From SAR202 cluster bacterium (GTDB taxonomy: Bacteria; Chloroflexota; Dehalococcoidia; Lucifugimonadales; UBA826), in NCBI GenBank assembly GCA_022447825.1, contig JAKUTY010000009.1:1-59274 (forward strand): DNA of 59,274 nt, read 5' to 3'. Below, piece after piece: positions 1-59,274 of the stretch. How positions within the stretch are numbered: the stretch's first letter is position 1; each line of letters starts with the position of its first letter. The position numbers and the translations under genes are program-made. The notes beneath the pieces were generated by a model, which was not told the DNA's origin, searched no databases, and saw only the letters and a program-made list of their open reading frames with translations.

Positions 1-1110
1 ATAACCACAGGTGAACTTAACCAAATTACTTCAGGTGATTGGCAAATTGATTCATTTGAAGGCTTTAACAAAGATACTAATGAATTATTTTTTACTGCTA
101 CTAAAGATTCAGAGCTTGAAAAACATCTTTACAGGATTAACAAAGAAGGTTTGATTGATTCTATTTCATCAAACAGATCAGGAATCCACAATGTAAAAAT
201 TAATTGTGATAAAAATGTTTATATTGATGTTAATCATGCATTATCCCAACAACCTCGAGTTGAGTTGCGAAATTTAAAAACTGACGAACTTATCAAAGAT
301 ATTTCACCAGATAAGGATGTGAGAATTGATGAATTTGGTTTAACTCCTCCAAAATTATTAAAAATTCCTCATAAAAAATCTGAATATTTAAATTCAGCAG
401 TATTTTACCCAGATAAAAACATATTCGGTGTAGGACCTTATCCTACAGTGGTTTATGTGTATGGTGGTCCTCATGTTCAACTTGTTACAAATAGTTGGGG
501 GTTAACTGCAAATTTACGACTACAATATTTAAAAGACCAAGGATTTTTAGTCGCTGTGGTTGATAATCATGGAAGTAATAGACGTGGAGTAAGTTTTGAA
601 TCATCTATTAAAAATAAGCTAGGCGAAATTGAAGTAAACGATCAAAAGTTAATGTTGGATTGGTTGATTGATGAAGGTTTAACTGATGAGGGTAGGGTAG
701 GGGTTTTTGGTTGGAGTTATGGTGGGTATATGACATTGATGTGTATGGCTAAATACCCTGAATTATTTAGAGTTGGTGCGGCAGGGGCCCCTGTAGTTAA
801 TTGGCAACTATATGATACTCATTACACAGAAAGATATTTAGGATTACTTGAAGAAAATTCTGAAAATTATGATTTATCAAATGTAACAAGTTATACAAAA
901 AATTTGGATGGAGAATTGATGATAATTCATGGAATGATAGACGAAAATGTTCATTTCACTCATTCTGCAGAATTGATTCAAAGTTTAATAGAAAATGATA
1001 AATCTTACGATTTGTTAGCTTTTCCTAAAGAGCGTCATATGCCTAGAGGACAATCCGATAGAGTGTATTTGGAAAAACGAATGATGGATTTTTTGGTTTC
1101 TAAAATTTAA
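1..1110 (+). CDS. S9 family prolyl oligopeptidase (DPP-IV type), 3' part only
   Basis: The reading frame is open from base 1, so the gene enters from the left and 369 C-terminal residues are present. The TTG at 151 is only an internal codon. The first 50 residues resemble the last blade of a DPP-IV N-terminal propeller, and the rest is an alpha/beta hydrolase. The nucleophile motif GWSYGG puts Ser near fragment residue 239. The acid is in HGMIDENVH (Asp about 314) and the His is in ERHMP (about 346), so the triad is complete. Such enzymes remove dipeptides or acyl-amino acids from peptide N-termini. Whether it is exported cannot be judged because the N-terminus is missing. No terminator is visible before the tRNA. 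Confidence 0.88.
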   Translation: MTTGELNQITSGDWQIDSFEGFNKDTNELFFTATKDSELEKHLYRINKEGLIDSISSNRSGIHNVKINCDKNVYIDVNHALSQQPRVELRNLKTDELIKDISPDKDVRIDEFGLTPPKLLKIPHKKSEYLNSAVFYPDKNIFGVGPYPTVVYVYGGPHVQLVTNSWGLTANLRLQYLKDQGFLVAVVDNHGSNRRGVSFESSIKNKLGEIEVNDQKLMLDWLIDEGLTDEGRVGVFGWSYGGYMTLMCMAKYPELFRVGAAGAPVVNWQLYDTHYTERYLGLLEENSENYDLSNVTSYTKNLDGELMIIHGMIDENVHFTHSAELIQSLIENDKSYDLLAFPKERHMPRGQSDRVYLEKRMMDFLVSKI

Positions 1111-1214
1111 TACATTTAGACATGTTTTAGATGGAAAACTGACTAATCAATAATCATGATTTCTTGGCAAAAACTATCAATACAGTTATGATGTTTGTCT
1201 GATCTTTTACTCAA

Positions 1215-1291
1215 GGGCGATTAGCTCAGTTGGTTAGAGCACCTGCTTTACACGCAGGGAGTCGGGGGTTCGAGTCCCTCATCGCCCACCA
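1215..1291 (+). tRNA. tRNA-Val (anticodon TAC)
   Basis: Full cloverleaf. The acceptor strands 1215-1221 and 1281-1287 pair perfectly. The anticodon stem CCTGC/GCAGG closes the loop TTTACAC, with TAC at 1249-1251. The T-loop GTTCGAGTC is normal. Discriminator A and an encoded CCA (1289-1291) follow. The stop codon of convergent dnaE begins only four bases further on. Confidence 0.95.
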
Positions 1292-1294
1292 TCA

Positions 1295-4200
1295 TTAAAA
1301 CATCTTGCTTTGAATAAGGACCGATCCGGAATCTCCAAGCATCTCACTTATTTTTGATTCCAATTCAGGTGATGCGTCAACTTTAACTATTGGCCAGTCC
1401 ATTGTTACATACGTATCTTGGGTTTCTATCTCAAATGTGACGTCATCATTTCCTGTGTTAGATAACAGAAGTTGTTTGAGATTTTCCATTAAGTTTTCAT
1501 CTGTATTAGAATCACCAGATTCTTTTAACTTTAACAATATGCCTTTTTTAGGAGTACTGTTTACGTGATTTGTAGCACCATTTAGTTCTATAGTTTTTTC
1601 TTCTTTGAGTTGATTATTATTTTGAATCTCTTCCATTGAATGTTTTTGTTTTCCTTTTAATAATTCATCTACGTTAAATTCAGAAGCATCAGAAACATTG
1701 ATAGTGTACTCATTGTCCCTCTCTCTAATGTTTCCTGAAATTTCTAATATGGATCCAGGTTTCCAAATGTTTTGAGTAGTTTTTAGCGTGTCTTCCCAAA
1801 CAACTGCTTCTACGCTACCGTCTATCATCTCCAACGTGATTATTTTGAATGGGCGATTGTCTCTAGTGAATCTATCTACAACAGTCGCAACTTGTCCTGC
1901 CATTTTTGCCCTTCCATTATTAGATGCTTGTTGAATTTGAGATAAGGAGATTTTTACCTTTGAATTTACCCTTGATAACAAGTTGGATAATTGATTGGCT
2001 GTTGAAACACTAATTCCCATGAGTTCAACTTCCCAAATTCTTTTTTGATGATCTGATGTTGACGCAAAAGGTAATTGTATGTCGGTAATTGGAGCATCAT
2101 CATTTTGATCTAGCATTTCAAACATTGTAGTTTGGGTAGAATTTCTTAGATTTGATTCTGCCTGCGCAATAGACAGGATTTTTTCTATTGCATCTAGCAT
2201 GCTAGTCCTGTCACCAAATTCATCAAATCCACCTGCCATTATCATGCATTCAAAAGCTTTGCGGTTAATACTCGATAAATCGCCATTTCTACACAAATCA
2301 CCTAGTGAAGAAAACCCATTATTTTCTTTTCTTGATTCGATTAGTTCATTGACTGCTTCTGCTCCAACATTTTTAATTGCACTTAACCCAAATCTAATAC
2401 TAGGATTATCTTTCCCTTGGTCTTCAATAGTAAATTTCGAATTACTTTTGTTAATATCTGGGGGCAAAATTTCAATACCCATTCTTCTACAATCTGCTAC
2501 AGCTGCTATTAAGCGATCTTTTTTATCTATATATGAATTCATGAAAGCGCACATATAATCTGATGGGAAATTTGCTTTCATATATGCTGTCCAATAAGAC
2601 ACTAGACCATAGCTGACACTGTGAGCTTTATTGAAAGCGTAACCCGCGAAAGGTTCAACAAGATCGAACACACTTGAAGCTAGTTGTTCTGAGTATCCTT
2701 TATCTATAGCACCACTGATAAATTTATCTTTTTCTTCAGCCATTATTTCCGGAACTTTTTTACCCATGGCTTTTCTTAAAATGTCAGCTTTACCTAATGT
2801 GTAGCCTGCAAATTCTCTTGCAATGTGTAAAACTTGATCTTGAAATACTATTACCCCATAAGTCTCTTCTAAAATATCTTTAAGTGCATCATGGATATAT
2901 GTGATTTGCCTTGTTCCATGTTTACCTTCAATAAAGGTAGAAATATGCTCCATAGGCCCAGGCCTAAATAATGCAATCATTGCTGCTACATCTCCAATAG
3001 ATGTAGGTTTTAACTCTTTAATATATCTAGTCATCCCAGAACTTTCTAATTGAAAGACTCCAACCGTTTCTCCTCTAGATAAAAGATCAAATGTTTCTTT
3101 GTCGTCTATAGGGATTTTTTGTAAAGTTAATTCAACACCATAGTTGTGTGATATTGAACGAAGAGATTCGTCTAAAACAGTTAAGTTCATCAGTCCCAAA
3201 AAGTCCATTTTTAGCAGCCCTAATGCAGCTACTGGCTCCATCGCATATTGGGTCATTACAGCTCCATCAGAATCTCCTCTAGATGTAAATTCTAGAGGTA
3301 CAACGTCGTTTAGAGGTTCTTTTGAAATGACAACTCCAGCAGCATGTAAGCTTTTATGCCTTGTAACTCCCTCCAATTGCCTTGCAGAATCTATAAGTTC
3401 TTTTGTTTCGTTATTTGATTGGTATGCATCTTTGAAATCTACACTTTCATTTAGAGACTCATCTAAAGTGATATTAAGTTTTTCAGGTATCATTTTTGCA
3501 ATTCGATCTACGTTTGGTAATGGAATTCCTAATGCTCTACCTGCATCTCTGATTGATTGCCTAGCGCCAAACCTTCCAAATGTAATTATATGAGCTACAT
3601 GTTCACGACCATATCTAGATGCACAATAATTTATGACTTCCTGTCTTCTATCATCTTGAAAATCCATATCTATATCAGGCATTTCTTTTCGTTCAAGATT
3701 TAGGAATCTTTCAAATACTAATTTATATTGCATTGGGTCAACATCTGTAACCCCTAAACAATATAGTACTAAGCTAGCTGCAGCACTTCCCCTCACAGTG
3801 AAAAAAATATTATTTTTTCTAACAAATAATGCAATATCCCAAACTACTAAAAAATAGTCAGGAAACTGAGTTTGTTTAATGACTTCCAATTCATATTTCA
3901 TTCTTTCTTCGTAAATAGGAGAGGGGTTATGAATTTTTTCTTGGTAGCCTTTCCAACAAAGACTTGTAAGATATTCATGTGAAGTCATGCCATCAGGAAC
4001 TTGGAATTCTGGTAATCGAACTTGAGTAAAATCTAAATTTAAATTACATTTTTCTGCAATCAACTCCGTGTTGTAAATTGCTTCAGGTAATTCTGTAAAT
4101 AGTTCTACCATCTCTTCGTGACTTCTAAGATGATAAGAAGGTTCTTCAAATCTCATTCTGTTGGGATCATGAATAGTGGTATTGGTTTGAATACACAAGA

Positions 4201-4849
4201 GTGCATCATGATCTTTGGCATGCTCTTCCATGACGTAATGTGAGTCATTTGTAGCAACTAATGGGATATTTAATTCTTTAGAAATTGATACTAAATTCTG
4301 ATTAATTTGAGGAAGTTCTGGAACATCACCATGTTCCATGATTTCGAGATAATAATCATCTTTGAAAATTTCCTTGTACCATGCGGCGGTATTTATTGCA
4401 TCAGTCATTCTTTCTTGGGTTGTTAACCAAGGAACTTCACCGCTTGGGCATCCAGATAAAATTATTAAGCCCTCAGAATATTTTTCTATTAATTCTCTGT
4501 CTGCTCTTGGTCTTCTATAATAACCTTCCAAATTTGCGTCGGTAATAAGCTTGACTAGGTTTTTATAACCTACATTGTTCTTCGCCAGTACAGTCATATG
4601 GTGTATTTTTTCTGATGGAGTTCTATCAAATCTACTCTTTTGAGCAACATAAATTTCACTACCAATGATGGGTTTAATCCCTGATTTTTTAGCTAATTGA
4701 AAGAAATCTACAGCACCATACATTCCTCCATGGTCTGTAATTGCTAGATTTTGCATGCCTAAATGTGCGGCTCGATCTACTAAAGGTTCTAGTCTGGATA
4801 ATCCATCTAGCATGCTGTATTCAGTATGGACATGAAGGTGTGTGAACAT
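1295..4849 (-). CDS. dnaE: DNA polymerase III alpha subunit
   Basis: Replicative polymerase of 1184 residues, a normal DnaE1 length. An N-terminal PHP domain (about 1-210) opens with a His-rich HxHxH stretch. It keeps TDH (39-40), GSE (65), SGC (134) and NDSH (202-204), so the metal-binding set looks complete, unlike the decayed PHP of E. coli. The polymerase catalytic motif PDIDMDF lies at 391-397. A helix-hairpin-helix region and an OB-fold (about 1000-1090) follow. An active PHP exonuclease is inference. The start has no Shine-Dalgarno sequence, and a TATAAT lies six bases upstream, so the mRNA may be leaderless. It is convergent with tRNA-Val. Confidence 0.97.
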   Translation of the reverse strand: MFTHLHVHTEYSMLDGLSRLEPLVDRAAHLGMQNLAITDHGGMYGAVDFFQLAKKSGIKPIIGSEIYVAQKSRFDRTPSEKIHHMTVLAKNNVGYKNLVKLITDANLEGYYRRPRADRELIEKYSEGLIILSGCPSGEVPWLTTQERMTDAINTAAWYKEIFKDDYYLEIMEHGDVPELPQINQNLVSISKELNIPLVATNDSHYVMEEHAKDHDALLCIQTNTTIHDPNRMRFEEPSYHLRSHEEMVELFTELPEAIYNTELIAEKCNLNLDFTQVRLPEFQVPDGMTSHEYLTSLCWKGYQEKIHNPSPIYEERMKYELEVIKQTQFPDYFLVVWDIALFVRKNNIFFTVRGSAAASLVLYCLGVTDVDPMQYKLVFERFLNLERKEMPDIDMDFQDDRRQEVINYCASRYGREHVAHIITFGRFGARQSIRDAGRALGIPLPNVDRIAKMIPEKLNITLDESLNESVDFKDAYQSNNETKELIDSARQLEGVTRHKSLHAAGVVISKEPLNDVVPLEFTSRGDSDGAVMTQYAMEPVAALGLLKMDFLGLMNLTVLDESLRSISHNYGVELTLQKIPIDDKETFDLLSRGETVGVFQLESSGMTRYIKELKPTSIGDVAAMIALFRPGPMEHISTFIEGKHGTRQITYIHDALKDILEETYGVIVFQDQVLHIAREFAGYTLGKADILRKAMGKKVPEIMAEEKDKFISGAIDKGYSEQLASSVFDLVEPFAGYAFNKAHSVSYGLVSYWTAYMKANFPSDYMCAFMNSYIDKKDRLIAAVADCRRMGIEILPPDINKSNSKFTIEDQGKDNPSIRFGLSAIKNVGAEAVNELIESRKENNGFSSLGDLCRNGDLSSINRKAFECMIMAGGFDEFGDRTSMLDAIEKILSIAQAESNLRNSTQTTMFEMLDQNDDAPITDIQLPFASTSDHQKRIWEVELMGISVSTANQLSNLLSRVNSKVKISLSQIQQASNNGRAKMAGQVATVVDRFTRDNRPFKIITLEMIDGSVEAVVWEDTLKTTQNIWKPGSILEISGNIRERDNEYTINVSDASEFNVDELLKGKQKHSMEEIQNNNQLKEEKTIELNGATNHVNSTPKKGILLKLKESGDSNTDENLMENLKQLLLSNTGNDDVTFEIETQDTYVTMDWPIVKVDASPELESKISEMLGDSGSVLIQSKMF

Positions 4850-4855
4850 ACTTGC

Positions 4856-4886
4856 ATTATAGTGGTATTAGTAGGTGATTTATCAA
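4856..4886 (-). promoter_or_regulatory. Putative dnaE promoter, possibly giving a leaderless mRNA
   Basis: On the minus strand TTGATA (4881-4886) and a perfect TATAAT (4856-4861) are separated by 19 bases. The -10 box ends six bases before the dnaE ATG, which would place transcription start at or next to the start codon. Confidence 0.45.
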
Positions 4887-4910
4887 GTTATTTTCAAGAT
4901 TTTTATTAAC

Positions 4911-4940
4911 AAAAAAAAAGGCTCCCAACGGGAGCCTTTT
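4911..4940 (-). terminator. Rho-independent terminator after groEL
   Basis: Perfect 11-bp stem (4916-4926 with 4930-4940), loop AAC. Nine A on the left flank become U9 on the minus-strand transcript, so it ends the groES-groEL mRNA strongly. Confidence 0.9.
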
Positions 4941-4963
4941 AATTTAACTTTTACTAAAGGTTT

Positions 4964-6595
<1,632 letters not shown>

Positions 6596-6601
6596 CTAAG
6601 C

Positions 6602-6892
6602 TTATTTTTTAAAAAGAATATCGTCTTCTCTGAGTACAAGGTATTCTGTGTCGCCTTCCTTATATTCAGTTCCAGCATATTTTGAGTAGATAACTGTGTC
6701 TCCAACTTGGATTTCCATTTCAACTCTTTTGCCATCGTCAGTAATTCTACCTGGTCCAACAGCTACTACATTACCTTCTTGAGGTTTTTCTTTTGCAGTG
6801 TCTGGAATATAAATTCCTCCAGCACTCATTTGTTCTTCACCCTCTAAAGGCTCAACTACAACTCGATTACCTAATGGTTTAAAACTAGCCAT
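6602..6892 (-). CDS. groES: Co-chaperonin GroES (10 kDa)
   Basis: Lid of the GroEL folding chamber. The 96 residues match the family length. The N-terminal [10 protein letters not shown] strand, the mobile loop around [13 protein letters not shown] and the C-terminal LREDDILF strand are clear. It is first in the groES-groEL operon, with AGGAGG just upstream of ATG. No CIRCE inverted repeat was found upstream, so HrcA control is not evident. Confidence 0.97.
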
Positions 6893-6988
6893 AGAAACAA
6901 TCCTCCTGTTTCATTAATTTATATAAAATTAAACTTCTAGTGATTAGTTCTGGAAATCAGAATTACCAAGCAAAAAAGTCCACTGTTT

Positions 6989-7016
6989 ATGGTATAACAG
7001 GAACGAAAATTGTCAA
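6989..7016 (-). promoter_or_regulatory. Putative groES-groEL promoter
   Basis: On the minus strand a consensus TTGACA (7011-7016) is followed after 16 bases by TACCAT (6989-6994), a 4/6 match to -10. It sits between the flavin reductase stop codon and groES, about 96 bases upstream of the start. Confidence 0.45.
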
Positions 7017-7030
7017 TATTTGGAACTTTT

Positions 7031-7501
7031 TTAAAAATTTACCCATTTACCTTGATAAAACATCAAAGGCTTTCCGTTATTTACGACTATTTCTGTGACT
7101 TCTCCTATAAAGATCGTATGATCACCTTCTGAGTGTGTACGCACTACGTTACAGTCCATGCTAGCTAAGGAATTAGATAAAAATGGAGAATTATTTTTGC
7201 TCATATAGAATTCAGATAAAATGTTTTCAGGTATTTCCTGGTTGCTTTTGGCAAAGAACTTACCTGTTTCTATTTGATCTTCTGACAATATGTTAATCGC
7301 ATATTTCATGTTTTTAGTAATAATTTTATGCGTTTGTGCTGAATGACCCACCGAAACCATAACTAACATAGGGTCTAATGAAATAGAAGCAATTCCATTC
7401 GCAGTCATTCCATGGATTTCGTTGTTATTTTGAATACTAGTAATAACTGAAACTCCTGTTGCAAAATTACTCCAAGCTTCTCTGAACAAATCAGATTGCA
7501 T
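7031..7501 (-). CDS. Flavin reductase domain protein (HpaC/HsaB-like)
   Basis: FMN-binding split-barrel reductase of 156 residues. The family segments WSNFATGVSVIT, GMTANGIASISLDP and NILSEDQ are visible. Members use NAD(P)H to reduce FMN or FAD for a partner flavin monooxygenase. The start at 7501 is preferred over the ATG at 7522 because GAGGAG lies six bases upstream. The gene is transcribed away from the catabolic operon at 7669. A group-D monooxygenase-like protein is encoded at 15245, so a two-component oxygenase is possible but not shown. Confidence 0.85.
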   Translation of the reverse strand: MQSDLFREAWSNFATGVSVITSIQNNNEIHGMTANGIASISLDPMLVMVSVGHSAQTHKIITKNMKYAINILSEDQIETGKFFAKSNQEIPENILSEFYMSKNNSPFLSNSLASMDCNVVRTHSEGDHTIFIGEVTEIVVNNGKPLMFYQGKWVNF

Positions 7502-7568
7502 AGTTATCTCCTCAACTAACATTAATACTTTTATCAGGGCGATTATAACGATTTATTAGTTTAAATTA

Positions 7569-7588
7569 ATAGCTATGTACATGATTTT
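7569..7588. promoter_or_regulatory. Candidate operator related to the palindrome at 21671
   Basis: This 20-base stretch around ATGTACAT matches 16 of 20 positions of the perfect palindrome at 21671-21690 (right half 9/10, left half 7/10). It lies 10 bases upstream of the -35 box of the acyl-CoA dehydrogenase operon. Confidence 0.35.
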
Positions 7589-7598
7589 ATGATTAAAA

Positions 7599-7628
7599 TT
7601 GACACTCATTCCTGAACCGAAATAAAAT
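7599..7628 (+). promoter_or_regulatory. Promoter of the catabolic operon
   Basis: Consensus TTGACA (7599-7604), 18-base spacer and TAAAAT (7623-7628, 5/6), about 40 bases before the first gene at 7669. Confidence 0.6.
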
Positions 7629-7668
7629 GACATTTGATTGCGAGTTCAAAACATTAAGGGAGTGTTAA

Positions 7669-7905
7669 ATGTCGACTAAAGCTTTTATATTGATAGAGAC
7701 TGGTGTAGGCAGTACTCAGTCTGCTTATGAGTCGTTAATTAACATGAATGATGTTGTCAGTGTCGATCTAGTAACTGGGCCATATGATTTGATAGCTATA
7801 ATTTCTTCTTCTGATCTTAATGCAGTTGGAGATTTGGTAACTAACCAAATTCATACAATATCAGGAATAGTCAGGACAGTTACATGTTTAGGCATTAAGG
7901 AATAA
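7669..7905 (+). CDS. Stand-alone Lrp/AsnC ligand-binding (RAM) domain protein
   Basis: A 78-residue protein consisting only of the RAM fold: an N-terminal AFILIETG strand, a central VVSVDLVTGPYDLIAII segment and a closing IVRTVTCLGI strand. In Lrp/AsnC regulators this domain binds amino acids and forms octamers. Here there is no helix-turn-helix, so it cannot bind DNA by itself. It is first in the operon, 41 bases before the first acyl-CoA dehydrogenase, preceded by GGGAG. It may sense a pathway metabolite or modulate another regulator, which is inference. Confidence 0.85.
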   Translation: MSTKAFILIETGVGSTQSAYESLINMNDVVSVDLVTGPYDLIAIISSSDLNAVGDLVTNQIHTISGIVRTVTCLGIKE

Positions 7906-7946
7906 ATGCTATCAACAACCTTATAGGTACAAAAAAGGGGAACTAA

Positions 7947-9116
7947 ATGAATTTCAGTTTAACTGACGGAGAGGCTACTTTTAGAGATGAGTTAAGATCT
8001 TGGCTACAATCAGAGTTAGGGGACAGAAATGAAGATGATGAAACTCCTGATGAAGCATGGGACTTTACACTCAAAATGAGAAAAAAGCTTGCTGATAAAG
8101 GTTGGCTGACTATGGCTTGGCCTGAAGAGTATGGTGGACAAGGGGCATCTCATATGATGCAAGTCATTTTTGCTGAAGAAATGTCTTATTTTCGAGCTCC
8201 GGGAAGAGATGTGTTTGGAACTAGAATGATGGCCCCTACATTAATGATTCATGGGACTGACGAACAGAAATCTGAATTTTTGCCACCTGTGTCTAGTGGA
8301 GAAGTTCAGTGGTGTCAGGGATATTCTGAACCTGAGTCGGGTTCTGACTTAGCTTCATTACAAACTAGAGCAGTAGAAGATGGCGATGATTTTATAATTA
8401 ATGGAACTAAAATTTGGACTTCTGGTGCTCATAGGGCAGATCACATAATGGTTCTCACTAGAACAGACCCTGATGCTCCTAAACATAGAGGAATAAGTTT
8501 TTTGTTGTGTGACATGAACACTCCTGGATTGACTGTTAATCCAATTATTAATATGGCGGGTGACCACAGTTTTAATATGGTAACTTTTGATAACGTTAGA
8601 GTTCCAAAGAAAAACTTAGTGGGAGAACAGAATCGTGGGTGGTATGTAGGTGCAACATTATTAGATTTCGAGAGATCTGGTGTAGATTACTCTGCTGGAT
8701 CTCGAAGAGTTTTGGAAGAACTAGTAGGCTACTCAAAAGAAAATTACAAAGATGGTAAATTACTATCTGAGGATGAAGTTACAAGAAACCGGCTAGCGGA
8801 TCTCGCAATTGAAATTGAAGTAAGTAGACTGATTTCTTACAATATTGCTTGGATGCAGGGTGCAGGATTAGTTCCTAATAAAGAATCTTCTATGGGTAAA
8901 GTTTTTGGAACTGAATTGCAACAACATGTTGGCTCTACTGGAATGCAAATGTTAGGATTGCACAGCCAATTAGAACCTGATTCAAAATACGCACCGTTAA
9001 GAGGCAGAATCGAGCATTGGCATTTAACAAATGTTTCTGAAACAATTGCAGCTGGTACTTCAGAAATACAACGAAATATTATTGCAACAAGAGGTCTTGG
9101 ATTACCTAGAGGATAA
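7947..9116 (+). CDS. Acyl-CoA dehydrogenase (FadE-like), copy 1
   Basis: Flavin-dependent alpha,beta-dehydrogenation of an acyl-CoA thioester. The 389 residues show the N-terminal helical domain, a middle barrel with GYSEPESGSDLASLQT (125-140) and NGTKIWTSGA, and a C-terminal helical domain ending AAGTSEIQRNIIA. The MCAD catalytic Glu position is Ala369. Glu242 in LDFERS aligns with the alternative catalytic Glu of isovaleryl-CoA dehydrogenase. The RTQFGRPI FAD-contact motif is missing. It is a close paralogue of the next gene (20-base gap). The substrate is unknown; steroid- or terpenoid-like acids are possible by analogy. Confidence 0.92.
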   Translation: MNFSLTDGEATFRDELRSWLQSELGDRNEDDETPDEAWDFTLKMRKKLADKGWLTMAWPEEYGGQGASHMMQVIFAEEMSYFRAPGRDVFGTRMMAPTLMIHGTDEQKSEFLPPVSSGEVQWCQGYSEPESGSDLASLQTRAVEDGDDFIINGTKIWTSGAHRADHIMVLTRTDPDAPKHRGISFLLCDMNTPGLTVNPIINMAGDHSFNMVTFDNVRVPKKNLVGEQNRGWYVGATLLDFERSGVDYSAGSRRVLEELVGYSKENYKDGKLLSEDEVTRNRLADLAIEIEVSRLISYNIAWMQGAGLVPNKESSMGKVFGTELQQHVGSTGMQMLGLHSQLEPDSKYAPLRGRIEHWHLTNVSETIAAGTSEIQRNIIATRGLGLPRG

Positions 9117-9136
9117 ATCAGAAAACGGAGATAAAT

Positions 9137-10312
9137 ATGGATTTTAAATTTGAAAATGAAGATGAAAAATTTAGAGAAGAAGTAATTGATTTTATTGATA
9201 AAGAGCTCCCTTGGGATTGGAGAAATTTGGATTTAGATGCTGAAGATGATGATGACAAAATATTAGTTCGTCAGTTTAAGAAAAAGCTGGGCGAAAAAGG
9301 ATGGCTAACTATGGCTTGGCCAGAAGAATATGGTGGTCAAGCTGCATCTCACATGAGGCAAGTCGTTTTTAATGAAGAAATGGCTTACAGAGGAATTCCG
9401 GTAGGTGATGCAGGGATTAGAATGGTTGGTCCAATTTTGATGTTATATGGAACTGATGAGCAAAAAAAACAATTTCTACCTCAAATTGCAGGCGCAGAAA
9501 TTAACTGGTCTCAAGGATATTCTGAACCTGATTCCGGTTCAGATTTGGCATCTCTTCAGACTAGAGCTGTTGAAGATGGAGACGATTTTGTTGTTTCTGG
9601 ATCTAAAATATGGAACTCGGCTCATGCTGATTCGGATTGGATGTTTATGTTAGTTCGAACTAATCCTGATGCTCCAAAACATAGAGGGATAAGTTTTGTG
9701 TTGACAGAATTAGAAGGAACTGAAGGAGTCACTATTGAGAAAATTCCTATGATGTGGAATGCATATAGAGGCTTAGCAACATTTAGTGATGTCAGAATTC
9801 CTAAGAAAAATCTGGTAGGTGAACAAGATCGAGGTTGGTACGTAGGTGCAGCTCTTTTAGATTTTGAGAGATCAGGAGTAGATAGACCTGCAAAAGCTAA
9901 AAAAGTTTTGGAAGATTTAGTCCAATTCTGTAAAACTCACCAAAAGAATGGAAGATTACTATCTGAAGATCCAATTATTAGAAGAGAATTAGCTGATTTA
10001 GCAGTACAAATCGAAACTACTAGATTAATGTGCTACAACGTTGCTTGGATGCAAAGTAAAGATTTGATTCCAAACATGGAAGCCTCTATCACTAAAGCTT
10101 ATGGAACTGAAATGATCAATCGATTATATGGATTAGGAGTGAAGATTATGGGGATTCATGGACAATTAGAACCTGAATCTAAATGGGCACCATTAGCAGG
10201 TAGAATCGAAAATGCTTGGTTAAGATCATTCGGAGGAATGGTTGCAGCAGGAACATCTGAAATACAACGAAGTGTAATTGCTACTCGAGGATTAGGACTT
10301 CCTAGAGGTTAA
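9137..10312 (+). CDS. Acyl-CoA dehydrogenase (FadE-like), copy 2
   Basis: 391 residues and clearly a tandem paralogue of the preceding gene. The shared stretches are GEKGWLTMAWPEEYGG, GYSEPDSGSDLASLQT, GEQDRGWYVGA and the C-terminal TSEIQR-IATRGLGLPRG. The MCAD Glu site is Ala371, and Glu244 in LDFERS is the likely base. Like copy 1 it lacks the RTQFGRPI motif. Conserved active-site features in both copies suggest that both are working enzymes or subunits, not one decaying duplicate. A good Shine-Dalgarno (ACGGAG) precedes it, and the next acyl-CoA dehydrogenase follows after 21 bases. Confidence 0.92.
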   Translation: MDFKFENEDEKFREEVIDFIDKELPWDWRNLDLDAEDDDDKILVRQFKKKLGEKGWLTMAWPEEYGGQAASHMRQVVFNEEMAYRGIPVGDAGIRMVGPILMLYGTDEQKKQFLPQIAGAEINWSQGYSEPDSGSDLASLQTRAVEDGDDFVVSGSKIWNSAHADSDWMFMLVRTNPDAPKHRGISFVLTELEGTEGVTIEKIPMMWNAYRGLATFSDVRIPKKNLVGEQDRGWYVGAALLDFERSGVDRPAKAKKVLEDLVQFCKTHQKNGRLLSEDPIIRRELADLAVQIETTRLMCYNVAWMQSKDLIPNMEASITKAYGTEMINRLYGLGVKIMGIHGQLEPESKWAPLAGRIENAWLRSFGGMVAAGTSEIQRSVIATRGLGLPRG

Positions 10313-10333
10313 TTCACACACAAGGAGAAAAAA

Positions 10334-11458
10334 ATGGAATTAGGATTAAACGAAGCTCAACAGATGCTGAAAAACAGTGCTCAAGAGTTTTTAGAAACAG
10401 AATGCACTGTAGATTATGTTCGTGCTATGGAAATAGATGAAAATGGATACACTCAAGAAGTATGGCAAAAAGTTGCTGAACAAGGTTGGTTAGGTCTAAT
10501 TATTCCGGAAGAATATGGTGGAGTAGGATTGGAATATCAAGATTTAACAATTTTACTTGAAGAAATGGGACGATATATGCTTCCCGGCCCATATTTTTCA
10601 ACTGTTGTTTTGGGTGGTATGACCATTAATGACGCTGGAACTGAAGAGCAAAAGAAAGAATTGTTACCTAGAATTTCTGAAGGTCAAATTAACATTACTT
10701 TAGGTTTGACTGAACCGAGTGGGAGAATTGATCCTTTAGGAATAGAAACTACTGCTACTAAAACTTCTGAAGGGTATGAAATTAATGGTACAAAATTGTT
10801 TGTATTAAATGGACATGTTTCAGATTATATTTTGGTAGTTGCAAGAACTGGAGACCAAGACACAGACATTAGTATTTTTAATGTTCCAATGGATGCCGAC
10901 GGTGTTACTCAAACTCTTCTGAAAACCATTGCTTCTGATAGGCAATCTGAGGTTATTTTAGATAATGTCAAAGTATCTTCTGACGCATTATTGGGAGAAT
11001 TGAATCAAGGGTGGGATACAATTGAACGGGTTTTACAATGGGCAGCCATTGGAAAATGTGCAGAAATGTCTGGTGGCGGCCAAAAAGTTCTAGATATGAC
11101 AGTAGAATACGCTAAACAAAGAACTCAATTTGGTAGGCCTATAGGAAGTTTTAAGGCTATAAAACATCATTGTGCGAATATGGAAGTAGATGTAGAAGGT
11201 TCAAAGTTTATTACTCATCAAGCAGCATGGAAACTTTCTGAAGGTATTGATGCAGATAAAGATGTCGCTATGGCTAAAGCATGGGTTAGTGACGCATTAC
11301 GAAGAGTTTGTGCTTTAGGTCACCAATCTCATGGAGCTATAGGTTTTACTAAAGAGCATGATATGCAACTGTATTCCAGAAGAGCGAAAGCAGCAGAAGT
11401 TATCTTTGGAGATACAGATTTTCATTTAGAAAAAGTTGCAACACACATAGGCCTTTAA
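10334..11458 (+). CDS. Acyl-CoA dehydrogenase family protein, third subunit type
   Basis: 374 residues, more distant from the two preceding genes. The middle-domain GLTEPSGRIDPL segment and the FAD-contact motif RTQFGRPIGSFKAI (263-276) are present. Neither known catalytic Glu is retained: the YEGT position reads IFGDTD, and the isovaleryl-CoA dehydrogenase position falls in VLQWAAIG. The pattern resembles the non-catalytic partner in mycobacterial alpha2beta2 acyl-CoA dehydrogenases used on steroid side chains. It may therefore pair with copy 1 or copy 2, which is inference. AAGGAG precedes the ATG. Confidence 0.88.
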   Translation: MELGLNEAQQMLKNSAQEFLETECTVDYVRAMEIDENGYTQEVWQKVAEQGWLGLIIPEEYGGVGLEYQDLTILLEEMGRYMLPGPYFSTVVLGGMTINDAGTEEQKKELLPRISEGQINITLGLTEPSGRIDPLGIETTATKTSEGYEINGTKLFVLNGHVSDYILVVARTGDQDTDISIFNVPMDADGVTQTLLKTIASDRQSEVILDNVKVSSDALLGELNQGWDTIERVLQWAAIGKCAEMSGGGQKVLDMTVEYAKQRTQFGRPIGSFKAIKHHCANMEVDVEGSKFITHQAAWKLSEGIDADKDVAMAKAWVSDALRRVCALGHQSHGAIGFTKEHDMQLYSRRAKAAEVIFGDTDFHLEKVATHIGL

Positions 11459-11469
11459 TAGGATTAATT

Positions 11470-12237
11470 ATGTCTTCAAAATTATTTGACCTAACTGGAA
11501 AAACTGCAATAGTCACTGGAGGGAATGGTGGAATTGGTTATGGAATGGCTTCTGAAATTGGAAAAAGTGGAGCTAATGTAGTAATCACTGGAAGAAATTC
11601 TGACAAAACTAAAGAAGCTGTTAATGAACTAAAAAAATCATTTGATAATGTTATAGGAATTGATTCAGACGTTTCTGATGAATCTTCTATTAAAGACATG
11701 ATTAAAATTTCAAATGAAACTTTTGGTTCTATAGATGTATTGATAAATAATGCTGGTATTGGGATCAGGGAATTTCCTGAAAACTACAGTACTGATGATT
11801 GGAATCAAGTAATAAATATCAATTTAACAGGTGCTTTTTTATGCTCTCGCGAAGTTTATCCAATTATGAAATCCCAGGGATCAGGAAAAATTATTAATAT
11901 AGGTTCAATGACCTCTATTTTTGGATTAGATTGGGCTGTTGCTTATGCTTCTAGTAAGGGTGGAATAGTACAATTAACAAAAACTTTAGCAGTATCTTGG
12001 GCCAAAGATAATATTCAATCAAATTGCATTTTGCCTGGCTGGATTCATACTGATTTAACGCAAGGGATTAAAGATCAATTCCAAGATAGGTACCAACAGA
12101 TATTATCTAGAATTCCTTCAAATAGATGGGGTGAACCAGACGACCTTGCTGGAACTGCTGTATATCTTTCATCATCCGCATCAGATTATGTTAATGGAGT
12201 ATCTATAGCGGTAGATGGTGGGTACACATCTTTCTAA
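11470..12237 (+). CDS. Short-chain dehydrogenase/reductase
   Basis: Classical SDR of 255 residues. The NAD(P) motif TGGNGGIG is at 17-23, the NNAG motif at 93-96, and the catalytic set is Ser146, Tyr159 and Lys163 (YASSK). The C-terminal VNGVSIAVDGGYTSF is typical of FabG-like enzymes. After acyl-CoA dehydrogenation and hydration it could oxidise the 3-hydroxyacyl-CoA, which fits its place 11 bases after the third acyl-CoA dehydrogenase. The actual substrate is unknown. Confidence 0.92.
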   Translation: MSSKLFDLTGKTAIVTGGNGGIGYGMASEIGKSGANVVITGRNSDKTKEAVNELKKSFDNVIGIDSDVSDESSIKDMIKISNETFGSIDVLINNAGIGIREFPENYSTDDWNQVININLTGAFLCSREVYPIMKSQGSGKIINIGSMTSIFGLDWAVAYASSKGGIVQLTKTLAVSWAKDNIQSNCILPGWIHTDLTQGIKDQFQDRYQQILSRIPSNRWGEPDDLAGTAVYLSSSASDYVNGVSIAVDGGYTSF

Positions 12238-12238
12238 G

Positions 12239-13033
12239 ATGCCTATGACTGAAGAAATACTTTTTGAAATCAATGATGGTATAGCTAGGGTCACATTTAA
12301 TAGGCCTGATCAACATAATGCAATTAATTTTGATGGTTGGAAAAAGTTGATTCAAATAGTAGAAAAAATCAAAAACAATCAAAATTGTAAAGTTGTGATT
12401 TTTTCAGGTTCAGGTGGTAAATCTTTCTCTTCAGGTGCAGATATTAAGGACTTTGAAACTAATAGAAAAGATTCTGTGAGTGCCCAAAATTACTCAGAGT
12501 ATTTTGATGGTGCATTAGATGCTATTGAATCATTAAGTATTCCTACTATTTCTAAAATTAATGGAATTTGTGTAGGTGGTGGGTGTGAACTTTCTATGGC
12601 TACTGATATTAGAATTGCATCTACTAAAAGTAAATTTGGGATTCCTGTAGCTAAATTAGGTATTTTAGTAGGGTATCGTGAGATGAAAAGGTTGTTGAAT
12701 TTAGTAGGACCTGGAAATGCTTCATATGTGTTGCTCAGTGGGCGAATTTTTGATTCTACTACTGCTTTGTCTATGGGCATGATTACTCAAATGTGTGAAG
12801 AAAACGACTTGGATGCGATAGTAGAAAAATTAGCAGAAGAAATGCTTCCATTAGCTCCATTGTCACAAGAGAGACATAAGAAAATTTTGCAAACTGTAAT
12901 AAACAACCAATCTTTGGAAAATTTATCGGAAGATGATTCTTTTTTACCTTTTTCTAATTTTGACAGTCTTGACTTTCAAGAAGGTAGACAATCTTTCATA
13001 GAACGAAGACCACCGAATTTTAAGGGTGAATAA
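12239..13033 (+). CDS. Enoyl-CoA hydratase/isomerase (crotonase) family protein
   Basis: Crotonase fold of 264 residues. The oxyanion-hole segments SFSSGADIKDF (62-72) and INGICVGGGCELSMATD (108-123) are clear. The start is placed at 12239 because the upstream ATG at 12215 overlaps the SDR by 23 bases. The two hydratase Glu residues appear to be lost: FGQPE reads FGIPV (Val137), and the second Glu lies where SYVLLSG is found. It is therefore probably not a standard hydratase; an isomerase, hydrolase or lyase of the superfamily is likelier. It abuts the CoA-transferase gene. Confidence 0.88.
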   Translation: MPMTEEILFEINDGIARVTFNRPDQHNAINFDGWKKLIQIVEKIKNNQNCKVVIFSGSGGKSFSSGADIKDFETNRKDSVSAQNYSEYFDGALDAIESLSIPTISKINGICVGGGCELSMATDIRIASTKSKFGIPVAKLGILVGYREMKRLLNLVGPGNASYVLLSGRIFDSTTALSMGMITQMCEENDLDAIVEKLAEEMLPLAPLSQERHKKILQTVINNQSLENLSEDDSFLPFSNFDSLDFQEGRQSFIERRPPNFKGE

Positions 13034-14242
13034 ATGCCTCAAAAACCTTTAAGTGGAGTCAATATATTAGATTTGTCTCAAATTATGGCAGGCCCATACT
13101 GCTCTCTATTATTGGCAGACATGGGCGCAAATGTAATTAAAGTTGAAAAACCTAATGGCGGAGATGATACTCGTAGAATGGGTCCTCCTTTTATAAATGG
13201 AGAATCTGCCGCTTTTTTGGGAGTAAATCGCAATAAGCGAAGCATAGTAATTGATTTCAAAAATCCTGATGGAGTTAAATTAATAAAGCAGTTATCTAAA
13301 AAATGTGATGTTTTGATACAAAACTTTAGACCTGGAACTCTTCAGAAAATGGGTATGGGATATGAAGATATTAAAGCTGAAAATCCATCAATAATTTATT
13401 GCACTATTTCTGGATTTGGATCCACAGGTCCTTACAAAGATAGGGCAGGTTTTGATCTAGTTACACAGGGCATGAGTGGATTAATGAGTATTACTGGAAG
13501 TGATAAAAATACTCCGACAAAAATTGGGGTACCAATTACAGATTTGAATTCCGGCATGTATGCAGCTTATGGAATTTTAAATGCTTACATTCACAAATTA
13601 AAAACTAATGAAGGACAGCATGTAGATGTTTCTTTGCTAGAAAGTGGAATTGCTTATACTTTTTGGGAATCTGCAGAATTTTTTGCTACTGGTTCAACGC
13701 CTCAGCCTATGGGAACTGCACATAGGTTGAATGCACCTTATCAAGCATTTAAAACATTAGATGGTTATGTGAATGTTGGTGCTGCCAATCAAAGAAATTG
13801 GGAGAGATTATGTGATGCTATTCAAAGATCTGACTTGTTGAATAATCCTCTTTTTACAGATAATTCCCTGAGGATGAAAAACATTCATGATCTCGTAGAA
13901 GAAATTCAAAAAACTATATTAAATAAGTCTACTAATGACTGGTTAGATATTTTTGAAGAATTTGGTGTTCCTTCTGGTCCTATTTTGAACATACAAGAAG
14001 TTTTTGAAAATGAACAAGTTATTTCAAGAGATATGATGATTAAAACTGCTCACCCAATTGCTGGTGAAATTTCCAATATTGGTATTCCTGTCAAATTATC
14101 AGAAACACCTGGAGAAATATATAAATCTGCTCCAGTTTTAGGAGAAAATACTATAGAAATTTTAGAAGAGTTCGATTTTTCTAAAAAAGATATTGATGAT
14201 TTGTTAAATAATGGAGCTGTAGTATCGAATCTCAATGATTAG
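13034..14242 (+). CDS. CaiB/BaiF family (type III) CoA-transferase
   Basis: Moves CoA between an acyl-CoA donor and a free acid, generally to activate the acid for beta-oxidation-like steps. The 402 residues show the N-terminal family block DLSQIMAGPYCSLLLADMG, the KVEKP motif and NRNKRSIVIDFK. The catalytic Asp is Asp198 in HVDVSLLES. It is encoded directly after the crotonase gene with no gap and overlaps the PhzF gene by eight bases. It is a good candidate for the entry step of this operon's pathway. Confidence 0.93.
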   Translation: MPQKPLSGVNILDLSQIMAGPYCSLLLADMGANVIKVEKPNGGDDTRRMGPPFINGESAAFLGVNRNKRSIVIDFKNPDGVKLIKQLSKKCDVLIQNFRPGTLQKMGMGYEDIKAENPSIIYCTISGFGSTGPYKDRAGFDLVTQGMSGLMSITGSDKNTPTKIGVPITDLNSGMYAAYGILNAYIHKLKTNEGQHVDVSLLESGIAYTFWESAEFFATGSTPQPMGTAHRLNAPYQAFKTLDGYVNVGAANQRNWERLCDAIQRSDLLNNPLFTDNSLRMKNIHDLVEEIQKTILNKSTNDWLDIFEEFGVPSGPILNIQEVFENEQVISRDMMIKTAHPIAGEISNIGIPVKLSETPGEIYKSAPVLGENTIEILEEFDFSKKDIDDLLNNGAVVSNLND

Positions 14243-15044
14243 TTCATTAGATTTTTGGCAAGTTGATGCTTTTACTACCGATCCATTTAAGGGCAACCCT
14301 GCTGCTGTATTGGTTTTGTATCAAGAATTAAGTGATGAATTGATGCAAAGTATCGCTGTTGAGATGAATTTGTCTGAAACAGCATTTGTTCTCATCAGAA
14401 AAGATGAACCCCCATTACTTCGGTGGTTTACTCCAAATTTTGAGATAGATTTATGTGGGCATGCTACCTTAGCTTCGGGCCATATTTTGATGTCAGAAAT
14501 TTATAATGATTTGAATGAAATTGTTTTTGACACTAAATTTGTTGGCCCTATTTCAGTAGTTAAAACTCTTAAAGGCTATTGTATGGATTTCCCTTCACGA
14601 TTAGGTGAAAAACAAGATTTGAAAGATATCCCCAATTTTTTGTTGGATGCTATCACTTCAGCCGCTAGGCCTCATACCGTATATAAATCGAGAGATTTAA
14701 TGTTAGTTTATGAAGATGAACAAGTGATTTATGACATTGATCCTGATTTTAGTTTGTTAAAGAAATTTGATGATTTCATAATAGTGACAGCTAAATCAAA
14801 AGACTCTAAATATGATTTTGTCTCTCGTTTTTTTTGTGCAGATGATGGTATTTCTGAAGATCCTGTTACAGGATCTTCTCATTCTACTCTTGCACCTTAT
14901 TGGGCAAAAATATTTGATAAAAATATACTCAAAGCCTACCAAGCTTCAAAACGAGGTGGTGAGCTTTGGTTAGAAGTGAGAGAGAATAGGGTAATGATTG
15001 AAGGTGAAGCAGTTACAGTAATCACTGGGAAAATAAATTTTTGA
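14235..15044 (+). CDS. PhzF family isomerase-like protein
   Basis: 269 residues of the PhzF/diaminopimelate-epimerase fold. The N-terminal VDAFTTDPFKGNPAAV, the catalytic-Glu motif LSETAF (Glu48), CGHATLASG and the late EDPVTGSSHSTLAPYW segment are all present. Known members catalyse proton shifts in phenazine and other pathways. Most family members are uncharacterised, so the substrate is open. It overlaps the CoA-transferase stop and is last in the operon. It ends in TGA, which shows that TGA is used as a stop in this genome. Confidence 0.9.
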   Translation: MISSLDFWQVDAFTTDPFKGNPAAVLVLYQELSDELMQSIAVEMNLSETAFVLIRKDEPPLLRWFTPNFEIDLCGHATLASGHILMSEIYNDLNEIVFDTKFVGPISVVKTLKGYCMDFPSRLGEKQDLKDIPNFLLDAITSAARPHTVYKSRDLMLVYEDEQVIYDIDPDFSLLKKFDDFIIVTAKSKDSKYDFVSRFFCADDGISEDPVTGSSHSTLAPYWAKIFDKNILKAYQASKRGGELWLEVRENRVMIEGEAVTVITGKINF

Positions 15045-15060
15045 AACATAATTATATTTA

Positions 15061-15137
15061 TGGTGCGCCCGGTGAGATTCGAACTCACGGCCTTATCCTC
15101 CGCAGGGATACGCTCTATCCAGCTGAGCTACGGGCGC
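15061..15137 (-). tRNA. tRNA-Arg (anticodon GCG)
   Basis: The minus-strand cloverleaf is complete. Acceptor strands are 15131-15137 and 15065-15071, discriminator A, encoded CCA at 15061-15063. The anticodon stem TATCC/GGATA closes the loop CTGCGGA, so the anticodon is GCG (15101-15103). The D-loop contains A20 (CTGGATAG) and C35 is present, both arginine identity elements. G34 is unusual for bacteria, which normally use ACG read as inosine for CGU/CGC/CGA. Confidence 0.9.
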
Positions 15138-15244
15138 TAAAATCCTTGAATTAGAAGATAAATCATAGTCTTGCTGACAATTGCAGTCAATTAAGTCATA
15201 ATGTATTTTGAGTGACTAAATTTAAATAAAAAAGCTGATTTTTA

Positions 15245-16408
15245 ATGGTTAAATTAGAAGCAAAACAAGATTCACAGTTTTTAGATTTCACAACTAGCAT
15301 TGTGCCAGAAATCAAAAATAGAGTTTCTGAAATTACTGATTCTCGACAAATACCTATTGATTTGATTCATAAAATGGCAGACGGAGGGTTATTTAGACTA
15401 TATGTACCGAAGTCTGTTGGTGGTCACGAAGTCAGTTTTGTTGAGTTTTTGAAATTGGTAAGTTTAATTGCTCAAGCAGATGCAAGTGTTGCTTGGTGTT
15501 TTAACCAGAATAATGTATTAGCTACCACTTCAGGGTTTATGCATAAATCACTAGCTGAAAAAATTTGGTCGGATCCTAGAGCAATTCTTTCAAATGGTCC
15601 ACCCATTTCACCAAATGCAATTCCTGTAGAAGGTGGATATAACCTTTCTGGTAGATGGAATTTTAGTAGCGGTTCTAGGCATGCGACTTGGGCATTAGCT
15701 ATAGCTCCTATTTCAGGCAGAATTGGAAGTAATGGATCTGATTCTAAAGAAATGCGAGATATGTTTATTCCAAATAATGAAGTTGACTGGGTTGATACAT
15801 GGGATGTGAACGGATTAAGAGGTACAGGAAGTTTTAGTTTTACAGTAAATGATAAATTTGTTCCAGAAGAAAATACTTATGTTCTAGGAGGCCCCCCTGT
15901 TGCTGAAGGCCCTTTATATTTGTTTTCTAGGACTTTATTGTTTTGTGCAGGATTTGCTACTACTGCATTAGGGGCTGCTAGATCAAGTATTGATTCATTG
16001 ATAGGAGATACATCATCAAGAACTCCACAAGATCAAAACAAGCTTTCCTTACAGCCATTTACTCATAGAGAATTAGGTCAAGCTGAAGCTATATGGAGAT
16101 CTGCTAACTCGTATTTAAATGAGGCGGTAGAAGAACTTTGGGATCAAGCAATTAATGACAGAAAGTTGCAAGAAAAATCTAGAGTAAATTTAAGGCTTGC
16201 AAGTACTCATGCTATAAGAGAGGCAGTAAGAGTAACTGATATTATTTACAATTTATCAGGTTCTACTGCAATTTTTGAATCCACACCAATACAAAGAAAA
16301 TCTCAAGATGTGAGAGCTATATCTCAACAAATTCAAGGTAGAATGGCTCATTATGATACGGCAGGTCAATTCTTTTTAGGATTAGAACCTGAGGTTAAAC
16401 TTTATTAG
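15245..16408 (+). CDS. Acyl-CoA dehydrogenase-fold flavin monooxygenase (group D-like)
   Basis: 387 residues with the acyl-CoA dehydrogenase fold and the C-terminal domain type of HsaA/HpaB2/DszC oxygenases. Visible blocks are GLFRLYVPKSVGG, the ADASVAWCF helix, SGRWNFSSGSRHATW in the barrel, and WDVNGLRGTGSFSF. The C-terminus has AVRVTDIIYNLSGSTAIFE, typical of the group and lacking the YEGT base. Such proteins use reduced flavin from a partner and O2 to oxygenate aromatic or sulfur substrates. The flavin reductase at 7031 could supply it. A dehydrogenase role is less likely. Confidence 0.75.
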   Translation: MVKLEAKQDSQFLDFTTSIVPEIKNRVSEITDSRQIPIDLIHKMADGGLFRLYVPKSVGGHEVSFVEFLKLVSLIAQADASVAWCFNQNNVLATTSGFMHKSLAEKIWSDPRAILSNGPPISPNAIPVEGGYNLSGRWNFSSGSRHATWALAIAPISGRIGSNGSDSKEMRDMFIPNNEVDWVDTWDVNGLRGTGSFSFTVNDKFVPEENTYVLGGPPVAEGPLYLFSRTLLFCAGFATTALGAARSSIDSLIGDTSSRTPQDQNKLSLQPFTHRELGQAEAIWRSANSYLNEAVEELWDQAINDRKLQEKSRVNLRLASTHAIREAVRVTDIIYNLSGSTAIFESTPIQRKSQDVRAISQQIQGRMAHYDTAGQFFLGLEPEVKLY

Positions 16409-16421
16409 AAAGGGTAGAAAC

Positions 16422-17603
16422 ATGAAAGTTACTGGCGTTAAAACATATGTGATTGAAAACGAACCTGGCATTAAAAGTGGTGGTGGAGGTCAAGATGAAG
16501 AATGGTATGTTGGAGGCAAATACTTTCTAATTTTGGAATTGTCTACTGATGAAGGAATTGTAGGACTTGGAGAAAAACTTACAGGAAGTTCTTTCTACGG
16601 AAAAATGACTTGGAGAGATTTCCAATCTCAAATCCAATTGGTTCATGAAACAGTTGAAGCTTTTGTTGTTGGCCAAGACCCATTTAATATCGAAAAAATT
16701 TATTATGACATGTATGCAGGTAGGCATGATTATCGATTACCAAGCTTGCATTATGGAATGGTAATTTCTGGCATAGAAATGGCACTATGGGATATTGTCG
16801 GAAAAGCAAATAATCAACCAATTTACAACATGCTGGGAGGTAAATGCTGGGATCAACTTAGAGCTTATGCTTACATGCCCCCTATTCCTGAGGGGAAAGC
16901 TGAAAATGCCGGAGCTGTAGCAGAGCAATTACTTAAAGAAGGAAACTCTGCCTGTAAATTTGATCCTTTTCATCCCATTACTGGAGTTCCACGAGATATC
17001 AGCCTTAAAGAAATCACTTATGCAGAAAACATTTTTAAAAGCATTAGGTCTGCGGTAGGTAATGAACTTGAAGTGGGCTTAGGTACTCACGGTCAGTTGA
17101 CTACTTACAGTGCAATTAGAGTTGCAAAAGCTATAGAACCCTACCAGCCTTTTTGGTTTGAAGAGCCTGTTTCACCGGAGAATATTGATGAGATGGCTAG
17201 AGTTGCAGCTCATACTAGTATTCCTATTGCTACTGGGGAAAGATTAGCAACGATTTTTCAGTTTTCTGAGTTGTTAAGAAAACAAGCTGCACAGATTATT
17301 CAAATTGATATTGGTCAAGCAGGAGGAATTTTAGTCGGCAAAAAAGTTGCCGCTATGGCAGAAGCAAACTATGCAGTGATTGCACCCCATATGTATTGTG
17401 GCCCAGTTGCAGCAGCAGCAGCGATTCAAGTAGCAACTTGCTCACCAAACTTTATGATTGCTGAAGCAAATCAAGGTTCATTACATAAGAAAATTTTTAA
17501 AGACCCAATAGTATTTGATAATGGATATATTCAAATTCCTACAGGGCCCGGTTTAGGAGTAGAGTTTGACCCTAAGGTTTTAGAAAAACATATCGTAAGT
17601 TAA
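16422..17603 (+). CDS. Enolase-superfamily protein (mandelate racemase/muconate lactonizing type)
   Basis: 393 residues. An alpha+beta capping domain (about 1-130) precedes a TIM barrel. The barrel motifs are KFD (179-181), FEEP (Glu247), TGER (Glu273), IDIGQAGG (Asp296) and APHMYCGP (His323), similar to sugar-acid dehydratases such as galactonate dehydratase. The third-strand motif, normally DxHG, reads GTHG: the metal-ligand Asp is Gly221 while His223 is kept. Activity may therefore be altered. It lies 13 bases after the flavin monooxygenase gene with AAAGGG upstream, so the two are probably co-transcribed. Substrate unknown. Confidence 0.88.
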   Translation: MKVTGVKTYVIENEPGIKSGGGGQDEEWYVGGKYFLILELSTDEGIVGLGEKLTGSSFYGKMTWRDFQSQIQLVHETVEAFVVGQDPFNIEKIYYDMYAGRHDYRLPSLHYGMVISGIEMALWDIVGKANNQPIYNMLGGKCWDQLRAYAYMPPIPEGKAENAGAVAEQLLKEGNSACKFDPFHPITGVPRDISLKEITYAENIFKSIRSAVGNELEVGLGTHGQLTTYSAIRVAKAIEPYQPFWFEEPVSPENIDEMARVAAHTSIPIATGERLATIFQFSELLRKQAAQIIQIDIGQAGGILVGKKVAAMAEANYAVIAPHMYCGPVAAAAAIQVATCSPNFMIAEANQGSLHKKIFKDPIVFDNGYIQIPTGPGLGVEFDPKVLEKHIVS

Positions 17604-17613
17604 TTAAAGCATC

Positions 17614-17958
17614 CTAAGCTTTTTTATTTCCATGGCGATATGGACGAGTTTTATTAAACTCCATTTTTTTGACTAGAGTAGACTCCAAGTCTAAATTGAA
17701 TTCTCCACAAAGATCTGCAATCCGAATGATTACATCGGCAAGTTCTGTAACAAATCCTTCGGGCTTACCTTTTTCATCTTCCCAAATTTCTTGTAATCCA
17801 TCTTTTCCTTTAATTCTGTAAACTTCTAGTGCTTCACTGATTTCACTGTGAACTAAAGCTAATAATTCCCCTACATTTCTATTTGAGTCATCCCACCAAC
17901 CTTTTTCTTTAGCAGTGTTGTGAGATGTTTGGATTAAGTCATTAATAGTAAGTGCCAT
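17614..17958 (-). CDS. MazG-like nucleotide pyrophosphohydrolase
   Basis: 114-residue all-alpha NTP pyrophosphohydrolase. The two metal-binding helices HSEISEALEVY and ELADVIIRIADL carry the expected ExxE and ExxD acids. Small MazG-like proteins hydrolyse non-canonical or excess NTPs to NMP and PPi. AGGA precedes the ATG. It follows the luciferase-like gene by seven bases, so it is probably co-transcribed, although no functional link is obvious. It is convergent with the enolase-superfamily gene at a distance of ten bases. Confidence 0.8.
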   Translation of the reverse strand: MALTINDLIQTSHNTAKEKGWWDDSNRNVGELLALVHSEISEALEVYRIKGKDGLQEIWEDEKGKPEGFVTELADVIIRIADLCGEFNLDLESTLVKKMEFNKTRPYRHGNKKA

Positions 17959-17965
17959 TTTGATC

Positions 17966-18967
17966 CTATTGTATTAATTCTGATACTGACTCTATAGATT
18001 TCACATATGATTCAAAATCGGGTTCATTGAAAACTAACCTGACTTCATCTATTCCAGCATTAAAAAATATATCCATTTGGTCTGAGCATTCATTCTGAGT
18101 CCCAATTATAGTCATTGCAGCTACCATCTCGTCGGTAACTAATTCAGCAGCTTTGTCTCTATCTCGATTTAAATATGCTTCACGGATTTTGTCTGATTCT
18201 GACCCAAATCCTATTCTGTGCATATATTCGTGGTAAAAGATACCCATTCCTCCTATGTAAAAGGCTATGTGAGGTCTTTCTCTATCAAATGCTTCTTTGT
18301 GATTGTCTGTGACATAAATAGAAACTTGAGGTGAAAGTTTTATGTCAGATAATTGTCTGTTTTTTGTTTTGGCACCTTCTTTAATCAAATTAAGAGAATG
18401 TTCCATATTTGTTGGAACTAGATAGATAGGAAGCCATCCGTCAGCTAATTCTCCAGTCATTTTTAAACTTGCAGGACTTAACGATGCTATATATATAGGA
18501 AGATCGTTTCTATAAGACTCAAACTGTAATCTGAATCTACTAGTTTTAAAGAATTCGCCGTCATTATCGAGTTTTTCATTATTCATAGCTAGTCTGATTA
18601 TGTTGATATACTCTCTCATTCGAGACAAGGGCTTTTCAAATTTTTCTCCATGAAACCCTTCTATTACTGCTTTTCCGCTAGCACCTAAACCAAGGAAAAA
18701 TCTACCTTCAGACATTTTATCCATATTTAAAGCAGTCATAGCTAAGTTGGCAGGAGTTCTTCCATAGGTAGGAACAATGCTAGTACCAATTTTGATATTA
18801 CTCGTAACTGCAGCGATTTGGGCTAATGAAGTTAGTGAATCTTCTCCCCACGATTCCCCCATAGAAATAGAGTTGAATCCTAATTGATCTATCTTCTGTG
18901 CAAGACCTAATTGGTCTTTCCAAGGAGCACCTTTAAATCTAAAGTTATTTATTCCAATTTTTCTCAT
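17966..18967 (-). CDS. LLM-class (luciferase-like) F420- or FMN-dependent oxidoreductase
   Basis: 333-residue bacterial-luciferase TIM barrel. Visible family blocks are an early GINNF strand, GESWGEDSLTSLAQIAAVTSNIKIGTSI, the RFFLGLGASG loop and LADGWLPIY, which resemble F420-dependent methylenetetrahydromethanopterin reductase-like proteins. The start at 18967 is chosen because AGGAAAA lies just upstream and the family N-terminus begins there. ATG at 19030 would add 21 unrelated residues. Cofactor and substrate cannot be decided from the sequence. It is transcribed divergently from the unknown gene at 19097. Confidence 0.85.
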   Translation of the reverse strand: MRKIGINNFRFKGAPWKDQLGLAQKIDQLGFNSISMGESWGEDSLTSLAQIAAVTSNIKIGTSIVPTYGRTPANLAMTALNMDKMSEGRFFLGLGASGKAVIEGFHGEKFEKPLSRMREYINIIRLAMNNEKLDNDGEFFKTSRFRLQFESYRNDLPIYIASLSPASLKMTGELADGWLPIYLVPTNMEHSLNLIKEGAKTKNRQLSDIKLSPQVSIYVTDNHKEAFDRERPHIAFYIGGMGIFYHEYMHRIGFGSESDKIREAYLNRDRDKAAELVTDEMVAAMTIIGTQNECSDQMDIFFNAGIDEVRLVFNEPDFESYVKSIESVSELIQ

Positions 18968-19096
18968 GTGTTTTCCTAAAATTAAAATCGAGTATCTCAT
19001 AATATGAAATTTATTCACACCTATGATCATGCTATAGATTCATTGATGGGAGTTTGTTACTATCTCAGAGCAATTTTTACAAAAATGAGGTGATTA

Positions 19097-20467
19097 ATGA
19101 TTGATTTAATGTCTATTGCAAAAACTGAAGCTGACGGTGGAGATCTTTTAGGTCTTTTAGGAGAATTGTTTGAACCTGCAGAAGTGAAACCTGATGGTTA
19201 TCCTGATGCAGTAGTATGGAAAGGCGGTAATCATGATGGATCAGTTAATCCCGTTGCTCATTCATTAACAGATGCTTATGCCCTTTTAGGGACTATCGCA
19301 GCTGTGGATGTATTGGGCCTACCTTTTTATGGTGTTCCAATGTGGTCTCAAATACGACATGATTCAAAGCTGGAAGCTTTATCTTGGTTTGGGAATATGC
19401 CATGTACTTCAATCAAATGGTCTACTGCAGGTGATGCTTATGTGACTGATACTGATGGAAGCAGGGTTGTAGTGATGGGAAAGTCTGGAAATGCCCCATT
19501 GAGAACTCAAGCTGGAGTTTATTGTAATGTTAGGCCTTATGGTCCAATTACAGTTGTTAGGTGTATGCCATGTCTTCCATATTCTCAAAATAAACCGAAA
19601 TTTGAGGTGGATACAAATGGAGTAGTTCATTCAGAAATGAATACCCCAGGTGTACAAATGGCATACGCAAACAGGCTTTTCTTAAAACTTGTTCATGAGA
19701 CTGGTTCTGTAGGAAGAGTAGCTACAAAACCCACCCAAGCTATGGAAGATGGAATTAATGCAGGATTACATTCTTGGTTGCTTCAAGGGACCAAATTTCA
19801 AGTAGGAAGAAAGTATGCTGTTGATCCTTATGAAGAACATAAGGAAAGCATTCAAAAAATAATTGATTTGCTTCCTAGTGATTTTAAAGATGGTATGGAA
19901 AATTGGGGAGGACGAATAGAACAGCATATTTCTGACACTAATTACGGTTTGTTAATTTGGGATTTGATTGAAAAGCAAGACACCATAGTATTAGCTACTG
20001 ATTTAGATGGAGATAGATTAACAGACTTGTTAGCAGATATTTCTGATCCACTCAGAGCTTTTGGAGGTATGGTTGCAAAGCATTTAGGCCAAGATATTAA
20101 TATGCGAAATGTTTGGTCAGATATGGGATATGTGACAGGAAATGGTAGAGACATGACTTCTGTAATGCATCGTATGGATGGTCCTCCAATTCATGAACAA
20201 ACATTAGGTTCAGCCGATGCAATGTTATTGAGGCTTTTGGACGGTGACGAATGGGTAGGTGGAACAAAACAACCTTATGATCCTAGAATTCACTTCGTAT
20301 TGATAAGAGATGCGTATATTGATGCAAATCCTGGAAATGCTGAATTGAAAAAATGGTTAGATGATGCTCTAGATACTTTTGATGATGTATATAGCGGTGA
20401 CAGGCCTGGATTCTTGCAAGGTTATGAAGCTTTAAAGAAGGCTATAACTCCTTGGGGATCAAATTAA
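19097..20467 (+). CDS. Uncharacterised 456-residue protein
   Basis: I do not recognise this protein. Its start is supported by GAGGTGA just upstream. It has no signal peptide, transmembrane segment or repeats and looks soluble and globular. Features are a WKGGNHDG segment near 41-48, Cys103, Cys143 and a CxxC pair (156/159) in RCMPC, an ATDLDGDRLTDLL stretch in the second half, and a Gly-rich TGNGRDMT loop. Codon use resembles the neighbours. It stands alone between a divergent luciferase-like gene and a bidirectional terminator. Confidence 0.8.
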   Translation: MIDLMSIAKTEADGGDLLGLLGELFEPAEVKPDGYPDAVVWKGGNHDGSVNPVAHSLTDAYALLGTIAAVDVLGLPFYGVPMWSQIRHDSKLEALSWFGNMPCTSIKWSTAGDAYVTDTDGSRVVVMGKSGNAPLRTQAGVYCNVRPYGPITVVRCMPCLPYSQNKPKFEVDTNGVVHSEMNTPGVQMAYANRLFLKLVHETGSVGRVATKPTQAMEDGINAGLHSWLLQGTKFQVGRKYAVDPYEEHKESIQKIIDLLPSDFKDGMENWGGRIEQHISDTNYGLLIWDLIEKQDTIVLATDLDGDRLTDLLADISDPLRAFGGMVAKHLGQDINMRNVWSDMGYVTGNGRDMTSVMHRMDGPPIHEQTLGSADAMLLRLLDGDEWVGGTKQPYDPRIHFVLIRDAYIDANPGNAELKKWLDDALDTFDDVYSGDRPGFLQGYEALKKAITPWGSN

Positions 20468-20475
20468 TTAACTGA

Positions 20476-20506
20476 AAATGGTAGGGCTTTCAAAGCCCTA
20501 CCATTT
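20476..20506. terminator. Bidirectional Rho-independent terminator
   Basis: A 12-bp stem (20476-20487 with 20495-20506) rich in GC at its centre and ending A/T, loop TTTCAAA. It lies between the convergent genes at 19097 and 20512 and can serve both. Confidence 0.8.
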
Positions 20507-20511
20507 AGGAA

Positions 20512-21585
20512 TTATGGTTTTAATTCCTCGATAATTTCTTCAAGTTGTCTAATTTGATTTTCTAGTTCATTAATTCTTTGTTCGAACTCTTTAAACATTT
20601 CTGACATTTCATCTTTATTTTTCGGTTTTATTTCATCTAATTGCCCTATCGATGAAACTGAACTGTTGTCAGTAATTTGAATAGATCCTTGTGGAGCATC
20701 TTTAGGTAGTTTTGATAACTGATCTAATTGATCATTAGATGAAATATTATTATTTGCAGCTATAATTAGAGATGAATTTTCTCCAGAGCCAATCATCCTA
20801 ACACGACCTTCACTGTCAATCACAAGTGTATCTCTTCCTGCTGGATCAAATGTCCGGAGTTTACCACTTGACTGCATTCTGGTTTGTTCTGTAGATCCGC
20901 CTGCATTACTAAATTCTCTACGTGCCATAGAAGCACACTCAGAGAGCGCTAAGCCTGAGGTTCTGTTATTTGACATACATGCAGACATTGTTGAGGAGGC
21001 AGCTTTAGTAGATGCCTTAACGATCGCAACTTCAACTTCTGATGATTTTCCTTCAGCATCTAGATAGGCTTGTTCAGAAATTTCTTTGCACATAATGTTT
21101 ATGCTTTTTGAAGGGATATCTTTATTGGCTTCATCTAAGCAAGTTTTCATAGTCAGAATGGAATCTGCAATATCATTTTGTACATCTTCAAGATCCCCGT
21201 TACTAGATAGGTTTCCGTGATAAATGTTTTGAGAAATTTCTTTACACATTTTTTGTGTCTGTTGATTGAATGTCACATTGTCGTTTGTCATTTCATCGCA
21301 TGTTCTCATAGCACTAATAGCTTTGTCTCGAGAGTCATCAAAAAGAAGAGTCTCTATTGCTTGATTTTCAGCTTCCTCAATATTTATAGCAGTAGATTTT
21401 CTTAGATCTAATTCATCAAGGCATTGGGAAAACAATTGTTTATCTAAAAGTAATTCAGTGCATTCTTTTATTTTTTGTTCTTTCATATCAATTTCATTTT
21501 CACCTGTTGCTAGACCCACAGCATTACATCCTACAAAGATTGCAGAAACTACTATTGCTAATAAAAGACTTGATAAATTTTTCAT
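20512..21585 (-). CDS. Putative lipoprotein with four Cys-pair repeats and C-terminal coiled coil
   Basis: 357 residues. Residues 1-20 form a hydrophobic signal ending in a lipobox-like FVGC (Cys20), so lipid anchoring is likely. The mature part holds four spaced Cys pairs, 42/55, 96/114, 149/166 and 203/217. The middle two share an MCKEIS core, which suggests a duplicated helical module with a disulfide each. Residues about 325-355 are a strong coiled coil (EQRINELENQIRQLEE). An Asn/Ser-rich linker, with a possible short beta region near 250-275, joins them. Function unknown. It is divergent from the aldehyde dehydrogenase. Confidence 0.82.
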   Translation of the reverse strand: MKNLSSLLLAIVVSAIFVGCNAVGLATGENEIDMKEQKIKECTELLLDKQLFSQCLDELDLRKSTAINIEEAENQAIETLLFDDSRDKAISAMRTCDEMTNDNVTFNQQTQKMCKEISQNIYHGNLSSNGDLEDVQNDIADSILTMKTCLDEANKDIPSKSINIMCKEISEQAYLDAEGKSSEVEVAIVKASTKAASSTMSACMSNNRTSGLALSECASMARREFSNAGGSTEQTRMQSSGKLRTFDPAGRDTLVIDSEGRVRMIGSGENSSLIIAANNNISSNDQLDQLSKLPKDAPQGSIQITDNSSVSSIGQLDEIKPKNKDEMSEMFKEFEQRINELENQIRQLEEIIEELKP

Positions 21586-21670
21586 TTTTACTCCTTAATG
21601 ACTTGTAATTATAGGTGTTCATTCAAAAAAGCATAGGGAGTTTATACCTGATTCATATGTTTTTTTGAGG

Positions 21671-21690
21671 AAAATTATGTACATAATTTT
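21671..21690. promoter_or_regulatory. Perfect 20-bp palindrome, candidate operator
   Basis: AAAATTATGTACATAATTTT is a perfect inverted repeat with no spacer. It lies 52 bases upstream of the aldehyde dehydrogenase start, over the expected -35 region of a TATAGT (21705-21710). A related site lies upstream of the operon at 7669. Confidence 0.55.
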
Positions 21691-21742
21691 CTAAATAATT
21701 AATGTATAGTTGTACTTATACACATTACTGGAGACATGCATA

Positions 21743-23155
21743 ATGAAAATGTACATTGATGGATCATGGGTTGATAGAGACGACAAAATTCAAGTAATAA
21801 ATCCTTTTAATGGAGAGGCTTTTGACACAGTTCCAAAAGCAACTTCTGCAGATGTATCTGCTGCTATTTCTGCTGCTGAAAGAGGCGCAAAAGAAATGGC
21901 TAAAATGTCAGGATATCAACGGTATGAATTATTGATGAAAGCCATTAAATTAATGGACGAAAGAATGGTAGATCTTGGGCAAACAATTACATTGGAAGAG
22001 GGTAAAGTCATATCTGAAGGGATTGGTGAAGTTCAAAGAGCAATTCAAACTATGACAGGATCTGCTGAAGAAGCTAAACGTTTATCAGGTGAAGTCGTTC
22101 CATTACACGGTTCTCCTACTTGGACTGGTCAACTTGGTTTTACATTAAGAGTACCGGGTGGAATTGTTGCTGCTATAGCACCTTTTAATTTTCCATTAAA
22201 TCTTGTTTGTCATAAAGTGGGGCCTGCATTGGCAGCAGGTAATGCGGTTATTATCAAACCTGCCTCTGATACTCCTTTGTCAGCACTAAAATTGACCGAA
22301 ATTTTAATTGAAGCAGGGTTTCCAGCTGATGCTGTTCAATGTATTACTGGTTCTGGGACTACAGTTGGAGGAGCACTTGTAGAGGATTCACGTATTCGTA
22401 AAATTACTTTTACGGGTAGTCGAGATGTAGGAGAGGGAATTTGTAAGGCAGCTGGTTTGAAAAAAGTGACTATGGAACTTGGTTCAAATGCACCATTAAT
22501 TGTCATGCATGATGCTGATATTGAAAAAGTAGTAGCAGGTACTATTTCTAGTGGTTTTGCTAACGCTGGGCAAGTATGCATTTCAGCTCAAAGAGTCATT
22601 GCAGATAAAAGAATTTATTCAGATTATTTAGATGCTCTTAAAGAAGGTGTTGAAAAAATCAGTACAGGTAATCCTATGGATGAATCTATCAAAATGGGAC
22701 CTATGGTCAAACCTCAAGAAGCAGTGAGAGTCAATGAATGGATTAAAGAAGCTGTAAGTAGTGGTGCTAGAACTATTACTGGTGGTGATTACGAAGGAGC
22801 AATGCATGCTCCAACTGTAGTTGCAGATGTGAAGCCAGAAATGAGAGTTTCGTGTGAAGAACTATTTGGCCCTGCCGTTGCTGTAACTCCTTCTTCGGAT
22901 ATTGATGAGGCTATACGAATAGCAAATGATTCAAATTATGGACTTAGTGCAGCTATATTTACTCAAAATTTAGATTGGGCAATGAAATTTGCTAGAGAAG
23001 TTGATTCAGGTAATTTACATATTAATTCTGGTCCAGGATGGAGAGTAGACTTAATGCCTTATGGAGGCCTTAAAGAGAGTGGAATGGGTAAAGAAGGTCC
23101 TAAATATGCAGTAGAGGAAATGACAGAATTAAAGATGGTTGTTTATCATCCTTAA
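21743..23155 (+). CDS. NAD(P)-dependent aldehyde dehydrogenase
   Basis: 470-residue ALDH oxidising an aldehyde to an acid or acyl-CoA. Catalytic residues are Asn149 (PFNFPLN), Glu245 (MELGSNAP) and Cys279 (NAGQVCIS). The early IDGSW motif and the cofactor loop FTGSRDVG are normal. The start at 21743 fits the family N-terminus and has GGAG nine bases upstream; ATG at 21710 would add 11 unlikely residues. The gene stands alone between the palindrome and tRNA-Met. The shared operator suggests co-regulation with the acyl-CoA dehydrogenase operon. Confidence 0.93.
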   Translation: MKMYIDGSWVDRDDKIQVINPFNGEAFDTVPKATSADVSAAISAAERGAKEMAKMSGYQRYELLMKAIKLMDERMVDLGQTITLEEGKVISEGIGEVQRAIQTMTGSAEEAKRLSGEVVPLHGSPTWTGQLGFTLRVPGGIVAAIAPFNFPLNLVCHKVGPALAAGNAVIIKPASDTPLSALKLTEILIEAGFPADAVQCITGSGTTVGGALVEDSRIRKITFTGSRDVGEGICKAAGLKKVTMELGSNAPLIVMHDADIEKVVAGTISSGFANAGQVCISAQRVIADKRIYSDYLDALKEGVEKISTGNPMDESIKMGPMVKPQEAVRVNEWIKEAVSSGARTITGGDYEGAMHAPTVVADVKPEMRVSCEELFGPAVAVTPSSDIDEAIRIANDSNYGLSAAIFTQNLDWAMKFAREVDSGNLHINSGPGWRVDLMPYGGLKESGMGKEGPKYAVEEMTELKMVVYHP

Positions 23156-23178
23156 AAAAAATCCCATAGTAATATGGT

Positions 23179-23254
23179 TGGTGGCTACGGGTGGATTTGA
23201 ACCACCGACCTAGGCCTTATGAAGACCCCGCTCTAACCCCTGAGCTACGTAGCC
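23179..23254 (-). tRNA. tRNA-Met, elongator type (anticodon CAT)
   Basis: The 5' part matches the elongator tRNA-Met pattern GGCTACGTAGCTCAG. The acceptor pairs fully, so it is not an initiator, which would have a 1-72 mismatch. The loop TTCATAA gives CAT at 23219-23221. CCA is encoded at 23179-23181. A tRNA-Ile read by lysidine cannot be fully excluded. Confidence 0.88.
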
Positions 23255-23314
23255 GGAATATGATTAGAGTATTTTATGATATGTCTAGCTTTTATAAGTG
23301 TCAACGGAGAAGTG

Positions 23315-23656
23315 ATGTCACAATCTAATGAAAAACATTTAGAATCGTTAAATCAATTAACCGATATTTTAGAAAGATTATGCCTTTCTATAGATCCGTT
23401 CCCTGGTTTCATGGGAATGCAAACAATTAAAGCTATTGAATTGGATCCGATTGATAATAATTCTGATATTGGCTGTATTGTTGTGACCCCCGAAGGAAAA
23501 ATTTGTGAATTACAACTGAATTTGATTCCGGGTCCTGCAGAATTAGGTGGTTATGAGCAAGATGAAAAATTTAATGAAATAGATTTATCAACTTCAGAAA
23601 GATTTATATATATTTCTAGGGCGATAGAGGAAGTCTCAAAATTTATTTTCAAATAG
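23315..23656 (+). CDS. Small uncharacterised protein
   Basis: 113 residues, not recognised. The start at 23315 is chosen because GGAGA lies just upstream; an ATG at 23276 lacks such a site. The sequence is acidic and soluble, with an N-terminal helix, an EGKICELQLNLIPGPAELGG strand-loop region and a C-terminal helix. It has no Cys motif or membrane segment. It sits between tRNA-Met and purA, and purA has its own promoter. Confidence 0.7.
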   Translation: MSQSNEKHLESLNQLTDILERLCLSIDPFPGFMGMQTIKAIELDPIDNNSDIGCIVVTPEGKICELQLNLIPGPAELGGYEQDEKFNEIDLSTSERFIYISRAIEEVSKFIFK

Positions 23657-23690
23657 TTTTTTATTGTTAATGCTTTTCAGATATAAGCTC

Positions 23691-23699
23691 TGATATAAT
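23691..23699 (+). promoter_or_regulatory. Extended -10 promoter of purA
   Basis: TGATATAAT is a perfect extended -10 (TGnTATAAT) about 80 bases before the purA start. No good -35 is present, as is common for extended -10 promoters. Confidence 0.5.
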
Positions 23700-23779
23700 C
23701 GTCGAATCTCCACTGTCGATGCTTTTGAACGCTCTAAATTGTGGAGAATTTTTTTGTAAACTTTTTTTTGGAGTGAAGT

Positions 23780-25066
23780 ATGCCTGCTCACGCAGTTTTG
23801 GGAGCTCAATGGGGCGATGAAGGAAAAGGTAAAATAGTTGATTTTCTAGCTGAAGATGCCGATATAGTAGCAAGATTTTCCGGCGGTAATAACGCAGGCC
23901 ATACAGTAATTAACGATTTAGGTGAATTCAGTTTACATCTTTTACCTTGTGGGGTATTCAATGAAAATGTCACTAATATCATTGGAAATGGTTTAGTTAT
24001 TAATCCAGATATTCTAATTAGTGAAATTAATGCTTTAAATGATGTTGGTATAGATATTTCAGATAGATTGATTGTAAGTGACAGAGTCCATTTGATTCTT
24101 CCTCATCATGTTGTGTTGGATAACCTTTCTGAAATCAAATTAGGAACAGATGCTATAGGGACTACGGGTAAAGGGATAGGTCCAGCATATGGAGATAAAA
24201 TTTCTAGAAAAGGAATTAGGGCTGCAGATTTATTAGATATCGATACTTTAAAAGATCGTTTAATTGCACTTGTTGAGTCATCAAATCAATTAGTTGATAA
24301 AAACAAAGTTCAAAATTCACTTTCAGTTGATGAATTATTAGAGCTATGCAAGATTTGGTCAGAAAAGTTACATCCATATATTGCTCCAACAGGAGAGTAT
24401 ATTAATGATCAATTATATAAAGGATCTAATGCTGTTTTAGAAGGTGCTCAAGGAGTTTTACTTGATATAGATCATGGAACATATCCATATGTTACTTCTT
24501 CAAATTCAAGTATCGGTGGAGCAATTACTGGATTATCAATTCAGCCTAGATATTTAACTTCTGTAGTTGGAGTTTTTAAAGCTTACACAACTAGAGTTGG
24601 GGCAGGTCCTTTACCCACTGAACTATTTGATGATGTGGGAGAAAGTATTAGAACAATAGCTAGAGAATTTGGAACTACTACAGGTAGAGCTAGAAGAGTA
24701 GGATGGTTTGATGGAGTAGTTGCAAAATATAGTCATCAAGTAAATGGTTATACTTCTGCCGTAATCACTAGATTGGACGTTTTAGACCAATTTGAAGTTG
24801 TTAAGATTTGTACAGGATATGAACTAGACGGAGAAATAATTGATCAATTGCCTGGAGGCATGGCTGCTTTAAGTAGATGTGTTCCTGTATATGAGGAATT
24901 ACCTGGTTGGGACATCCCAACTGCTGGAATGTCAGACTTGAATAAGTTGCCTAAAAATGCTCGTCATTATGTTGACAGGATCCAAGATATTATTGGTGCT
25001 CCTATAGATATAATTTCTACAGGTCCACATCGTGATGAAACTATTACTGTAAAACCTTTGATTTGA
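23780..25066 (+). CDS. purA: Adenylosuccinate synthetase
   Basis: GTP-dependent joining of IMP and aspartate, the first committed step to AMP. 428 residues, the normal length. The P-loop GAQWGDEGKGK is at 8-18 with the catalytic Asp/His region NNAGHT. TTGKGIGPAYGDK, the ARRVGWFD segment and the C-terminal ISTGPHRDETI are all diagnostic. GGAG precedes ATG. It ends in TGA one base from the stop codon of convergent dapA. Confidence 0.98.
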   Translation: MPAHAVLGAQWGDEGKGKIVDFLAEDADIVARFSGGNNAGHTVINDLGEFSLHLLPCGVFNENVTNIIGNGLVINPDILISEINALNDVGIDISDRLIVSDRVHLILPHHVVLDNLSEIKLGTDAIGTTGKGIGPAYGDKISRKGIRAADLLDIDTLKDRLIALVESSNQLVDKNKVQNSLSVDELLELCKIWSEKLHPYIAPTGEYINDQLYKGSNAVLEGAQGVLLDIDHGTYPYVTSSNSSIGGAITGLSIQPRYLTSVVGVFKAYTTRVGAGPLPTELFDDVGESIRTIAREFGTTTGRARRVGWFDGVVAKYSHQVNGYTSAVITRLDVLDQFEVVKICTGYELDGEIIDQLPGGMAALSRCVPVYEELPGWDIPTAGMSDLNKLPKNARHYVDRIQDIIGAPIDIISTGPHRDETITVKPLI

Positions 25067-25067
25067 A

Positions 25068-25958
25068 TTAAACAGGTAAATCGATACTGTATGAATCCAT
25101 TACAGGGTTAAAATCTTCTATAAAAGATTGATCGGGTTCACATAGTGGAAGTCTGTGAATTCCTGCATCAAATCCATGCCTGTTGACAGCATATTTAACT
25201 GGAATAGGATTTGTTACCCAAAATAAGGCTTTAAATATAGGAAGAAGTCTTTTGTGCTCACTTGCAGCACTTTCTAAATTGCCATCTAATATATACCCAA
25301 TCATTGTTTTAATTTGATTACCTAAGATGTGTGAGGCTACGCTAACTATTCCATATCCTCCAACACACATTATGGGAAATGTTTCATCATCATTGCCTGA
25401 CCAAACATTAAAACCGTCAGGTGCTTTGTCAATAATAGTAGTGATTTGAGTGAAATCACTAGAAGCTTCTTTTACACCGATTATGTTATCAATTTCAGCT
25501 AATCTAAGTGTTGTTTCAACACTCATGTTTAAAGAAGTTCTAGATGGAACATTATATAGAATTCCAGGTAGAGAAGTTGCTTCAGCTATTGCTTTGAAAT
25601 TTCTATACAAACCTTCTTGTGTAGGTTTGTTATAGGCGGGAACAGTTAATAAAAGAGCATCTGCACCTACTTTTTCAGCTTCTTTAGAAAGCTCTATAGA
25701 TTTGTTGTGGTTGTTGTCTGTAGTTCCTGCAATTACAGCTGCAGAATCTCCAACAGCTTCTTTTACTTCTGCAAATAACCTGATTTTTTCATCATCTGAC
25801 ATTGATGGTGCTTCGCCTGTTGTTCCGCCTATTACTAAACCTTCCGTTCCAGAAGAAACAAGAGATTGTGCTAGTTTTCGTGCTTGTGGAAAATTAATTG
25901 TTCCGTCAGCATTGAATGGGGTAATCATTGCAGTAAGTAGTCTGCCAAATTCAACCAT
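25068..25958 (-). CDS. dapA: 4-hydroxy-tetrahydrodipicolinate synthase
   Basis: Condenses pyruvate with aspartate semialdehyde on the way to diaminopimelate and lysine. 296 residues. The GTTGEAP loop, the Tyr in YNVPSRTSLN and the Schiff-base Lys in GVKEASSDF are present. It is last in rpsO-pnp-dapB-asd-dapA, two bases after asd, so the three lysine-pathway steps are made together. There is no room for a terminator before convergent purA. Confidence 0.97.
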   Translation of the reverse strand: MVEFGRLLTAMITPFNADGTINFPQARKLAQSLVSSGTEGLVIGGTTGEAPSMSDDEKIRLFAEVKEAVGDSAAVIAGTTDNNHNKSIELSKEAEKVGADALLLTVPAYNKPTQEGLYRNFKAIAEATSLPGILYNVPSRTSLNMSVETTLRLAEIDNIIGVKEASSDFTQITTIIDKAPDGFNVWSGNDDETFPIMCVGGYGIVSVASHILGNQIKTMIGYILDGNLESAASEHKRLLPIFKALFWVTNPIPVKYAVNRHGFDAGIHRLPLCEPDQSFIEDFNPVMDSYSIDLPV

Positions 25959-25960
25959 TT

Positions 25961-26992
25961 TTACCTCCAGTTAGAGTGTTTCACTACGTCTTTTTTCATC
26001 ATTTGTTCAGCTATTTGGATTGCGTTGAGTGCGGCACCTTTTCTTAGATTGTCGCATACCACCCACATTGCAATTCCGTTTGGATGAGATACATCTTTTC
26101 GGATTCTTCCTACAAGTACATCATCAATTCCTGTAGCTTGAATGGGCATAGGATACACGTCTGAAAAAGGATCGTCCATAACTTTGATCCCAGCTTCAGT
26201 TGATAAAATTTGTCTTACTTCATCAGGTGATACATTATCTTCAAATTCAATGTGAATAGATTCACTATGACTTATAGGTACTGGCACTCTAACACAAGTA
26301 GCAGAAACCATAAGTTGTTCGTTGTGTAGTATTTTTCGAGTCTCATAAACCATTTTCATTTCTTCTCGTGTATATCCGTTTTCTTGAAATGGTTCAATGT
26401 GAGGGAGAACATTAAATGCAATTTGGTGAGGGTATTCATTCACACTAAAATTTTGATTAGAAAGTATTTTTGAGCTTTGATCTTCGAGTTCCTGTAACGC
26501 TGCAGCTCCAGTTCCTGTTACTGATTGAAAAGTGTCTACTACAACTCTTTTTACTTTAGATAATTTTGATAACGACTTTAATACCATTACTAGTGGTGTG
26601 GTGGAGCAATTTGGGATAGCAACAATTCCTTGATGCGAATCTAAGTCATTTGCATTGACTTCAGGTACTACTAGTGGAACTGTTTGTTCCATTCTGAATG
26701 CAGAGCTATCATCAATTGCTACAGTGCCAACTTCAGCTGCTAAAGGGGCAAATTTTCTACTAATATCACCGCTAGCAGAAATGAAAGCAAAATCTACTTC
26801 TTCCAATAATTCTCTAGAACATAATTCTACGGGTATTTCTTCAGAATTGAATTTTAGTGTTTTTCCAATAGACCTTTCAGATGCACATAGCCTAATTTCA
26901 GAAATAGGAAATTGTCTTTCTTCTGCGATTTTTAGAAAAACTTGACCTACTGCTCCTGTAGCTCCAATTACTGCAACTTTACATTCATTCAT
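25961..26992 (-). CDS. asd: Aspartate-semialdehyde dehydrogenase
   Basis: NADPH-dependent reduction of aspartyl phosphate to aspartate semialdehyde. 343 residues. The Rossmann start GATGAVGQVFLKI is near residue 9, and the catalytic Cys is in PNCSTTPLV. The ATG overlaps the dapB TGA as ATGA, which indicates translational coupling. Supplies the substrate for DapA. Confidence 0.97.
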   Translation of the reverse strand: MNECKVAVIGATGAVGQVFLKIAEERQFPISEIRLCASERSIGKTLKFNSEEIPVELCSRELLEEVDFAFISASGDISRKFAPLAAEVGTVAIDDSSAFRMEQTVPLVVPEVNANDLDSHQGIVAIPNCSTTPLVMVLKSLSKLSKVKRVVVDTFQSVTGTGAAALQELEDQSSKILSNQNFSVNEYPHQIAFNVLPHIEPFQENGYTREEMKMVYETRKILHNEQLMVSATCVRVPVPISHSESIHIEFEDNVSPDEVRQILSTEAGIKVMDDPFSDVYPMPIQATGIDDVLVGRIRKDVSHPNGIAMWVVCDNLRKGAALNAIQIAEQMMKKDVVKHSNWR

Positions 26993-27792
26993 TTTAGCCC
27001 CATGATCTTTTCTAAGCCTATTGTTAATCCCTTCATTTCTGAGGTAGCTCTAATGGCCATTACTACGCCAGGCATAAAACTTTCACGATTAATCGAATCA
27101 TGACGGATTGTTAAGGTTTGTCCTAAAGATGCAAAAACCATTTCATGGTGAGCTACTCTTCCTGGCATTCTTCCACTGTGGATAACTACACCATTGAATG
27201 AACCGCCTCTAGTGTTATCAATTAAATCCTTTTCTGGTATTGGGTTTTGGAAATCAGATTGCTTACCTTCATATGCAGCTTGTGCAATTGAAATAGCGGT
27301 TCCGGATGGAGAGTCTATTTTTGCTTCATGGTGAACTTCTGTTAAATCGGCATAGTCAAAAAACTTAGCGGATTCTTTTACTAAATGAGTCATTAGTACT
27401 GCACCAATTGCGAAGTTTGGAGCAATAATGACACTCACTTGATTTCTTTCTGATAAAGATTTTGCATTTATAAAATCTTCTTCAGACAGTCCGGTAGATC
27501 CTATTACGCAATTAACTCCTGCTTTTGATGCAGCAGTAATTACTTTCATTGCACCTGAAGCATTACTGAAATCTACTACAACATCTGTATTTGATAATGC
27601 ATCATTAATATTGTTAAAAATAGGAATTTCAATAGACGTGTTAGGGATTTTGACTGTTTTAGAAGTGGCAGCAACATCTGATCCAGCTACAGCCGTAAGC
27701 CCCTCTGCTTTGTGAACAGCATTTAGAACTTCTTGGCCCATTCTTCCTAATGCGCCATTAACTACAACTTTGATATCAGTCATCGTATTCAT
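26989..27792 (-). CDS. dapB: 4-hydroxy-tetrahydrodipicolinate reductase
   Basis: NAD(P)H-dependent reductase following DapA. 267 residues. The Rossmann loop NGALGRMGQEV, the catalytic EVHHEAKIDSPSGTA block and the RGGSFNGVVIHSGRMPG segment are diagnostic. It overlaps the pnp stop by one base and asd by three. A second possible ATG three codons in would not change the protein materially. Confidence 0.97.
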   Translation of the reverse strand: MNTMTDIKVVVNGALGRMGQEVLNAVHKAEGLTAVAGSDVAATSKTVKIPNTSIEIPIFNNINDALSNTDVVVDFSNASGAMKVITAASKAGVNCVIGSTGLSEEDFINAKSLSERNQVSVIIAPNFAIGAVLMTHLVKESAKFFDYADLTEVHHEAKIDSPSGTAISIAQAAYEGKQSDFQNPIPEKDLIDNTRGGSFNGVVIHSGRMPGRVAHHEMVFASLGQTLTIRHDSINRESFMPGVVMAIRATSEMKGLTIGLEKIMGLK

Positions 27793-30137
27793 TAGTCAGT
27801 AAGTAATGATTTCCTAGATAATTTAATTTTATTATCATTAATTTCTATTACCTCAACAGTGATTTCTTCATCAAGGCTAACAACATCTTCTACATTAGCT
27901 ACCCGATAGTTTTCTAATTCACTAATGTGAACCATACCATCTGTTCCCGGAGCAATTTCTACAAAGGCTCCAAATTTAGTAATGTTAACAACTTTTCCTG
28001 TAATAATGTCTCCTACGTTCACATCTACAGGCTCAGCTTTTACAGGTTCCTTATATTCTGATGGATTTAATGCTGCTTTTCTTGATAATTTAATTTTCCC
28101 AGCATTATCAATATTGATTACTTTAACTGTAACGCTATCTCCAACATTGACTACATCTTCCACCCTTTCTACTCTACTTTCATCCAATTCACTAATGTGA
28201 ACCATACCGTCAGTACCAGGTAAAAGTGTTACAAATGCTCCAAATGAAGCAACTTTTGCAACTTTTCCAGTAAAAACTTCCCCTACTTGAATTTCTCGTG
28301 TTAGATCATTAATCATAGAAATAGCTTTGTTTGCACTTTCGGCGTCAGATGATCCAATGAGTATTGTTCCGTCGTCCTCTATATCTACTGTTGCCCCTGT
28401 TTCCTCAACAATACTTCGGATCATTTTTCCTCCAGGTCCTATTACAGTTCCTATTTTATCTACGGGAACTTGAACCTTTTGAATTCTAGGAGCATGAGGA
28501 CTTACTTCTTGACGGACTTCTGGAATTGCAGTTTCAATTACATTTAATATTTGAGATCTAGCTTCTTTTGCTTGAGCTAAGGTATCTTTGATAACAGAAA
28601 AACTGATGCTGTTAACTTTAATATCTAATTGTATGGCAGTTATACCCTTTGAAGTTCCTGCAACTTTAAAATCCATGTCTCCTACATGATCTTCTAGTCC
28701 TTGAATATCGGTGAGAGTGACGTAAGAATCATCGTCACCTGTGATCAATCCGACTGAAATTCCTGCAACAGGAGAAGATATAGGAACCCCTGCATCCATT
28801 AAAGACAATGTACCTGCGCAAACACTACCCATTGAAGTGCTTCCATTGGAACTCAAAGCTTCACAAACAATTCTTATTGTGTAGGGAAAATCTTCCTGTG
28901 AAGGTAGCACCGCACTCAAAGCTCTTTCGGCTAAAGCTCCATGTCCAATCTCTCTTCTACCAGGAGAACCAACTCTCCCAGCTTCTCCAACTGAATAAGG
29001 TGGGAAATTATAATGAAGCATAAATCTCTTAGATGTTTCGGGGCTTAGGTTATCAATTTTTTGGGCATCTCCTGATGACCCTAAAGTGGTAACTCCTAAA
29101 ATCTGTGTTTCTCCTCTATTGAATAGTCCTGTTCCATGAGCTCTAGGTAATAAAGAAACATCAGCAGACAATTCTCTGATTTCTTTTAAGCCCCTTCCGT
29201 CAGGACGAACACCGTCTTTTAGTATTCTGAGTCTAAATTGTTCATCTAGTAATTCTTCAAAAGCTCCAGAAATAACATTTGATTCGAATTCTTCCTCTAA
29301 GTCAGTTTTTAACTTTTCTTCTAAATCTTTTAATTTTGCTCTCATATCATCTTGATCTGAAGCGTCACAAAGAGATTGATAAATTTCGTCACCTAGAATA
29401 CTTCTTGATTTCTCTACTGCTTCAGGGTCGTGACCTATAGGCGTGAAATCAGATTTATCTTTGCCAGCAATTTTTACAAAATCTTCTTGTAATTGAATAA
29501 TTTCTTGATTTGTCTGATGTCCTATTTCTATAGCTTCATAAACGATATCTTCATCTATTTCAGTAGCTCCAGCTTCCATCATTGATACACCATCTTTTGT
29601 ACTAGCAACTACGATATCTAAAAGGCTTTCGTTTAGTTGTTCATAAGATGGGTTGACTATAAATTCTCCATCAATATACCCCATTCTAGTTGCGGCTAAT
29701 GGCCCATTGAATGGAATATTTGAGATTGTAAGAGCTGTAGATACACCATTTAGAGCTAGTATGTCTAATGGAGTTTCTTTATCGCTTGAAAGTGTAGTTG
29801 CAATTACTTGCACTTCATTTTTGAATCCTTTTGGGAAAAGGGGTCTGATGGGTCTATCAATTAATCTACAGGTTAATATAGCTTGTGTTGTGGGCCTTCC
29901 TTCTCTTCTGAAAAAACTACCGGGAATTTGTCCGATAGCATAATGTCTTTCTTCTAGGTCAACAGTTAGAGGAAAGAAATCGATTCCTTGTCGAGGGGTA
30001 CTCATTGTAACTGTAGCTAAAACTACGTTGTCACCTTGAGTAATTACAACTGAGCCACTAGCTTTTGGAGCTAGGACACCAGTTTCAAATTTTAATTCTA
30101 TATCGCCAATTTGGCGGGTAACATTTAATGCTGAAAT
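27792..30137 (-). CDS. pnp: Polynucleotide phosphorylase with two S1 domains, apparent ATT start
   Basis: 3'-to-5' phosphorolytic exoribonuclease of the degradosome. Homology to the PNPase N-terminus (IGDIELKFETGVLAPKASGS and on) extends 44 codons upstream of the first ATG at 30005. That stretch holds no ATG, GTG or TTG and is bounded by an in-frame TAA. The only well-placed start is ATT at 30135-30137, seven bases after AGGAG (30145-30149), giving 781 residues. Domains are two RNase PH cores, a KH domain (about 558-616, GPGGKMIRSI) and two tandem S1 domains (about 618-689 and 708-776). Most PNPases have one S1. An ATG-to-ATT sequencing error is possible. Confidence 0.93.
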   Translation of the reverse strand: MSALNVTRQIGDIELKFETGVLAPKASGSVVITQGDNVVLATVTMSTPRQGIDFFPLTVDLEERHYAIGQIPGSFFRREGRPTTQAILTCRLIDRPIRPLFPKGFKNEVQVIATTLSSDKETPLDILALNGVSTALTISNIPFNGPLAATRMGYIDGEFIVNPSYEQLNESLLDIVVASTKDGVSMMEAGATEIDEDIVYEAIEIGHQTNQEIIQLQEDFVKIAGKDKSDFTPIGHDPEAVEKSRSILGDEIYQSLCDASDQDDMRAKLKDLEEKLKTDLEEEFESNVISGAFEELLDEQFRLRILKDGVRPDGRGLKEIRELSADVSLLPRAHGTGLFNRGETQILGVTTLGSSGDAQKIDNLSPETSKRFMLHYNFPPYSVGEAGRVGSPGRREIGHGALAERALSAVLPSQEDFPYTIRIVCEALSSNGSTSMGSVCAGTLSLMDAGVPISSPVAGISVGLITGDDDSYVTLTDIQGLEDHVGDMDFKVAGTSKGITAIQLDIKVNSISFSVIKDTLAQAKEARSQILNVIETAIPEVRQEVSPHAPRIQKVQVPVDKIGTVIGPGGKMIRSIVEETGATVDIEDDGTILIGSSDAESANKAISMINDLTREIQVGEVFTGKVAKVASFGAFVTLLPGTDGMVHISELDESRVERVEDVVNVGDSVTVKVINIDNAGKIKLSRKAALNPSEYKEPVKAEPVDVNVGDIITGKVVNITKFGAFVEIAPGTDGMVHISELENYRVANVEDVVSLDEEITVEVIEINDNKIKLSRKSLLTD

Positions 30138-30197
30138 GGTATATCTCCTAATTAGAGGGGAACATAAGGGGCGAGTACTATAAAATTAAAAAGGAAA

Positions 30198-30461
30198 TTA
30201 CCTTCTTAATCCTAGCCTTGAAATTAATGAGCGATACTTGTTCACGTCTTTATTGTTTAAGTACTTTAACAACTTTTTTCTCTTACCTACCATTTTGAGC
30301 AAACCTCTTCGGGTAGATTCATCGTGATTATGCTCTCTCAAATGCTGCGTAAGTTCTGTGATTCTTGTGCTCAGGACAGCGACTTGCGATTCAACAGAAC
30401 CAGTGTCCTTGTCGTGTAGTCTATATTCTTCAATTACAGTTTGCTTCTCAGCCTTATCCAA
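30198..30461 (-). CDS. rpsO: Ribosomal protein S15
   Basis: Small-subunit protein binding the central domain of 16S rRNA. 87 residues. The family blocks [41 protein letters not shown] and [12 protein letters not shown] are complete. The start is TTG, seven bases after AGGAG. rpsO-pnp order is widely conserved in bacteria. The leader to pnp is 60 bases without an obvious terminator. Confidence 0.98.
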
Positions 30462-30514
30462 ATCCTAACTCCTGGATTCCTCTCACTTTTTATTATCTTT
30501 TCTTTAGACATAAA

Positions 30515-30543
30515 ATTGTATCATTCAGTTGCATTAGTAGCAA
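30515..30543 (-). promoter_or_regulatory. Putative rpsO-pnp-dap operon promoter
   Basis: On the minus strand TTGCTA (30538-30543, 4/6) and TACAAT (30515-30520, 5/6) with an optimal 17-base spacer, about 54 bases before the rpsO start. Confidence 0.5.
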
Positions 30544-30550
30544 TTCAAAG

Positions 30551-31459
30551 CTAAAGAGCATTGATAAATTGACTGACTGCTTTTTCAAAGCCCGAAGGAT
30601 TATCTCCCATGACAAGGTGCCCTGCCTTTTCTACAATAGCTAAATGTCCGTTTGGAATCCTGTCTACCATATCATCAGCAGTTCCTGTAGCGATAATGTC
30701 ACTAGAGTCTCCTCTGACCACTAGCGTTGGGCATTGAAGTGATTCAATGTATCCCCAAAGTTTTTTGGTTACTTCAGGATCTTGAGGTTTTCCCATTCTG
30801 CCTGCAGACCGAAGGATTTTGTCGTATTTCCATGTCCATTTACCATTAGGTAGTTCTTTTAGGTTATTTAAGATGCTGCCTCTAATTTGAGTTCTATCTC
30901 TTCTCGGGTTATAGGCTAAAACTCTGTCGACAAACGCATCTATAGAATCTAACTCATCTTCTTGCTCAACGAAATTTCTAATATTTTGAGTTCCTACTCG
31001 GACGTTTTCAGGCCCAGCATCTACTATTACTAGAGCTTTTACTTTTTCGGGGTGGTTAGAAGCATATGTAAAGGAATTTCTTCCACCCATTGATAATCCC
31101 ATTAATACAAAATCGTTGAGTTCTAATTGATCTACGATAGCAGCTATATCTTTTTGTTGAGCTTCAGGAGTGTAATCTTTTTGTGGGTCCCAATCACTGT
31201 CACCATGACCTCTTTGGTCAATAGCTAAGATGTTGTATTTGTCTGCAAAAGAAAGTGCAACAAAATCCCATGAATGGCACTGTTGAGCAAAACCATGCAA
31301 CATAATCATAGTTGGGTTAGATTTGTTTCCCCATTCTAAATAATGGAAATTTAGGCCATTTGCCTTAATATAATTACTGGAAGGTACCCATTCTTTAGAA
31401 AAATTAACGCCAGACGCTTTGGCAGCTTCGTATAGTGATAAGCCTTTTTGATTTGACAT
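30551..31459 (-). CDS. Alpha/beta hydrolase
   Basis: 302 residues. The oxyanion LHGFAQQ (54-60), DQRGHGDSDW (81-90), nucleophile Ser123 in GLSMGG and late His in EKAGHLVMGDNP are visible. An N-terminal extension of about 30 residues precedes the core. Related to esterases, C-C hydrolases and haloperoxidase-like enzymes; the substrate is unknown. It is encoded four bases after a 73-residue unknown protein, which suggests the two act together. Confidence 0.9.
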   Translation of the reverse strand: MSNQKGLSLYEAAKASGVNFSKEWVPSSNYIKANGLNFHYLEWGNKSNPTMIMLHGFAQQCHSWDFVALSFADKYNILAIDQRGHGDSDWDPQKDYTPEAQQKDIAAIVDQLELNDFVLMGLSMGGRNSFTYASNHPEKVKALVIVDAGPENVRVGTQNIRNFVEQEDELDSIDAFVDRVLAYNPRRDRTQIRGSILNNLKELPNGKWTWKYDKILRSAGRMGKPQDPEVTKKLWGYIESLQCPTLVVRGDSSDIIATGTADDMVDRIPNGHLAIVEKAGHLVMGDNPSGFEKAVSQFINAL

Positions 31460-31463
31460 ATGT

Positions 31464-31685
31464 TTAATCCAATAAAGGGATACGGCCCCATTTTACATTT
31501 TCAGTATTTGTAGAGAGACCTTCCGATTTAATTGTGTCTCTAATACTTGTTAATGTGGCATTAACTTCATTTGTTACAAAGGTCCATTCGGGTTCGGGTG
31601 GAAACCAATACGGAGAAGTGATTCTAACCACTGACTCTTCTTTGGCGTTGAAATATATCCCAAATTTTTCTACGTGTGGCAACAT
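31464..31685 (-). CDS. Small uncharacterised protein upstream of the hydrolase
   Basis: 73 residues, not recognised. A strong Shine-Dalgarno (AGGAG, eight-base spacing) supports the start. The sequence is rich in aromatic residues and Pro (ITSPYWFPPEPEW), without membrane segments. Its stop lies four bases from the hydrolase start, so translation is coupled and it may be an accessory protein of that enzyme. Confidence 0.7.
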   Translation of the reverse strand: MLPHVEKFGIYFNAKEESVVRITSPYWFPPEPEWTFVTNEVNATLTSIRDTIKSEGLSTNTENVKWGRIPLLD

Positions 31686-31747
31686 GTTTGGGTCTCCTAA
31701 CTAAGTTGGGAGAAACTTAGCATATCAATCTATTCCTATCAAGTAGA

Positions 31748-32440
31748 TTAATCCATGACAATTAAAAATTGATTGTACATTTCTTTGATTTTATCTTTGT
31801 TTAAAGTCTTCGGCACTACAAAACAGGCTTGTCGCCCACAACTCTGAGTTGGTTTTAAGAATTCTTCAACAATATGATAATGTGGCCTGTTTATGTAATC
31901 ATCAAACAGAATAATAGTATTTGGATCAGCATTTAATAAGCTGTTTAAAAAACATGCTACCCGGAATCGACCATCTATCAAAACTACATCAGGCTTTTCT
32001 TGACGATTCCATATGGACGAAGTGTATTGATCAAAATTGTCTCTGTAGTCGTAATTTTTAGGTCTTCCTAGTCCTCTGACTGGGCCAACATCAGCCCAGT
32101 TTATGTGGACTCTTTTATCGAAATTTAATTCTTTTTCTGTTCTTTTAGCCCAATTGTATGAAGTGTCTACAGCTAGTATTTTTGCATAAGTATTTTTGTA
32201 TACCCATTTTGTGGAATGGCCTACTCCGTACTCGCCATAACACTTGGAGTCAACCAAAATTTGTTTAAACAGTCTATCGTCACCAGCAAACAGAATACTA
32301 GATTCTATTTGGGGTATAAATCTACTCAGAAACCAAATGACATTGTTTTTAGTAATGCCAATGATCCTAATTATTTTTCTAATAGAAATTAGAGTTTCTA
32401 TTCTTTGATAAGAATCTGTGGTTATGTTTAATTTAGTCAT
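31748..32440 (-). CDS. Putative SAM-dependent methyltransferase-fold protein
   Basis: 230 residues starting at 32440, with AGGA five bases upstream; an in-frame ATG lies two codons earlier. A Rossmann-like loop GEYGVGHSTKW, an acidic strand end ILAVDTS and the segment KPDVVLIDGRFRVACF resemble class I methyltransferase-like proteins found in surface-polysaccharide or mobile contexts. A second acidic strand IILFDDY follows. It has an N-terminal basic region without a clear signal. The neighbours give no functional hint. The substrate and even the activity are uncertain. Confidence 0.6.
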   Translation of the reverse strand: MTKLNITTDSYQRIETLISIRKIIRIIGITKNNVIWFLSRFIPQIESSILFAGDDRLFKQILVDSKCYGEYGVGHSTKWVYKNTYAKILAVDTSYNWAKRTEKELNFDKRVHINWADVGPVRGLGRPKNYDYRDNFDQYTSSIWNRQEKPDVVLIDGRFRVACFLNSLLNADPNTIILFDDYINRPHYHIVEEFLKPTQSCGRQACFVVPKTLNKDKIKEMYNQFLIVMD

Positions 32441-32500
32441 CTTCATCCTGCAGATTTAAACAGAGATTATACAAGAGAAAAATAATTTAAAAACAAAAAA

Positions 32501-33391
32501 TCAGACTATTTTTTTGTGTTTTTTGATTTCATGCCAAGCAATTAATCCAACTCCACTAAGAATAACCGTAGCACCTATTATGCTGATGTAATCTGGATAA
32601 GATGAAAAAACTAAATAATCATAGATAGAAACAAAAATTAAATTACTGAAAGTAAATGGGACTATAAAACTTGCATCAGCATTTCTGAGTGCATAAATAT
32701 TGCAAGTTTGAGTTGTAATCATAAATATGCCAATTCCAGCAAGTATTACCCATTGCATCATTGTAGGCGGAGCCCAAAAATTTAGCATTACTACAGTAGA
32801 TATTGTTAGTCCGATAGCATTATTGATTAGTAATATTTGAACAGGTTTTTCTTTTTTGGTGAGAAATTTGATTAAAACTAGTTCTAATCCAATTGATAAA
32901 GCCGCTATCAATGCGAAAATTGCCCCTGGTTCAAATGTTGAATTAGAGGGTCGAATAAGAATCATTGCGCCAATAAAACCAATTACTGTAGCTAACCATC
33001 GTAGTTTCCCTATTTTTTCTTTTAAAATAGGAATAGCAAAAAATAATCCGAAAATAGGATTCAAGAATCCCAGTGCTGTAGCATCAGAAATTGGTATTAA
33101 TGCAGTTGCTGCAAACATCAGACTGATTCCACTATATCCACAAAAAGTTCTGAATGCGTGAAGAGGTAGATTGGGTTTTGTAAATTTTTGTCTTTTAACT
33201 ATTGCAAAGCTTGAAATAGTTAAAAACGCAAATAAAAACCTTCCGTGACTTACTTGTAATGGATGAAGAGGCTCTCCGAATAAATCAGATTGAGCTATTT
33301 TTGCGAGTATATTACATGCTGCGCCAAATGCAGACCCTGTAACTATAAAAATGATAGCTGTTTGTAAATTTTGGTTTTGTTCAGAGGACAT
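32501..33391 (-). CDS. EamA/DMT-family permease
   Basis: 296 residues with about ten hydrophobic segments in two repeated halves, the EamA pattern of drug/metabolite exporters. Motifs such as LGFLNPIFGLFFAIPILKEK in the first half and PFTFSNLIFVSIYDYLVF in the second fit. It is probably an inner-membrane exporter of an amino acid or other small metabolite. Last gene of the cmk-plsC-glmS cluster, 28 bases after glmS. Confidence 0.88.
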   Translation of the reverse strand: MSSEQNQNLQTAIIFIVTGSAFGAACNILAKIAQSDLFGEPLHPLQVSHGRFLFAFLTISSFAIVKRQKFTKPNLPLHAFRTFCGYSGISLMFAATALIPISDATALGFLNPIFGLFFAIPILKEKIGKLRWLATVIGFIGAMILIRPSNSTFEPGAIFALIAALSIGLELVLIKFLTKKEKPVQILLINNAIGLTISTVVMLNFWAPPTMMQWVILAGIGIFMITTQTCNIYALRNADASFIVPFTFSNLIFVSIYDYLVFSSYPDYISIIGATVILSGVGLIAWHEIKKHKKIV

Positions 33392-33419
33392 TAATAGTGA
33401 GATGACTTTTTAAAATGAT

Positions 33420-35261
33420 TTATTCTACAGTGACTGATTTAGCTAAATTTCTAGGTTGATCAACATCACAACCTCTTCTGACAGCTATGTAATAAGAAAG
33501 AAGTTGTAATGGAATTATAGTTAATAAAGGTGACAAAAGTTCCGAACAGTCTGGAATTTTAATTACATGATCAGCTGTGTTTTTAATTGAGATATCACTT
33601 TCTGAAGCTATCGCAATAATGACTCCACCTCTAGCTTGTGCCTCACTTAAATTATTTAACATTTTTTGATATGTACTATCTTGAGGGATTATCGTGACAA
33701 TAGGCATTTGATTATCAATGAGTGAAATTGGTCCGTGTTTCATTTCTCCCGCTGGATATCCTTCAGCATGTAGATAACTAATTTCTTTAAGCTTGAGCGC
33801 CCCCTCTAAAGCTACAGGGAAATTTAATCCTCGACCAAGAAATAAAAAGTCAGGATGATTGTGATATTTTTCAGCTAATTCTTCATATATTGTCTTACTT
33901 TTTAATAGTGATCCCATTAATTCAGGTAGTTTAGCTAGTTCATTAATTAGATCGGGTATTATTTTTTGATCAATATGTCCTCTAACAATTCCGATATGAA
34001 TTGCTAGTAAATACAAGGTAACGAGAGAACATGTAAATGTTTTACTTGCCGCTACACCTATTTCTAAACCAGCGCGAATTTGTAATGTGTCGTTGGCAAG
34101 TCTACTTGATTGGGCATTGGGGTGATTACAAAGAGTAATTTGATCTATTCCAGACTCATTCATTAGTTGCATAGCAGCTAGGGTGTCAGCTGTTTCTCCA
34201 GATTGAGAAATTGAAATGAATAATGTGTTTTCTGAAATTAAGGGATCGCGATACCTGAACTCTGATGAATTGTCCCATTCAGCAGGGATTCCTGATAACT
34301 TTTCAAACCATAATCTTCCTAACATTGCAGCATGCATACTCGTACCCATGCCTGTAAGGAAAATCTTTTCAATTTCCCCAATTTTTTCGTCGGATAGAGT
34401 TAAGTCTTTTAATCTGATCGAAAGGTCTTCAAAGGAGATTCTACCTCTTAGAGAGCTAATAATTGATTCTGGTTGCTCGTGTATCTCTTTTAACATGAAA
34501 TGGCGATATTTACCTTTAGCTGATGCAAAAGGATTATTTGAAACAGAATTAATCTTTTTTTTAATTACTACGTTTTCAAGGTTTTTGAAAATCACATGGT
34601 CAGGTTGAATAATTGCTATCTCAGAGTCGTCTAGATGAACTACTTTGCTACAATGAGGAGTAATAGCAGTTAAATCACTAGCTATAAAAACTTCTTTAAT
34701 TCCTATACCAACAATTAATCCCCCCGCGTAGCCTTTTTTAAATGCCATGATAGTGTCAGGATGGTCGTTATTCATTAATACTACTGAATTTGCTCCCTTG
34801 ATCATTGAGGCAGCCTTAACAACAGCATCTTCAAAAGAATCACCATTGTTAATTAAATCTTCAATTAAATGAGGAATGGTTTCTGTGTCAGTATTGGAAG
34901 TGAATTTATGGCCTTTACTAATTAATTCTTCTCTTAAATCTAGATGATTTTCTACTATGCCGTTATGGACTACCGATAAACTCCCTACCTCATCAGAATG
35001 AGGATGCGCGTTTTCTATTGAAGGGTCTCCATGAGTGGCCCATCTGGTGTGCGCAATTCCTGAGTGCCCATTTAAGTGGCCATTTAAAGTTGATTTTAAG
35101 GTCTCTACTTTCCCTGCAGTTCTATAGGTTTGATGTGTATTGTCATCTTGGAATACAGAAATTCCGGCACTGTCATATCCTCTGTATTCAAGATCGCTTA
35201 GAGCATCTACAAGAATTGGGGATGCTTGACGATGACCTGTGTATCCTATAATTCCGCACAT
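33420..35261 (-). CDS. glmS: Glutamine--fructose-6-phosphate aminotransferase (isomerizing)
   Basis: Makes glucosamine-6-phosphate for cell-wall and glycan synthesis. 613 residues. The Ntn glutaminase begins at Met-Cys2 (CGIIGYTGHRQ) with HTRWATHG and HNGIVEN. Two SIS domains follow, with SGETADT and the GRGLNFPVALEGALKLKEISY block. The C-terminus PRNLAKSVTVE is the conserved family ending. GGTGA precedes ATG, 12 bases after plsC. No glmS ribozyme-sized leader exists here. Confidence 0.98.
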   Translation of the reverse strand: MCGIIGYTGHRQASPILVDALSDLEYRGYDSAGISVFQDDNTHQTYRTAGKVETLKSTLNGHLNGHSGIAHTRWATHGDPSIENAHPHSDEVGSLSVVHNGIVENHLDLREELISKGHKFTSNTDTETIPHLIEDLINNGDSFEDAVVKAASMIKGANSVVLMNNDHPDTIMAFKKGYAGGLIVGIGIKEVFIASDLTAITPHCSKVVHLDDSEIAIIQPDHVIFKNLENVVIKKKINSVSNNPFASAKGKYRHFMLKEIHEQPESIISSLRGRISFEDLSIRLKDLTLSDEKIGEIEKIFLTGMGTSMHAAMLGRLWFEKLSGIPAEWDNSSEFRYRDPLISENTLFISISQSGETADTLAAMQLMNESGIDQITLCNHPNAQSSRLANDTLQIRAGLEIGVAASKTFTCSLVTLYLLAIHIGIVRGHIDQKIIPDLINELAKLPELMGSLLKSKTIYEELAEKYHNHPDFLFLGRGLNFPVALEGALKLKEISYLHAEGYPAGEMKHGPISLIDNQMPIVTIIPQDSTYQKMLNNLSEAQARGGVIIAIASESDISIKNTADHVIKIPDCSELLSPLLTIIPLQLLSYYIAVRRGCDVDQPRNLAKSVTVE

Positions 35262-35273
35262 TTTTTCACCAAA

Positions 35274-35918
35274 TTATTTTTCACTGATGTTGTATACACC
35301 CCTATATTTTTCAGGGAGTAAATTAGCAATTCTTTCCATGATTATTTGATTTAAAGAATCCATGACTTCAGGAGTAATTTTACCCTCTATTTTAGGTAGT
35401 GAAAAAGGAGAGCCTATTGTACATGTGATTTTGCCTGTAGGATTTAATATTCTCATTACATTGTGCTCAAATTTTTCTGTGCCTGTAATTGCAACCGGAA
35501 GGATTGTAGCGTCAGTCATTTGGATGATTCTTACCACCCCTTGTTTAGCTTTTATCATTTGACCGTAATTAATGTGCCCTTCTGGAAATAAAACTAATAC
35601 CTCATTATTTTTTAATTTTTTAACTCCCCATTTTAATGCTGCAAAATCAGCCTTTTCTCTATTTATAGGAAAAGCTCCATAAGCGTACAGGAATCTTCTT
35701 TTTGCAAATGTCCTAAAAGCCTCATGTTTACATAAAAACCACAATCTGCGTTTTATGGTTACAGCTAGAATTGATGGGTCAATGTCGCTCATGTGATTTG
35801 AAACTACTATTAAGGGCCCAAAAGGTGGGATGTTTTCCATTCCCGATTGTTCAAAATCCCCAAACCACTTCAAAGTTCTTCTTTGAAGGAAATTACACAA
35901 GTGAAAAAAGAAGTCCAT
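35274..35918 (-). CDS. plsC: 1-acyl-sn-glycerol-3-phosphate acyltransferase
   Basis: Second acylation step of phospholipid synthesis, at the membrane. 214 residues. The catalytic HX4D motif is SNHMSDID, and the substrate motif is LFPEGHINYG. The start overlaps the cmk stop by one base. The cmk-plsC pair is common in bacteria. Confidence 0.93.
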   Translation of the reverse strand: MDFFFHLCNFLQRRTLKWFGDFEQSGMENIPPFGPLIVVSNHMSDIDPSILAVTIKRRLWFLCKHEAFRTFAKRRFLYAYGAFPINREKADFAALKWGVKKLKNNEVLVLFPEGHINYGQMIKAKQGVVRIIQMTDATILPVAITGTEKFEHNVMRILNPTGKITCTIGSPFSLPKIEGKITPEVMDSLNQIIMERIANLLPEKYRGVYNISEK

Positions 35919-36583
35919 TAATTTTTTAACTCCTTAAGAATTGATTCAATTACCTCGCTTATATTTAAATCAGAGGTGTCTATTACTATCGATCCCTTAG
36001 GAATCATGAGCGGTGAATGCTCTCTAGTTGAATCGGTTTTGTCTCTTTGTATTAAATCATGCTTGATTATATCAAAGTCATTTGGGGAAAAATTTTGTTT
36101 CTTGTCATTTAATCTTCTTTTGGCTCTGACTTCTACAGATGCATCTAAATAGATTTTTAAATTGGCGTTAGGCAGAACTATACTACCAATATCGCGACCC
36201 ACCATGACTATATTAACGTTTGATGCGATTGTACGTTGATGAGAAACAAGAATATTTCTAACTTCAGGTATTTTAGAAATTGTGGATACATTGCGGTCTA
36301 TTTGAATAGTTTTAAGAGAATCAGTAAGGTCTTTAGAGTTAACCAATAATCTTGGGTGACCGGAATGATCAACTAGTTCGAAAGTGGACTCTTTGATTAG
36401 AAGTTTAATGTTTTCCAGATCGTCTAAAAGTAAATTGTGGTCACTAATGATTTTTGTAGCTGCTCTGTACATTAGTCCGGTGTCTAAAAACAAATAGTCT
36501 AATTTTTTACTTAACAGGTGTCCTACCACAGATTTACCTGAAGCCGCAGGACCGTCTATTGCTATTTGAATTTTTGTAAACAT
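35918..36583 (-). CDS. cmk: Cytidylate kinase
   Basis: Phosphorylates CMP and dCMP for nucleic-acid and CDP-diacylglycerol synthesis. 221 residues. The P-loop GPAASGKSVVG is near 12-22. The FLDTGLMYRAAT, MVGRDIGSIVLPNA, KRRLNDK and RDKTDSTREHSPL blocks are complete. The start has no clear Shine-Dalgarno. It is divergent from the 2-hydroxyacid dehydrogenase. Confidence 0.96.
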   Translation of the reverse strand: MFTKIQIAIDGPAASGKSVVGHLLSKKLDYLFLDTGLMYRAATKIISDHNLLLDDLENIKLLIKESTFELVDHSGHPRLLVNSKDLTDSLKTIQIDRNVSTISKIPEVRNILVSHQRTIASNVNIVMVGRDIGSIVLPNANLKIYLDASVEVRAKRRLNDKKQNFSPNDFDIIKHDLIQRDKTDSTREHSPLMIPKGSIVIDTSDLNISEVIESILKELKN

Positions 36584-36661
36584 AAGATTATTTTATTTTA
36601 CCCGAGCAATTTCCTGAATAATCTCATATAATCCACTTCATATGAAAATAGGAGATGAGTT

Positions 36662-37687
36662 ATGAGTACTGCTCAAATAGTTTTTTGGGGGCCAGACGCC
36701 CCTACAGTAGACGTGCAATTTGCATTAGTGAAAGATCAAGCCCCTGCAGGAACTGAAATTTCTTGGGTCAAAGCTGATCTGCCAATTGATGAAGCTGCAG
36801 AGCAACTCAAAGATACTTTGGTGGTAATCACTTATGGAGAAATTCCTTTTACCACAGAATTAGCTGCTAAGTGCCCAAACTTAAGATTGATTCAATCTAC
36901 TAGTGCAGGAACAAATCAATTAGATAAAGTTGGCTTAGCTGAATTAGGTGTAAAAGTTGCGAATAATGGCGGTGGAAATGCTGTATCAGTAGCTGAACAC
37001 ACGATTACTTTAATGATCAGTGTATTTAGAAAATTCCAATTACAATTTGAGAATGTGAAGAATGGAGAATGGATGGGAGATATTCGCGCTGATTGGTTGT
37101 CCCAAGCATTTGAGATTTCCGGGAAAACTGTTGGAATAATTGGATTGGGAAGAATAGGGTCTCGTGTAGCAAAAAGATTACAAGGTTGGGATTGTGAAAT
37201 TATTTATCACGATCCAGTAGATCGAAATGCCGAATTAGTTGAAAAAATGGGATGGACAAAAGTAGATAAAGAAACATTACTAAAAACCGCTGATATTGTT
37301 TCTCTTCATGTTCCATTAAATGATGAAACTAAAGGTATGATTAGCGACCATGAATTCGATATCATGAAACCTACCGCAGTATTGATAAATGCATGTAGAG
37401 GGCCTGTTGTTGATGAAGATGCATTTATTAGAGCAATGGAAGAAAATAAAATTATGGCTGCAGGTGTGGATGTACTTGAAGTGGAACCTACTCCTGAGGA
37501 TAATCCTTTAATTGATATGGATAATGTTTTAATAACTCCACATTTGGCTGCATTTACTCAAGAAGCATGGGCTAAAAGTAGAGCGTTTGCAGGTTATAAT
37601 GCTGCGAGAGTCGCTAAAGGTGAAGAACCTGAGTCTGTAATTAATCCAGACGAATCTACTACAGATCAGACATATTTCACTGACTAG
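36662..37687 (+). CDS. D-isomer-specific 2-hydroxyacid dehydrogenase
   Basis: 341-residue NAD(P)-linked reductase or dehydrogenase of 2-oxo acids. The Rossmann loop GLGRIGSRVAKRL (161-173) is intact. The catalytic triad is Arg246 (ACRGP), Glu273 (VDVLEVEP) and His294 (TPHLAAF). Substrate is not evident; phosphoglycerate, glyoxylate and formate dehydrogenase relatives share these motifs. GGAG lies eight bases upstream, and a TATAAT at 36627-36632 may be its -10. The last 11 bases overlap the convergent IMPase-like gene. Confidence 0.93.
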   Translation: MSTAQIVFWGPDAPTVDVQFALVKDQAPAGTEISWVKADLPIDEAAEQLKDTLVVITYGEIPFTTELAAKCPNLRLIQSTSAGTNQLDKVGLAELGVKVANNGGGNAVSVAEHTITLMISVFRKFQLQFENVKNGEWMGDIRADWLSQAFEISGKTVGIIGLGRIGSRVAKRLQGWDCEIIYHDPVDRNAELVEKMGWTKVDKETLLKTADIVSLHVPLNDETKGMISDHEFDIMKPTAVLINACRGPVVDEDAFIRAMEENKIMAAGVDVLEVEPTPEDNPLIDMDNVLITPHLAAFTQEAWAKSRAFAGYNAARVAKGEEPESVINPDESTTDQTYFTD

Positions 37688-38465
37688 ATAAGGTTTCGAC
37701 TATTTTTGGGTGAATTGCTTTATTAGAAGATATTGCATGCCCTGATGAATATGATTGAAATCCTGAATCGTCTGTCATTTCACCTCCTGCTTCGGACACA
37801 AGAAGATAAAGTGCAGCTACGTCCCAAATATTTACTATTGGGTCAATCATTGATTCAGCTGCACCTTCTGCCACAAGGCAGTGACCCCAAAAGTCCCCGA
37901 CACCTCTTTCTCTCCATGCAGAGTCTAAAATTTTTTGAAAGTTAGGCCATTTTTTTAAGCATTCTTTAGTGCCTGTAAATAAAACCTGAGATTCAGAAAT
38001 TTGGTCAATTTTAGAAACTTCAATTTTAGAAACCTGATCTTTAAATGATTTGTATGCCCCATTATTTTGAGATGCCCACCATCGGCTTCCTAGAGCAGGG
38101 GCAGAAATCATTGATGTGATGATTTGTTTGTTATGTTCAAGCGCGATTAAGGTTGCCCAAATTGGCATTCCCTTCATAAACCCATGAGTACCATCAATGG
38201 GATCTATAATCCATTTAAAATTTGCTTGAGAATTTTTTTGAGCGGATTCTTCGCCAAAAAAACCGTGAGTTGGAAATTTTTTATTAATCATCGTAGACAA
38301 CAGATCTTCAATTTGTTTGTCTGCATTAGTTACAAAAGAACCGTCTGATTTCTTTTCGATCCCCAGATTTTTTTGTTCAATGAAATTAGGCATTGAAATT
38401 TTGTCTGCAGCATTTGCTAATTGGTGACAGTAATCTAAATAAGTTGAAATGTTTTCTTGGGTCAT
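37677..38465 (-). CDS. Inositol monophosphatase family protein
   Basis: 262 residues. Metal-binding motifs are GEE near 79, WIIDPIDGTHGF and a C-terminal WDVAALYLLVSEAGGEMTD. The form is close to histidinol-phosphatase or inositol-phosphatase members; the substrate cannot be fixed. It overlaps the ubiX start by four bases and is part of the ubiX-ubiA-ubiD operon. Its 3' end overlaps the opposing dehydrogenase gene. Confidence 0.9.
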   Translation of the reverse strand: MTQENISTYLDYCHQLANAADKISMPNFIEQKNLGIEKKSDGSFVTNADKQIEDLLSTMINKKFPTHGFFGEESAQKNSQANFKWIIDPIDGTHGFMKGMPIWATLIALEHNKQIITSMISAPALGSRWWASQNNGAYKSFKDQVSKIEVSKIDQISESQVLFTGTKECLKKWPNFQKILDSAWRERGVGDFWGHCLVAEGAAESMIDPIVNIWDVAALYLLVSEAGGEMTDDSGFQSYSSGHAISSNKAIHPKIVETLSSQ

Positions 38466-39061
38466 TTTTTTTGTGGACCCGTATATTGCATATTCTCAGG
38501 TAATTCATCAGAAAGACCAAGTGCAACTAAACTTTTTTGAGCAAGCACTTCAGCAGATTGTTCTAGTGTTTTGATACCTAAGTAATATGGGGGGTCTGAC
38601 GGTAGAATTGTCACACCAATTTTTGCTAAATTACTAAGATTATCTAGGTGGATAGCATTTAATGGAGACTCCCTAGGAACAATTACTAATTTCCTTTTTT
38701 CTTTGAGGCATACATCCGCAGCTCTTCTGATTAAATTATCAGATAAGCCTGCAGATATAGCGGATACAGTCGCCATGCTGCATGGGACTATGATCATGCC
38801 TTTTGATGGGTAGCTGCCACTAGCAATAGGAGCTGTAAAGTCACCTATTGGAAATATTTCGAATTTGTTATGATCAGACCATCTTTCAATAGATTCTCCA
38901 AATGACTCTTCCATTTCTTGTTGCCAAACCATTCGGGATGGACCTGATGCAACTACAGATACTCCAAAATCATTATCTATAAGTGTATCGATCATTTTTG
39001 AAGCTAGAATAGCTCCACTAGCTCCTGAAATTCCTACTATTACTCTATTTTCTGTATCCAT
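38462..39061 (-). CDS. ubiX: UbiX family flavin prenyltransferase
   Basis: Makes prenylated FMN, the cofactor of UbiD decarboxylases, from FMN and dimethylallyl phosphate. 199 residues. The N-terminal GISGASGAILASKM phosphate/flavin loop, the PIASGSYPSKGMIIVPCSMATVSAIS block and VPRESPLNAIHL are diagnostic. It follows ubiA by two bases, and ubiD lies in the same operon. Confidence 0.96.
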   Translation of the reverse strand: MDTENRVIVGISGASGAILASKMIDTLIDNDFGVSVVASGPSRMVWQQEMEESFGESIERWSDHNKFEIFPIGDFTAPIASGSYPSKGMIIVPCSMATVSAISAGLSDNLIRRAADVCLKEKRKLVIVPRESPLNAIHLDNLSNLAKIGVTILPSDPPYYLGIKTLEQSAEVLAQKSLVALGLSDELPENMQYTGPQKK

Positions 39062-39063
39062 AC

Positions 39064-39936
39064 TTATATTATAGCTAAGAGTGTTCCTAAAAGCATTGAA
39101 CAGGATACAAAAGCATTGATGCGAAGAAATGCAATTCCCATTTTTGACAAATCATCAGGGGAAATTAACATATATTTATAAATCATTAAAAAAGTCGCGG
39201 ATAGGCATCCGAAAAAATAAACATAATTCAAATCTAAAATGAATCCTACAGTTAATAGGCTCATCATTGATAAGACATCCATTATTTTTGAGATTAAAAA
39301 TGCATTTTTAATTCCAAACTTTTTAGCCACTGAGTGTAAATTGTTTTTGGATTGAAATTCTATATCTTGCGAGTGGTACAAAATATCAAAACTGCCTGCC
39401 CAGAATGCTACAGCTAGAGATAAAAGAAATGGAATTATATTGTAAGATCCTGTTACTCCAATCCATGCAGCAGATGGTGCAATAGCTAAGGCCCATCCTA
39501 ATAATATATTCGCTGTCCAGGTAAAACGTTTTGTGTATGGATAAATTGATAAATACAATAAAGCAATAGGAGCTAGAATCAAAGCTACTAGATTTAATTG
39601 AAACGAAGCAAAAAAGAAAATTAAAGCACTTGCAAGTGTTGGAACTAACACCTCTTTTATACTTAATAATCCTTTAGGGATATGTCTCTCAGCAGTTCTA
39701 GGGTTTTTACTATCAATTTGATTGTCAATTATCCGATTCATAGCCATACCAAATGTTCTGGCTGTAATCATCGCTATAGTAATCCATAAAAAAGTTTGGA
39801 TAGTAGGTAGTTTTTGTATTGAGAGAATCATTCCAATGTAGGCAAATGGGAGCGCGAATATGCTTTCTTGAAATTTAATTGCTTGAAAGAAATATTGGGT
39901 TTTATTAATTAGATTTTTAGAGGTCTGATTATTCAA
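39064..39936 (-). CDS. ubiA: UbiA family prenyltransferase
   Basis: Membrane enzyme attaching a polyprenyl chain to an aromatic acid, for ubiquinone or (as MqnP) futalosine-route menaquinone. 290 residues with about eight or nine membrane segments. The first Asp motif is NRIIDNQID, and the second region contains YHSQDIEFQ. It overlaps ubiD by eight bases. Which quinone is made cannot be told from this window. Confidence 0.92.
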   Translation of the reverse strand: MNNQTSKNLINKTQYFFQAIKFQESIFALPFAYIGMILSIQKLPTIQTFLWITIAMITARTFGMAMNRIIDNQIDSKNPRTAERHIPKGLLSIKEVLVPTLASALIFFFASFQLNLVALILAPIALLYLSIYPYTKRFTWTANILLGWALAIAPSAAWIGVTGSYNIIPFLLSLAVAFWAGSFDILYHSQDIEFQSKNNLHSVAKKFGIKNAFLISKIMDVLSMMSLLTVGFILDLNYVYFFGCLSATFLMIYKYMLISPDDLSKMGIAFLRINAFVSCSMLLGTLLAII

Positions 39937-41386
39937 ATCCGTACTCTTTCCATCTTTTATTAATTAAATCTAGTATTTCACTATCCATTTCAACATCTGG
40001 TGGCCATTCTCTAGTCCTACCGTCCATTTTAGTCTTTGTAGTAGCATCTAAGCCAATTTTACTTCCTATTTTGGGAGTTGAACTCGAATGGTCTAAATCA
40101 TCAATAGGTCCATCTAGTATGACAATGTCATTTTTGGGGTCTAAATTGCTTGTGACACGCCATGCAACTTCGGAAACGTTTTGAACATCTACAAAATCAT
40201 CTACAACTATAATTCCTTTAACTAGCATCATTTGGCCTAACCCCCAAAGAGCATTCATTACTTTTCTAGTATGACCAGGGAATTGTTTTTTCATGGATAC
40301 TATAATCAGGTTATGAAATACACCTTCTGCAGGCATGTTTACATCTTTGATTTCAGGTAAAGTTAATTTCAATGCGGGAAGCATTAGTCTCTCTACAGCT
40401 TTACCCATGAAAAAATCTTCAGATGGCGGTCTACCTACTACGGTAGCTGGATAAATGTAGTCTTTTTTGTGAGTAATGGCAGTCAAATGAAATACGGGGT
40501 ATTCATCTTCTAGAGAATAATATCCCGTATGATCACCGAAAGGACCTTCTGTCCTAAGTTCTCCCGGTATCACATACCCCTCTAAAACTATTTCGGAGTT
40601 AGCTGGAACTTCTAAATCTACAGTTTTACATTTCACCATTTCGATTGGAGAGTTTTTGATAACACCCGCTACAGCTATTTCATACATGTCTGGAGGTATA
40701 GGTAAAACTCCGGACCACATTGTTACAGGGTCTCCTCCCAATGCTATAGCTACTTCTAATTTATTAATTTTGTTTTCTTCTCCCGATCTGAAATGGCTAG
40801 CTCCCACTTTATGGGTTTGCCAGTGCATACCCGCAGTTTTTTTATCGAAAATCTGCATTCTGTATATTCCGACATTTTTAGTTTTTGTTACTGGATCTTT
40901 AGAGAAAACTAAAGGTAAAGTGATGTATTTCCCACCATCCATGGGCCAGCATTTCAAGTGAGGAAATACAGTTAAGTCTGCTTCTTCGTTTTCCAATACT
41001 ACCTCTTGTACTGGTGCAGAAGTAATGATTTTGGGTTGAGTCCGCGCTAAAGAAACCAAATCTTTTAATGTGCGTAATTTGTCTATCATCGATGTAGGAG
41101 GTGTTTTTGCGATGTTTAATATTGACTCAACTTTTTCAGTAAGTTCATCCGAATTGTCTATTCCTAACCCCCATGCCATTCTTTGGTGCGATCCAAATAA
41201 ATTGGTTACGACTGGATGATTGAATCCTTTTACGTTTTCAAATAGTAGTGCCGGACCGTTAGATTTAATAGTTCTATCAGTAATAGCTGAGATTTCTAAT
41301 TCAGTTGATACTTCAGCAGTTATTCTAAGAAGATCACCTTTTGTTTCTAAATGTTCTATAAAATCTTGTAAGTTTTTGAATGACAT
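39929..41386 (-). CDS. ubiD: UbiD family decarboxylase
   Basis: Prenyl-FMN-dependent (de)carboxylase of 485 residues. The family N-terminus NLQDFIEHLETKGDLLRI, the ENVKGF segment and the active-site stretch EGPFGDHTGYYS are clear. With UbiX and UbiA it probably decarboxylates the prenylated aromatic acid in quinone synthesis. A role on another aromatic acid remains possible. It overlaps the upstream fusion gene by one base. Confidence 0.95.
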   Translation of the reverse strand: MSFKNLQDFIEHLETKGDLLRITAEVSTELEISAITDRTIKSNGPALLFENVKGFNHPVVTNLFGSHQRMAWGLGIDNSDELTEKVESILNIAKTPPTSMIDKLRTLKDLVSLARTQPKIITSAPVQEVVLENEEADLTVFPHLKCWPMDGGKYITLPLVFSKDPVTKTKNVGIYRMQIFDKKTAGMHWQTHKVGASHFRSGEENKINKLEVAIALGGDPVTMWSGVLPIPPDMYEIAVAGVIKNSPIEMVKCKTVDLEVPANSEIVLEGYVIPGELRTEGPFGDHTGYYSLEDEYPVFHLTAITHKKDYIYPATVVGRPPSEDFFMGKAVERLMLPALKLTLPEIKDVNMPAEGVFHNLIIVSMKKQFPGHTRKVMNALWGLGQMMLVKGIIVVDDFVDVQNVSEVAWRVTSNLDPKNDIVILDGPIDDLDHSSSTPKIGSKIGLDATTKTKMDGRTREWPPDVEMDSEILDLINKRWKEYGFE

Positions 41387-42525
41387 TATTTTTCTGATAA
41401 TCCGCTTAGTCTTAGTTGTGTCGAAGAGATATCGATTCTGAATTTAGATTCAGGGATAGATTTGAAAATTTCAGTAAATCTTTCAGGTATGTTAAGAGCT
41501 GATAATTCTCTAAAACTTCCATCAGACAATCTTCCGGCAACTAAAAAGTCACAGCCAGTTTCTTCAATTTCATGAAGAGAATTGTACATAACATTTTCAC
41601 TTTGGTCGTAATATTTGGGGTTTATTAATCTTGCCGCAGTGTCCCACCCTATTACAAAAGTACTTCCTGGGAAAATTTTGGATTTTTGAGAGAAGAGAGG
41701 GGAATTACTCACTAGAATAGTATGGTTAGATTCGAATTGTGCTAGCCTCGCATTAATTTCATCATTGGATAGAGGTGGTTTATCTACGTTGAATGCAGAA
41801 AGTTCAAAGGCTGGAATTTTATTGGTGATTTGAGAAGCTAGATTTAGTAAATTGATATGTCCTTTATGTATTGGATTAAAAGAGCCTGAAAGGATTACAC
41901 CTGAAAAATTACTGTCAGAAAACTTTGGAGATTTACCTGAATATTCAATCGATTCAATTTGCTTAGATGTCAATGCTGATAATTCATTTTCAAATTGTAT
42001 TTTTGTATTAGAAGTATTTTCGGATCTGATTGAATCGGGGGATTCGCCGAATATTTCTTCATGAAGAAATTCTATGATTGATTGACTGACTAATTCTTCT
42101 TCTTCTCTTCTTGTTAATTTTCCTTTCATAAATTTAATATGAACTGTATTTCGGACACTGTCTGACCAAAAAGAAATAAAAGCTTGGTTGTCTCCCTTTC
42201 TTTTTCTTGATGTACTTATAGCTGCAGTACACGACACACCAACAATCTTATTGTTAGATGATCGTAGTTTAACTCCTCGCCTGTAAGCTTGTTCAGCCAT
42301 CATGAGTGAAGTTGAACTAGAAACAAAATTTTCTGGGGTTGAATTTAAAAGAGCTGTCATGGATTTTTCCGAGTAGGGTACGTTAGCTTCTAAAAGTGAG
42401 TTAGATGCGCCTGGAACTTCTAAAAGCCATGACAATGCTTTGGTACCTGCTCCTGAAACAGATAAAACAATTTTGACATCACATTCATGAATTCTTTCTA
42501 TAGAGTTCTGTATATTTTTTAGCAT
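41386..42525 (-). CDS. CinA-like amidase domain fused to NadD-like nucleotidylyltransferase
   Basis: 379 residues in two parts. Residues 1-160 resemble the CinA C-terminal (nicotinamide-nucleotide amidase) domain: SVSGAGTKALSWLLEVPGAS, PYSEKSMTALL and VGVSCTAAI. Residues 207-379 are a nucleotidylyltransferase with GSFNPIHKGH (214-223, HxGH) and a late ISSTQLR motif, as in NMN/NaMN adenylyltransferases. The combination would deamidate NMN and adenylylate the product, giving NAD recycling in one chain (inference). Related CinA/nucleotidylyltransferase architectures are known in plants. First gene of the ubiD operon; the next start overlaps its stop. Confidence 0.8.
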   Translation of the reverse strand: MLKNIQNSIERIHECDVKIVLSVSGAGTKALSWLLEVPGASNSLLEANVPYSEKSMTALLNSTPENFVSSSTSLMMAEQAYRRGVKLRSSNNKIVGVSCTAAISTSRKRKGDNQAFISFWSDSVRNTVHIKFMKGKLTRREEEELVSQSIIEFLHEEIFGESPDSIRSENTSNTKIQFENELSALTSKQIESIEYSGKSPKFSDSNFSGVILSGSFNPIHKGHINLLNLASQITNKIPAFELSAFNVDKPPLSNDEINARLAQFESNHTILVSNSPLFSQKSKIFPGSTFVIGWDTAARLINPKYYDQSENVMYNSLHEIEETGCDFLVAGRLSDGSFRELSALNIPERFTEIFKSIPESKFRIDISSTQLRLSGLSEK

Positions 42526-42588
42526 AAGTTGTAGGGTGTTTTCTCTATAAATCTAATATACCAAAATAAATATATATTAGTAATTTAA

Positions 42589-43161
42589 TTAAAGTAAATT
42601 AATCATTCTGTGCCTGAGAATTATTCTGATTAGTGACAATAGTAGAGTGCTGGCAATAATAAATATTACAGAACTCCAATCAAATCCATGGATTATTAAC
42701 CCAAGTGAAGTCCCTGCTGCAGGAGGATGTTCTGTATTGGTTACTACCATTATTATGATTCCGATCCCTACTGAAACTGCTGCACATATGTTGAGAATTA
42801 ATCTAGAATCATTGATATTCAATACTTGTATTAAGACTATTATTAGTAAGGCGATCAATATCGCAACTAAATGCCCTCCTATTACCTTCCTTGGAGTAGC
42901 CGCTATACTGTCAGGTACAACAAAAATTGTGAAAGCTGAAGATGCTACGCCAACTACTATCGCTGCTCTCATGACACTATCGCCAATAATTAAAATTAAA
43001 AATAAAGACACAATAGCTAAAAAGCATTGAAGTAAATATTGAGGCCATTTTGAGTGAATGTATTGGTCCAGAATATTGGGTAGGATGCCGTGAGGTGCTG
43101 GTATATGAGGTAAGTGAATCTGATTTGACTTATTTTTTTTATTGTTCACATTGACTCTCAA
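42589..43161 (-). CDS. HPP family membrane protein
   Basis: 190 residues with four or five hydrophobic segments. The signature NTEHPPAAGTSLGL gives the family its name. Some HPP proteins are linked to nitrite transport, and others carry CBS domains, which are absent here. It is divergent from trkH, with a 139-base intergenic region holding a TATAAT (43264-43269) in the trkH direction. Confidence 0.88.
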   Translation of the reverse strand: MRVNVNNKKNKSNQIHLPHIPAPHGILPNILDQYIHSKWPQYLLQCFLAIVSLFLILIIGDSVMRAAIVVGVASSAFTIFVVPDSIAATPRKVIGGHLVAILIALLIIVLIQVLNINDSRLILNICAAVSVGIGIIIMVVTNTEHPPAAGTSLGLIIHGFDWSSVIFIIASTLLLSLIRIILRHRMINLL

Positions 43162-43300
43162 AACTTGATAATTCTTATAGATTTGATTTTTTTAAACTAA
43201 AATCATACAAAATACTAGTATTATCAAGCTTAATTTTGTGTGTTTTTAAAAAAACTATTCAAGTATAATTTCACTGGTTACCTATATAAGTAGAGGTTTA

Positions 43301-44716
43301 ATGCAACAATCAGGTGATTATTTAATTAAAAAAAGGCGACAGCGAGACATGTCTCCCAATTCATTTGATGTTAGGGAGAGACGGTTTAGTTCTAAAACTT
43401 TTTCTTCACCTTTTTTAATATCATTGATATTTTTTATTCTAATATCATTGGGATCTATTCTGTTATTACTGCCTTTTTCTCATCATTCAGAAGGTTTAGG
43501 AGATCCAATTGTGGCTATATTCACTGCAACTTCTGCAGTTACTGTTACAGGTCTTGTACTAGAACCTACTAGTGTTTATTGGACAACTTTTGGGCAATCG
43601 GTGATTTTGTTGTTGATGTTTGTAGGTGGATTGGGGATTATGACTATGGCAGCATTTCTTTTGGCAATATTGGGTCAGAAAGTTTCTACATCCCAAAAAC
43701 TTATGATTAGAGAAACCATGAATACAAGCAATATTGGAGGCATTCAGTCTCTTAGTGTGGCTATTGTGGGTACTGCAATTGCTATCCAATTAGTTGGGTT
43801 TGTGCTCCTTTTGGCTAGGTTTTTATTTGTTTTTCCTCTTGATGAAGCTATTTGGCAAGCTTTATTCCATTCAGTTTCAGCTTTCAATAATGCAGGTTTT
43901 CTAGCATTTAGTTCAAAAGAAGGATTGAATCAATTTCAATCTGATTTTGTAGTCATTTCTATTATGACTTGGTTGATAATTTTAGGTTCTTTAAGCTTTT
44001 GGGTTGTGGCTGACATATTTACAAAGAAGCAATTTCGATTGTATTCATTGGTATCAAAAATTGTCATTGTGACTACGATTTCTTTGATTATTATTTCATC
44101 TTCAGCATTTTTCTTTTTAGAGAGAGCTAATGTTCAAACTATTGGGAATTTAAATTTAAGTAATCAAGTTTTTATTTCAATTTTCGAATCTGTTAGCGGA
44201 AGAACTGCAGGTTTTACAACTATTGACTATACGCAAATTAATAATTCAACAAATATTTTCCAAACAACCATGATGTTTATCGGTGGCGCTACTGGATCTG
44301 TTGCCGGAGGAATTAAAGTTACAACTTTATTTGTAATAATTATGAGTGTATTGGCTTTGATCAGAGAAAATCCAGAAATTCACGTTTTTAAAAGACATAT
44401 TGATCAACCCACTGTCATTAGATCTTATGCAATATTAGTTATTTCCTTAATGTTTGTACTTCTTTGTGCGTTTTTATTGTCTATAACCAATGACGGGTTT
44501 TTATTTAAAGATATTTTATTTGACTCTGTATCGGCATATGGGACTGTGGGATTGACTTCTGGAGTGACTGAACAACTTAATTCAATTGGAAAATTAATTG
44601 TGGTTTTTACTATGTTCCTAGGGAGAATCGGCCCTTTAATTATCGGGCTGAGAATGATTCCTACTCAAGAAAATTCAGGATTTCGATATCCAAATGAAAC
44701 AGTTACAATAGGCTGA
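43301..44716 (+). CDS. trkH: TrkH/KtrB family potassium uptake channel subunit
   Basis: 471-residue membrane protein with the four-fold M1-P-M2 pattern. Selectivity segments include TATSAVTVTGL, SAFNNAGF, VSGRTAGFTTID and VSAYGTVGLTSGV. Forms the K+ path and works with the RCK protein encoded next (13-base gap). GAGG lies six bases upstream of ATG. Whether transport is driven by Na+ or H+ is not visible. Confidence 0.94.
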   Translation: MQQSGDYLIKKRRQRDMSPNSFDVRERRFSSKTFSSPFLISLIFFILISLGSILLLLPFSHHSEGLGDPIVAIFTATSAVTVTGLVLEPTSVYWTTFGQSVILLLMFVGGLGIMTMAAFLLAILGQKVSTSQKLMIRETMNTSNIGGIQSLSVAIVGTAIAIQLVGFVLLLARFLFVFPLDEAIWQALFHSVSAFNNAGFLAFSSKEGLNQFQSDFVVISIMTWLIILGSLSFWVVADIFTKKQFRLYSLVSKIVIVTTISLIIISSSAFFFLERANVQTIGNLNLSNQVFISIFESVSGRTAGFTTIDYTQINNSTNIFQTTMMFIGGATGSVAGGIKVTTLFVIIMSVLALIRENPEIHVFKRHIDQPTVIRSYAILVISLMFVLLCAFLLSITNDGFLFKDILFDSVSAYGTVGLTSGVTEQLNSIGKLIVVFTMFLGRIGPLIIGLRMIPTQENSGFRYPNETVTIG

Positions 44717-44729
44717 TATAAGGAACACT

Positions 44730-45395
44730 ATGGCAAATAAACAAGTAGCAGTAATAGGTTTAGGTAGATTTGGTATTAGTACCACAAGAACTTTATATAA
44801 TCTTGGTTATGATGTTTTGGCCATTGATAACAATGACGAAAGAGTACAGGCAGTTTTAGGTCAATGCACTTATGCAGTTACTGCTGATTGTACGAGCGAA
44901 ATTGCATTAAAAGATTTAGGTATTCAAGATTATGAAGTTGTAATTATCACAATACAATCTGATGTAGCTCCCAGTGTAATGATTTCAGTTTTAATGAAAA
45001 CTTTGGGAGTAAAAAATGTAATTGCTAGAGCAAGAGATGCTTTACATGCTAATACATTAAGGAGAGTTGGAGTTGATAGAGTGATTCAGCCAGAGGAAGA
45101 AATGGGTACAAGGCTTGCTCACAGTTTATACAATGCAAGTGTTGAAGAATATATCGGAATTACAAATAATTATGGTGTCAGTAGATTTAGAGTACCCGCA
45201 AGATTTTCAGGAAAAACTTTAGAAGAAGTAGGCTTTACGTCAGCTTCGGATAGTTATGGAATAGCAGCTTTGGCTTTATGTAAAGGTAGAAAAGTTACCT
45301 TGAATCCTTCTTTATCAGAAAAAGTGAAAGAAGGAAATTTAGTTGTTGTAGCTGCACATGACTCTGATTTAGAGTCTTTAGAAAAAGTAACATAA
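44730..45395 (+). CDS. trkA: TrkA/KtrA family potassium uptake regulator
   Basis: 221-residue cytoplasmic ring subunit. An RCK-N Rossmann domain has an intact GLGRFG motif and the nucleotide-gripping Asp in LAIDNNDERV. An RCK-C ligand domain follows from about residue 135. It gates the TrkH channel in response to nucleotides. AAGGAAC precedes the start. Confidence 0.94.
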   Translation: MANKQVAVIGLGRFGISTTRTLYNLGYDVLAIDNNDERVQAVLGQCTYAVTADCTSEIALKDLGIQDYEVVIITIQSDVAPSVMISVLMKTLGVKNVIARARDALHANTLRRVGVDRVIQPEEEMGTRLAHSLYNASVEEYIGITNNYGVSRFRVPARFSGKTLEEVGFTSASDSYGIAALALCKGRKVTLNPSLSEKVKEGNLVVVAAHDSDLESLEKVT

Positions 45396-45417
45396 ATATA
45401 TTTTGTAAGGATATTAC

Positions 45418-45804
45418 ATGTGGGTTGCTTTAGTTGATGGCTCTGATAACGATCATTTAATTATCAAAACCGCTCAGGGATTTCTTAAAAATAAAGAACC
45501 TATGAGATTGTTATATGTTATTGAAGTTTCCAGAGAATTCCCTGTAGATAAAGAAATCACACATCTTACTGAACTAGCTGAGAATTATTTGGAAACATTG
45601 GAAGAAAACAGTAAAAATAATATAAATGCAGATATAGTTCAATCTAGATCTGTTAAAAGTGCTTTGATTGCATTATCTAAAGATGATGATGTTGATGGGA
45701 TAATTATAGGAAACAACAATTTTAAAGATGAGGATTTTCAAAGTATGTCTGAAATAATTAAAAAATCTGAGTGCAACTTGATTTTTTGTAATGCTTTCAT
45801 TTAA
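45418..45804 (+). CDS. UspA-like (universal stress protein fold) protein
   Basis: 128 residues. VALVDGSDND at the start, the LLYVIEVS strand and the late VDGIIIGNNNF segment fit a Usp fold. The ATP-binding GxxGS motif near the end is not conserved, so it may be of the non-ATP-binding type. Usp domains often regulate ion channels. It sits inside the K+ uptake operon, 22 bases after trkA. Confidence 0.75.
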   Translation: MWVALVDGSDNDHLIIKTAQGFLKNKEPMRLLYVIEVSREFPVDKEITHLTELAENYLETLEENSKNNINADIVQSRSVKSALIALSKDDDVDGIIIGNNNFKDEDFQSMSEIIKKSECNLIFCNAFI

Positions 45805-45830
45805 TAAACAAATGATTTTTAGGAGAGAAA

Positions 45831-46298
45831 ATGGTTGATAATATTTCTGATGAAATACCAAATATTTCAAGACCTCAGAAAATCATGGTAGTTGGATGTG
45901 AAAAATTCAGTGCTAGAACAATTAACCATTTATCTAAAGATGGACATGTACTAAAAGTTGTGGAACAGTCTTCAGATAGGTTTAATTTTTTGCCTCAAGA
46001 AAAGATTGATTCAAATAGTATTTCTACCGTTTTGGGAGACTATACCGACAGAAATTTTTGGAATCAAATTAAATTGAATGACATCGATATTTTTATCGCA
46101 GCTACAGAAATAGATTCATGTAATTTGTTTTTATATCATCTAGCAACTCACATTTTAAAGGTCCCTAAAGTTTTTGTGATTTTGAAAGATGGTAAATTAG
46201 CAAATATTTATCAAACTTTTGATATGAAAATTATAAACATTTCTGAATTGGTAGTTAATTCAATTGATAATTATATCAATCACGATGAGGACATTTAA
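45831..46298 (+). CDS. Degenerate TrkA-N (RCK-N) protein, first
   Basis: 155 residues forming only the RCK-N Rossmann domain. Strand 1 is KIMVVGCEKFS: the GxGxxG motif reads GCEKFS, losing two glycines, although the acidic KVVEQSSDR end and the LGDYTDRNFW region remain. NAD(H) binding is therefore doubtful; it may be a structural partner of the TrkA ring. GGAGAG lies upstream, and its stop abuts the next gene. Confidence 0.78.
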   Translation: MVDNISDEIPNISRPQKIMVVGCEKFSARTINHLSKDGHVLKVVEQSSDRFNFLPQEKIDSNSISTVLGDYTDRNFWNQIKLNDIDIFIAATEIDSCNLFLYHLATHILKVPKVFVILKDGKLANIYQTFDMKIINISELVVNSIDNYINHDEDI

Positions 46299-46718
46299 AT
46301 GTACTATGTAATAATTGGTGCTACAACCATATCAGTAGAAATTATGGATTGGCTTATGAAATCTGGTGGTGAAGTTACTCTTATTGATCAAGACATGAAA
46401 AAAATACAATTGATTCAAAGTTCCCATGGAGATGTTTGTAGTTTAGGGGATCCGCTAGATATTGATGATTTGACAAATGCAGGTTTAGGACGTGCTGACA
46501 TGGTAATTTCTTCACTTGAACATGATTATGAAAATTTAATTTTGTCACAAGTTGCTAAGATACATTTTTCTGTTGATAAGGTAGTCAGTTTATTATATTC
46601 ATCAGAGAATAAAGATTTGTTTTCTATGTTAGGTGTTGATGTATTGATTGAAGTTCCGGATATTCTGATAAGTAATATTCAAGAGAAATTAGGACAATTT
46701 TTAATTGAAGAAATTTAA
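46299..46718 (+). CDS. Degenerate TrkA-N (RCK-N) protein, second
   Basis: 139 residues, again RCK-N only. Strand 1 reads YVIIGATTIS, so GxGxxG is reduced to GATTIS. The LIDQDMKKIQ and ADMVISSLEHDYENL segments keep the TrkA-N layout. It is more similar in plan to the previous gene than to trkA. Its stop overlaps the pheA start by one base. Confidence 0.78.
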   Translation: MYYVIIGATTISVEIMDWLMKSGGEVTLIDQDMKKIQLIQSSHGDVCSLGDPLDIDDLTNAGLGRADMVISSLEHDYENLILSQVAKIHFSVDKVVSLLYSSENKDLFSMLGVDVLIEVPDILISNIQEKLGQFLIEEI

Positions 46719-47545
46719 TGACAAATAAGAGAATTTCATTTTTAGGTCCTGCGGGTACTTACAGTGAACAAGCTGCACAGATTTGGTGTGGAGAATGTGA
46801 CCTGGTTTCTGTCGATTCTATTCCAGATGTTGCTCAAGCTGTTAATGATGGGAGAAGCGAAATTGGGATTGTACCAATTGAAAACAGTATAGAAGGAGGA
46901 GTGACTTTTACTCTTGATTTATTAATTCACGATTCTGATTTGAGCATTTGTGGAGAAATTGTTATTCCTATAAATCATAATTTGATGTCAAAAAATGAAA
47001 TAAATTATATTGATATTAAAACTGTTTACTCCCACCCTCAATCTTTGGGCCAATGCAGACAATTTTTAGCATCAAATTTACCAAATGCTAATTTGGTTGC
47101 ATCTTTAAGTAATTCTGCCGCAGTAGAAGAAATGATGAACTCCCCAATAAACTCTGCTGCTATTTCAAGTGATCAGGCAGCGAAAATATACGGTGCGAAA
47201 ATTTTACAGAAAAATGTTGAAGATCGATCTAATAATGAAACTAGGTTTATAGTTTTGGGTAAGAGTGATCATCCAAAAACTGGAAATGATAAAACTTCAC
47301 TATGTTTTGAGTTCCAAGGTGACCAGCCGGGCATTTTGAGTGAATCTCTTACAGAGTTTGCTTCAAGAGATATTAATCTAGTCAAAATAGAATCTAGACC
47401 TAATAAAAAGAGCTTAGGTAGATATGTTTTTCTAGTTGACATAGAAGGTCATAGAACTGATCAAAAAGTTACTCAATCCATCAATGCTTTATCTAGTAAA
47501 GTTGCAATGATTAAAATTTTAGGATCATACCCTAAATTTATTTAG
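46718..47545 (+). CDS. pheA: Prephenate dehydratase
   Basis: Converts prephenate to phenylpyruvate for phenylalanine. 275 residues without a chorismate mutase domain. FLGPAGTYSEQAA, the VPIENSIEGGVTFTLDLL block and NNETRFIVLGK form the catalytic part. A C-terminal ACT domain has GILSESLTEFASRDINLVKIESRP, the Phe feedback site. Its link to the K+ operon is probably positional only. It overlaps the convergent YtxH gene by eight bases. Confidence 0.96.
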   Translation: MTNKRISFLGPAGTYSEQAAQIWCGECDLVSVDSIPDVAQAVNDGRSEIGIVPIENSIEGGVTFTLDLLIHDSDLSICGEIVIPINHNLMSKNEINYIDIKTVYSHPQSLGQCRQFLASNLPNANLVASLSNSAAVEEMMNSPINSAAISSDQAAKIYGAKILQKNVEDRSNNETRFIVLGKSDHPKTGNDKTSLCFEFQGDQPGILSESLTEFASRDINLVKIESRPNKKSLGRYVFLVDIEGHRTDQKVTQSINALSSKVAMIKILGSYPKFI

Positions 47546-47879
47546 GATCTCCAGTTTCTGAATTGTTTTCGCTACTATCTTTAGAAAACTGTTTACTGAT
47601 TTCATCAATTAAAGGAGAAAATTTTTCCTTGGCAGTAGAAATGGTTGGAGCAATTCTATTAGAAATTTCAGTAACACCTGGTGAAATAGTTTCTCTTAAA
47701 GAACTTGTTAGATCTTCAGCTTTAACTTTGATGTCATCTGTTTTTTCAAGTAGTTCAGATCTCATTTGAGACCCAGGTTTCGGCGCAGACAATATACCTG
47801 CTACTGCTCCAATTAGGCCTCCGATTATAAGGCCAGTAGTGAAACCTGAATTGTGATTGTGGTCATGATGTTTTGACAT
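47538..47879 (-). CDS. YtxH domain-containing protein
   Basis: 113 residues. A glycine-rich hydrophobic segment GLIIGGLIGAVAGILSAPKPG followed by a long amphipathic helix is the YtxH layout of small envelope-associated proteins of unknown role. The N-terminus is His-rich (SKHHDHNHN) and could bind metal. Nine bases after the 84-residue membrane protein. Confidence 0.82.
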   Translation of the reverse strand: MSKHHDHNHNSGFTTGLIIGGLIGAVAGILSAPKPGSQMRSELLEKTDDIKVKAEDLTSSLRETISPGVTEISNRIAPTISTAKEKFSPLIDEISKQFSKDSSENNSETGDPK

Positions 47880-47888
47880 TTCAGCCTC

Positions 47889-48143
47889 CTACGACTTTTT
47901 AGGTTGATTTAGTTTACTTATAAATTTTATCCCTCTTGCTACTCTTTTAATAGTAGTTGAGCTGATTTGGGATGGATTAGAAAAAATGTTAATGAAATCC
48001 ACAACCTCATTTTTAGTTTTACTAAAAGAATCTAAAACCTTTGTGATCTTTCTGAATAAAACTACAACTAGAAAGCTTATCAATAAAAGGCTGACTATTA
48101 AAACTATGTCTGCAACCAGTGAAATTATTTCAACAATTTCCAT
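47889..48143 (-). CDS. Small single-pass membrane protein (DUF948-like)
   Basis: 84 residues. One long N-terminal membrane segment (about 5-30) is followed by a basic helical tail ending PKKS. DUF948-like proteins commonly sit next to YtxH proteins, as here. Function unknown. A start at 48143 follows AGGTAAG. Confidence 0.72.
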   Translation of the reverse strand: MEIVEIISLVADIVLIVSLLLISFLVVVLFRKITKVLDSFSKTKNEVVDFINIFSNPSQISSTTIKRVARGIKFISKLNQPKKS

Positions 48144-48166
48144 TTGCTTACCTTTTTGAAATTCAT

Positions 48167-49138
48167 TTATGGCTTGATAAGCATTCTCAAAGATCCTTCA
48201 GGGTCTTTTCTTTGAGTAATAATGTCATGCTTATTTTTTTCGGCCCAAACAACTAAGTCGTATGAGTTCAGAACATCTGGAATTATCACTTCTACAAATG
48301 ATTTAGAATCCTCGGTAATTTGTTGAGATAAAGCAGCAATTATTCCAGCACAAGTTTTTCCTGTTCCATCTATTACCCTCCAATTGTCTGCATTTATAGG
48401 ATTTTTCCCACTGTATACGTCCACCTCACCACTTTGCCTTAGATCTAACTGTGTTTTGAAGTCAAGTACAGATTCCCAGTAAACTCTCGAGTCTCTATCA
48501 CCTTTTTGGCATACAGCTCCTCTGACGCCAACAATGTCTGGATTCACTCGAGCCAATTCATCTAAGTCATCCATTTTTAAATGACCTGACAAGGCTGTAC
48601 TCATTCCTAACTCTTTTCCTTCTAAGACCATTTCTTTGAGACGTTCTTCAGGAATGAAATCAAATAGATTTCTCCCATCTTTTACCAATGTGTCAATTAA
48701 CCAGCCGTCACATTGTGATTCTTTTGCTAACTTCACCATGAGATTAGGGTCAATTCCACCTTTATATAGCAAATTGTCTGCAAATAAAGACCCGATTAAT
48801 TTGGTTTCAGTATTTGCTAGGGATTCTTTAGAAGCTTGTAGAATTTCTAATGCCTGTTCATATTCACTAACCATAAATCCTACTTTGACTGATGTAGCTT
48901 CCAAAAGTCCAGCAGCATACACAGCCATAGCAACAGTGCCAACCTGATTAGGCACCACTCCTAAAGTTAGGCTAGCGTGATGGTTTCCTGGGACCTCATC
49001 TCGAACTTGTTTGAATGTATTAGGATGTGCTGACCCTACCAAAGCTTCTTGTAGGTTTTTAACATCTACAATATCGGCACCACCCTTTAGGGCTTGTTTG
49101 GCTTCATAAAGATCTTGCACACTGACCATCAAAATCAT
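48167..49138 (-). CDS. MfnB-type furan-phosphate synthase fused to a TusA-like domain
   Basis: 323 residues. Residues 1-235 match the (5-formylfuran-3-yl)methyl phosphate synthase family (DUF556): GGADIVDVKNLQEA with Asp25 and Lys27, Lys85 (SVKVGF), Lys153 (LIDTLVKDG), and the GPDIVGVRGAVC-like block NPDIVGVRGAVC. Lys27 is the Schiff-base lysine in the methanogen enzyme. Residues about 252-323 look like a TusA sulfur-carrier domain: VIDGTGKTCAGIIAAL with Cys263, then VVWAEKNKHDIITQ and a closing LRMLIKP strand; the usual CPxP reads CAGI. Fusion and function are inference. It lies 23 bases after a DapA-like aldolase gene. Confidence 0.8.
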   Translation of the reverse strand: MILMVSVQDLYEAKQALKGGADIVDVKNLQEALVGSAHPNTFKQVRDEVPGNHHASLTLGVVPNQVGTVAMAVYAAGLLEATSVKVGFMVSEYEQALEILQASKESLANTETKLIGSLFADNLLYKGGIDPNLMVKLAKESQCDGWLIDTLVKDGRNLFDFIPEERLKEMVLEGKELGMSTALSGHLKMDDLDELARVNPDIVGVRGAVCQKGDRDSRVYWESVLDFKTQLDLRQSGEVDVYSGKNPINADNWRVIDGTGKTCAGIIAALSQQITEDSKSFVEVIIPDVLNSYDLVVWAEKNKHDIITQRKDPEGSLRMLIKP

Positions 49139-49161
49139 ACTTTTGTCTCCTGGTGTTTATA

Positions 49162-50145
49162 CTATAAGGATATCATTGATTTGTTACGTGCTTTTGCGAT
49201 GTCATTTTTTAAATCTGTTTTCTCAGAATCTGACAAGTCTACCAATGGAGCTCGTACAGAACCTCCGCTCATTCCCATTAATTCGCCCCAGAATTTACAT
49301 AGAGAGGCGGGTAGTGCTCCGTTCATTTTTTTGACAGTATACTGCCACCATTTGTCAGAAACAGATTTGATAGGAGCGAGATGTTCTTCATACATTTCAA
49401 TATCTATATTTCCGTTTATTGCTTTATTAATAAATTGCACGTAATAGTTGTGTTCTGGTGTATCAAATCTCCAGTCTGAAGTGTTTGCAAACATTACCTT
49501 TTGTTGGAATCCCAATTCTTTTCCTTTATGGAAAATCCATTCGTCAGGAGTACTGATGAGCTTAGTCTCACCTAAAGATAAGTGAGTTTCTACGGATATC
49601 TCTGGGTTAAAGCTAGCTTCTTTTACCCCTACAACATTTTGTATTTTACAGATTTCTTGGAGTCCATTAGCACTCATTGTGATTCCAAATTGAGGAGAGT
49701 TATAAAACATAATTCCTAAGTTTGTGTTTTGTGATAACAGGTTTACCCATTCAATTACCTGTTCTTCTTTATTCGTAACAAAGTAAGGTGCGGCTAATAC
49801 TAGTAAGTCGAAGTTTTGGTTTTCTGCGTGGTTTGATAGGTCAATTACACTTTTTATTGAAGAATGAGAGACATGAGCTGCAGTTAATAGTTTGTCTTGA
49901 GATTCATCAGCTACAATATTGTAGATTTGTTTTCTCTCTTCAATAGTTAGGCTCCAAAATTCTCCCATACCCCATGTGCATCCTGCTCCCTTTGTGCCTA
50001 AATTGATGAGTCTTCGAACATCATTTCTAATACCTTTTTCATCAATTTCATCATCTGATGTGAAAGGTGTCATCAATGTAGACCATTGACCAGTTACATT
50101 GATATTGGCCCATTCTTGAGCTTCATTTTTAGAATAATTTGACAT
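49162..50145 (-). CDS. DapA-like (dihydrodipicolinate synthase superfamily) aldolase or lyase
   Basis: 327 residues, class I aldolase barrel. The Schiff-base Lys is in VVGVKEASF and the Tyr in MFYNSPQFGI. The substrate loop reads GCTWGMGE where true DapA has GTTGE, and lysine synthesis is already served by dapA at 25068. It is therefore a different member (sugar-acid, hydratase-aldolase or similar). GAGGG precedes the ATG. Encoded directly upstream of the MfnB-TusA fusion, so the two probably belong to one pathway. Confidence 0.88.
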   Translation of the reverse strand: MSNYSKNEAQEWANINVTGQWSTLMTPFTSDDEIDEKGIRNDVRRLINLGTKGAGCTWGMGEFWSLTIEERKQIYNIVADESQDKLLTAAHVSHSSIKSVIDLSNHAENQNFDLLVLAAPYFVTNKEEQVIEWVNLLSQNTNLGIMFYNSPQFGITMSANGLQEICKIQNVVGVKEASFNPEISVETHLSLGETKLISTPDEWIFHKGKELGFQQKVMFANTSDWRFDTPEHNYYVQFINKAINGNIDIEMYEEHLAPIKSVSDKWWQYTVKKMNGALPASLCKFWGELMGMSGGSVRAPLVDLSDSEKTDLKNDIAKARNKSMISL

Positions 50146-50235
50146 AAATCCCTCAATTGAATTGCATGTTTATAATGTAATTATCAAACTAAAAACACTT
50201 CAATGTAAAGTGCTATGTAAAATGATTAGTTAAGG

Positions 50236-50433
50236 TTAGTCTTTGAGTACAGTTTTGTAATGAGTTCTAATGCACCTTGCGCATGCATAAACTTGCTTTA
50301 AAACCCCGTTGATTTCTAACGTAGCCCTTTGCATATTGGGCTTCCAAGTCCTTTTAGTCCTTCTTTTTGAGTGACTTACATTGTTTCCTGTAGTTACTCT
50401 TTTATTACAATTTGGTAGTTCACATGTAGCCAT
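50236..50433 (-). CDS. rpmB: Ribosomal protein L28
   Basis: 65-residue large-subunit protein. The N-terminal NKRVTTGNNVSHSKRRTKRTWKPN region is diagnostic when read across its parts. Cys4, Cys9, Cys51 and Cys54 form a zinc-binding (C+) type. AAAGG lies six bases before the ATG. Divergent from the DAK2 gene. Confidence 0.96.
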   Translation of the reverse strand: MATCELPNCNKRVTTGNNVSHSKRRTKRTWKPNMQRATLEINGVLKQVYACARCIRTHYKTVLKD

Positions 50434-50546
50434 ATTATGCCTTTGACGAAGTTACTATCGAAGAATACAATAGCGAACTTAGTGCTCCTTTATTTACATA
50501 GAGGAAAATTCTACCATGATTAAGAACGTATCTCAATTTGGGTGAA

Positions 50547-52217
50547 ATGAACTCAAGCATAGAAAACGAAAAACATATTATAGATTCTGTCATAAATTTA
50601 ATTGATGACATTGTTTCGTATTTTGATAAACATGTAGGTTATGTGAATGATTTAAATGTTTTTCCGGTTCCCGACGGTGATACCGGAACTAATATGTATA
50701 GAACATTGAAAGGGGTTCAATCTAGAATCAAAGAACAAGAGATTTTTTCCATCAGTGACTTGAGTAAATATATTTCTCAGGCCGCTTTGTATGAAGGAAG
50801 AGGGAATAGTGGAGTAATCTTAGCCCAAATTATTAGAGGTTTGTTCGATTGTCTAAAAGATAACTTAGATTGGAAAATGTCTACCATACCTATAGCTTTA
50901 GCTACCGCAAAAAATAAAGCATATTCATCTGTTAGTGATCCTGTTGAAGGAACAATGTTAACTGTGATCGGTGAAATGTCTGATCAATTAAACAAAATCT
51001 TTTCTGAAACTGAAACTGAAACTGAAAATGATTTAGAAGCTTTGCTTCAGATTCTTTCTGAATTTGCAAAACAATCTGTAACCAATACCCCTAATCACAT
51101 GAAATTATTGGAGGACAGTGGTGTTGTTGATTCAGGTGGATATGGAATAGAAATTATCGTTAAAGCTATTGAGTTAAGTTGTTTACAACCTATGTCTTTA
51201 GATCTATTAACAACTGTACGTACTCCTGAAGATTCTGGACAAAAAATTAAGCAATCTTTAGGTCAACATTTTGATCATGAGGAATCGTATGGTTTTTGTA
51301 CTCAATTTGTTTTAATTTCAGAATGTGAAGAGGATGTTTTAAGGAGTAACTTGGAAGCACTTTGTACTTCTCTTGTTCTTCTATCGGATACTCCGGTTAA
51401 TAGAATTCATCTTCATACTGATGATGTAGAAAATGTTTTATCGGTTACTAAAAGTATGGGAGAAATTCAAGACTTAAGTGTTGAAGATATGGAAAATCAA
51501 GCATTTGGTTCTTATGTGAATAATCTTAATGAAAATTATTTAGATGAAGACTTATTCAAGATGGTTATATTATCTAGTGGAGAAGGGAATACTGAAATGT
51601 TCTTAGAGTTAGGAGCTTCTTCAGTTTTATCAGTAAACCCTGAAGCTAATCCAAGCGTTTCTGAATTACTTGATTGTTTTAGTCAATTTGAAAATAATGA
51701 CGTTGATTTAATTTTACTTCCAAATGATAAAAATGTTTTTTCAGCAGCATCTGAAGCTGCAAAAATTACTGAATTGAATGTCACTATCATTCCTACTGAG
51801 AATTTAGGGCAAGGCTTAGAATGTGCGGCAGAATTTGACCCTCAAATGAGAGTTGATGTTAATGAGAAGCTAATGCTGGAAATATTACCTAATATTCAAA
51901 ATGTTTTTATATTTCCATCTGCTAGAAACGTTTCAATTAAAAATGAAGAGACTATTTTGTTAGGTGAACCTATAGCAATGAAAGATGGCTCTATAATCGG
52001 TTCTTCAAAAACTTTAGATAGTTTGTTAATTGAAATATTAAAAAATGAAATTAACTTCGACTATGAAAGAATTCTCATTCTATTAGGGAAAGATAAAATC
52101 AAAGCTCAGGTCGATGATTTTTTAGATAACCATATGGAATCTGTTGTTAAAAGCAATATAGAAACTTATTATGGTGGTCAAGACCATTATGATTATTTGG
52201 TTTCCATAATTAAATAA
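50547..52217 (+). CDS. DAK2/DegV-domain protein, FakA-like fatty-acid kinase
   Basis: 556 residues. The N-terminal DhaL-type domain has FPVPDGDTGTNMYRT and GRGNSGVILAQI, the ATP/Mg-binding motifs. A middle domain and a C-terminal DegV-like domain follow. FakA phosphorylates fatty acids held by FakB. No FakB is in this window. Start ATG at 50547; a TTG at 50538 lacks a ribosome site. A nine-codon reading frame (50516-50545) ends two bases upstream. Twenty-three bases before recG, the usual neighbour. Confidence 0.92.
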   Translation: MNSSIENEKHIIDSVINLIDDIVSYFDKHVGYVNDLNVFPVPDGDTGTNMYRTLKGVQSRIKEQEIFSISDLSKYISQAALYEGRGNSGVILAQIIRGLFDCLKDNLDWKMSTIPIALATAKNKAYSSVSDPVEGTMLTVIGEMSDQLNKIFSETETETENDLEALLQILSEFAKQSVTNTPNHMKLLEDSGVVDSGGYGIEIIVKAIELSCLQPMSLDLLTTVRTPEDSGQKIKQSLGQHFDHEESYGFCTQFVLISECEEDVLRSNLEALCTSLVLLSDTPVNRIHLHTDDVENVLSVTKSMGEIQDLSVEDMENQAFGSYVNNLNENYLDEDLFKMVILSSGEGNTEMFLELGASSVLSVNPEANPSVSELLDCFSQFENNDVDLILLPNDKNVFSAASEAAKITELNVTIIPTENLGQGLECAAEFDPQMRVDVNEKLMLEILPNIQNVFIFPSARNVSIKNEETILLGEPIAMKDGSIIGSSKTLDSLLIEILKNEINFDYERILILLGKDKIKAQVDDFLDNHMESVVKSNIETYYGGQDHYDYLVSIIK

Positions 52218-52240
52218 ATTGTCAGAGGTTGATAGATCTC

Positions 52241-54613
52241 ATGGCGAATCCTTCAGATAAGTCACAAATTATAATCAATATTCTCAAGCAGGAGAAAAAA
52301 AACGGATGTAATAATTCGGTGGTTATAGGTGGAATTGATGAATTCATTACTGAGCAGATTGAATTGATTCCTCCAAAATTTCATTTAAAAACCCCGTACA
52401 GTTTGCTTGATGTTCAAGAGCGATTGAATTGGATTTCAAGTTTGATCATGTTTTATGAAACCCCTAAAGAAAAAAGATCAAAACCAATTAAATCCTCACA
52501 AATAGTTTTGACTGATTCAATACAAAAAATAGGACCTCCTGTTTCGCAAAGGAACTCTAAAATTTTGCTGGAAAAATTTTCTGTTCAATCTGTTCAAGCC
52601 CTGTTAATGCACTTCCCTGACAGACACGATGATTTTAGTGAAGTTGTAAAAATAGATAGTTTAATTGTAGGTAAATCTCAATCTGTTTTGTTGACAGTAT
52701 CTGATGCTAGATTGATAAAAAGCAGAAGAGGAAGGACGGATGTTTTTGTAAGAGGTAATGATTCCACAGGATCTATTTTAGTTACGTTTTATAATCAACA
52801 ATGGATTTTAAAGGATCTCAAAAAAGGTTCCAAAATTATGATGAGTGGGAAAGTTGTATCCTTGAATGGCAAAATTTCTTTACAAAATCCATCTTTTGAG
52901 CCTATAGATAAAAATTCTCCCAATTTACATACAGGCCGCTTAGTTCCAGTTTATCCTTTAAGTTTGGGCTTGAGACAAAAAACTGTTAGAACAATGGTTT
53001 TTCGTGGTTTAGTTTTGGCATCGGAACAGATCAAAGATTTTTTGCCAGACGATTTTTTATCTAGATTAGGTTTGATGGATTTGAAAACAAGTGTAAGGAA
53101 ATTTCATTATCCCGATTCAGTTAAATCATTTACTAGTGCCAGACGTAGATTAGTATTTAATGAATTATTTTTTCTCCAACTTTCTGTTCAGAAACGTAAA
53201 ATAGAGTGGTTGAAATCTGTAAAGTCTTTTCTGATTTCACCCGATACTCACATGCCGAAAATGTTTATTGAATTACTTCCATTCAATCCAACCGATGATC
53301 AGATTAATGCTATCAATGAAATTACTAGTGATATGGCTAGTGGGCAACCAATGCGCAGATTGTTGCAAGGAGATGTAGGTAGCGGAAAAACATTGGTAGC
53401 CATTAATAGTATTTTGTCAGTGATTGATCAAGGATTACAAGGAGCTCTTATGGCTCCTACAGAAGTTTTGGCAGAACAGCACTTTATTAGTATAAAAAAA
53501 ATGTTCTCTGGAGCAGAAGAAATTTACAGAGAAGATTATGTAAGTGTTTTTAAAATTGACCAGCACAATAAATCTATTTCTGTAGCTCTAATTACTGGCA
53601 GTATGAAAGATTCTGAAAAACAAAGAATGCGAGCCATGTTGAAAAATCTTGAAATAGATTTGATTATAGGTACCCACACCTTAATTCAGGAATCAACTGT
53701 AATTCCTAATTTAGCTATAGTAGTAATCGACGAACAGCATAGATTTGGATTGGAACAACGAGAAGTTTTAAATAGAGTTAATCCTCGCCCACATTTATTA
53801 GCAATGTCAGCTACACCAATCCCGAGATCTTTGTTTTTAGCTATGAATGGTGATTTTGACCTGTCAATCATCAAACAACTGCCATCGGGTAGAAAACCGA
53901 TAGAAACTTCAAAAGAATCTTCTAGAGAAAGAGTCTATAGGTTTATTTACGATCAAGTTCTTCAAGGTCGTCAGGCGTTTATTGTTTGTCCTTTAGTTGA
54001 AGAATCTGAGGTTTTGCAATCTCGGTCGGCTGTGGAAGAGTATTTGCGTTTATCTAAAGATGTATTTCCTCAATTCAATGTAGGGTTACTTCATGGAAGA
54101 ATGAAGGTTTTTGAAAAAGACCAAGTTATGGAAAAATTTAGAAATGGAGAACTCAATATTTTAGTGTGTACTTCAGTAATAGAGGTTGGTGTGGATATTC
54201 CCAATGCTTCAGTTATGTTTATTGATGGAGCAGACAGGTTCGGTTTGTCACAACTTCATCAATTCCGAGGTAGGGTTGGTAGAGGGTCACATCAAAGTTA
54301 TTGTATTTTGATGGCTGACGATCCTTCAGATGATGCAAAAAAACGAATAGATTTATTGCGCCGTATTTCTGATGGATTTGTTTTGTCAGAAGAGGATTTG
54401 AAGCTTAGAGGTTTTGGAGAATACTTAGGTACAAGACAAAGTGGAAGGCCTCTTTTTAAAATAGCTTCTATAGTAGATGATCAGGACATTTTATCTGTAG
54501 CTATTAATGAGGCTAAATTGATATTAGAGTCTGATCCAGAATTTAATCTACCGGAACATCAAGAAATAAAATCTTTTTTTAATGTTTTGATAGAAGAATT
54601 TATGGTAAGTTGA
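52241..54613 (+). CDS. recG: ATP-dependent DNA helicase RecG
   Basis: Remodels stalled forks and Holliday junctions. About 790 residues. An N-terminal extension of roughly 85 residues precedes the wedge/OB domain. Walker A GDVGSGKT is near 377 and the DEQH box (VVIDEQHRFG) near 497. SATPIPRSL and the C-terminal TSVIEVGVDIPNA, QFRGRVGRG and EEDLKLRGFGE helicase motifs are complete. Start ATG at 52241 is preferred over TTG at 52229 but is uncertain. Its TGA directly abuts the stop codon of the opposing SDR. Confidence 0.96.
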   Translation: MANPSDKSQIIINILKQEKKNGCNNSVVIGGIDEFITEQIELIPPKFHLKTPYSLLDVQERLNWISSLIMFYETPKEKRSKPIKSSQIVLTDSIQKIGPPVSQRNSKILLEKFSVQSVQALLMHFPDRHDDFSEVVKIDSLIVGKSQSVLLTVSDARLIKSRRGRTDVFVRGNDSTGSILVTFYNQQWILKDLKKGSKIMMSGKVVSLNGKISLQNPSFEPIDKNSPNLHTGRLVPVYPLSLGLRQKTVRTMVFRGLVLASEQIKDFLPDDFLSRLGLMDLKTSVRKFHYPDSVKSFTSARRRLVFNELFFLQLSVQKRKIEWLKSVKSFLISPDTHMPKMFIELLPFNPTDDQINAINEITSDMASGQPMRRLLQGDVGSGKTLVAINSILSVIDQGLQGALMAPTEVLAEQHFISIKKMFSGAEEIYREDYVSVFKIDQHNKSISVALITGSMKDSEKQRMRAMLKNLEIDLIIGTHTLIQESTVIPNLAIVVIDEQHRFGLEQREVLNRVNPRPHLLAMSATPIPRSLFLAMNGDFDLSIIKQLPSGRKPIETSKESSRERVYRFIYDQVLQGRQAFIVCPLVEESEVLQSRSAVEEYLRLSKDVFPQFNVGLLHGRMKVFEKDQVMEKFRNGELNILVCTSVIEVGVDIPNASVMFIDGADRFGLSQLHQFRGRVGRGSHQSYCILMADDPSDDAKKRIDLLRRISDGFVLSEEDLKLRGFGEYLGTRQSGRPLFKIASIVDDQDILSVAINEAKLILESDPEFNLPEHQEIKSFFNVLIEEFMVS

Positions 54614-55417
54614 TTATATTTTCGCTGCGACTCCACCATCTATGTTGACCATTTCTGCTGTGATAAATCTTGATTCTTCAGATACAAGGAATGACACTAA
54701 ATTTGCCACATCTATCGCATATCCGGGACCAGGAACTATCTGGGCCATATCAAACATGGTTTCAAACACATGGTGTCCACCGTCAGGGTCATTGATTGTA
54801 CCTCGAGTGGCTCCTGGAGTTAGAATTTGACCTGGTCGAATACAATTAACTCTTATATTATGCTTCCCTCCAACTCCTGCCATTTGTCTTGTTAATGCCT
54901 CTATGCCTGCTTTTGCAGCGTAATATGAGGGAGCAGTAACTCCAAATTCATCCATCATTTTGGGGCTAAAACCTCTTACAGCGGCAAGTGAAGACATGTT
55001 TACTATTGCTCCACCTCCAGATTTAACCATGTGAGGCCAAACAGCCTTTGAAACATAAAAGGTTCCATTTAAGTTGTCGTTTATTACTGTGTTCCATTCT
55101 TCAACTGTAGTGTCTGGCCAGTTTTGACCCCCACCATGCCCAGCATTGTTAAAAAGAATGTGTACGTCACCAAAAGCCTGTGATGCTTTTTCTATTGCAG
55201 GATTTACAGAATTAGGATCTCCAACATCCATCTGAATGAACACTGAATTCCCTCCCTGGGAATTGATAGATTCCTGAACTTCTAGTCCCTGTTCTTCTCT
55301 TCTAGCCATAATAATTACATTTGCACCTTGTTGAGCAAATAAATGAGCTGTAGATTCGCCTATTCCACTGTTTCCTCCAGTGACGATTGCAGTTTTTCCA
55401 GATAGTTTTTTAGTCAT
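54614..55417 (-). CDS. Short-chain dehydrogenase/reductase
   Basis: Classical SDR of 267 residues. TGGNSGIG (13-20), NNAG (90-93), and the catalytic set Ser143, Tyr165 and Lys169 (YYAAK) are intact. The C-terminus ITAEMVNIDGGVAAKI is typical. NAD(P)-linked alcohol or ketone substrate unknown. Ten bases after aconitase and probably co-transcribed with it. Confidence 0.93.
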   Translation of the reverse strand: MTKKLSGKTAIVTGGNSGIGESTAHLFAQQGANVIIMARREEQGLEVQESINSQGGNSVFIQMDVGDPNSVNPAIEKASQAFGDVHILFNNAGHGGGQNWPDTTVEEWNTVINDNLNGTFYVSKAVWPHMVKSGGGAIVNMSSLAAVRGFSPKMMDEFGVTAPSYYAAKAGIEALTRQMAGVGGKHNIRVNCIRPGQILTPGATRGTINDPDGGHHVFETMFDMAQIVPGPGYAIDVANLVSFLVSEESRFITAEMVNIDGGVAAKI

Positions 55418-55427
55418 ATTAGATCCT

Positions 55428-58076
55428 TTAATTAGACATCATTTGCCGTAAAACGTAGGGTAGTAATCCGCCATGTTTATAATATTCATTTTCTATGGCT
55501 GTATCTATTCTTGCCAAAACATCAAATTCTGTAACCTTTCCATTGTCAGATGTAGCTTTTACGTGAACAGTAGAACCAGGAGCAACTGAATTAGAAACAT
55601 TAGGAATGTCAAATGTTTCAGTTCCATCTAATCCTAATGATTTTGCAGAATCACCATTTTGATAAACTAAAGGCAATACACCCATTCCTATTAAGTTAGA
55701 TCTATGTATTCTTTCAAAGCTTTCAGCAATTACGGCCCTAACGCCTAGTAGCATTGGTCCTTTTGCTGCCCAATCCCTGGAACTTCCTGTGCCATATTCT
55801 TTACCTGCCAGAATGATTAAAGGAACATTTTCATCTCTGTATTTTTCTGAAGCTTCATAAATACGCATAGATTCTTTAGAAGGTAAATGTAAAGTCCAAT
55901 CACCTTCGAGGTCCGGTACTAAGTTGTTCCTCAATCGTATATTTCCAAAAGTTCCTCTTACCATAACATCGTGATTTCCTCTTCTGGATCCAAAGGAATT
56001 GAATTGTTGCCGAGGCACATCATTAGACGTGAGGAATTGTCCGGCTGGAGCACTAGGTGGTATGGATCCTGCAGGAGAAATATGATCAGTTGTAACTGAA
56101 TCGTCAACACTTACCAAAACTCTTGCATTTAATATTTCTGATTTAGATTGAGGTTCTTGAGAGAAGTTTTCAAAATATGGAGGTTTTTGAATATACGTAG
56201 ATTCAAGATCCCATTTAAAATTAACACCTGTGGAAGTGGATAATTCTTGCCATTCTTGAGGACCATCAACGACAATATTGTATTGCTCTTGAAACATTTC
56301 AGGAGTCAAGCTAGATGATATGGTTTCTGCAATATCGTTTTGTGAAGGCCAAATGTCTTTTAGAAAAACATTTTCTCCAGATTGATCTTGTCCGATAGGG
56401 TCGTCAATTAAATTGATATCCATTGTTCCTGCTAAAGCATAGGCGACCACAAGGACGGGAGATGCCAAATAGTTTGCTTTAACTTGTGGGTGTACTCGAC
56501 CTTCAAAGTTTCTGTTCCCACTTAGTACAGCGGCAACATTTAGATCATTTTCAGAAACAGATTCTGCTACGGGTTGAGGTAATGGGCCTGAATTTCCAAT
56601 ACAAGTTGTGCAACCATATCCTACTGTGTTGAATCCTAAATAATCTAAGTCTTCGTGTAGTCCAGCTGATTCTAGATATCTTGTTACAACCGTAGATCCG
56701 GGAGCTAAACTAGATTTGACCCAAGGTTTTCTTTGAAGTCCTTTGTTGCGTGCATTTCTAGCAAGTAGTCCTGCACCAACCATCACAGAAGGATTTGAAG
56801 TATTAGTACAACTAGTTATGGCAGCAATTACAACTGATGAATCACCTATTTCTACTTTTTGATCATCTATGGAAATCTCACTTTTGGTAGATGATATCTC
56901 GAATGACTCCTTAAAATTGTCTGCAACATTTTCTAATGTGACTTTGTCTTGAGGTCTTTTAGGTCCAGCCATTGATGGTGAAACCGCAGAAATGTCAAAG
57001 TTCAATTCGGTAGTGTATGAAGGTTCATTATTTTCATCGTAATAGAAACTGTTAATTTTTGAGTATTCTTCCACTAAGTCACATGTCTCTGAGTTTCTTC
57101 CTGTATCTCTAAGATATTTGATTGTTTGGTGATCAATTGGAAAAAATCCGCATGTTGCTCCGTACTCAGGAGCCATATTTGCTATCGTAGCTCTGTCAGC
57201 CAAAGGCAAATCTTTAAGTCCTGGACCATAAAACTCTACGAATTTTTCTACAACACCTACTTTTCTAAGCATTTCAACAATTGAAAGAACTAGGTCTGTA
57301 GCAGTAGCTCCTTCTGGTAATTTTCCTGTTAATCTCACTCCAACTACTTCAGGTACAACCATGTAATACGGTTGCCCAAGCATTACTGCTTCTGCTTCAA
57401 TTCCACCTACTCCCCATCCCAAAACGCCTAAACCATTGATCATAGTAGTGTGGGAGTCTGTACCTACACATGTGTCTGGAAAGGCTACTGGGGTTTGTTC
57501 ATCAAAGTTGTTAAGAATCACTTCAGCTAAATATTCTAGATTAACTTGATGGACGATTCCTGTTCCTGGAGGGACAATTTTAAAGTTGTCAAAAGCATTT
57601 TGTGCCCATTTTAAAAGTTGGTATCTTTCAGTGTTTCGTTCAAATTCTTTTTCAATATTTAGATTTAATGCTTCTGGTAGGGAAAAATGATCCACTTGAA
57701 CAGAATGGTCTATCACTAATTCTGATCTAACAATAGGGTTGATTATTGAAGCATCTCCACCAGCTTCTGAAACTGCGTCACGCATAGCAGCAATATCTAC
57801 GGCTACAGGTACACCTGTGAAATCTTGTAATACTACTCTGCCGGGCATGTAAGGGAATTCACTTTTTGGTTTTGCGTCAGGCCTCCATGAAGCTACTAGT
57901 TTTACATGGTCTAAGGAGGCTGGTCCTTGGTCACTATTTCTCAAGACGTTTTCTAAAAGCACTCTGATAGAGTAGGGGGTTTTGGAAAGTTCGAGTAAAT
58001 TTGCTTTTTCTAATTCTTCAATTGAATAGTAGTGAAATGTTTTTGATGCGGTCTTGAGGGTTTTTTTTGAATTCAA
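55428..58076 (-). CDS. acnA: Aconitate hydratase (AcnA type)
   Basis: Interconverts citrate and isocitrate in the TCA cycle with a [4Fe-4S] cluster. 882 residues, the AcnA length. Cluster Cys are in SCTNTSNPSV and GCTTCIGNSGP. EYGTGSSRDWAAKGP and the DSVTTDHISPAGSI swivel-domain motif are present. The start is TTG, seven bases after AGGAG. A terminator hairpin lies just upstream, between it and the ferredoxin gene, and a perfect TATAAT lies beyond that hairpin. Confidence 0.97.
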   Translation of the reverse strand: MNSKKTLKTASKTFHYYSIEELEKANLLELSKTPYSIRVLLENVLRNSDQGPASLDHVKLVASWRPDAKPKSEFPYMPGRVVLQDFTGVPVAVDIAAMRDAVSEAGGDASIINPIVRSELVIDHSVQVDHFSLPEALNLNIEKEFERNTERYQLLKWAQNAFDNFKIVPPGTGIVHQVNLEYLAEVILNNFDEQTPVAFPDTCVGTDSHTTMINGLGVLGWGVGGIEAEAVMLGQPYYMVVPEVVGVRLTGKLPEGATATDLVLSIVEMLRKVGVVEKFVEFYGPGLKDLPLADRATIANMAPEYGATCGFFPIDHQTIKYLRDTGRNSETCDLVEEYSKINSFYYDENNEPSYTTELNFDISAVSPSMAGPKRPQDKVTLENVADNFKESFEISSTKSEISIDDQKVEIGDSSVVIAAITSCTNTSNPSVMVGAGLLARNARNKGLQRKPWVKSSLAPGSTVVTRYLESAGLHEDLDYLGFNTVGYGCTTCIGNSGPLPQPVAESVSENDLNVAAVLSGNRNFEGRVHPQVKANYLASPVLVVAYALAGTMDINLIDDPIGQDQSGENVFLKDIWPSQNDIAETISSSLTPEMFQEQYNIVVDGPQEWQELSTSTGVNFKWDLESTYIQKPPYFENFSQEPQSKSEILNARVLVSVDDSVTTDHISPAGSIPPSAPAGQFLTSNDVPRQQFNSFGSRRGNHDVMVRGTFGNIRLRNNLVPDLEGDWTLHLPSKESMRIYEASEKYRDENVPLIILAGKEYGTGSSRDWAAKGPMLLGVRAVIAESFERIHRSNLIGMGVLPLVYQNGDSAKSLGLDGTETFDIPNVSNSVAPGSTVHVKATSDNGKVTEFDVLARIDTAIENEYYKHGGLLPYVLRQMMSN

Positions 58077-58092
58077 TTAATTGCTCCTTAAT

Positions 58093-58122
58093 AAAAAAAA
58101 CGGAGGAATACCTCTGTTTTTT
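58093..58122 (-). terminator. Terminator between ferredoxin gene and acnA (possible attenuator)
   Basis: Six-pair stem (58101-58106 with 58111-58116, one G-U type pair), loop AATA, flanked by A8 and T6, so it works in both directions. It ends the ferredoxin transcript and lies inside the leader of acnA if the TATAAT at 58157 is its promoter. Confidence 0.7.
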
Positions 58123-58141
58123 CACTCTAATGAGTTTTGAT

Positions 58142-58185
58142 ATCCTCTCGTTGAGGATTATACCTTTTTTTTATTATCTTTCCAT
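58142..58185 (-). promoter_or_regulatory. Putative acnA promoter with overlapping inverted repeat
   Basis: Minus-strand TATAAT at 58157-58162 (6/6) with a weak -35 ATGGAA (58180-58185) at 17 bases. An inverted repeat ATCCTC-N5-GAGGAT (58142-58158) covers the end of the -10 and the likely start site. Confidence 0.45.
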
Positions 58186-58422
58186 ATCGAAGAATTTGTA
58201 ATTAATGTCGATAAAATTGTCTTCCTCACTTGGAACGTCTTCTTCGGCAAAAATAGCTGTTACAGGGCATACTGGTTCACATGCAGCGCAGTCTATACAT
58301 TCCTCGGGATTGATAACTAATTGGTTCAATTCTTCAGCTTCATAAATACAGTCAACTGGACAAACATCTACACAAGCTTTGTCCATTAGATCTACACAAG
58401 GCGAAGTTATAATAAAAGTCAT
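58174..58422 (-). CDS. fdxA: Seven-iron ferredoxin (3Fe-4S/4Fe-4S)
   Basis: 82-residue electron carrier. The first cluster uses Cys9, Cys17 and Cys21-P, followed by Cys25; the second is CIDCAACEPVCP. The N-terminal TFIITSPC and VDLMDKACVDVCPVDCIYE pattern is that of bacterial FdxA proteins. An acidic tail (EEDVPSEED) follows. Own terminator; GAGCCG upstream is a weak ribosome site. Confidence 0.94.
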   Translation of the reverse strand: MTFIITSPCVDLMDKACVDVCPVDCIYEAEELNQLVINPEECIDCAACEPVCPVTAIFAEEDVPSEEDNFIDINYKFFDMER

Positions 58423-58524
58423 TTTCGGCTCCTCTTTATTCTACGTAGGGATTATATCATCGTACGTGTGGATTATATTTGTATGAAGCTCATGGATTCA
58501 AGTGTTTTAAATCTGATTTTTAAA

Positions 58525-59274
58525 TTATTCTGTGACGTGATCTTTTTTGAACGTTTCTATCTGATCATCTGAATATCCTAAAAGGGATAACAGTTCATTG
58601 GTGTGTTGCCCTAAAGCAGGTGATGCAAATTGAGCTTTTAATGGAGTTTCACTCATTTTTAATATTGGTCCAAACATCTTAACTTCACCAGCTTTTTCAT
58701 GTTGTAAAGTCACTACATTGTCATTTGCTAAAACTTGAGGGTCTTCGAATAATTCTTCAACAAATTTTACTGCACCAACAGGTACTCCTGCATTGTCAAA
58801 AGCCTTAAGCCAAAATGAGACTGGCTTTGATGCGATATTTTTCTTTGCTAACAAGAAATTAGCATCAAATTTTTCAGTGTTTGAAGGATTGTTGGGATCA
58901 TAATCAGGTTGAAACCTAGGGTCTTCTAATCCTATAACTCTAGCTGCTTTTTCTCTCAATGAGTTACTTAAACAACCTATTGCTATTGCTTGATCTTTAG
59001 TTTGGTAGGGTGTGTAATAGGTCTTAAAATCAGATCCCCGACCGATGAAGTTTTGCCTTTCTTCTAATAGTAATTCGTATGGCATTTGTGCTTGTCGAAG
59101 AATATTTATGTTATTAATATATTCGTCGCTATCAGCATGTCCGTTATCAGTCACTTCAAAAAACGCAGGTTGTATGGCTAGGGCTGTTGCTAGTATAGAT
59201 GTCTCTATCATTTGCTCTTTTCATGTTCGCTCTCGTGAATATAAAGCAGAAGATACTGACCATGCATTCGCTAT
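58525..59274 (-). pseudogene. CaiB/BaiF CoA-transferase, interrupted by an in-frame TGA and cut by the window end
   Basis: The C-terminal 228 residues (from ATG 59211) are clearly a type III CoA-transferase: IETSILATALAIQ, YQTKDQAIAIGC, VPVGAVKFVEELFEDPQV. Reading further upstream in the same frame gives NAWSVSSALYSRERT, then TGA at 59221-59223, then KEQMIETS. In the family this reads ERTGKGQ-IETS, so the TGA stands where Gly (GGA) is expected; one base change explains it. The 5' part lies outside the window. It is either a recent nonsense mutation, a sequencing error, or a re-started truncated protein. The catalytic Asp position is Glu (IETS). Confidence 0.75.

Follow-up and report, generated by a model that had tools for sequence, protein, structure and literature searches.

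Two catalytic-type acyl-CoA dehydrogenase genes and their probable common partner in a Chloroflexota genome

Acyl-CoA dehydrogenases (ACADs) built from two different chains are described, in the literature consulted, as fixed αβ pairs of steroid degraders. In ChsE4-ChsE5 and ChsE1-ChsE2 the α subunit is reported to hold the flavin ring, the catalytic glutamate and the substrate, and the β subunit to grip the ADP-ribose end of FAD (PMC11153573); homologous heteromers are described as requiring both subunits (PMC8399759). In isovaleryl-CoA dehydrogenase the usual base is replaced by alanine and a glutamate of helix G substitutes for it (PMC5798300).

We describe three neighbouring ACAD genes in a stretch of 59,274 nucleotides, here called the window, whose GC content is 32-38%. 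The genome to which it belongs (G000) comprises 1.38 Mb at 97.85% completeness, and the nearest named record to the window is a Chloroflexi MAG (locus L100). The host has a small genome and probably lives in the sea. Genome-streamlined SAR202 are defined by a genome below 2 Mb, GC below 40% and a place within the SAR202 clade; the genome size and the GC of the window fall in these ranges, and the host may belong to this group. Copies 1, 2 and 3 of the ACAD genes are called α1, α2 and β, and each product contains all three ACAD Pfam domains. They belong to an apparent operon headed by a gene for a RAM protein, with the following features:

7669..7905, + strand: stand-alone RAM protein of 78 aa, Lrp/AsnC ligand-binding (PF01037, E 1.3e-10)
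7947..9116, + strand: α1, catalytic-type ACAD subunit, 389 aa (Pfam, PDB matches, alignment)
8670..8672, + strand: codon of α1 Glu242, putative helix-G base in the column of ChsE4 residue 247 (alignment; position calculated from the ORF start)
9048..9053, + strand: codons of α1 Ala368 (column of Tcur3483 Gly363) and Ala369 (column of the MCAD Glu) (alignment)
9137..10312, + strand: α2, second catalytic-type ACAD subunit, WNS class, 391 aa (Pfam, NCBIfam, alignment, tree)
9866..9868, + strand: codon of α2 Glu244, putative helix-G base (alignment; position by arithmetic)
10334..11458, + strand: β, partner ACAD subunit, 374 aa, RTQFG present and catalytic Glu absent (Pfam, PDB matches, alignment)
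11120..11134, + strand: codons for residues 263-267 of β (RTQFG), predicted to contact the ADP-ribose of FAD (alignment; role as described in PMC11153573 and from general ACAD knowledge)
11470..12237, + strand: short-chain dehydrogenase (SDR), 11 bp past β, also near β in other family loci
12215..13033, + strand: enoyl-CoA hydratase/isomerase family protein (ECH), overlapping SDR (ORF and domain search)
13034..14242, + strand: family III CoA-transferase (CaiB/BaiF type), adjoining in G000 (ORF and domain search)

A RAM homologue lies at most 800 bp upstream in 27 of 126 ACAD clusters, every one of them in loci L060-L121. A CoA-transferase III gene after ECH was not found in the other family loci examined, and inspection of the ORF lists by eye revealed no thiolase beside the neighbours of α1-α2-β.

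The active-site residues are divided between the α and β chains. When aligned with relatives, Glu242 of α1 and Glu244 of α2 occupy one column, and Ala369 of α1 and Ala371 of α2 another, that of the MCAD Glu, where the MCAD-like protein 1ukw has Glu. β carries Ala (A237) and Phe (F358) in these two columns, and nothing in either α corresponds to its RTQFG. The PDB alignment pairs Glu242 of α1 with residue 247 of 4x28_A (ChsE4). This pattern confirms the reading of the earlier note, according to which copies 1 and 2 lack the MCAD Glu and RTQFG and keep Glu242/Glu244, whereas copy 3 possesses RTQFG but lacks both Glu; a catalytic Glu in copy 3, named there as one observation that would overturn the proposal, was not found. 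As a control from the same genome, two other ACADs of G000 (loci L002 and L005) carry the MCAD-position Glu and an R-x-T-F motif in a single chain. The α clades also differ in a short motif, which is strictly WTS in α1 (15/15) and WN(S/G) in α2 (18/18); in β its Trp is mostly replaced by Phe or Tyr.

The division recurs among relatives. It was counted in 203 ACAD ORFs after removal of 14, namely 6 repeats and another 8 that were partial or weak, with L100, L103 and L130 omitted as repeats of L070, L084 and L096. Of the 79 α-type relatives 75 keep the split, and of the 110 β-type relatives 107 do. The pattern R[TVI]QFG used in the scan contributed to the choice of loci L100-L179 and so to their β motif; independent evidence there is therefore limited to the absence of the Glu residues and to loci L060-L099. 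An R..F motif occurs in none of the 79 α proteins. The split is thus, by its recurrence, more than chance.

Comparison with solved structures points in the direction of the heteromers for α. The best PDB match of α1 is ChsE4 (4x28_A, E 2.7e-69), and the three highest-ranking PDB sequences, both for α1 and for the α profile, come from 4x28_A and 6wy8/6wy9. β is matched by the ordinary ACAD 6fah_C (E 1.3e-47), by Tcur3481 (6wy8_A, 6e-38) and by ChsE5 (4x28_D, 2.4e-33), the latter two ranking under several ordinary ACADs. The resemblance to α2β2 ACADs proposed in the earlier note is upheld by these matches to ChsE4 and Tcur3483, by the residue alignment with ChsE4 and by the subunit roles described in print.

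The triad probably encodes two heteromeric ACADs with one common β. Each α would bind acyl-CoA and the flavin ring and contribute its helix-G glutamate, Glu242 or Glu244, as the base; β, devoid of the base and of ring contacts, would lend its RTQFG loop to grip the ADP-ribose end of the FAD held in α. As neither α has the RTQFG loop and β lacks the base, αα and ββ pairs would be expected to be inactive or FAD-poor, and consequently α1β and α2β, as α2β2 tetramers, to be the working forms. α1 and α2 probably act on different acyl-CoAs, or on successive ones in a pathway with the neighbouring CoA-transferase, hydratase and SDR.

It is distinctly unlikely that α1 and/or α2 are instead homomers independent of β, with β partnering one α only or being a separate protein. 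Such an arrangement would suit the likeness of β to canonical ACADs and the α genes without an adjoining β (L075, L087-L090, L092, L099), which could also be read as homomers; it is at odds with the absence of R..F from every α, with the position of α1 or α2 next to β in family members and also in several less closely related genomes, and with the need for both subunits described for the homologous heteromers.

Trees were built without the near-duplicates L100, L065-L069 and L071, and that of β also without loci above L130. Both α clades are well delimited (α1 100/98, α2 100/99), and judged by these trees α1 and α2 diverged long ago as distinct lineages. A single β clade (97/82) spans β proteins paired with α1 only (G004, G032), with α2 only (G037, L102) or with both. 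At L102, 1,347 bp separate α2 and β, and G037 has an additional α elsewhere in its genome. The tandem α-α-β order, whole or broken in β by a contig end, is found in 13 of the 14 family genomes having the system, with gaps of 20-62 bp between the triad genes. So conserved an order would suit an enzyme that requires all three subunits, assembled as a mixed tetramer α1β-α2β whose halves have different active sites, and mixed tetramers are compatible with all the evidence. As an obligate form this seems unlikely, for members of that β clade are found beside α1 without α2 and beside α2 without α1, and in G004 the flanking genes (RAM, flavin reductase, GroEL, SDR) are unchanged and α2 alone is missing.

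We consider it very improbable that α2 serves only to modulate α1β, as a duplicate that is regulatory or does not catalyse. Its deviant WNS in place of WTS, and the Gln found as base in the second α of a related α-α-β locus (L091), would agree with such a role; against it, Glu244 and its neighbouring residues are kept across the family, α2-β loci without α1 occur (G037, L102), and α2 is no more divergent in dN among family members (0.10-0.12) than α1 (0.11-0.14), dS being saturated, hence no dN/dS ratio is given.

The reading of two heteromers with a common β is further addressed by gene numbers. The near-complete G000 has two α and one β. In its family (f1) the system is present in 14 of 16 genomes, with 34 α against 15 β when the β pieces of G001 and of G012 are each taken as one gene, and α outnumbers β in 13 of the 14. 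More distant genomes have α:β of 2:1 (G041) and 13:3 (G040); G042 has 5 α against 6 β, so the excess of α is not universal. A second β may be absent from some MAGs by incompleteness. The trees and whole-genome counts lend comparative support to the suggestion of one partner common to two alternative catalytic subunits. With 2-3 α in most f1 genomes, the ratio in G040 and some α far from any β, one might tentatively go further: in these Chloroflexota many interchangeable α could possibly rely on one β as the hub that holds FAD, perhaps in mixed tetramers with two active sites, and substrate range would grow by duplicating the catalytic half only.

A fused single-chain α2-β model, based on an alignment of 34 rows of which 5 are in-frame fusions, reached pTM 0.90 and pLDDT 89.4. 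Its natural linker is short, with 8 residues. The best Foldseek fold match is 6wy8_B, and ChsE4-ChsE5 shares only about 34% identity with the model in the Foldseek alignment; the VIA-align comparison covers mainly the β half, with 6wy8_A present and 4x28 absent among the 50 matches listed. Methylsuccinyl-CoA dehydrogenase, in which an extension is described as mimicking a dimer-dimer contact, aligns over 557-568 columns. Through this match the predicted packing points to a dimer-dimer contact and is not assignable to the FAD interface; because of the match and the short linker, the model is not counted in favour of an FAD site shared by the two chains.

Comparison of the relatives suggests that one helper half may serve several catalytic halves, an economical route to a wider breakdown range. 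Such a β common to several α was not found in a search of open-licence PMC papers, and if real would be a combinatorial version of the heteromeric ACADs. A simple rule would follow: α counts should be compared with β counts, and an orphan α would be expected to need a β from elsewhere. If the host belongs to SAR202, the lineage concerned is abundant in the sea, and expansion of catabolic paralogues in SAR202 is proposed to open refractory organic matter (PMC5395668, PMC10444878).

Among known systems, FadE31/32/33 of M. tuberculosis was considered as a precedent for a shared partner and rejected: the literature consulted speaks only of FadE32 alone or of FadE31-FadE32. Fic32-Fic33 is reportedly another heteromer (PDB 8hk0); our literature search found nothing on it. 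ChsE4-ChsE5 (FadE26-FadE27 of M. tuberculosis, 4x28) likewise consists of two ACAD chains, and ChsE4 resembles both α in the helix-G Glu aligned with E242/E244 and in lacking RxxFG, with Gly at the MCAD Glu site; it differs in pairing each β with a single α and in acting on a steroid side chain, whereas the window has two α and a proposed common β. Tcur3481-Tcur3483 of Thermomonospora curvata (6wy8/6wy9) has the same layout, with alignments to Tcur3483 that span most of α1 and most of the α profile, but the glycine mutated in its G363A variant (6wy9) corresponds to Ala368 in α1 and Ala370 in α2. Both α are without this residue, to which attention is drawn in the steroid enzyme, so the resemblance does not imply that they act on steroids; assignment to steroid or fatty-acid breakdown was set aside, CoA-transferase III, hydratase and SDR being suited to many acyl-CoA pathways. 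CasC of Rhodococcus jostii RHA1, likened here by its published description (PMC8399759), needs one half for FAD binding and carries the catalytic Glu in the other, and differs as a fused single polypeptide. The large and small subunits of pimeloyl-CoA dehydrogenase, PimC/PimD, provide the best NCBIfam models (TIGR03204 for α1 and α2, TIGR03203 for β), at scores of 250, 210 and 230 bits (α1, α2, β) that lie below the cut-offs of 623.85, 623.85 and 652.7. Isovaleryl-CoA dehydrogenase shares the helix-G base and the Ala at the usual Glu site, but unites the two halves of its FAD site in a single chain, whereas α1 and α2 are without RxxFG. In the residues of α, in those of β, in the side-by-side position of their genes and in the nearest relationship of α to the α subunits of solved heteromers, the locus agrees with the heteromeric class.

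The window (59,274 bases) is contig C53 of a genome assembly that comprises 53 contigs, totals 1.38 Mb and is 97.85% complete; its GC content is 32-38% in 3-kb steps. The host probably belongs to SAR202; small, low-GC SAR202 bacteria are known from sunlit waters (PMC11994032). Three acyl-CoA dehydrogenase (ACAD) genes follow one another in it:

7669-7905, just upstream of the ACAD genes: gene for a stand-alone Lrp/AsnC ligand-binding (RAM) domain protein, 78 residues
7947-9116, + strand: α1, ACAD, ORF
9137-10312, + strand: α2, ACAD, ORF
10334-11458, + strand: β, ACAD, ORF

α1 and α2 lie 20 bases apart, α2 and β 21, and each of the three start codons is preceded by a purine-rich stretch. Of 126 ACAD clusters, 27 have a RAM homologue no more than 800 bp upstream, all of them in loci L060-L121 and irrespective of α/β make-up; the RAM protein may act as sensor of a pathway metabolite.

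An earlier note had proposed that active-site residues are divided among these proteins, and all residues it named are found at their places by alignment and residue numbering. E242 of α1 and E244 of α2 share one alignment column, A369 and A371 another; E242 stands opposite residue 247 of ChsE4 (4x28_A; pairwise alignment, counted from line start 209), and the MCAD-like chain 1ukw carries Glu where α1 and α2 carry Ala. The third copy, β, indeed lacks either Glu, with Ala237 and Phe358 at the two columns, and the FAD-contact motif RTQFG, absent from α1 and α2, occupies its residues 263-267. The two other ACADs of this genome, which serve as control, each combine the MCAD-type Glu with R-x-T-F in a single chain; the loss is therefore restricted to α1, α2 and β, and it is complementary.

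Among ACAD ORFs of 117 loci, the full signature is kept in 75 of 79 α-type and 107 of 110 β-type proteins, the β motif being partly picked by the scan pattern in loci L100-L179 and thus not independent evidence there. The exceptions are α with Gln as base in L091, α with Met in L126, an unreadable α in L082 (ambiguous bases), one α and one β of L097 that each have an additional Glu, and two β with RVQYG (L105, L121). At L091:7414-11017 the order is α-α-β, and the second α, in which Gln replaces the catalytic Glu and the MCAD position is Ser, is by its residues a possible dead α. L105:4541-6872 and L121:4781-7134 show the order α-β-β, the first β reading RVQYG instead of RxQFG.

Phylogeny places α1 and α2 in separate supported clades (100/98 and 100/99), with WTS in 15/15 members of the former and WN(S/G) in 18/18 of the latter; the Trp of WTS is mostly Phe or Tyr in β. 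The two are thus old paralogues and no recent tandem copy. The β tree contains one 12-row clade (97/82) that mixes β of different α neighbourhoods: beside α1 only (genomes G004, G032), beside α2 only (G037, locus L102), beside both (L101 and the triads of the window's 16-genome family) and without adjacent α (G020). A single β probably serves both α1 and α2.

The system is present in 14 of the 16 family genomes, the two without it being 78% and 55% complete. The α1-α2-β triad is contiguous in 11, including G005, where the α1 N-terminus is incomplete close to the contig start; two more have a contig end inside β, and in G004 α1-β is set among the same neighbouring genes (RAM, flavin reductase, GroEL, SDR). 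Whole-genome totals for the family are 34 α and 15 β, with more α than β in 13/14 genomes, matches of ~205-222 bits being treated as canonical ACADs (checked in the window's genome, G000, only) and the split β of G001 and G012 counted as one each. The minimal sets are informative: one α1 plus one β (G004), one α2-type plus one β (G043), and α1, α2 and one β (G000 and G041). Five family genomes (G003, G008, G010, G012, G014) possess a third α but no β beyond that of the triad, and G005 holds four α and two β. Of more distant genomes, G040 has 13 α and 3 β and G042 has 5 α and 6 β, so α excess is no general rule. At least two α occur in 15 of 42 clusters with both kinds, 10 of the 15 from the window's family. 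At L113:310-7131 (Chloroflexi MAG B76T1B5, the G040 genome with its 13 α and 3 β) four tandem α precede one β on a single contig.

Fusion of α2 to β through the natural in-frame linker gave a predicted structure with pLDDT 89.4 and pTM 0.90, which Foldseek matches best to 6wy8_B, one of the subunits of the Tcur heteromer. Long matches to methylsuccinyl-CoA dehydrogenase suggest that its halves may be packed as in the dimer-dimer contact; the model is taken to show two complete ACAD folds and nothing beyond them.

The neighbouring genes point to a route in which some acid is transferred to CoA, dehydrogenated, hydrated and oxidised; CaiB/BaiF transferases and SDRs are abundant in SAR202 genomes (PMC5395668). 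An HsaA-like flavin monooxygenase subunit (15245-16408; match under cut-off) and a flavin reductase (7031-7522) on the opposite strand lie close to the ACAD genes and might together make up a two-component oxygenase. ORFs 19097-20467 (456 aa) and 20512-21585 (357 aa) have no Pfam match at E 0.001. In another family genome (L061:12028-13652) β and the SDR, only 11 bp apart in the window, are separated by two ABC-transporter-like ATP-binding proteins (identified by eye). We lean towards different substrates for α1 and α2. α1, α2 and β score under the PimC/PimD family cut-offs.

According to its PDB title, 6wy9 is the Tcur enzyme carrying G363A, and the title of its paper calls this glycine key to side-chain specificity. 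Unlike in the Tcur enzyme, the residue aligned with Gly363 is Ala in both α1 and α2, which thus depart from steroid-side-chain ACADs, and a steroid substrate is not to be assumed. Ala369 or Ala371 at the MCAD Glu position together with a helix-G Glu is the state of isovaleryl-CoA dehydrogenase, where Ala replaces the usual Glu and helix-G Glu acts in its place (PMC5798300). In ChsE4-ChsE5 and ChsE1-ChsE2 α provides FAD isoalloxazine contact, catalytic Glu and substrate site, and β contacts the FAD ADP-ribose (PMC11153573); the Glu is present in one subunit only, and activity requires the heterotetramer (PMC8399759). Judged by these homologues, an αα pair would have no ADP-ribose grip and a ββ pair no catalytic base, while αβ would possess a complete active site; by this analogy α/β heteromers are very likely formed. 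No description of a β shared by multiple α was found in open PMC text, which covers open-licence papers and leaves the main M. tuberculosis family paper outside. In their residue signature and gene adjacency α1, α2 and β have the sequence-level features of the heteromeric class, and what appears novel against its known members is a probable common β with multiplied α.

Follow-up and report, generated by a model that had tools for sequence, protein, structure and literature searches.

The minus strand of positions 48167-49138 of the window, which is the whole stretch of 59,274 nucleotides analysed here, contains a single uninterrupted open reading frame of 323 codons; the plus strand of this interval is closed by many stop codons. 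A preliminary description of the gene, which gave no strand, had read the product as a fusion of an MfnB-type synthase with a TusA-like domain whose cysteine stands at the carrier position. This reading is borne out by the match to PF04476, by the structure matches and by the invariance of Cys263; the sulfur-containing or thiolated furan that the description further suggested is a hypothetical product. In the full-length AF2 model, a TIM barrel is followed by a low-confidence linker (residues 245-250) and a separate C-terminal domain. The description covered the MfnB and TusA domains; the gene for a DHDPS-family aldolase directly upstream was absent from it. The earlier observation is confirmed and at the same time enlarged to a lineage-specific, conserved DHDPS/MfnB/TusA unit, whose features are listed in Table 1. 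The genome containing the window comprises 1.38 Mb with a completeness of 97.85%.

Table 1. Positions of the unit, its domains and its key codons within the window
Feature	Coordinates	Strand	Evidence
MfnB-TusA fusion gene, 323 aa	48167..49138	minus	open frame; full-length homologues in 118/250 order genomes
N-terminal MfnB-like (PF04476) TIM-barrel domain, residues 1-235	48434..49138	minus	Pfam, PDB 4rc1, Foldseek
Lys27 codon, predicted Schiff-base lysine	49058..49060	minus	aligned with MJ1099 Lys27; invariant 67/67
Lys85 codon	48884..48886	minus	aligned with MJ1099 Lys85; invariant 67/67
Lys153 codon (MJ1099 Lys155, substrate-binding)	48680..48682	minus	alignment; invariant 67/67
Variable linker, approximately residues 236-250	48389..48433	minus	low conservation; pLDDT <50 at 245-250
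C-terminal TusA-fold domain, residues 251-323	48170..48388	minus	PF01206 matches of homologues, AF2, Foldseek
Cys263 codon, predicted persulfide cysteine, motif DGTGKTCAG	48350..48352	minus	invariant 67/67; helix start
DHDPS-family class I aldolase, 327 aa, obligate partner, 23 bp upstream	49162..50145	minus	PF00701, 88.2 bits versus 22.1

The MfnB-like barrel and the TusA-fold domain

Residues 3-225 match PF04476 with an E-value of 6.7e-55 and 186.8 bits (cut-off 22.4; the curated threshold is passed) and MJ1099 from Methanocaldococcus jannaschii (PDB 4rc1) with an E-value of 6.5e-42. When the barrel model was compared to 4rc1_C by Foldseek, a TM score of 0.93 by target length and an rmsd of 1.4 were obtained, the match comprising 235 columns with 37% identity. 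The barrel of PF04476 is common to the SAR202 protein, MJ1099 (4rc1, 4u9p) and Orf22 of Methylorubrum extorquens. The residues singled out as catalytic in the preliminary description were chosen correctly, as D25, K27, K85 and K153 align with D25, K27, K85 and K155 of MJ1099. Together with D149, R206 and R215, the counterparts of D151, R208 and R217 in the alignment, they are invariant in all 67 aligned SAR202 sequences, so that Asp25, Lys27, Lys85, Asp151, Lys155 and Arg217 (MJ1099 numbering) are shared with the MJ1099-type enzymes. We take Lys85, Asp25 and Asp151 of MfnB to have catalytic roles. Lys27 of MfnB is the Schiff-base residue (PMC6604932); moreover, two lysines and two aspartates are essential, and Lys155 and Arg217 bind the substrate or are candidates for binding phosphate (PMC6604932, PMC11365854).

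In contrast to MJ1099 and Orf22, the SAR202 protein contains the TusA-fold C-terminal domain, has an obligate DHDPS partner and is changed at several positions of the pocket region. For instance, the substitutions P29L, G32A, D61V, K65Q and S188H (MJ1099 numbering) are found in every member, and the residues replaced are conserved in MJ1099 and in at least most of four bacterial homologues. In addition, the protein falls far short of the NCBIfam equivalog cut-offs of NF002573 (186 bits versus 341) and NF002575 (171.6 versus 304). Judged by these residues, the MfnB-like domain has kept its catalytic apparatus, but its pocket probably differs from that of canonical MfnB. Since pocket-region residues conserved elsewhere are altered in every member, the known furan reaction may be lost, and the formation of 4-HFC-P from two glyceraldehyde-3-phosphates may not be retained.

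The synthesis of methanofuran and methylofuran is known from methanogens and methylotrophs (PMC8141765). Among the 60 genomes of the near sample, including that of the window, neither formylmethanofuran formyltransferase (FTR, PF02741) nor MfnF (TIGR03123) was detected in a search validated by positive controls in two methanogens. The SAR202 genomes thereby differ from the hosts of MJ1099 and Orf22 in both tested families of the pathway. As FTR and MfnF are missing from all 60 genomes, we rejected methanofuran or methylofuran biosynthesis as known as the function of the fusion protein.

The sequence of the C-terminal domain yields weak profile scores. The match of the window protein to PF01206 (E-value 0.015) covers positions 2-69 of 70 and reaches 15.6 bits against a cut-off of 28.6. 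Hence, of the two Pfam assignments put forward in the preliminary description, PF04476 stands far above its cut-off and PF01206 falls below it for the window protein. PF01206 is matched by the C-terminal domains of all 47 homologues (best E-value 4.8e-7), most of them below the cut-off and one, from the relative G031, just above it with 28.8 bits. A sequence search of the PDB with a profile of the C-terminal domain returned two chance-level matches only. The TusA layout proposed for this domain is supported by structure prediction, the AF2 domain showing a pLDDT of 92.5 and a beta-alpha-beta-alpha-beta-beta topology. With TM scores of approximately 0.8 (0.80/0.80 to 3hz7 and 0.80/0.77 to 3lvj), the domain model matches E. 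coli TusA, a SirA-like protein and YeeD; the Foldseek E-values for this short domain are approximately 0.01-0.03, and the best E-value belongs to a methyltransferase at a TMq of 0.63.

In the full-length model, helix 263-276 begins with Cys263, which thus occupies the carrier position of TusA. The domain shares with TusA, SirA and YeeD (PF01206; 3lvj, 3hz7, 8k1r) the fold, the topology, the cysteine at the N-terminus of helix 1 and the preceding Asp and Gly. Like Cys263, residues D257, G258, G260, E283, D294, W298 and H304 are invariant in the 67 sequences. The claim of a single cysteine holds for the C-terminal domain; in the whole protein, C143 and C210 are invariant as well. Unlike TusA, SirA and YeeD, the SAR202 domain is fused behind an aldolase, scores mostly below the Pfam threshold and carries CAG[IV] in place of CPxP: in all 67 sequences Cys263 is followed by A/S-G/S-I/V without the prolines. 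The invariance of Cys263 favours a domain that still carries sulfur, whereas the loss of the prolines and the weak scores disfavour it. Cys263 may be loaded as a persulfide and transfer sulfur.

The genome contains genes of the cysteine desulfurase superfamily, and at the loci examined no dedicated sulfur gene linked to the module was found. A stand-alone TusA with a CPYP motif is encoded at G000:C21 11084-11287 (L123 5076-5309, minus strand) beside a predicted lipoprotein resembling a two-domain rhodanese; these two genes likely represent the ordinary sulfur relay of the genome. The stand-alone TusA was dismissed as a necessary donor, as it is absent from many module-bearing genomes.

Conservation of the unit and its DHDPS-family partner

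The preliminary description had proposed to look for the same fusion in related genomes. The full-length fusion is present in 41 of the 60 genomes of the near sample and in 118 of the 250 genomes of the order (SAR202-type Chloroflexota). A class sample of 393 genomes yielded 19 matches, including one to an ordinary stand-alone TusA. Every complete copy spans both domains, partial matches being located at contig ends, and an MfnB without the TusA domain was not seen in the near sample, the class sample or the order. PF04476 was detected in two of 400 sampled Chloroflexota genomes, namely that of the window and one relative, both of which carry the fusion. The gene usually occurs as a single copy and is likewise present in genomes that are listed with a single contig, such as G020 and G048. 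The refuted possibility of an assembly chimera or a chance resemblance, to which the weak TusA score of the window protein alone might point, is therefore ruled out by full-length homologues across the near sample, the class and the order, as well as by the structure matches of the C-terminal domain and the conserved linkage and motif. Hence, neither of the refuting conditions named in the preliminary description, a C-terminus without a TusA-fold match or a fusion confined to this assembly, applies. Second copies of the module were observed in two MAGs (G011:C40, L088, and G030:C29, L076), each being closest to the copy of another family, and the score of L076 is identical to that of L075. These second copies are probably due to bin contamination.

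MfnB homologues on Streptomyces, Azospirillum and Rhizobium plasmids align up to residue 238 only. In Streptomyces (L117, L118), an operon of MfnB, ALDH, ADH and methyltransferase genes represents a bacterial MfnB outside methylotrophy with approximately 35% identity; it contains neither a TusA domain nor an adjoining DHDPS partner.

At all 49 loci examined, the DHDPS gene is located upstream on the same strand or is fused in frame, and in 60 of 60 genomes the DHDPS and MfnB-TusA genes are either both present, in equal copy number, or both missing. In one clade (99/92 support), the three domains are encoded by a single DHDPS-MfnB-TusA gene of approximately 670-740 codons. The other neighbours vary among distant lineages, where UbiD-UbiA-UbiX, DNA glycosylase, CinA, PaREP1 and xanthine-dehydrogenase-type genes are found, which argues for the DHDPS and MfnB-TusA pair, and not a longer operon, as the functional unit. 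The downstream genes for a YtxH-like and small membrane proteins (47538-48143) were rejected as partners, since they adjoin the module in near relatives only.

Like DHDPS, N-acetylneuraminate lyase and KdgD (PF00701), the partner contains the Schiff-base lysine in a GVKEAS motif and the tyrosine in YNSP; these residues, Lys175 and the catalytic Tyr148, are invariant in all 47 sequences. In contrast to these enzymes, it carries GMGEFW for GTTGE, is not DapA and is tied or fused to MfnB-TusA. The GMGE sequence (residues 59-62) that replaces the 2-oxoacid carboxylate-binding motif is conserved almost throughout (G59 in 45, M60 in 46, and G61 and E62 in all of the 47 sequences). As GTTGE binds the carboxylate of the 2-oxoacid, pyruvate may not be the substrate of the partner. 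The window contains a second DHDPS gene on the minus strand (25068-25958) with a strong family score of 287.9 bits, which presumably is the true DapA. The presence of this stronger DHDPS gene indicates that the partner is a divergent paralogue. The unit, a novel variant of familiar domain families, probably acts in a new pathway.

Candidate reaction and competing explanations

The reading that we tentatively prefer, with a confidence somewhat short of even, is that the DHDPS aldolase, the MfnB aldolase and the tethered persulfide carrier together convert triose phosphates to one small molecule, into which sulfur is inserted. For this model we infer the order of reactions, the substrates, the persulfide loading and the sulfur transfer as follows. 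The MfnB domain would bind triose phosphates at Lys27, and the route would proceed, like that of MfnB, via an enol-methylglyoxal or a furan-aldehyde-phosphate intermediate. The DHDPS-type domain would add a 2-oxoacid to that aldehyde, or remove one. A cysteine desulfurase, presumably one of the superfamily members of the genome, would load Cys263 as a persulfide, and the flexible linker would let Cys263 hand the sulfur to an electrophilic intermediate in either barrel. The product would be a sulfur-containing small molecule of C6 or longer, but not methanofuran.

ThiG/ThiS provides a precedent for a Schiff-base TIM barrel supplied by a sulfur carrier. Both ThiG-ThiS and BexX-CysO comprise a Schiff-base TIM barrel that acts on a sugar phosphate and is fed by a small sulfur-carrier protein; in contrast to the SAR202 unit, the carrier is a ubiquitin-like thiocarboxylate and not a TusA persulfide, the barrel belongs to another family and the carrier is unfused. 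For MfnB, it has been proposed that one glyceraldehyde-3-phosphate is converted to an enzyme-bound methylglyoxal enol and another to DHAP, followed by condensation and cyclisation (PMC11365854). The enzyme-bound unsaturated intermediate of this proposal renders an attack by a persulfide plausible. A more specific version, in which the TusA persulfide feeds the two Schiff-base aldolases to yield a SAR202 sulfur heterocycle (e.g. a thiophene or mercapto-furan) as cofactor or metabolite, is speculative and, in our estimate, has a low probability. If it were true, the formation of the C-S bond would parallel that by ThiG/ThiS with a persulfide carrier instead.

The sulfur model is weakened by CAG[IV] in place of CPxP, by the mostly sub-threshold TusA scores and by the lack of a linked sulfur gene at the loci examined. 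These features, as well as the many module-bearing genomes without a stand-alone TusA, are consistent with its main rival, an unlikely but serious explanation in which the TusA-fold domain has lost its role in sulfur transfer and serves in docking, oligomerisation or redox-sensing, the product being a sulfur-free furan or another condensate. However, in a domain that has diverged to approximately 50% identity among members, Cys263 and the TusA-like positions around it are invariant, and a purely structural domain would be expected to tolerate the loss of the cysteine. The pocket-region substitutions of the MfnB domain and GMGE in the partner count against the sulfur model too.

A sulfur-free furan would likewise result if the MfnB domain made ordinary 4-HFC-P and the partner extended the aldehyde with pyruvate or another 2-oxoacid, modelled on hydratase-aldolases acting on aromatic aldehydes, with the cysteine as a thiol handle. 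Every tested catalytic residue of MfnB is retained in the SAR202 domain, as are the Schiff-base lysine and the tyrosine of the partner, and other bacterial MfnB operons, such as that of Streptomyces, are also unlike methylofuran clusters. This explanation nevertheless appears distinctly unlikely, given the substitutions in the pocket region of MfnB and GMGE instead of GTTGE in the partner; moreover, it assigns no specific function to the invariant cysteine of the TusA domain.

Still less probable is a catabolic unit that would cleave a furan- or sugar-acid-derived compound of the dissolved organic matter to trioses and pyruvate, with the TusA domain accepting sulfur from a thiolated substrate. 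Furan formation by MfnB, which involves the loss of phosphate and water, is effectively irreversible, which counts against this direction. Furthermore, a transporter or uptake gene is not consistently linked, and the retention of the unit in a small genome of approximately 1.2 Mb (G047) suggests a biosynthetic role. Support for a catabolic function could be seen in the location of some fused loci beside a xanthine-dehydrogenase-type oxidoreductase and in the description of SAR202 bacteria as degraders of recalcitrant organic matter with non-phosphorylative sugar-acid pathways (PMC6946804, PMC10444878).

SAR202 bacteria abound in the ocean, and most of what is said of their biochemistry is deduced from genome sequences. 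In this context, a conserved, self-contained enzyme consisting of two aldolases and a sulfur carrier points to a metabolite that has not yet been looked for. If sulfur transfer as assumed in the sulfur model takes place, the unit would represent a new route to C-S bonds on sugar-phosphate intermediates, and the furan-forming MfnB family would be in use outside methanofuran chemistry. As the unit consists of one or two genes, it is directly tractable in vitro. In a limited literature search, in which absence is no proof, we found no description of SAR202 in connection with methanofuran or furan, nor of TusA fusions or of TusA together with 4HFCP or DUF556; the SAR202 pangenome and cultivation papers do not mention furan, TusA or dihydrodipicolinate.

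Other genes in the vicinity of the module

Three genes of the UbiX, UbiA and UbiD type lie in a row on the minus strand of the window (38462-41386), the UbiD protein scoring as menaquinone decarboxylase TIGR03701. At the fused loci L079 and L085, UbiX/UbiA/UbiD-type genes are located directly upstream of the DHDPS-MfnB-TusA gene. Of the 41 module-positive genomes, 39 encode the menaquinone-type UbiD, compared with 7 of the 19 module-negative ones (Fisher p 2.4e-6), and in 23 of these 39 genomes its gene is located at most 25 kb from the module. As this association is confounded by phylogeny and ancient synteny, we rejected a menaquinone link and retain it as a lead only.

In one family, the fused gene of some members (L128, L130, L135 and L140) is followed downstream by genes for the FAD, 2Fe-2S and molybdenum subunits of a xanthine-dehydrogenase-type enzyme. 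A gene with the annotation of a xanthine dehydrogenase subunit also lies next to a distant homologue of the partner aldolase in Chelatococcus (L115).

On the minus strand of the window (41386-42525), a protein of 379 aa contains a cytidylyltransferase-like domain at residues 212-372 only, and its N-terminal half has no match in Pfam. The plus strand of the interval 43301-46718 encodes a Trk-like potassium-uptake membrane protein and, after it, three related TrkA-like open reading frames (221, 155 and 139 aa), as well as a 128-aa open reading frame resembling a universal stress protein; this arrangement recurs in relatives. Finally, three acyl-CoA dehydrogenase genes in succession, two further open reading frames and a gene for a family III CoA-transferase are located on the plus strand between positions 7947 and 14242 and probably constitute a catabolic cluster.
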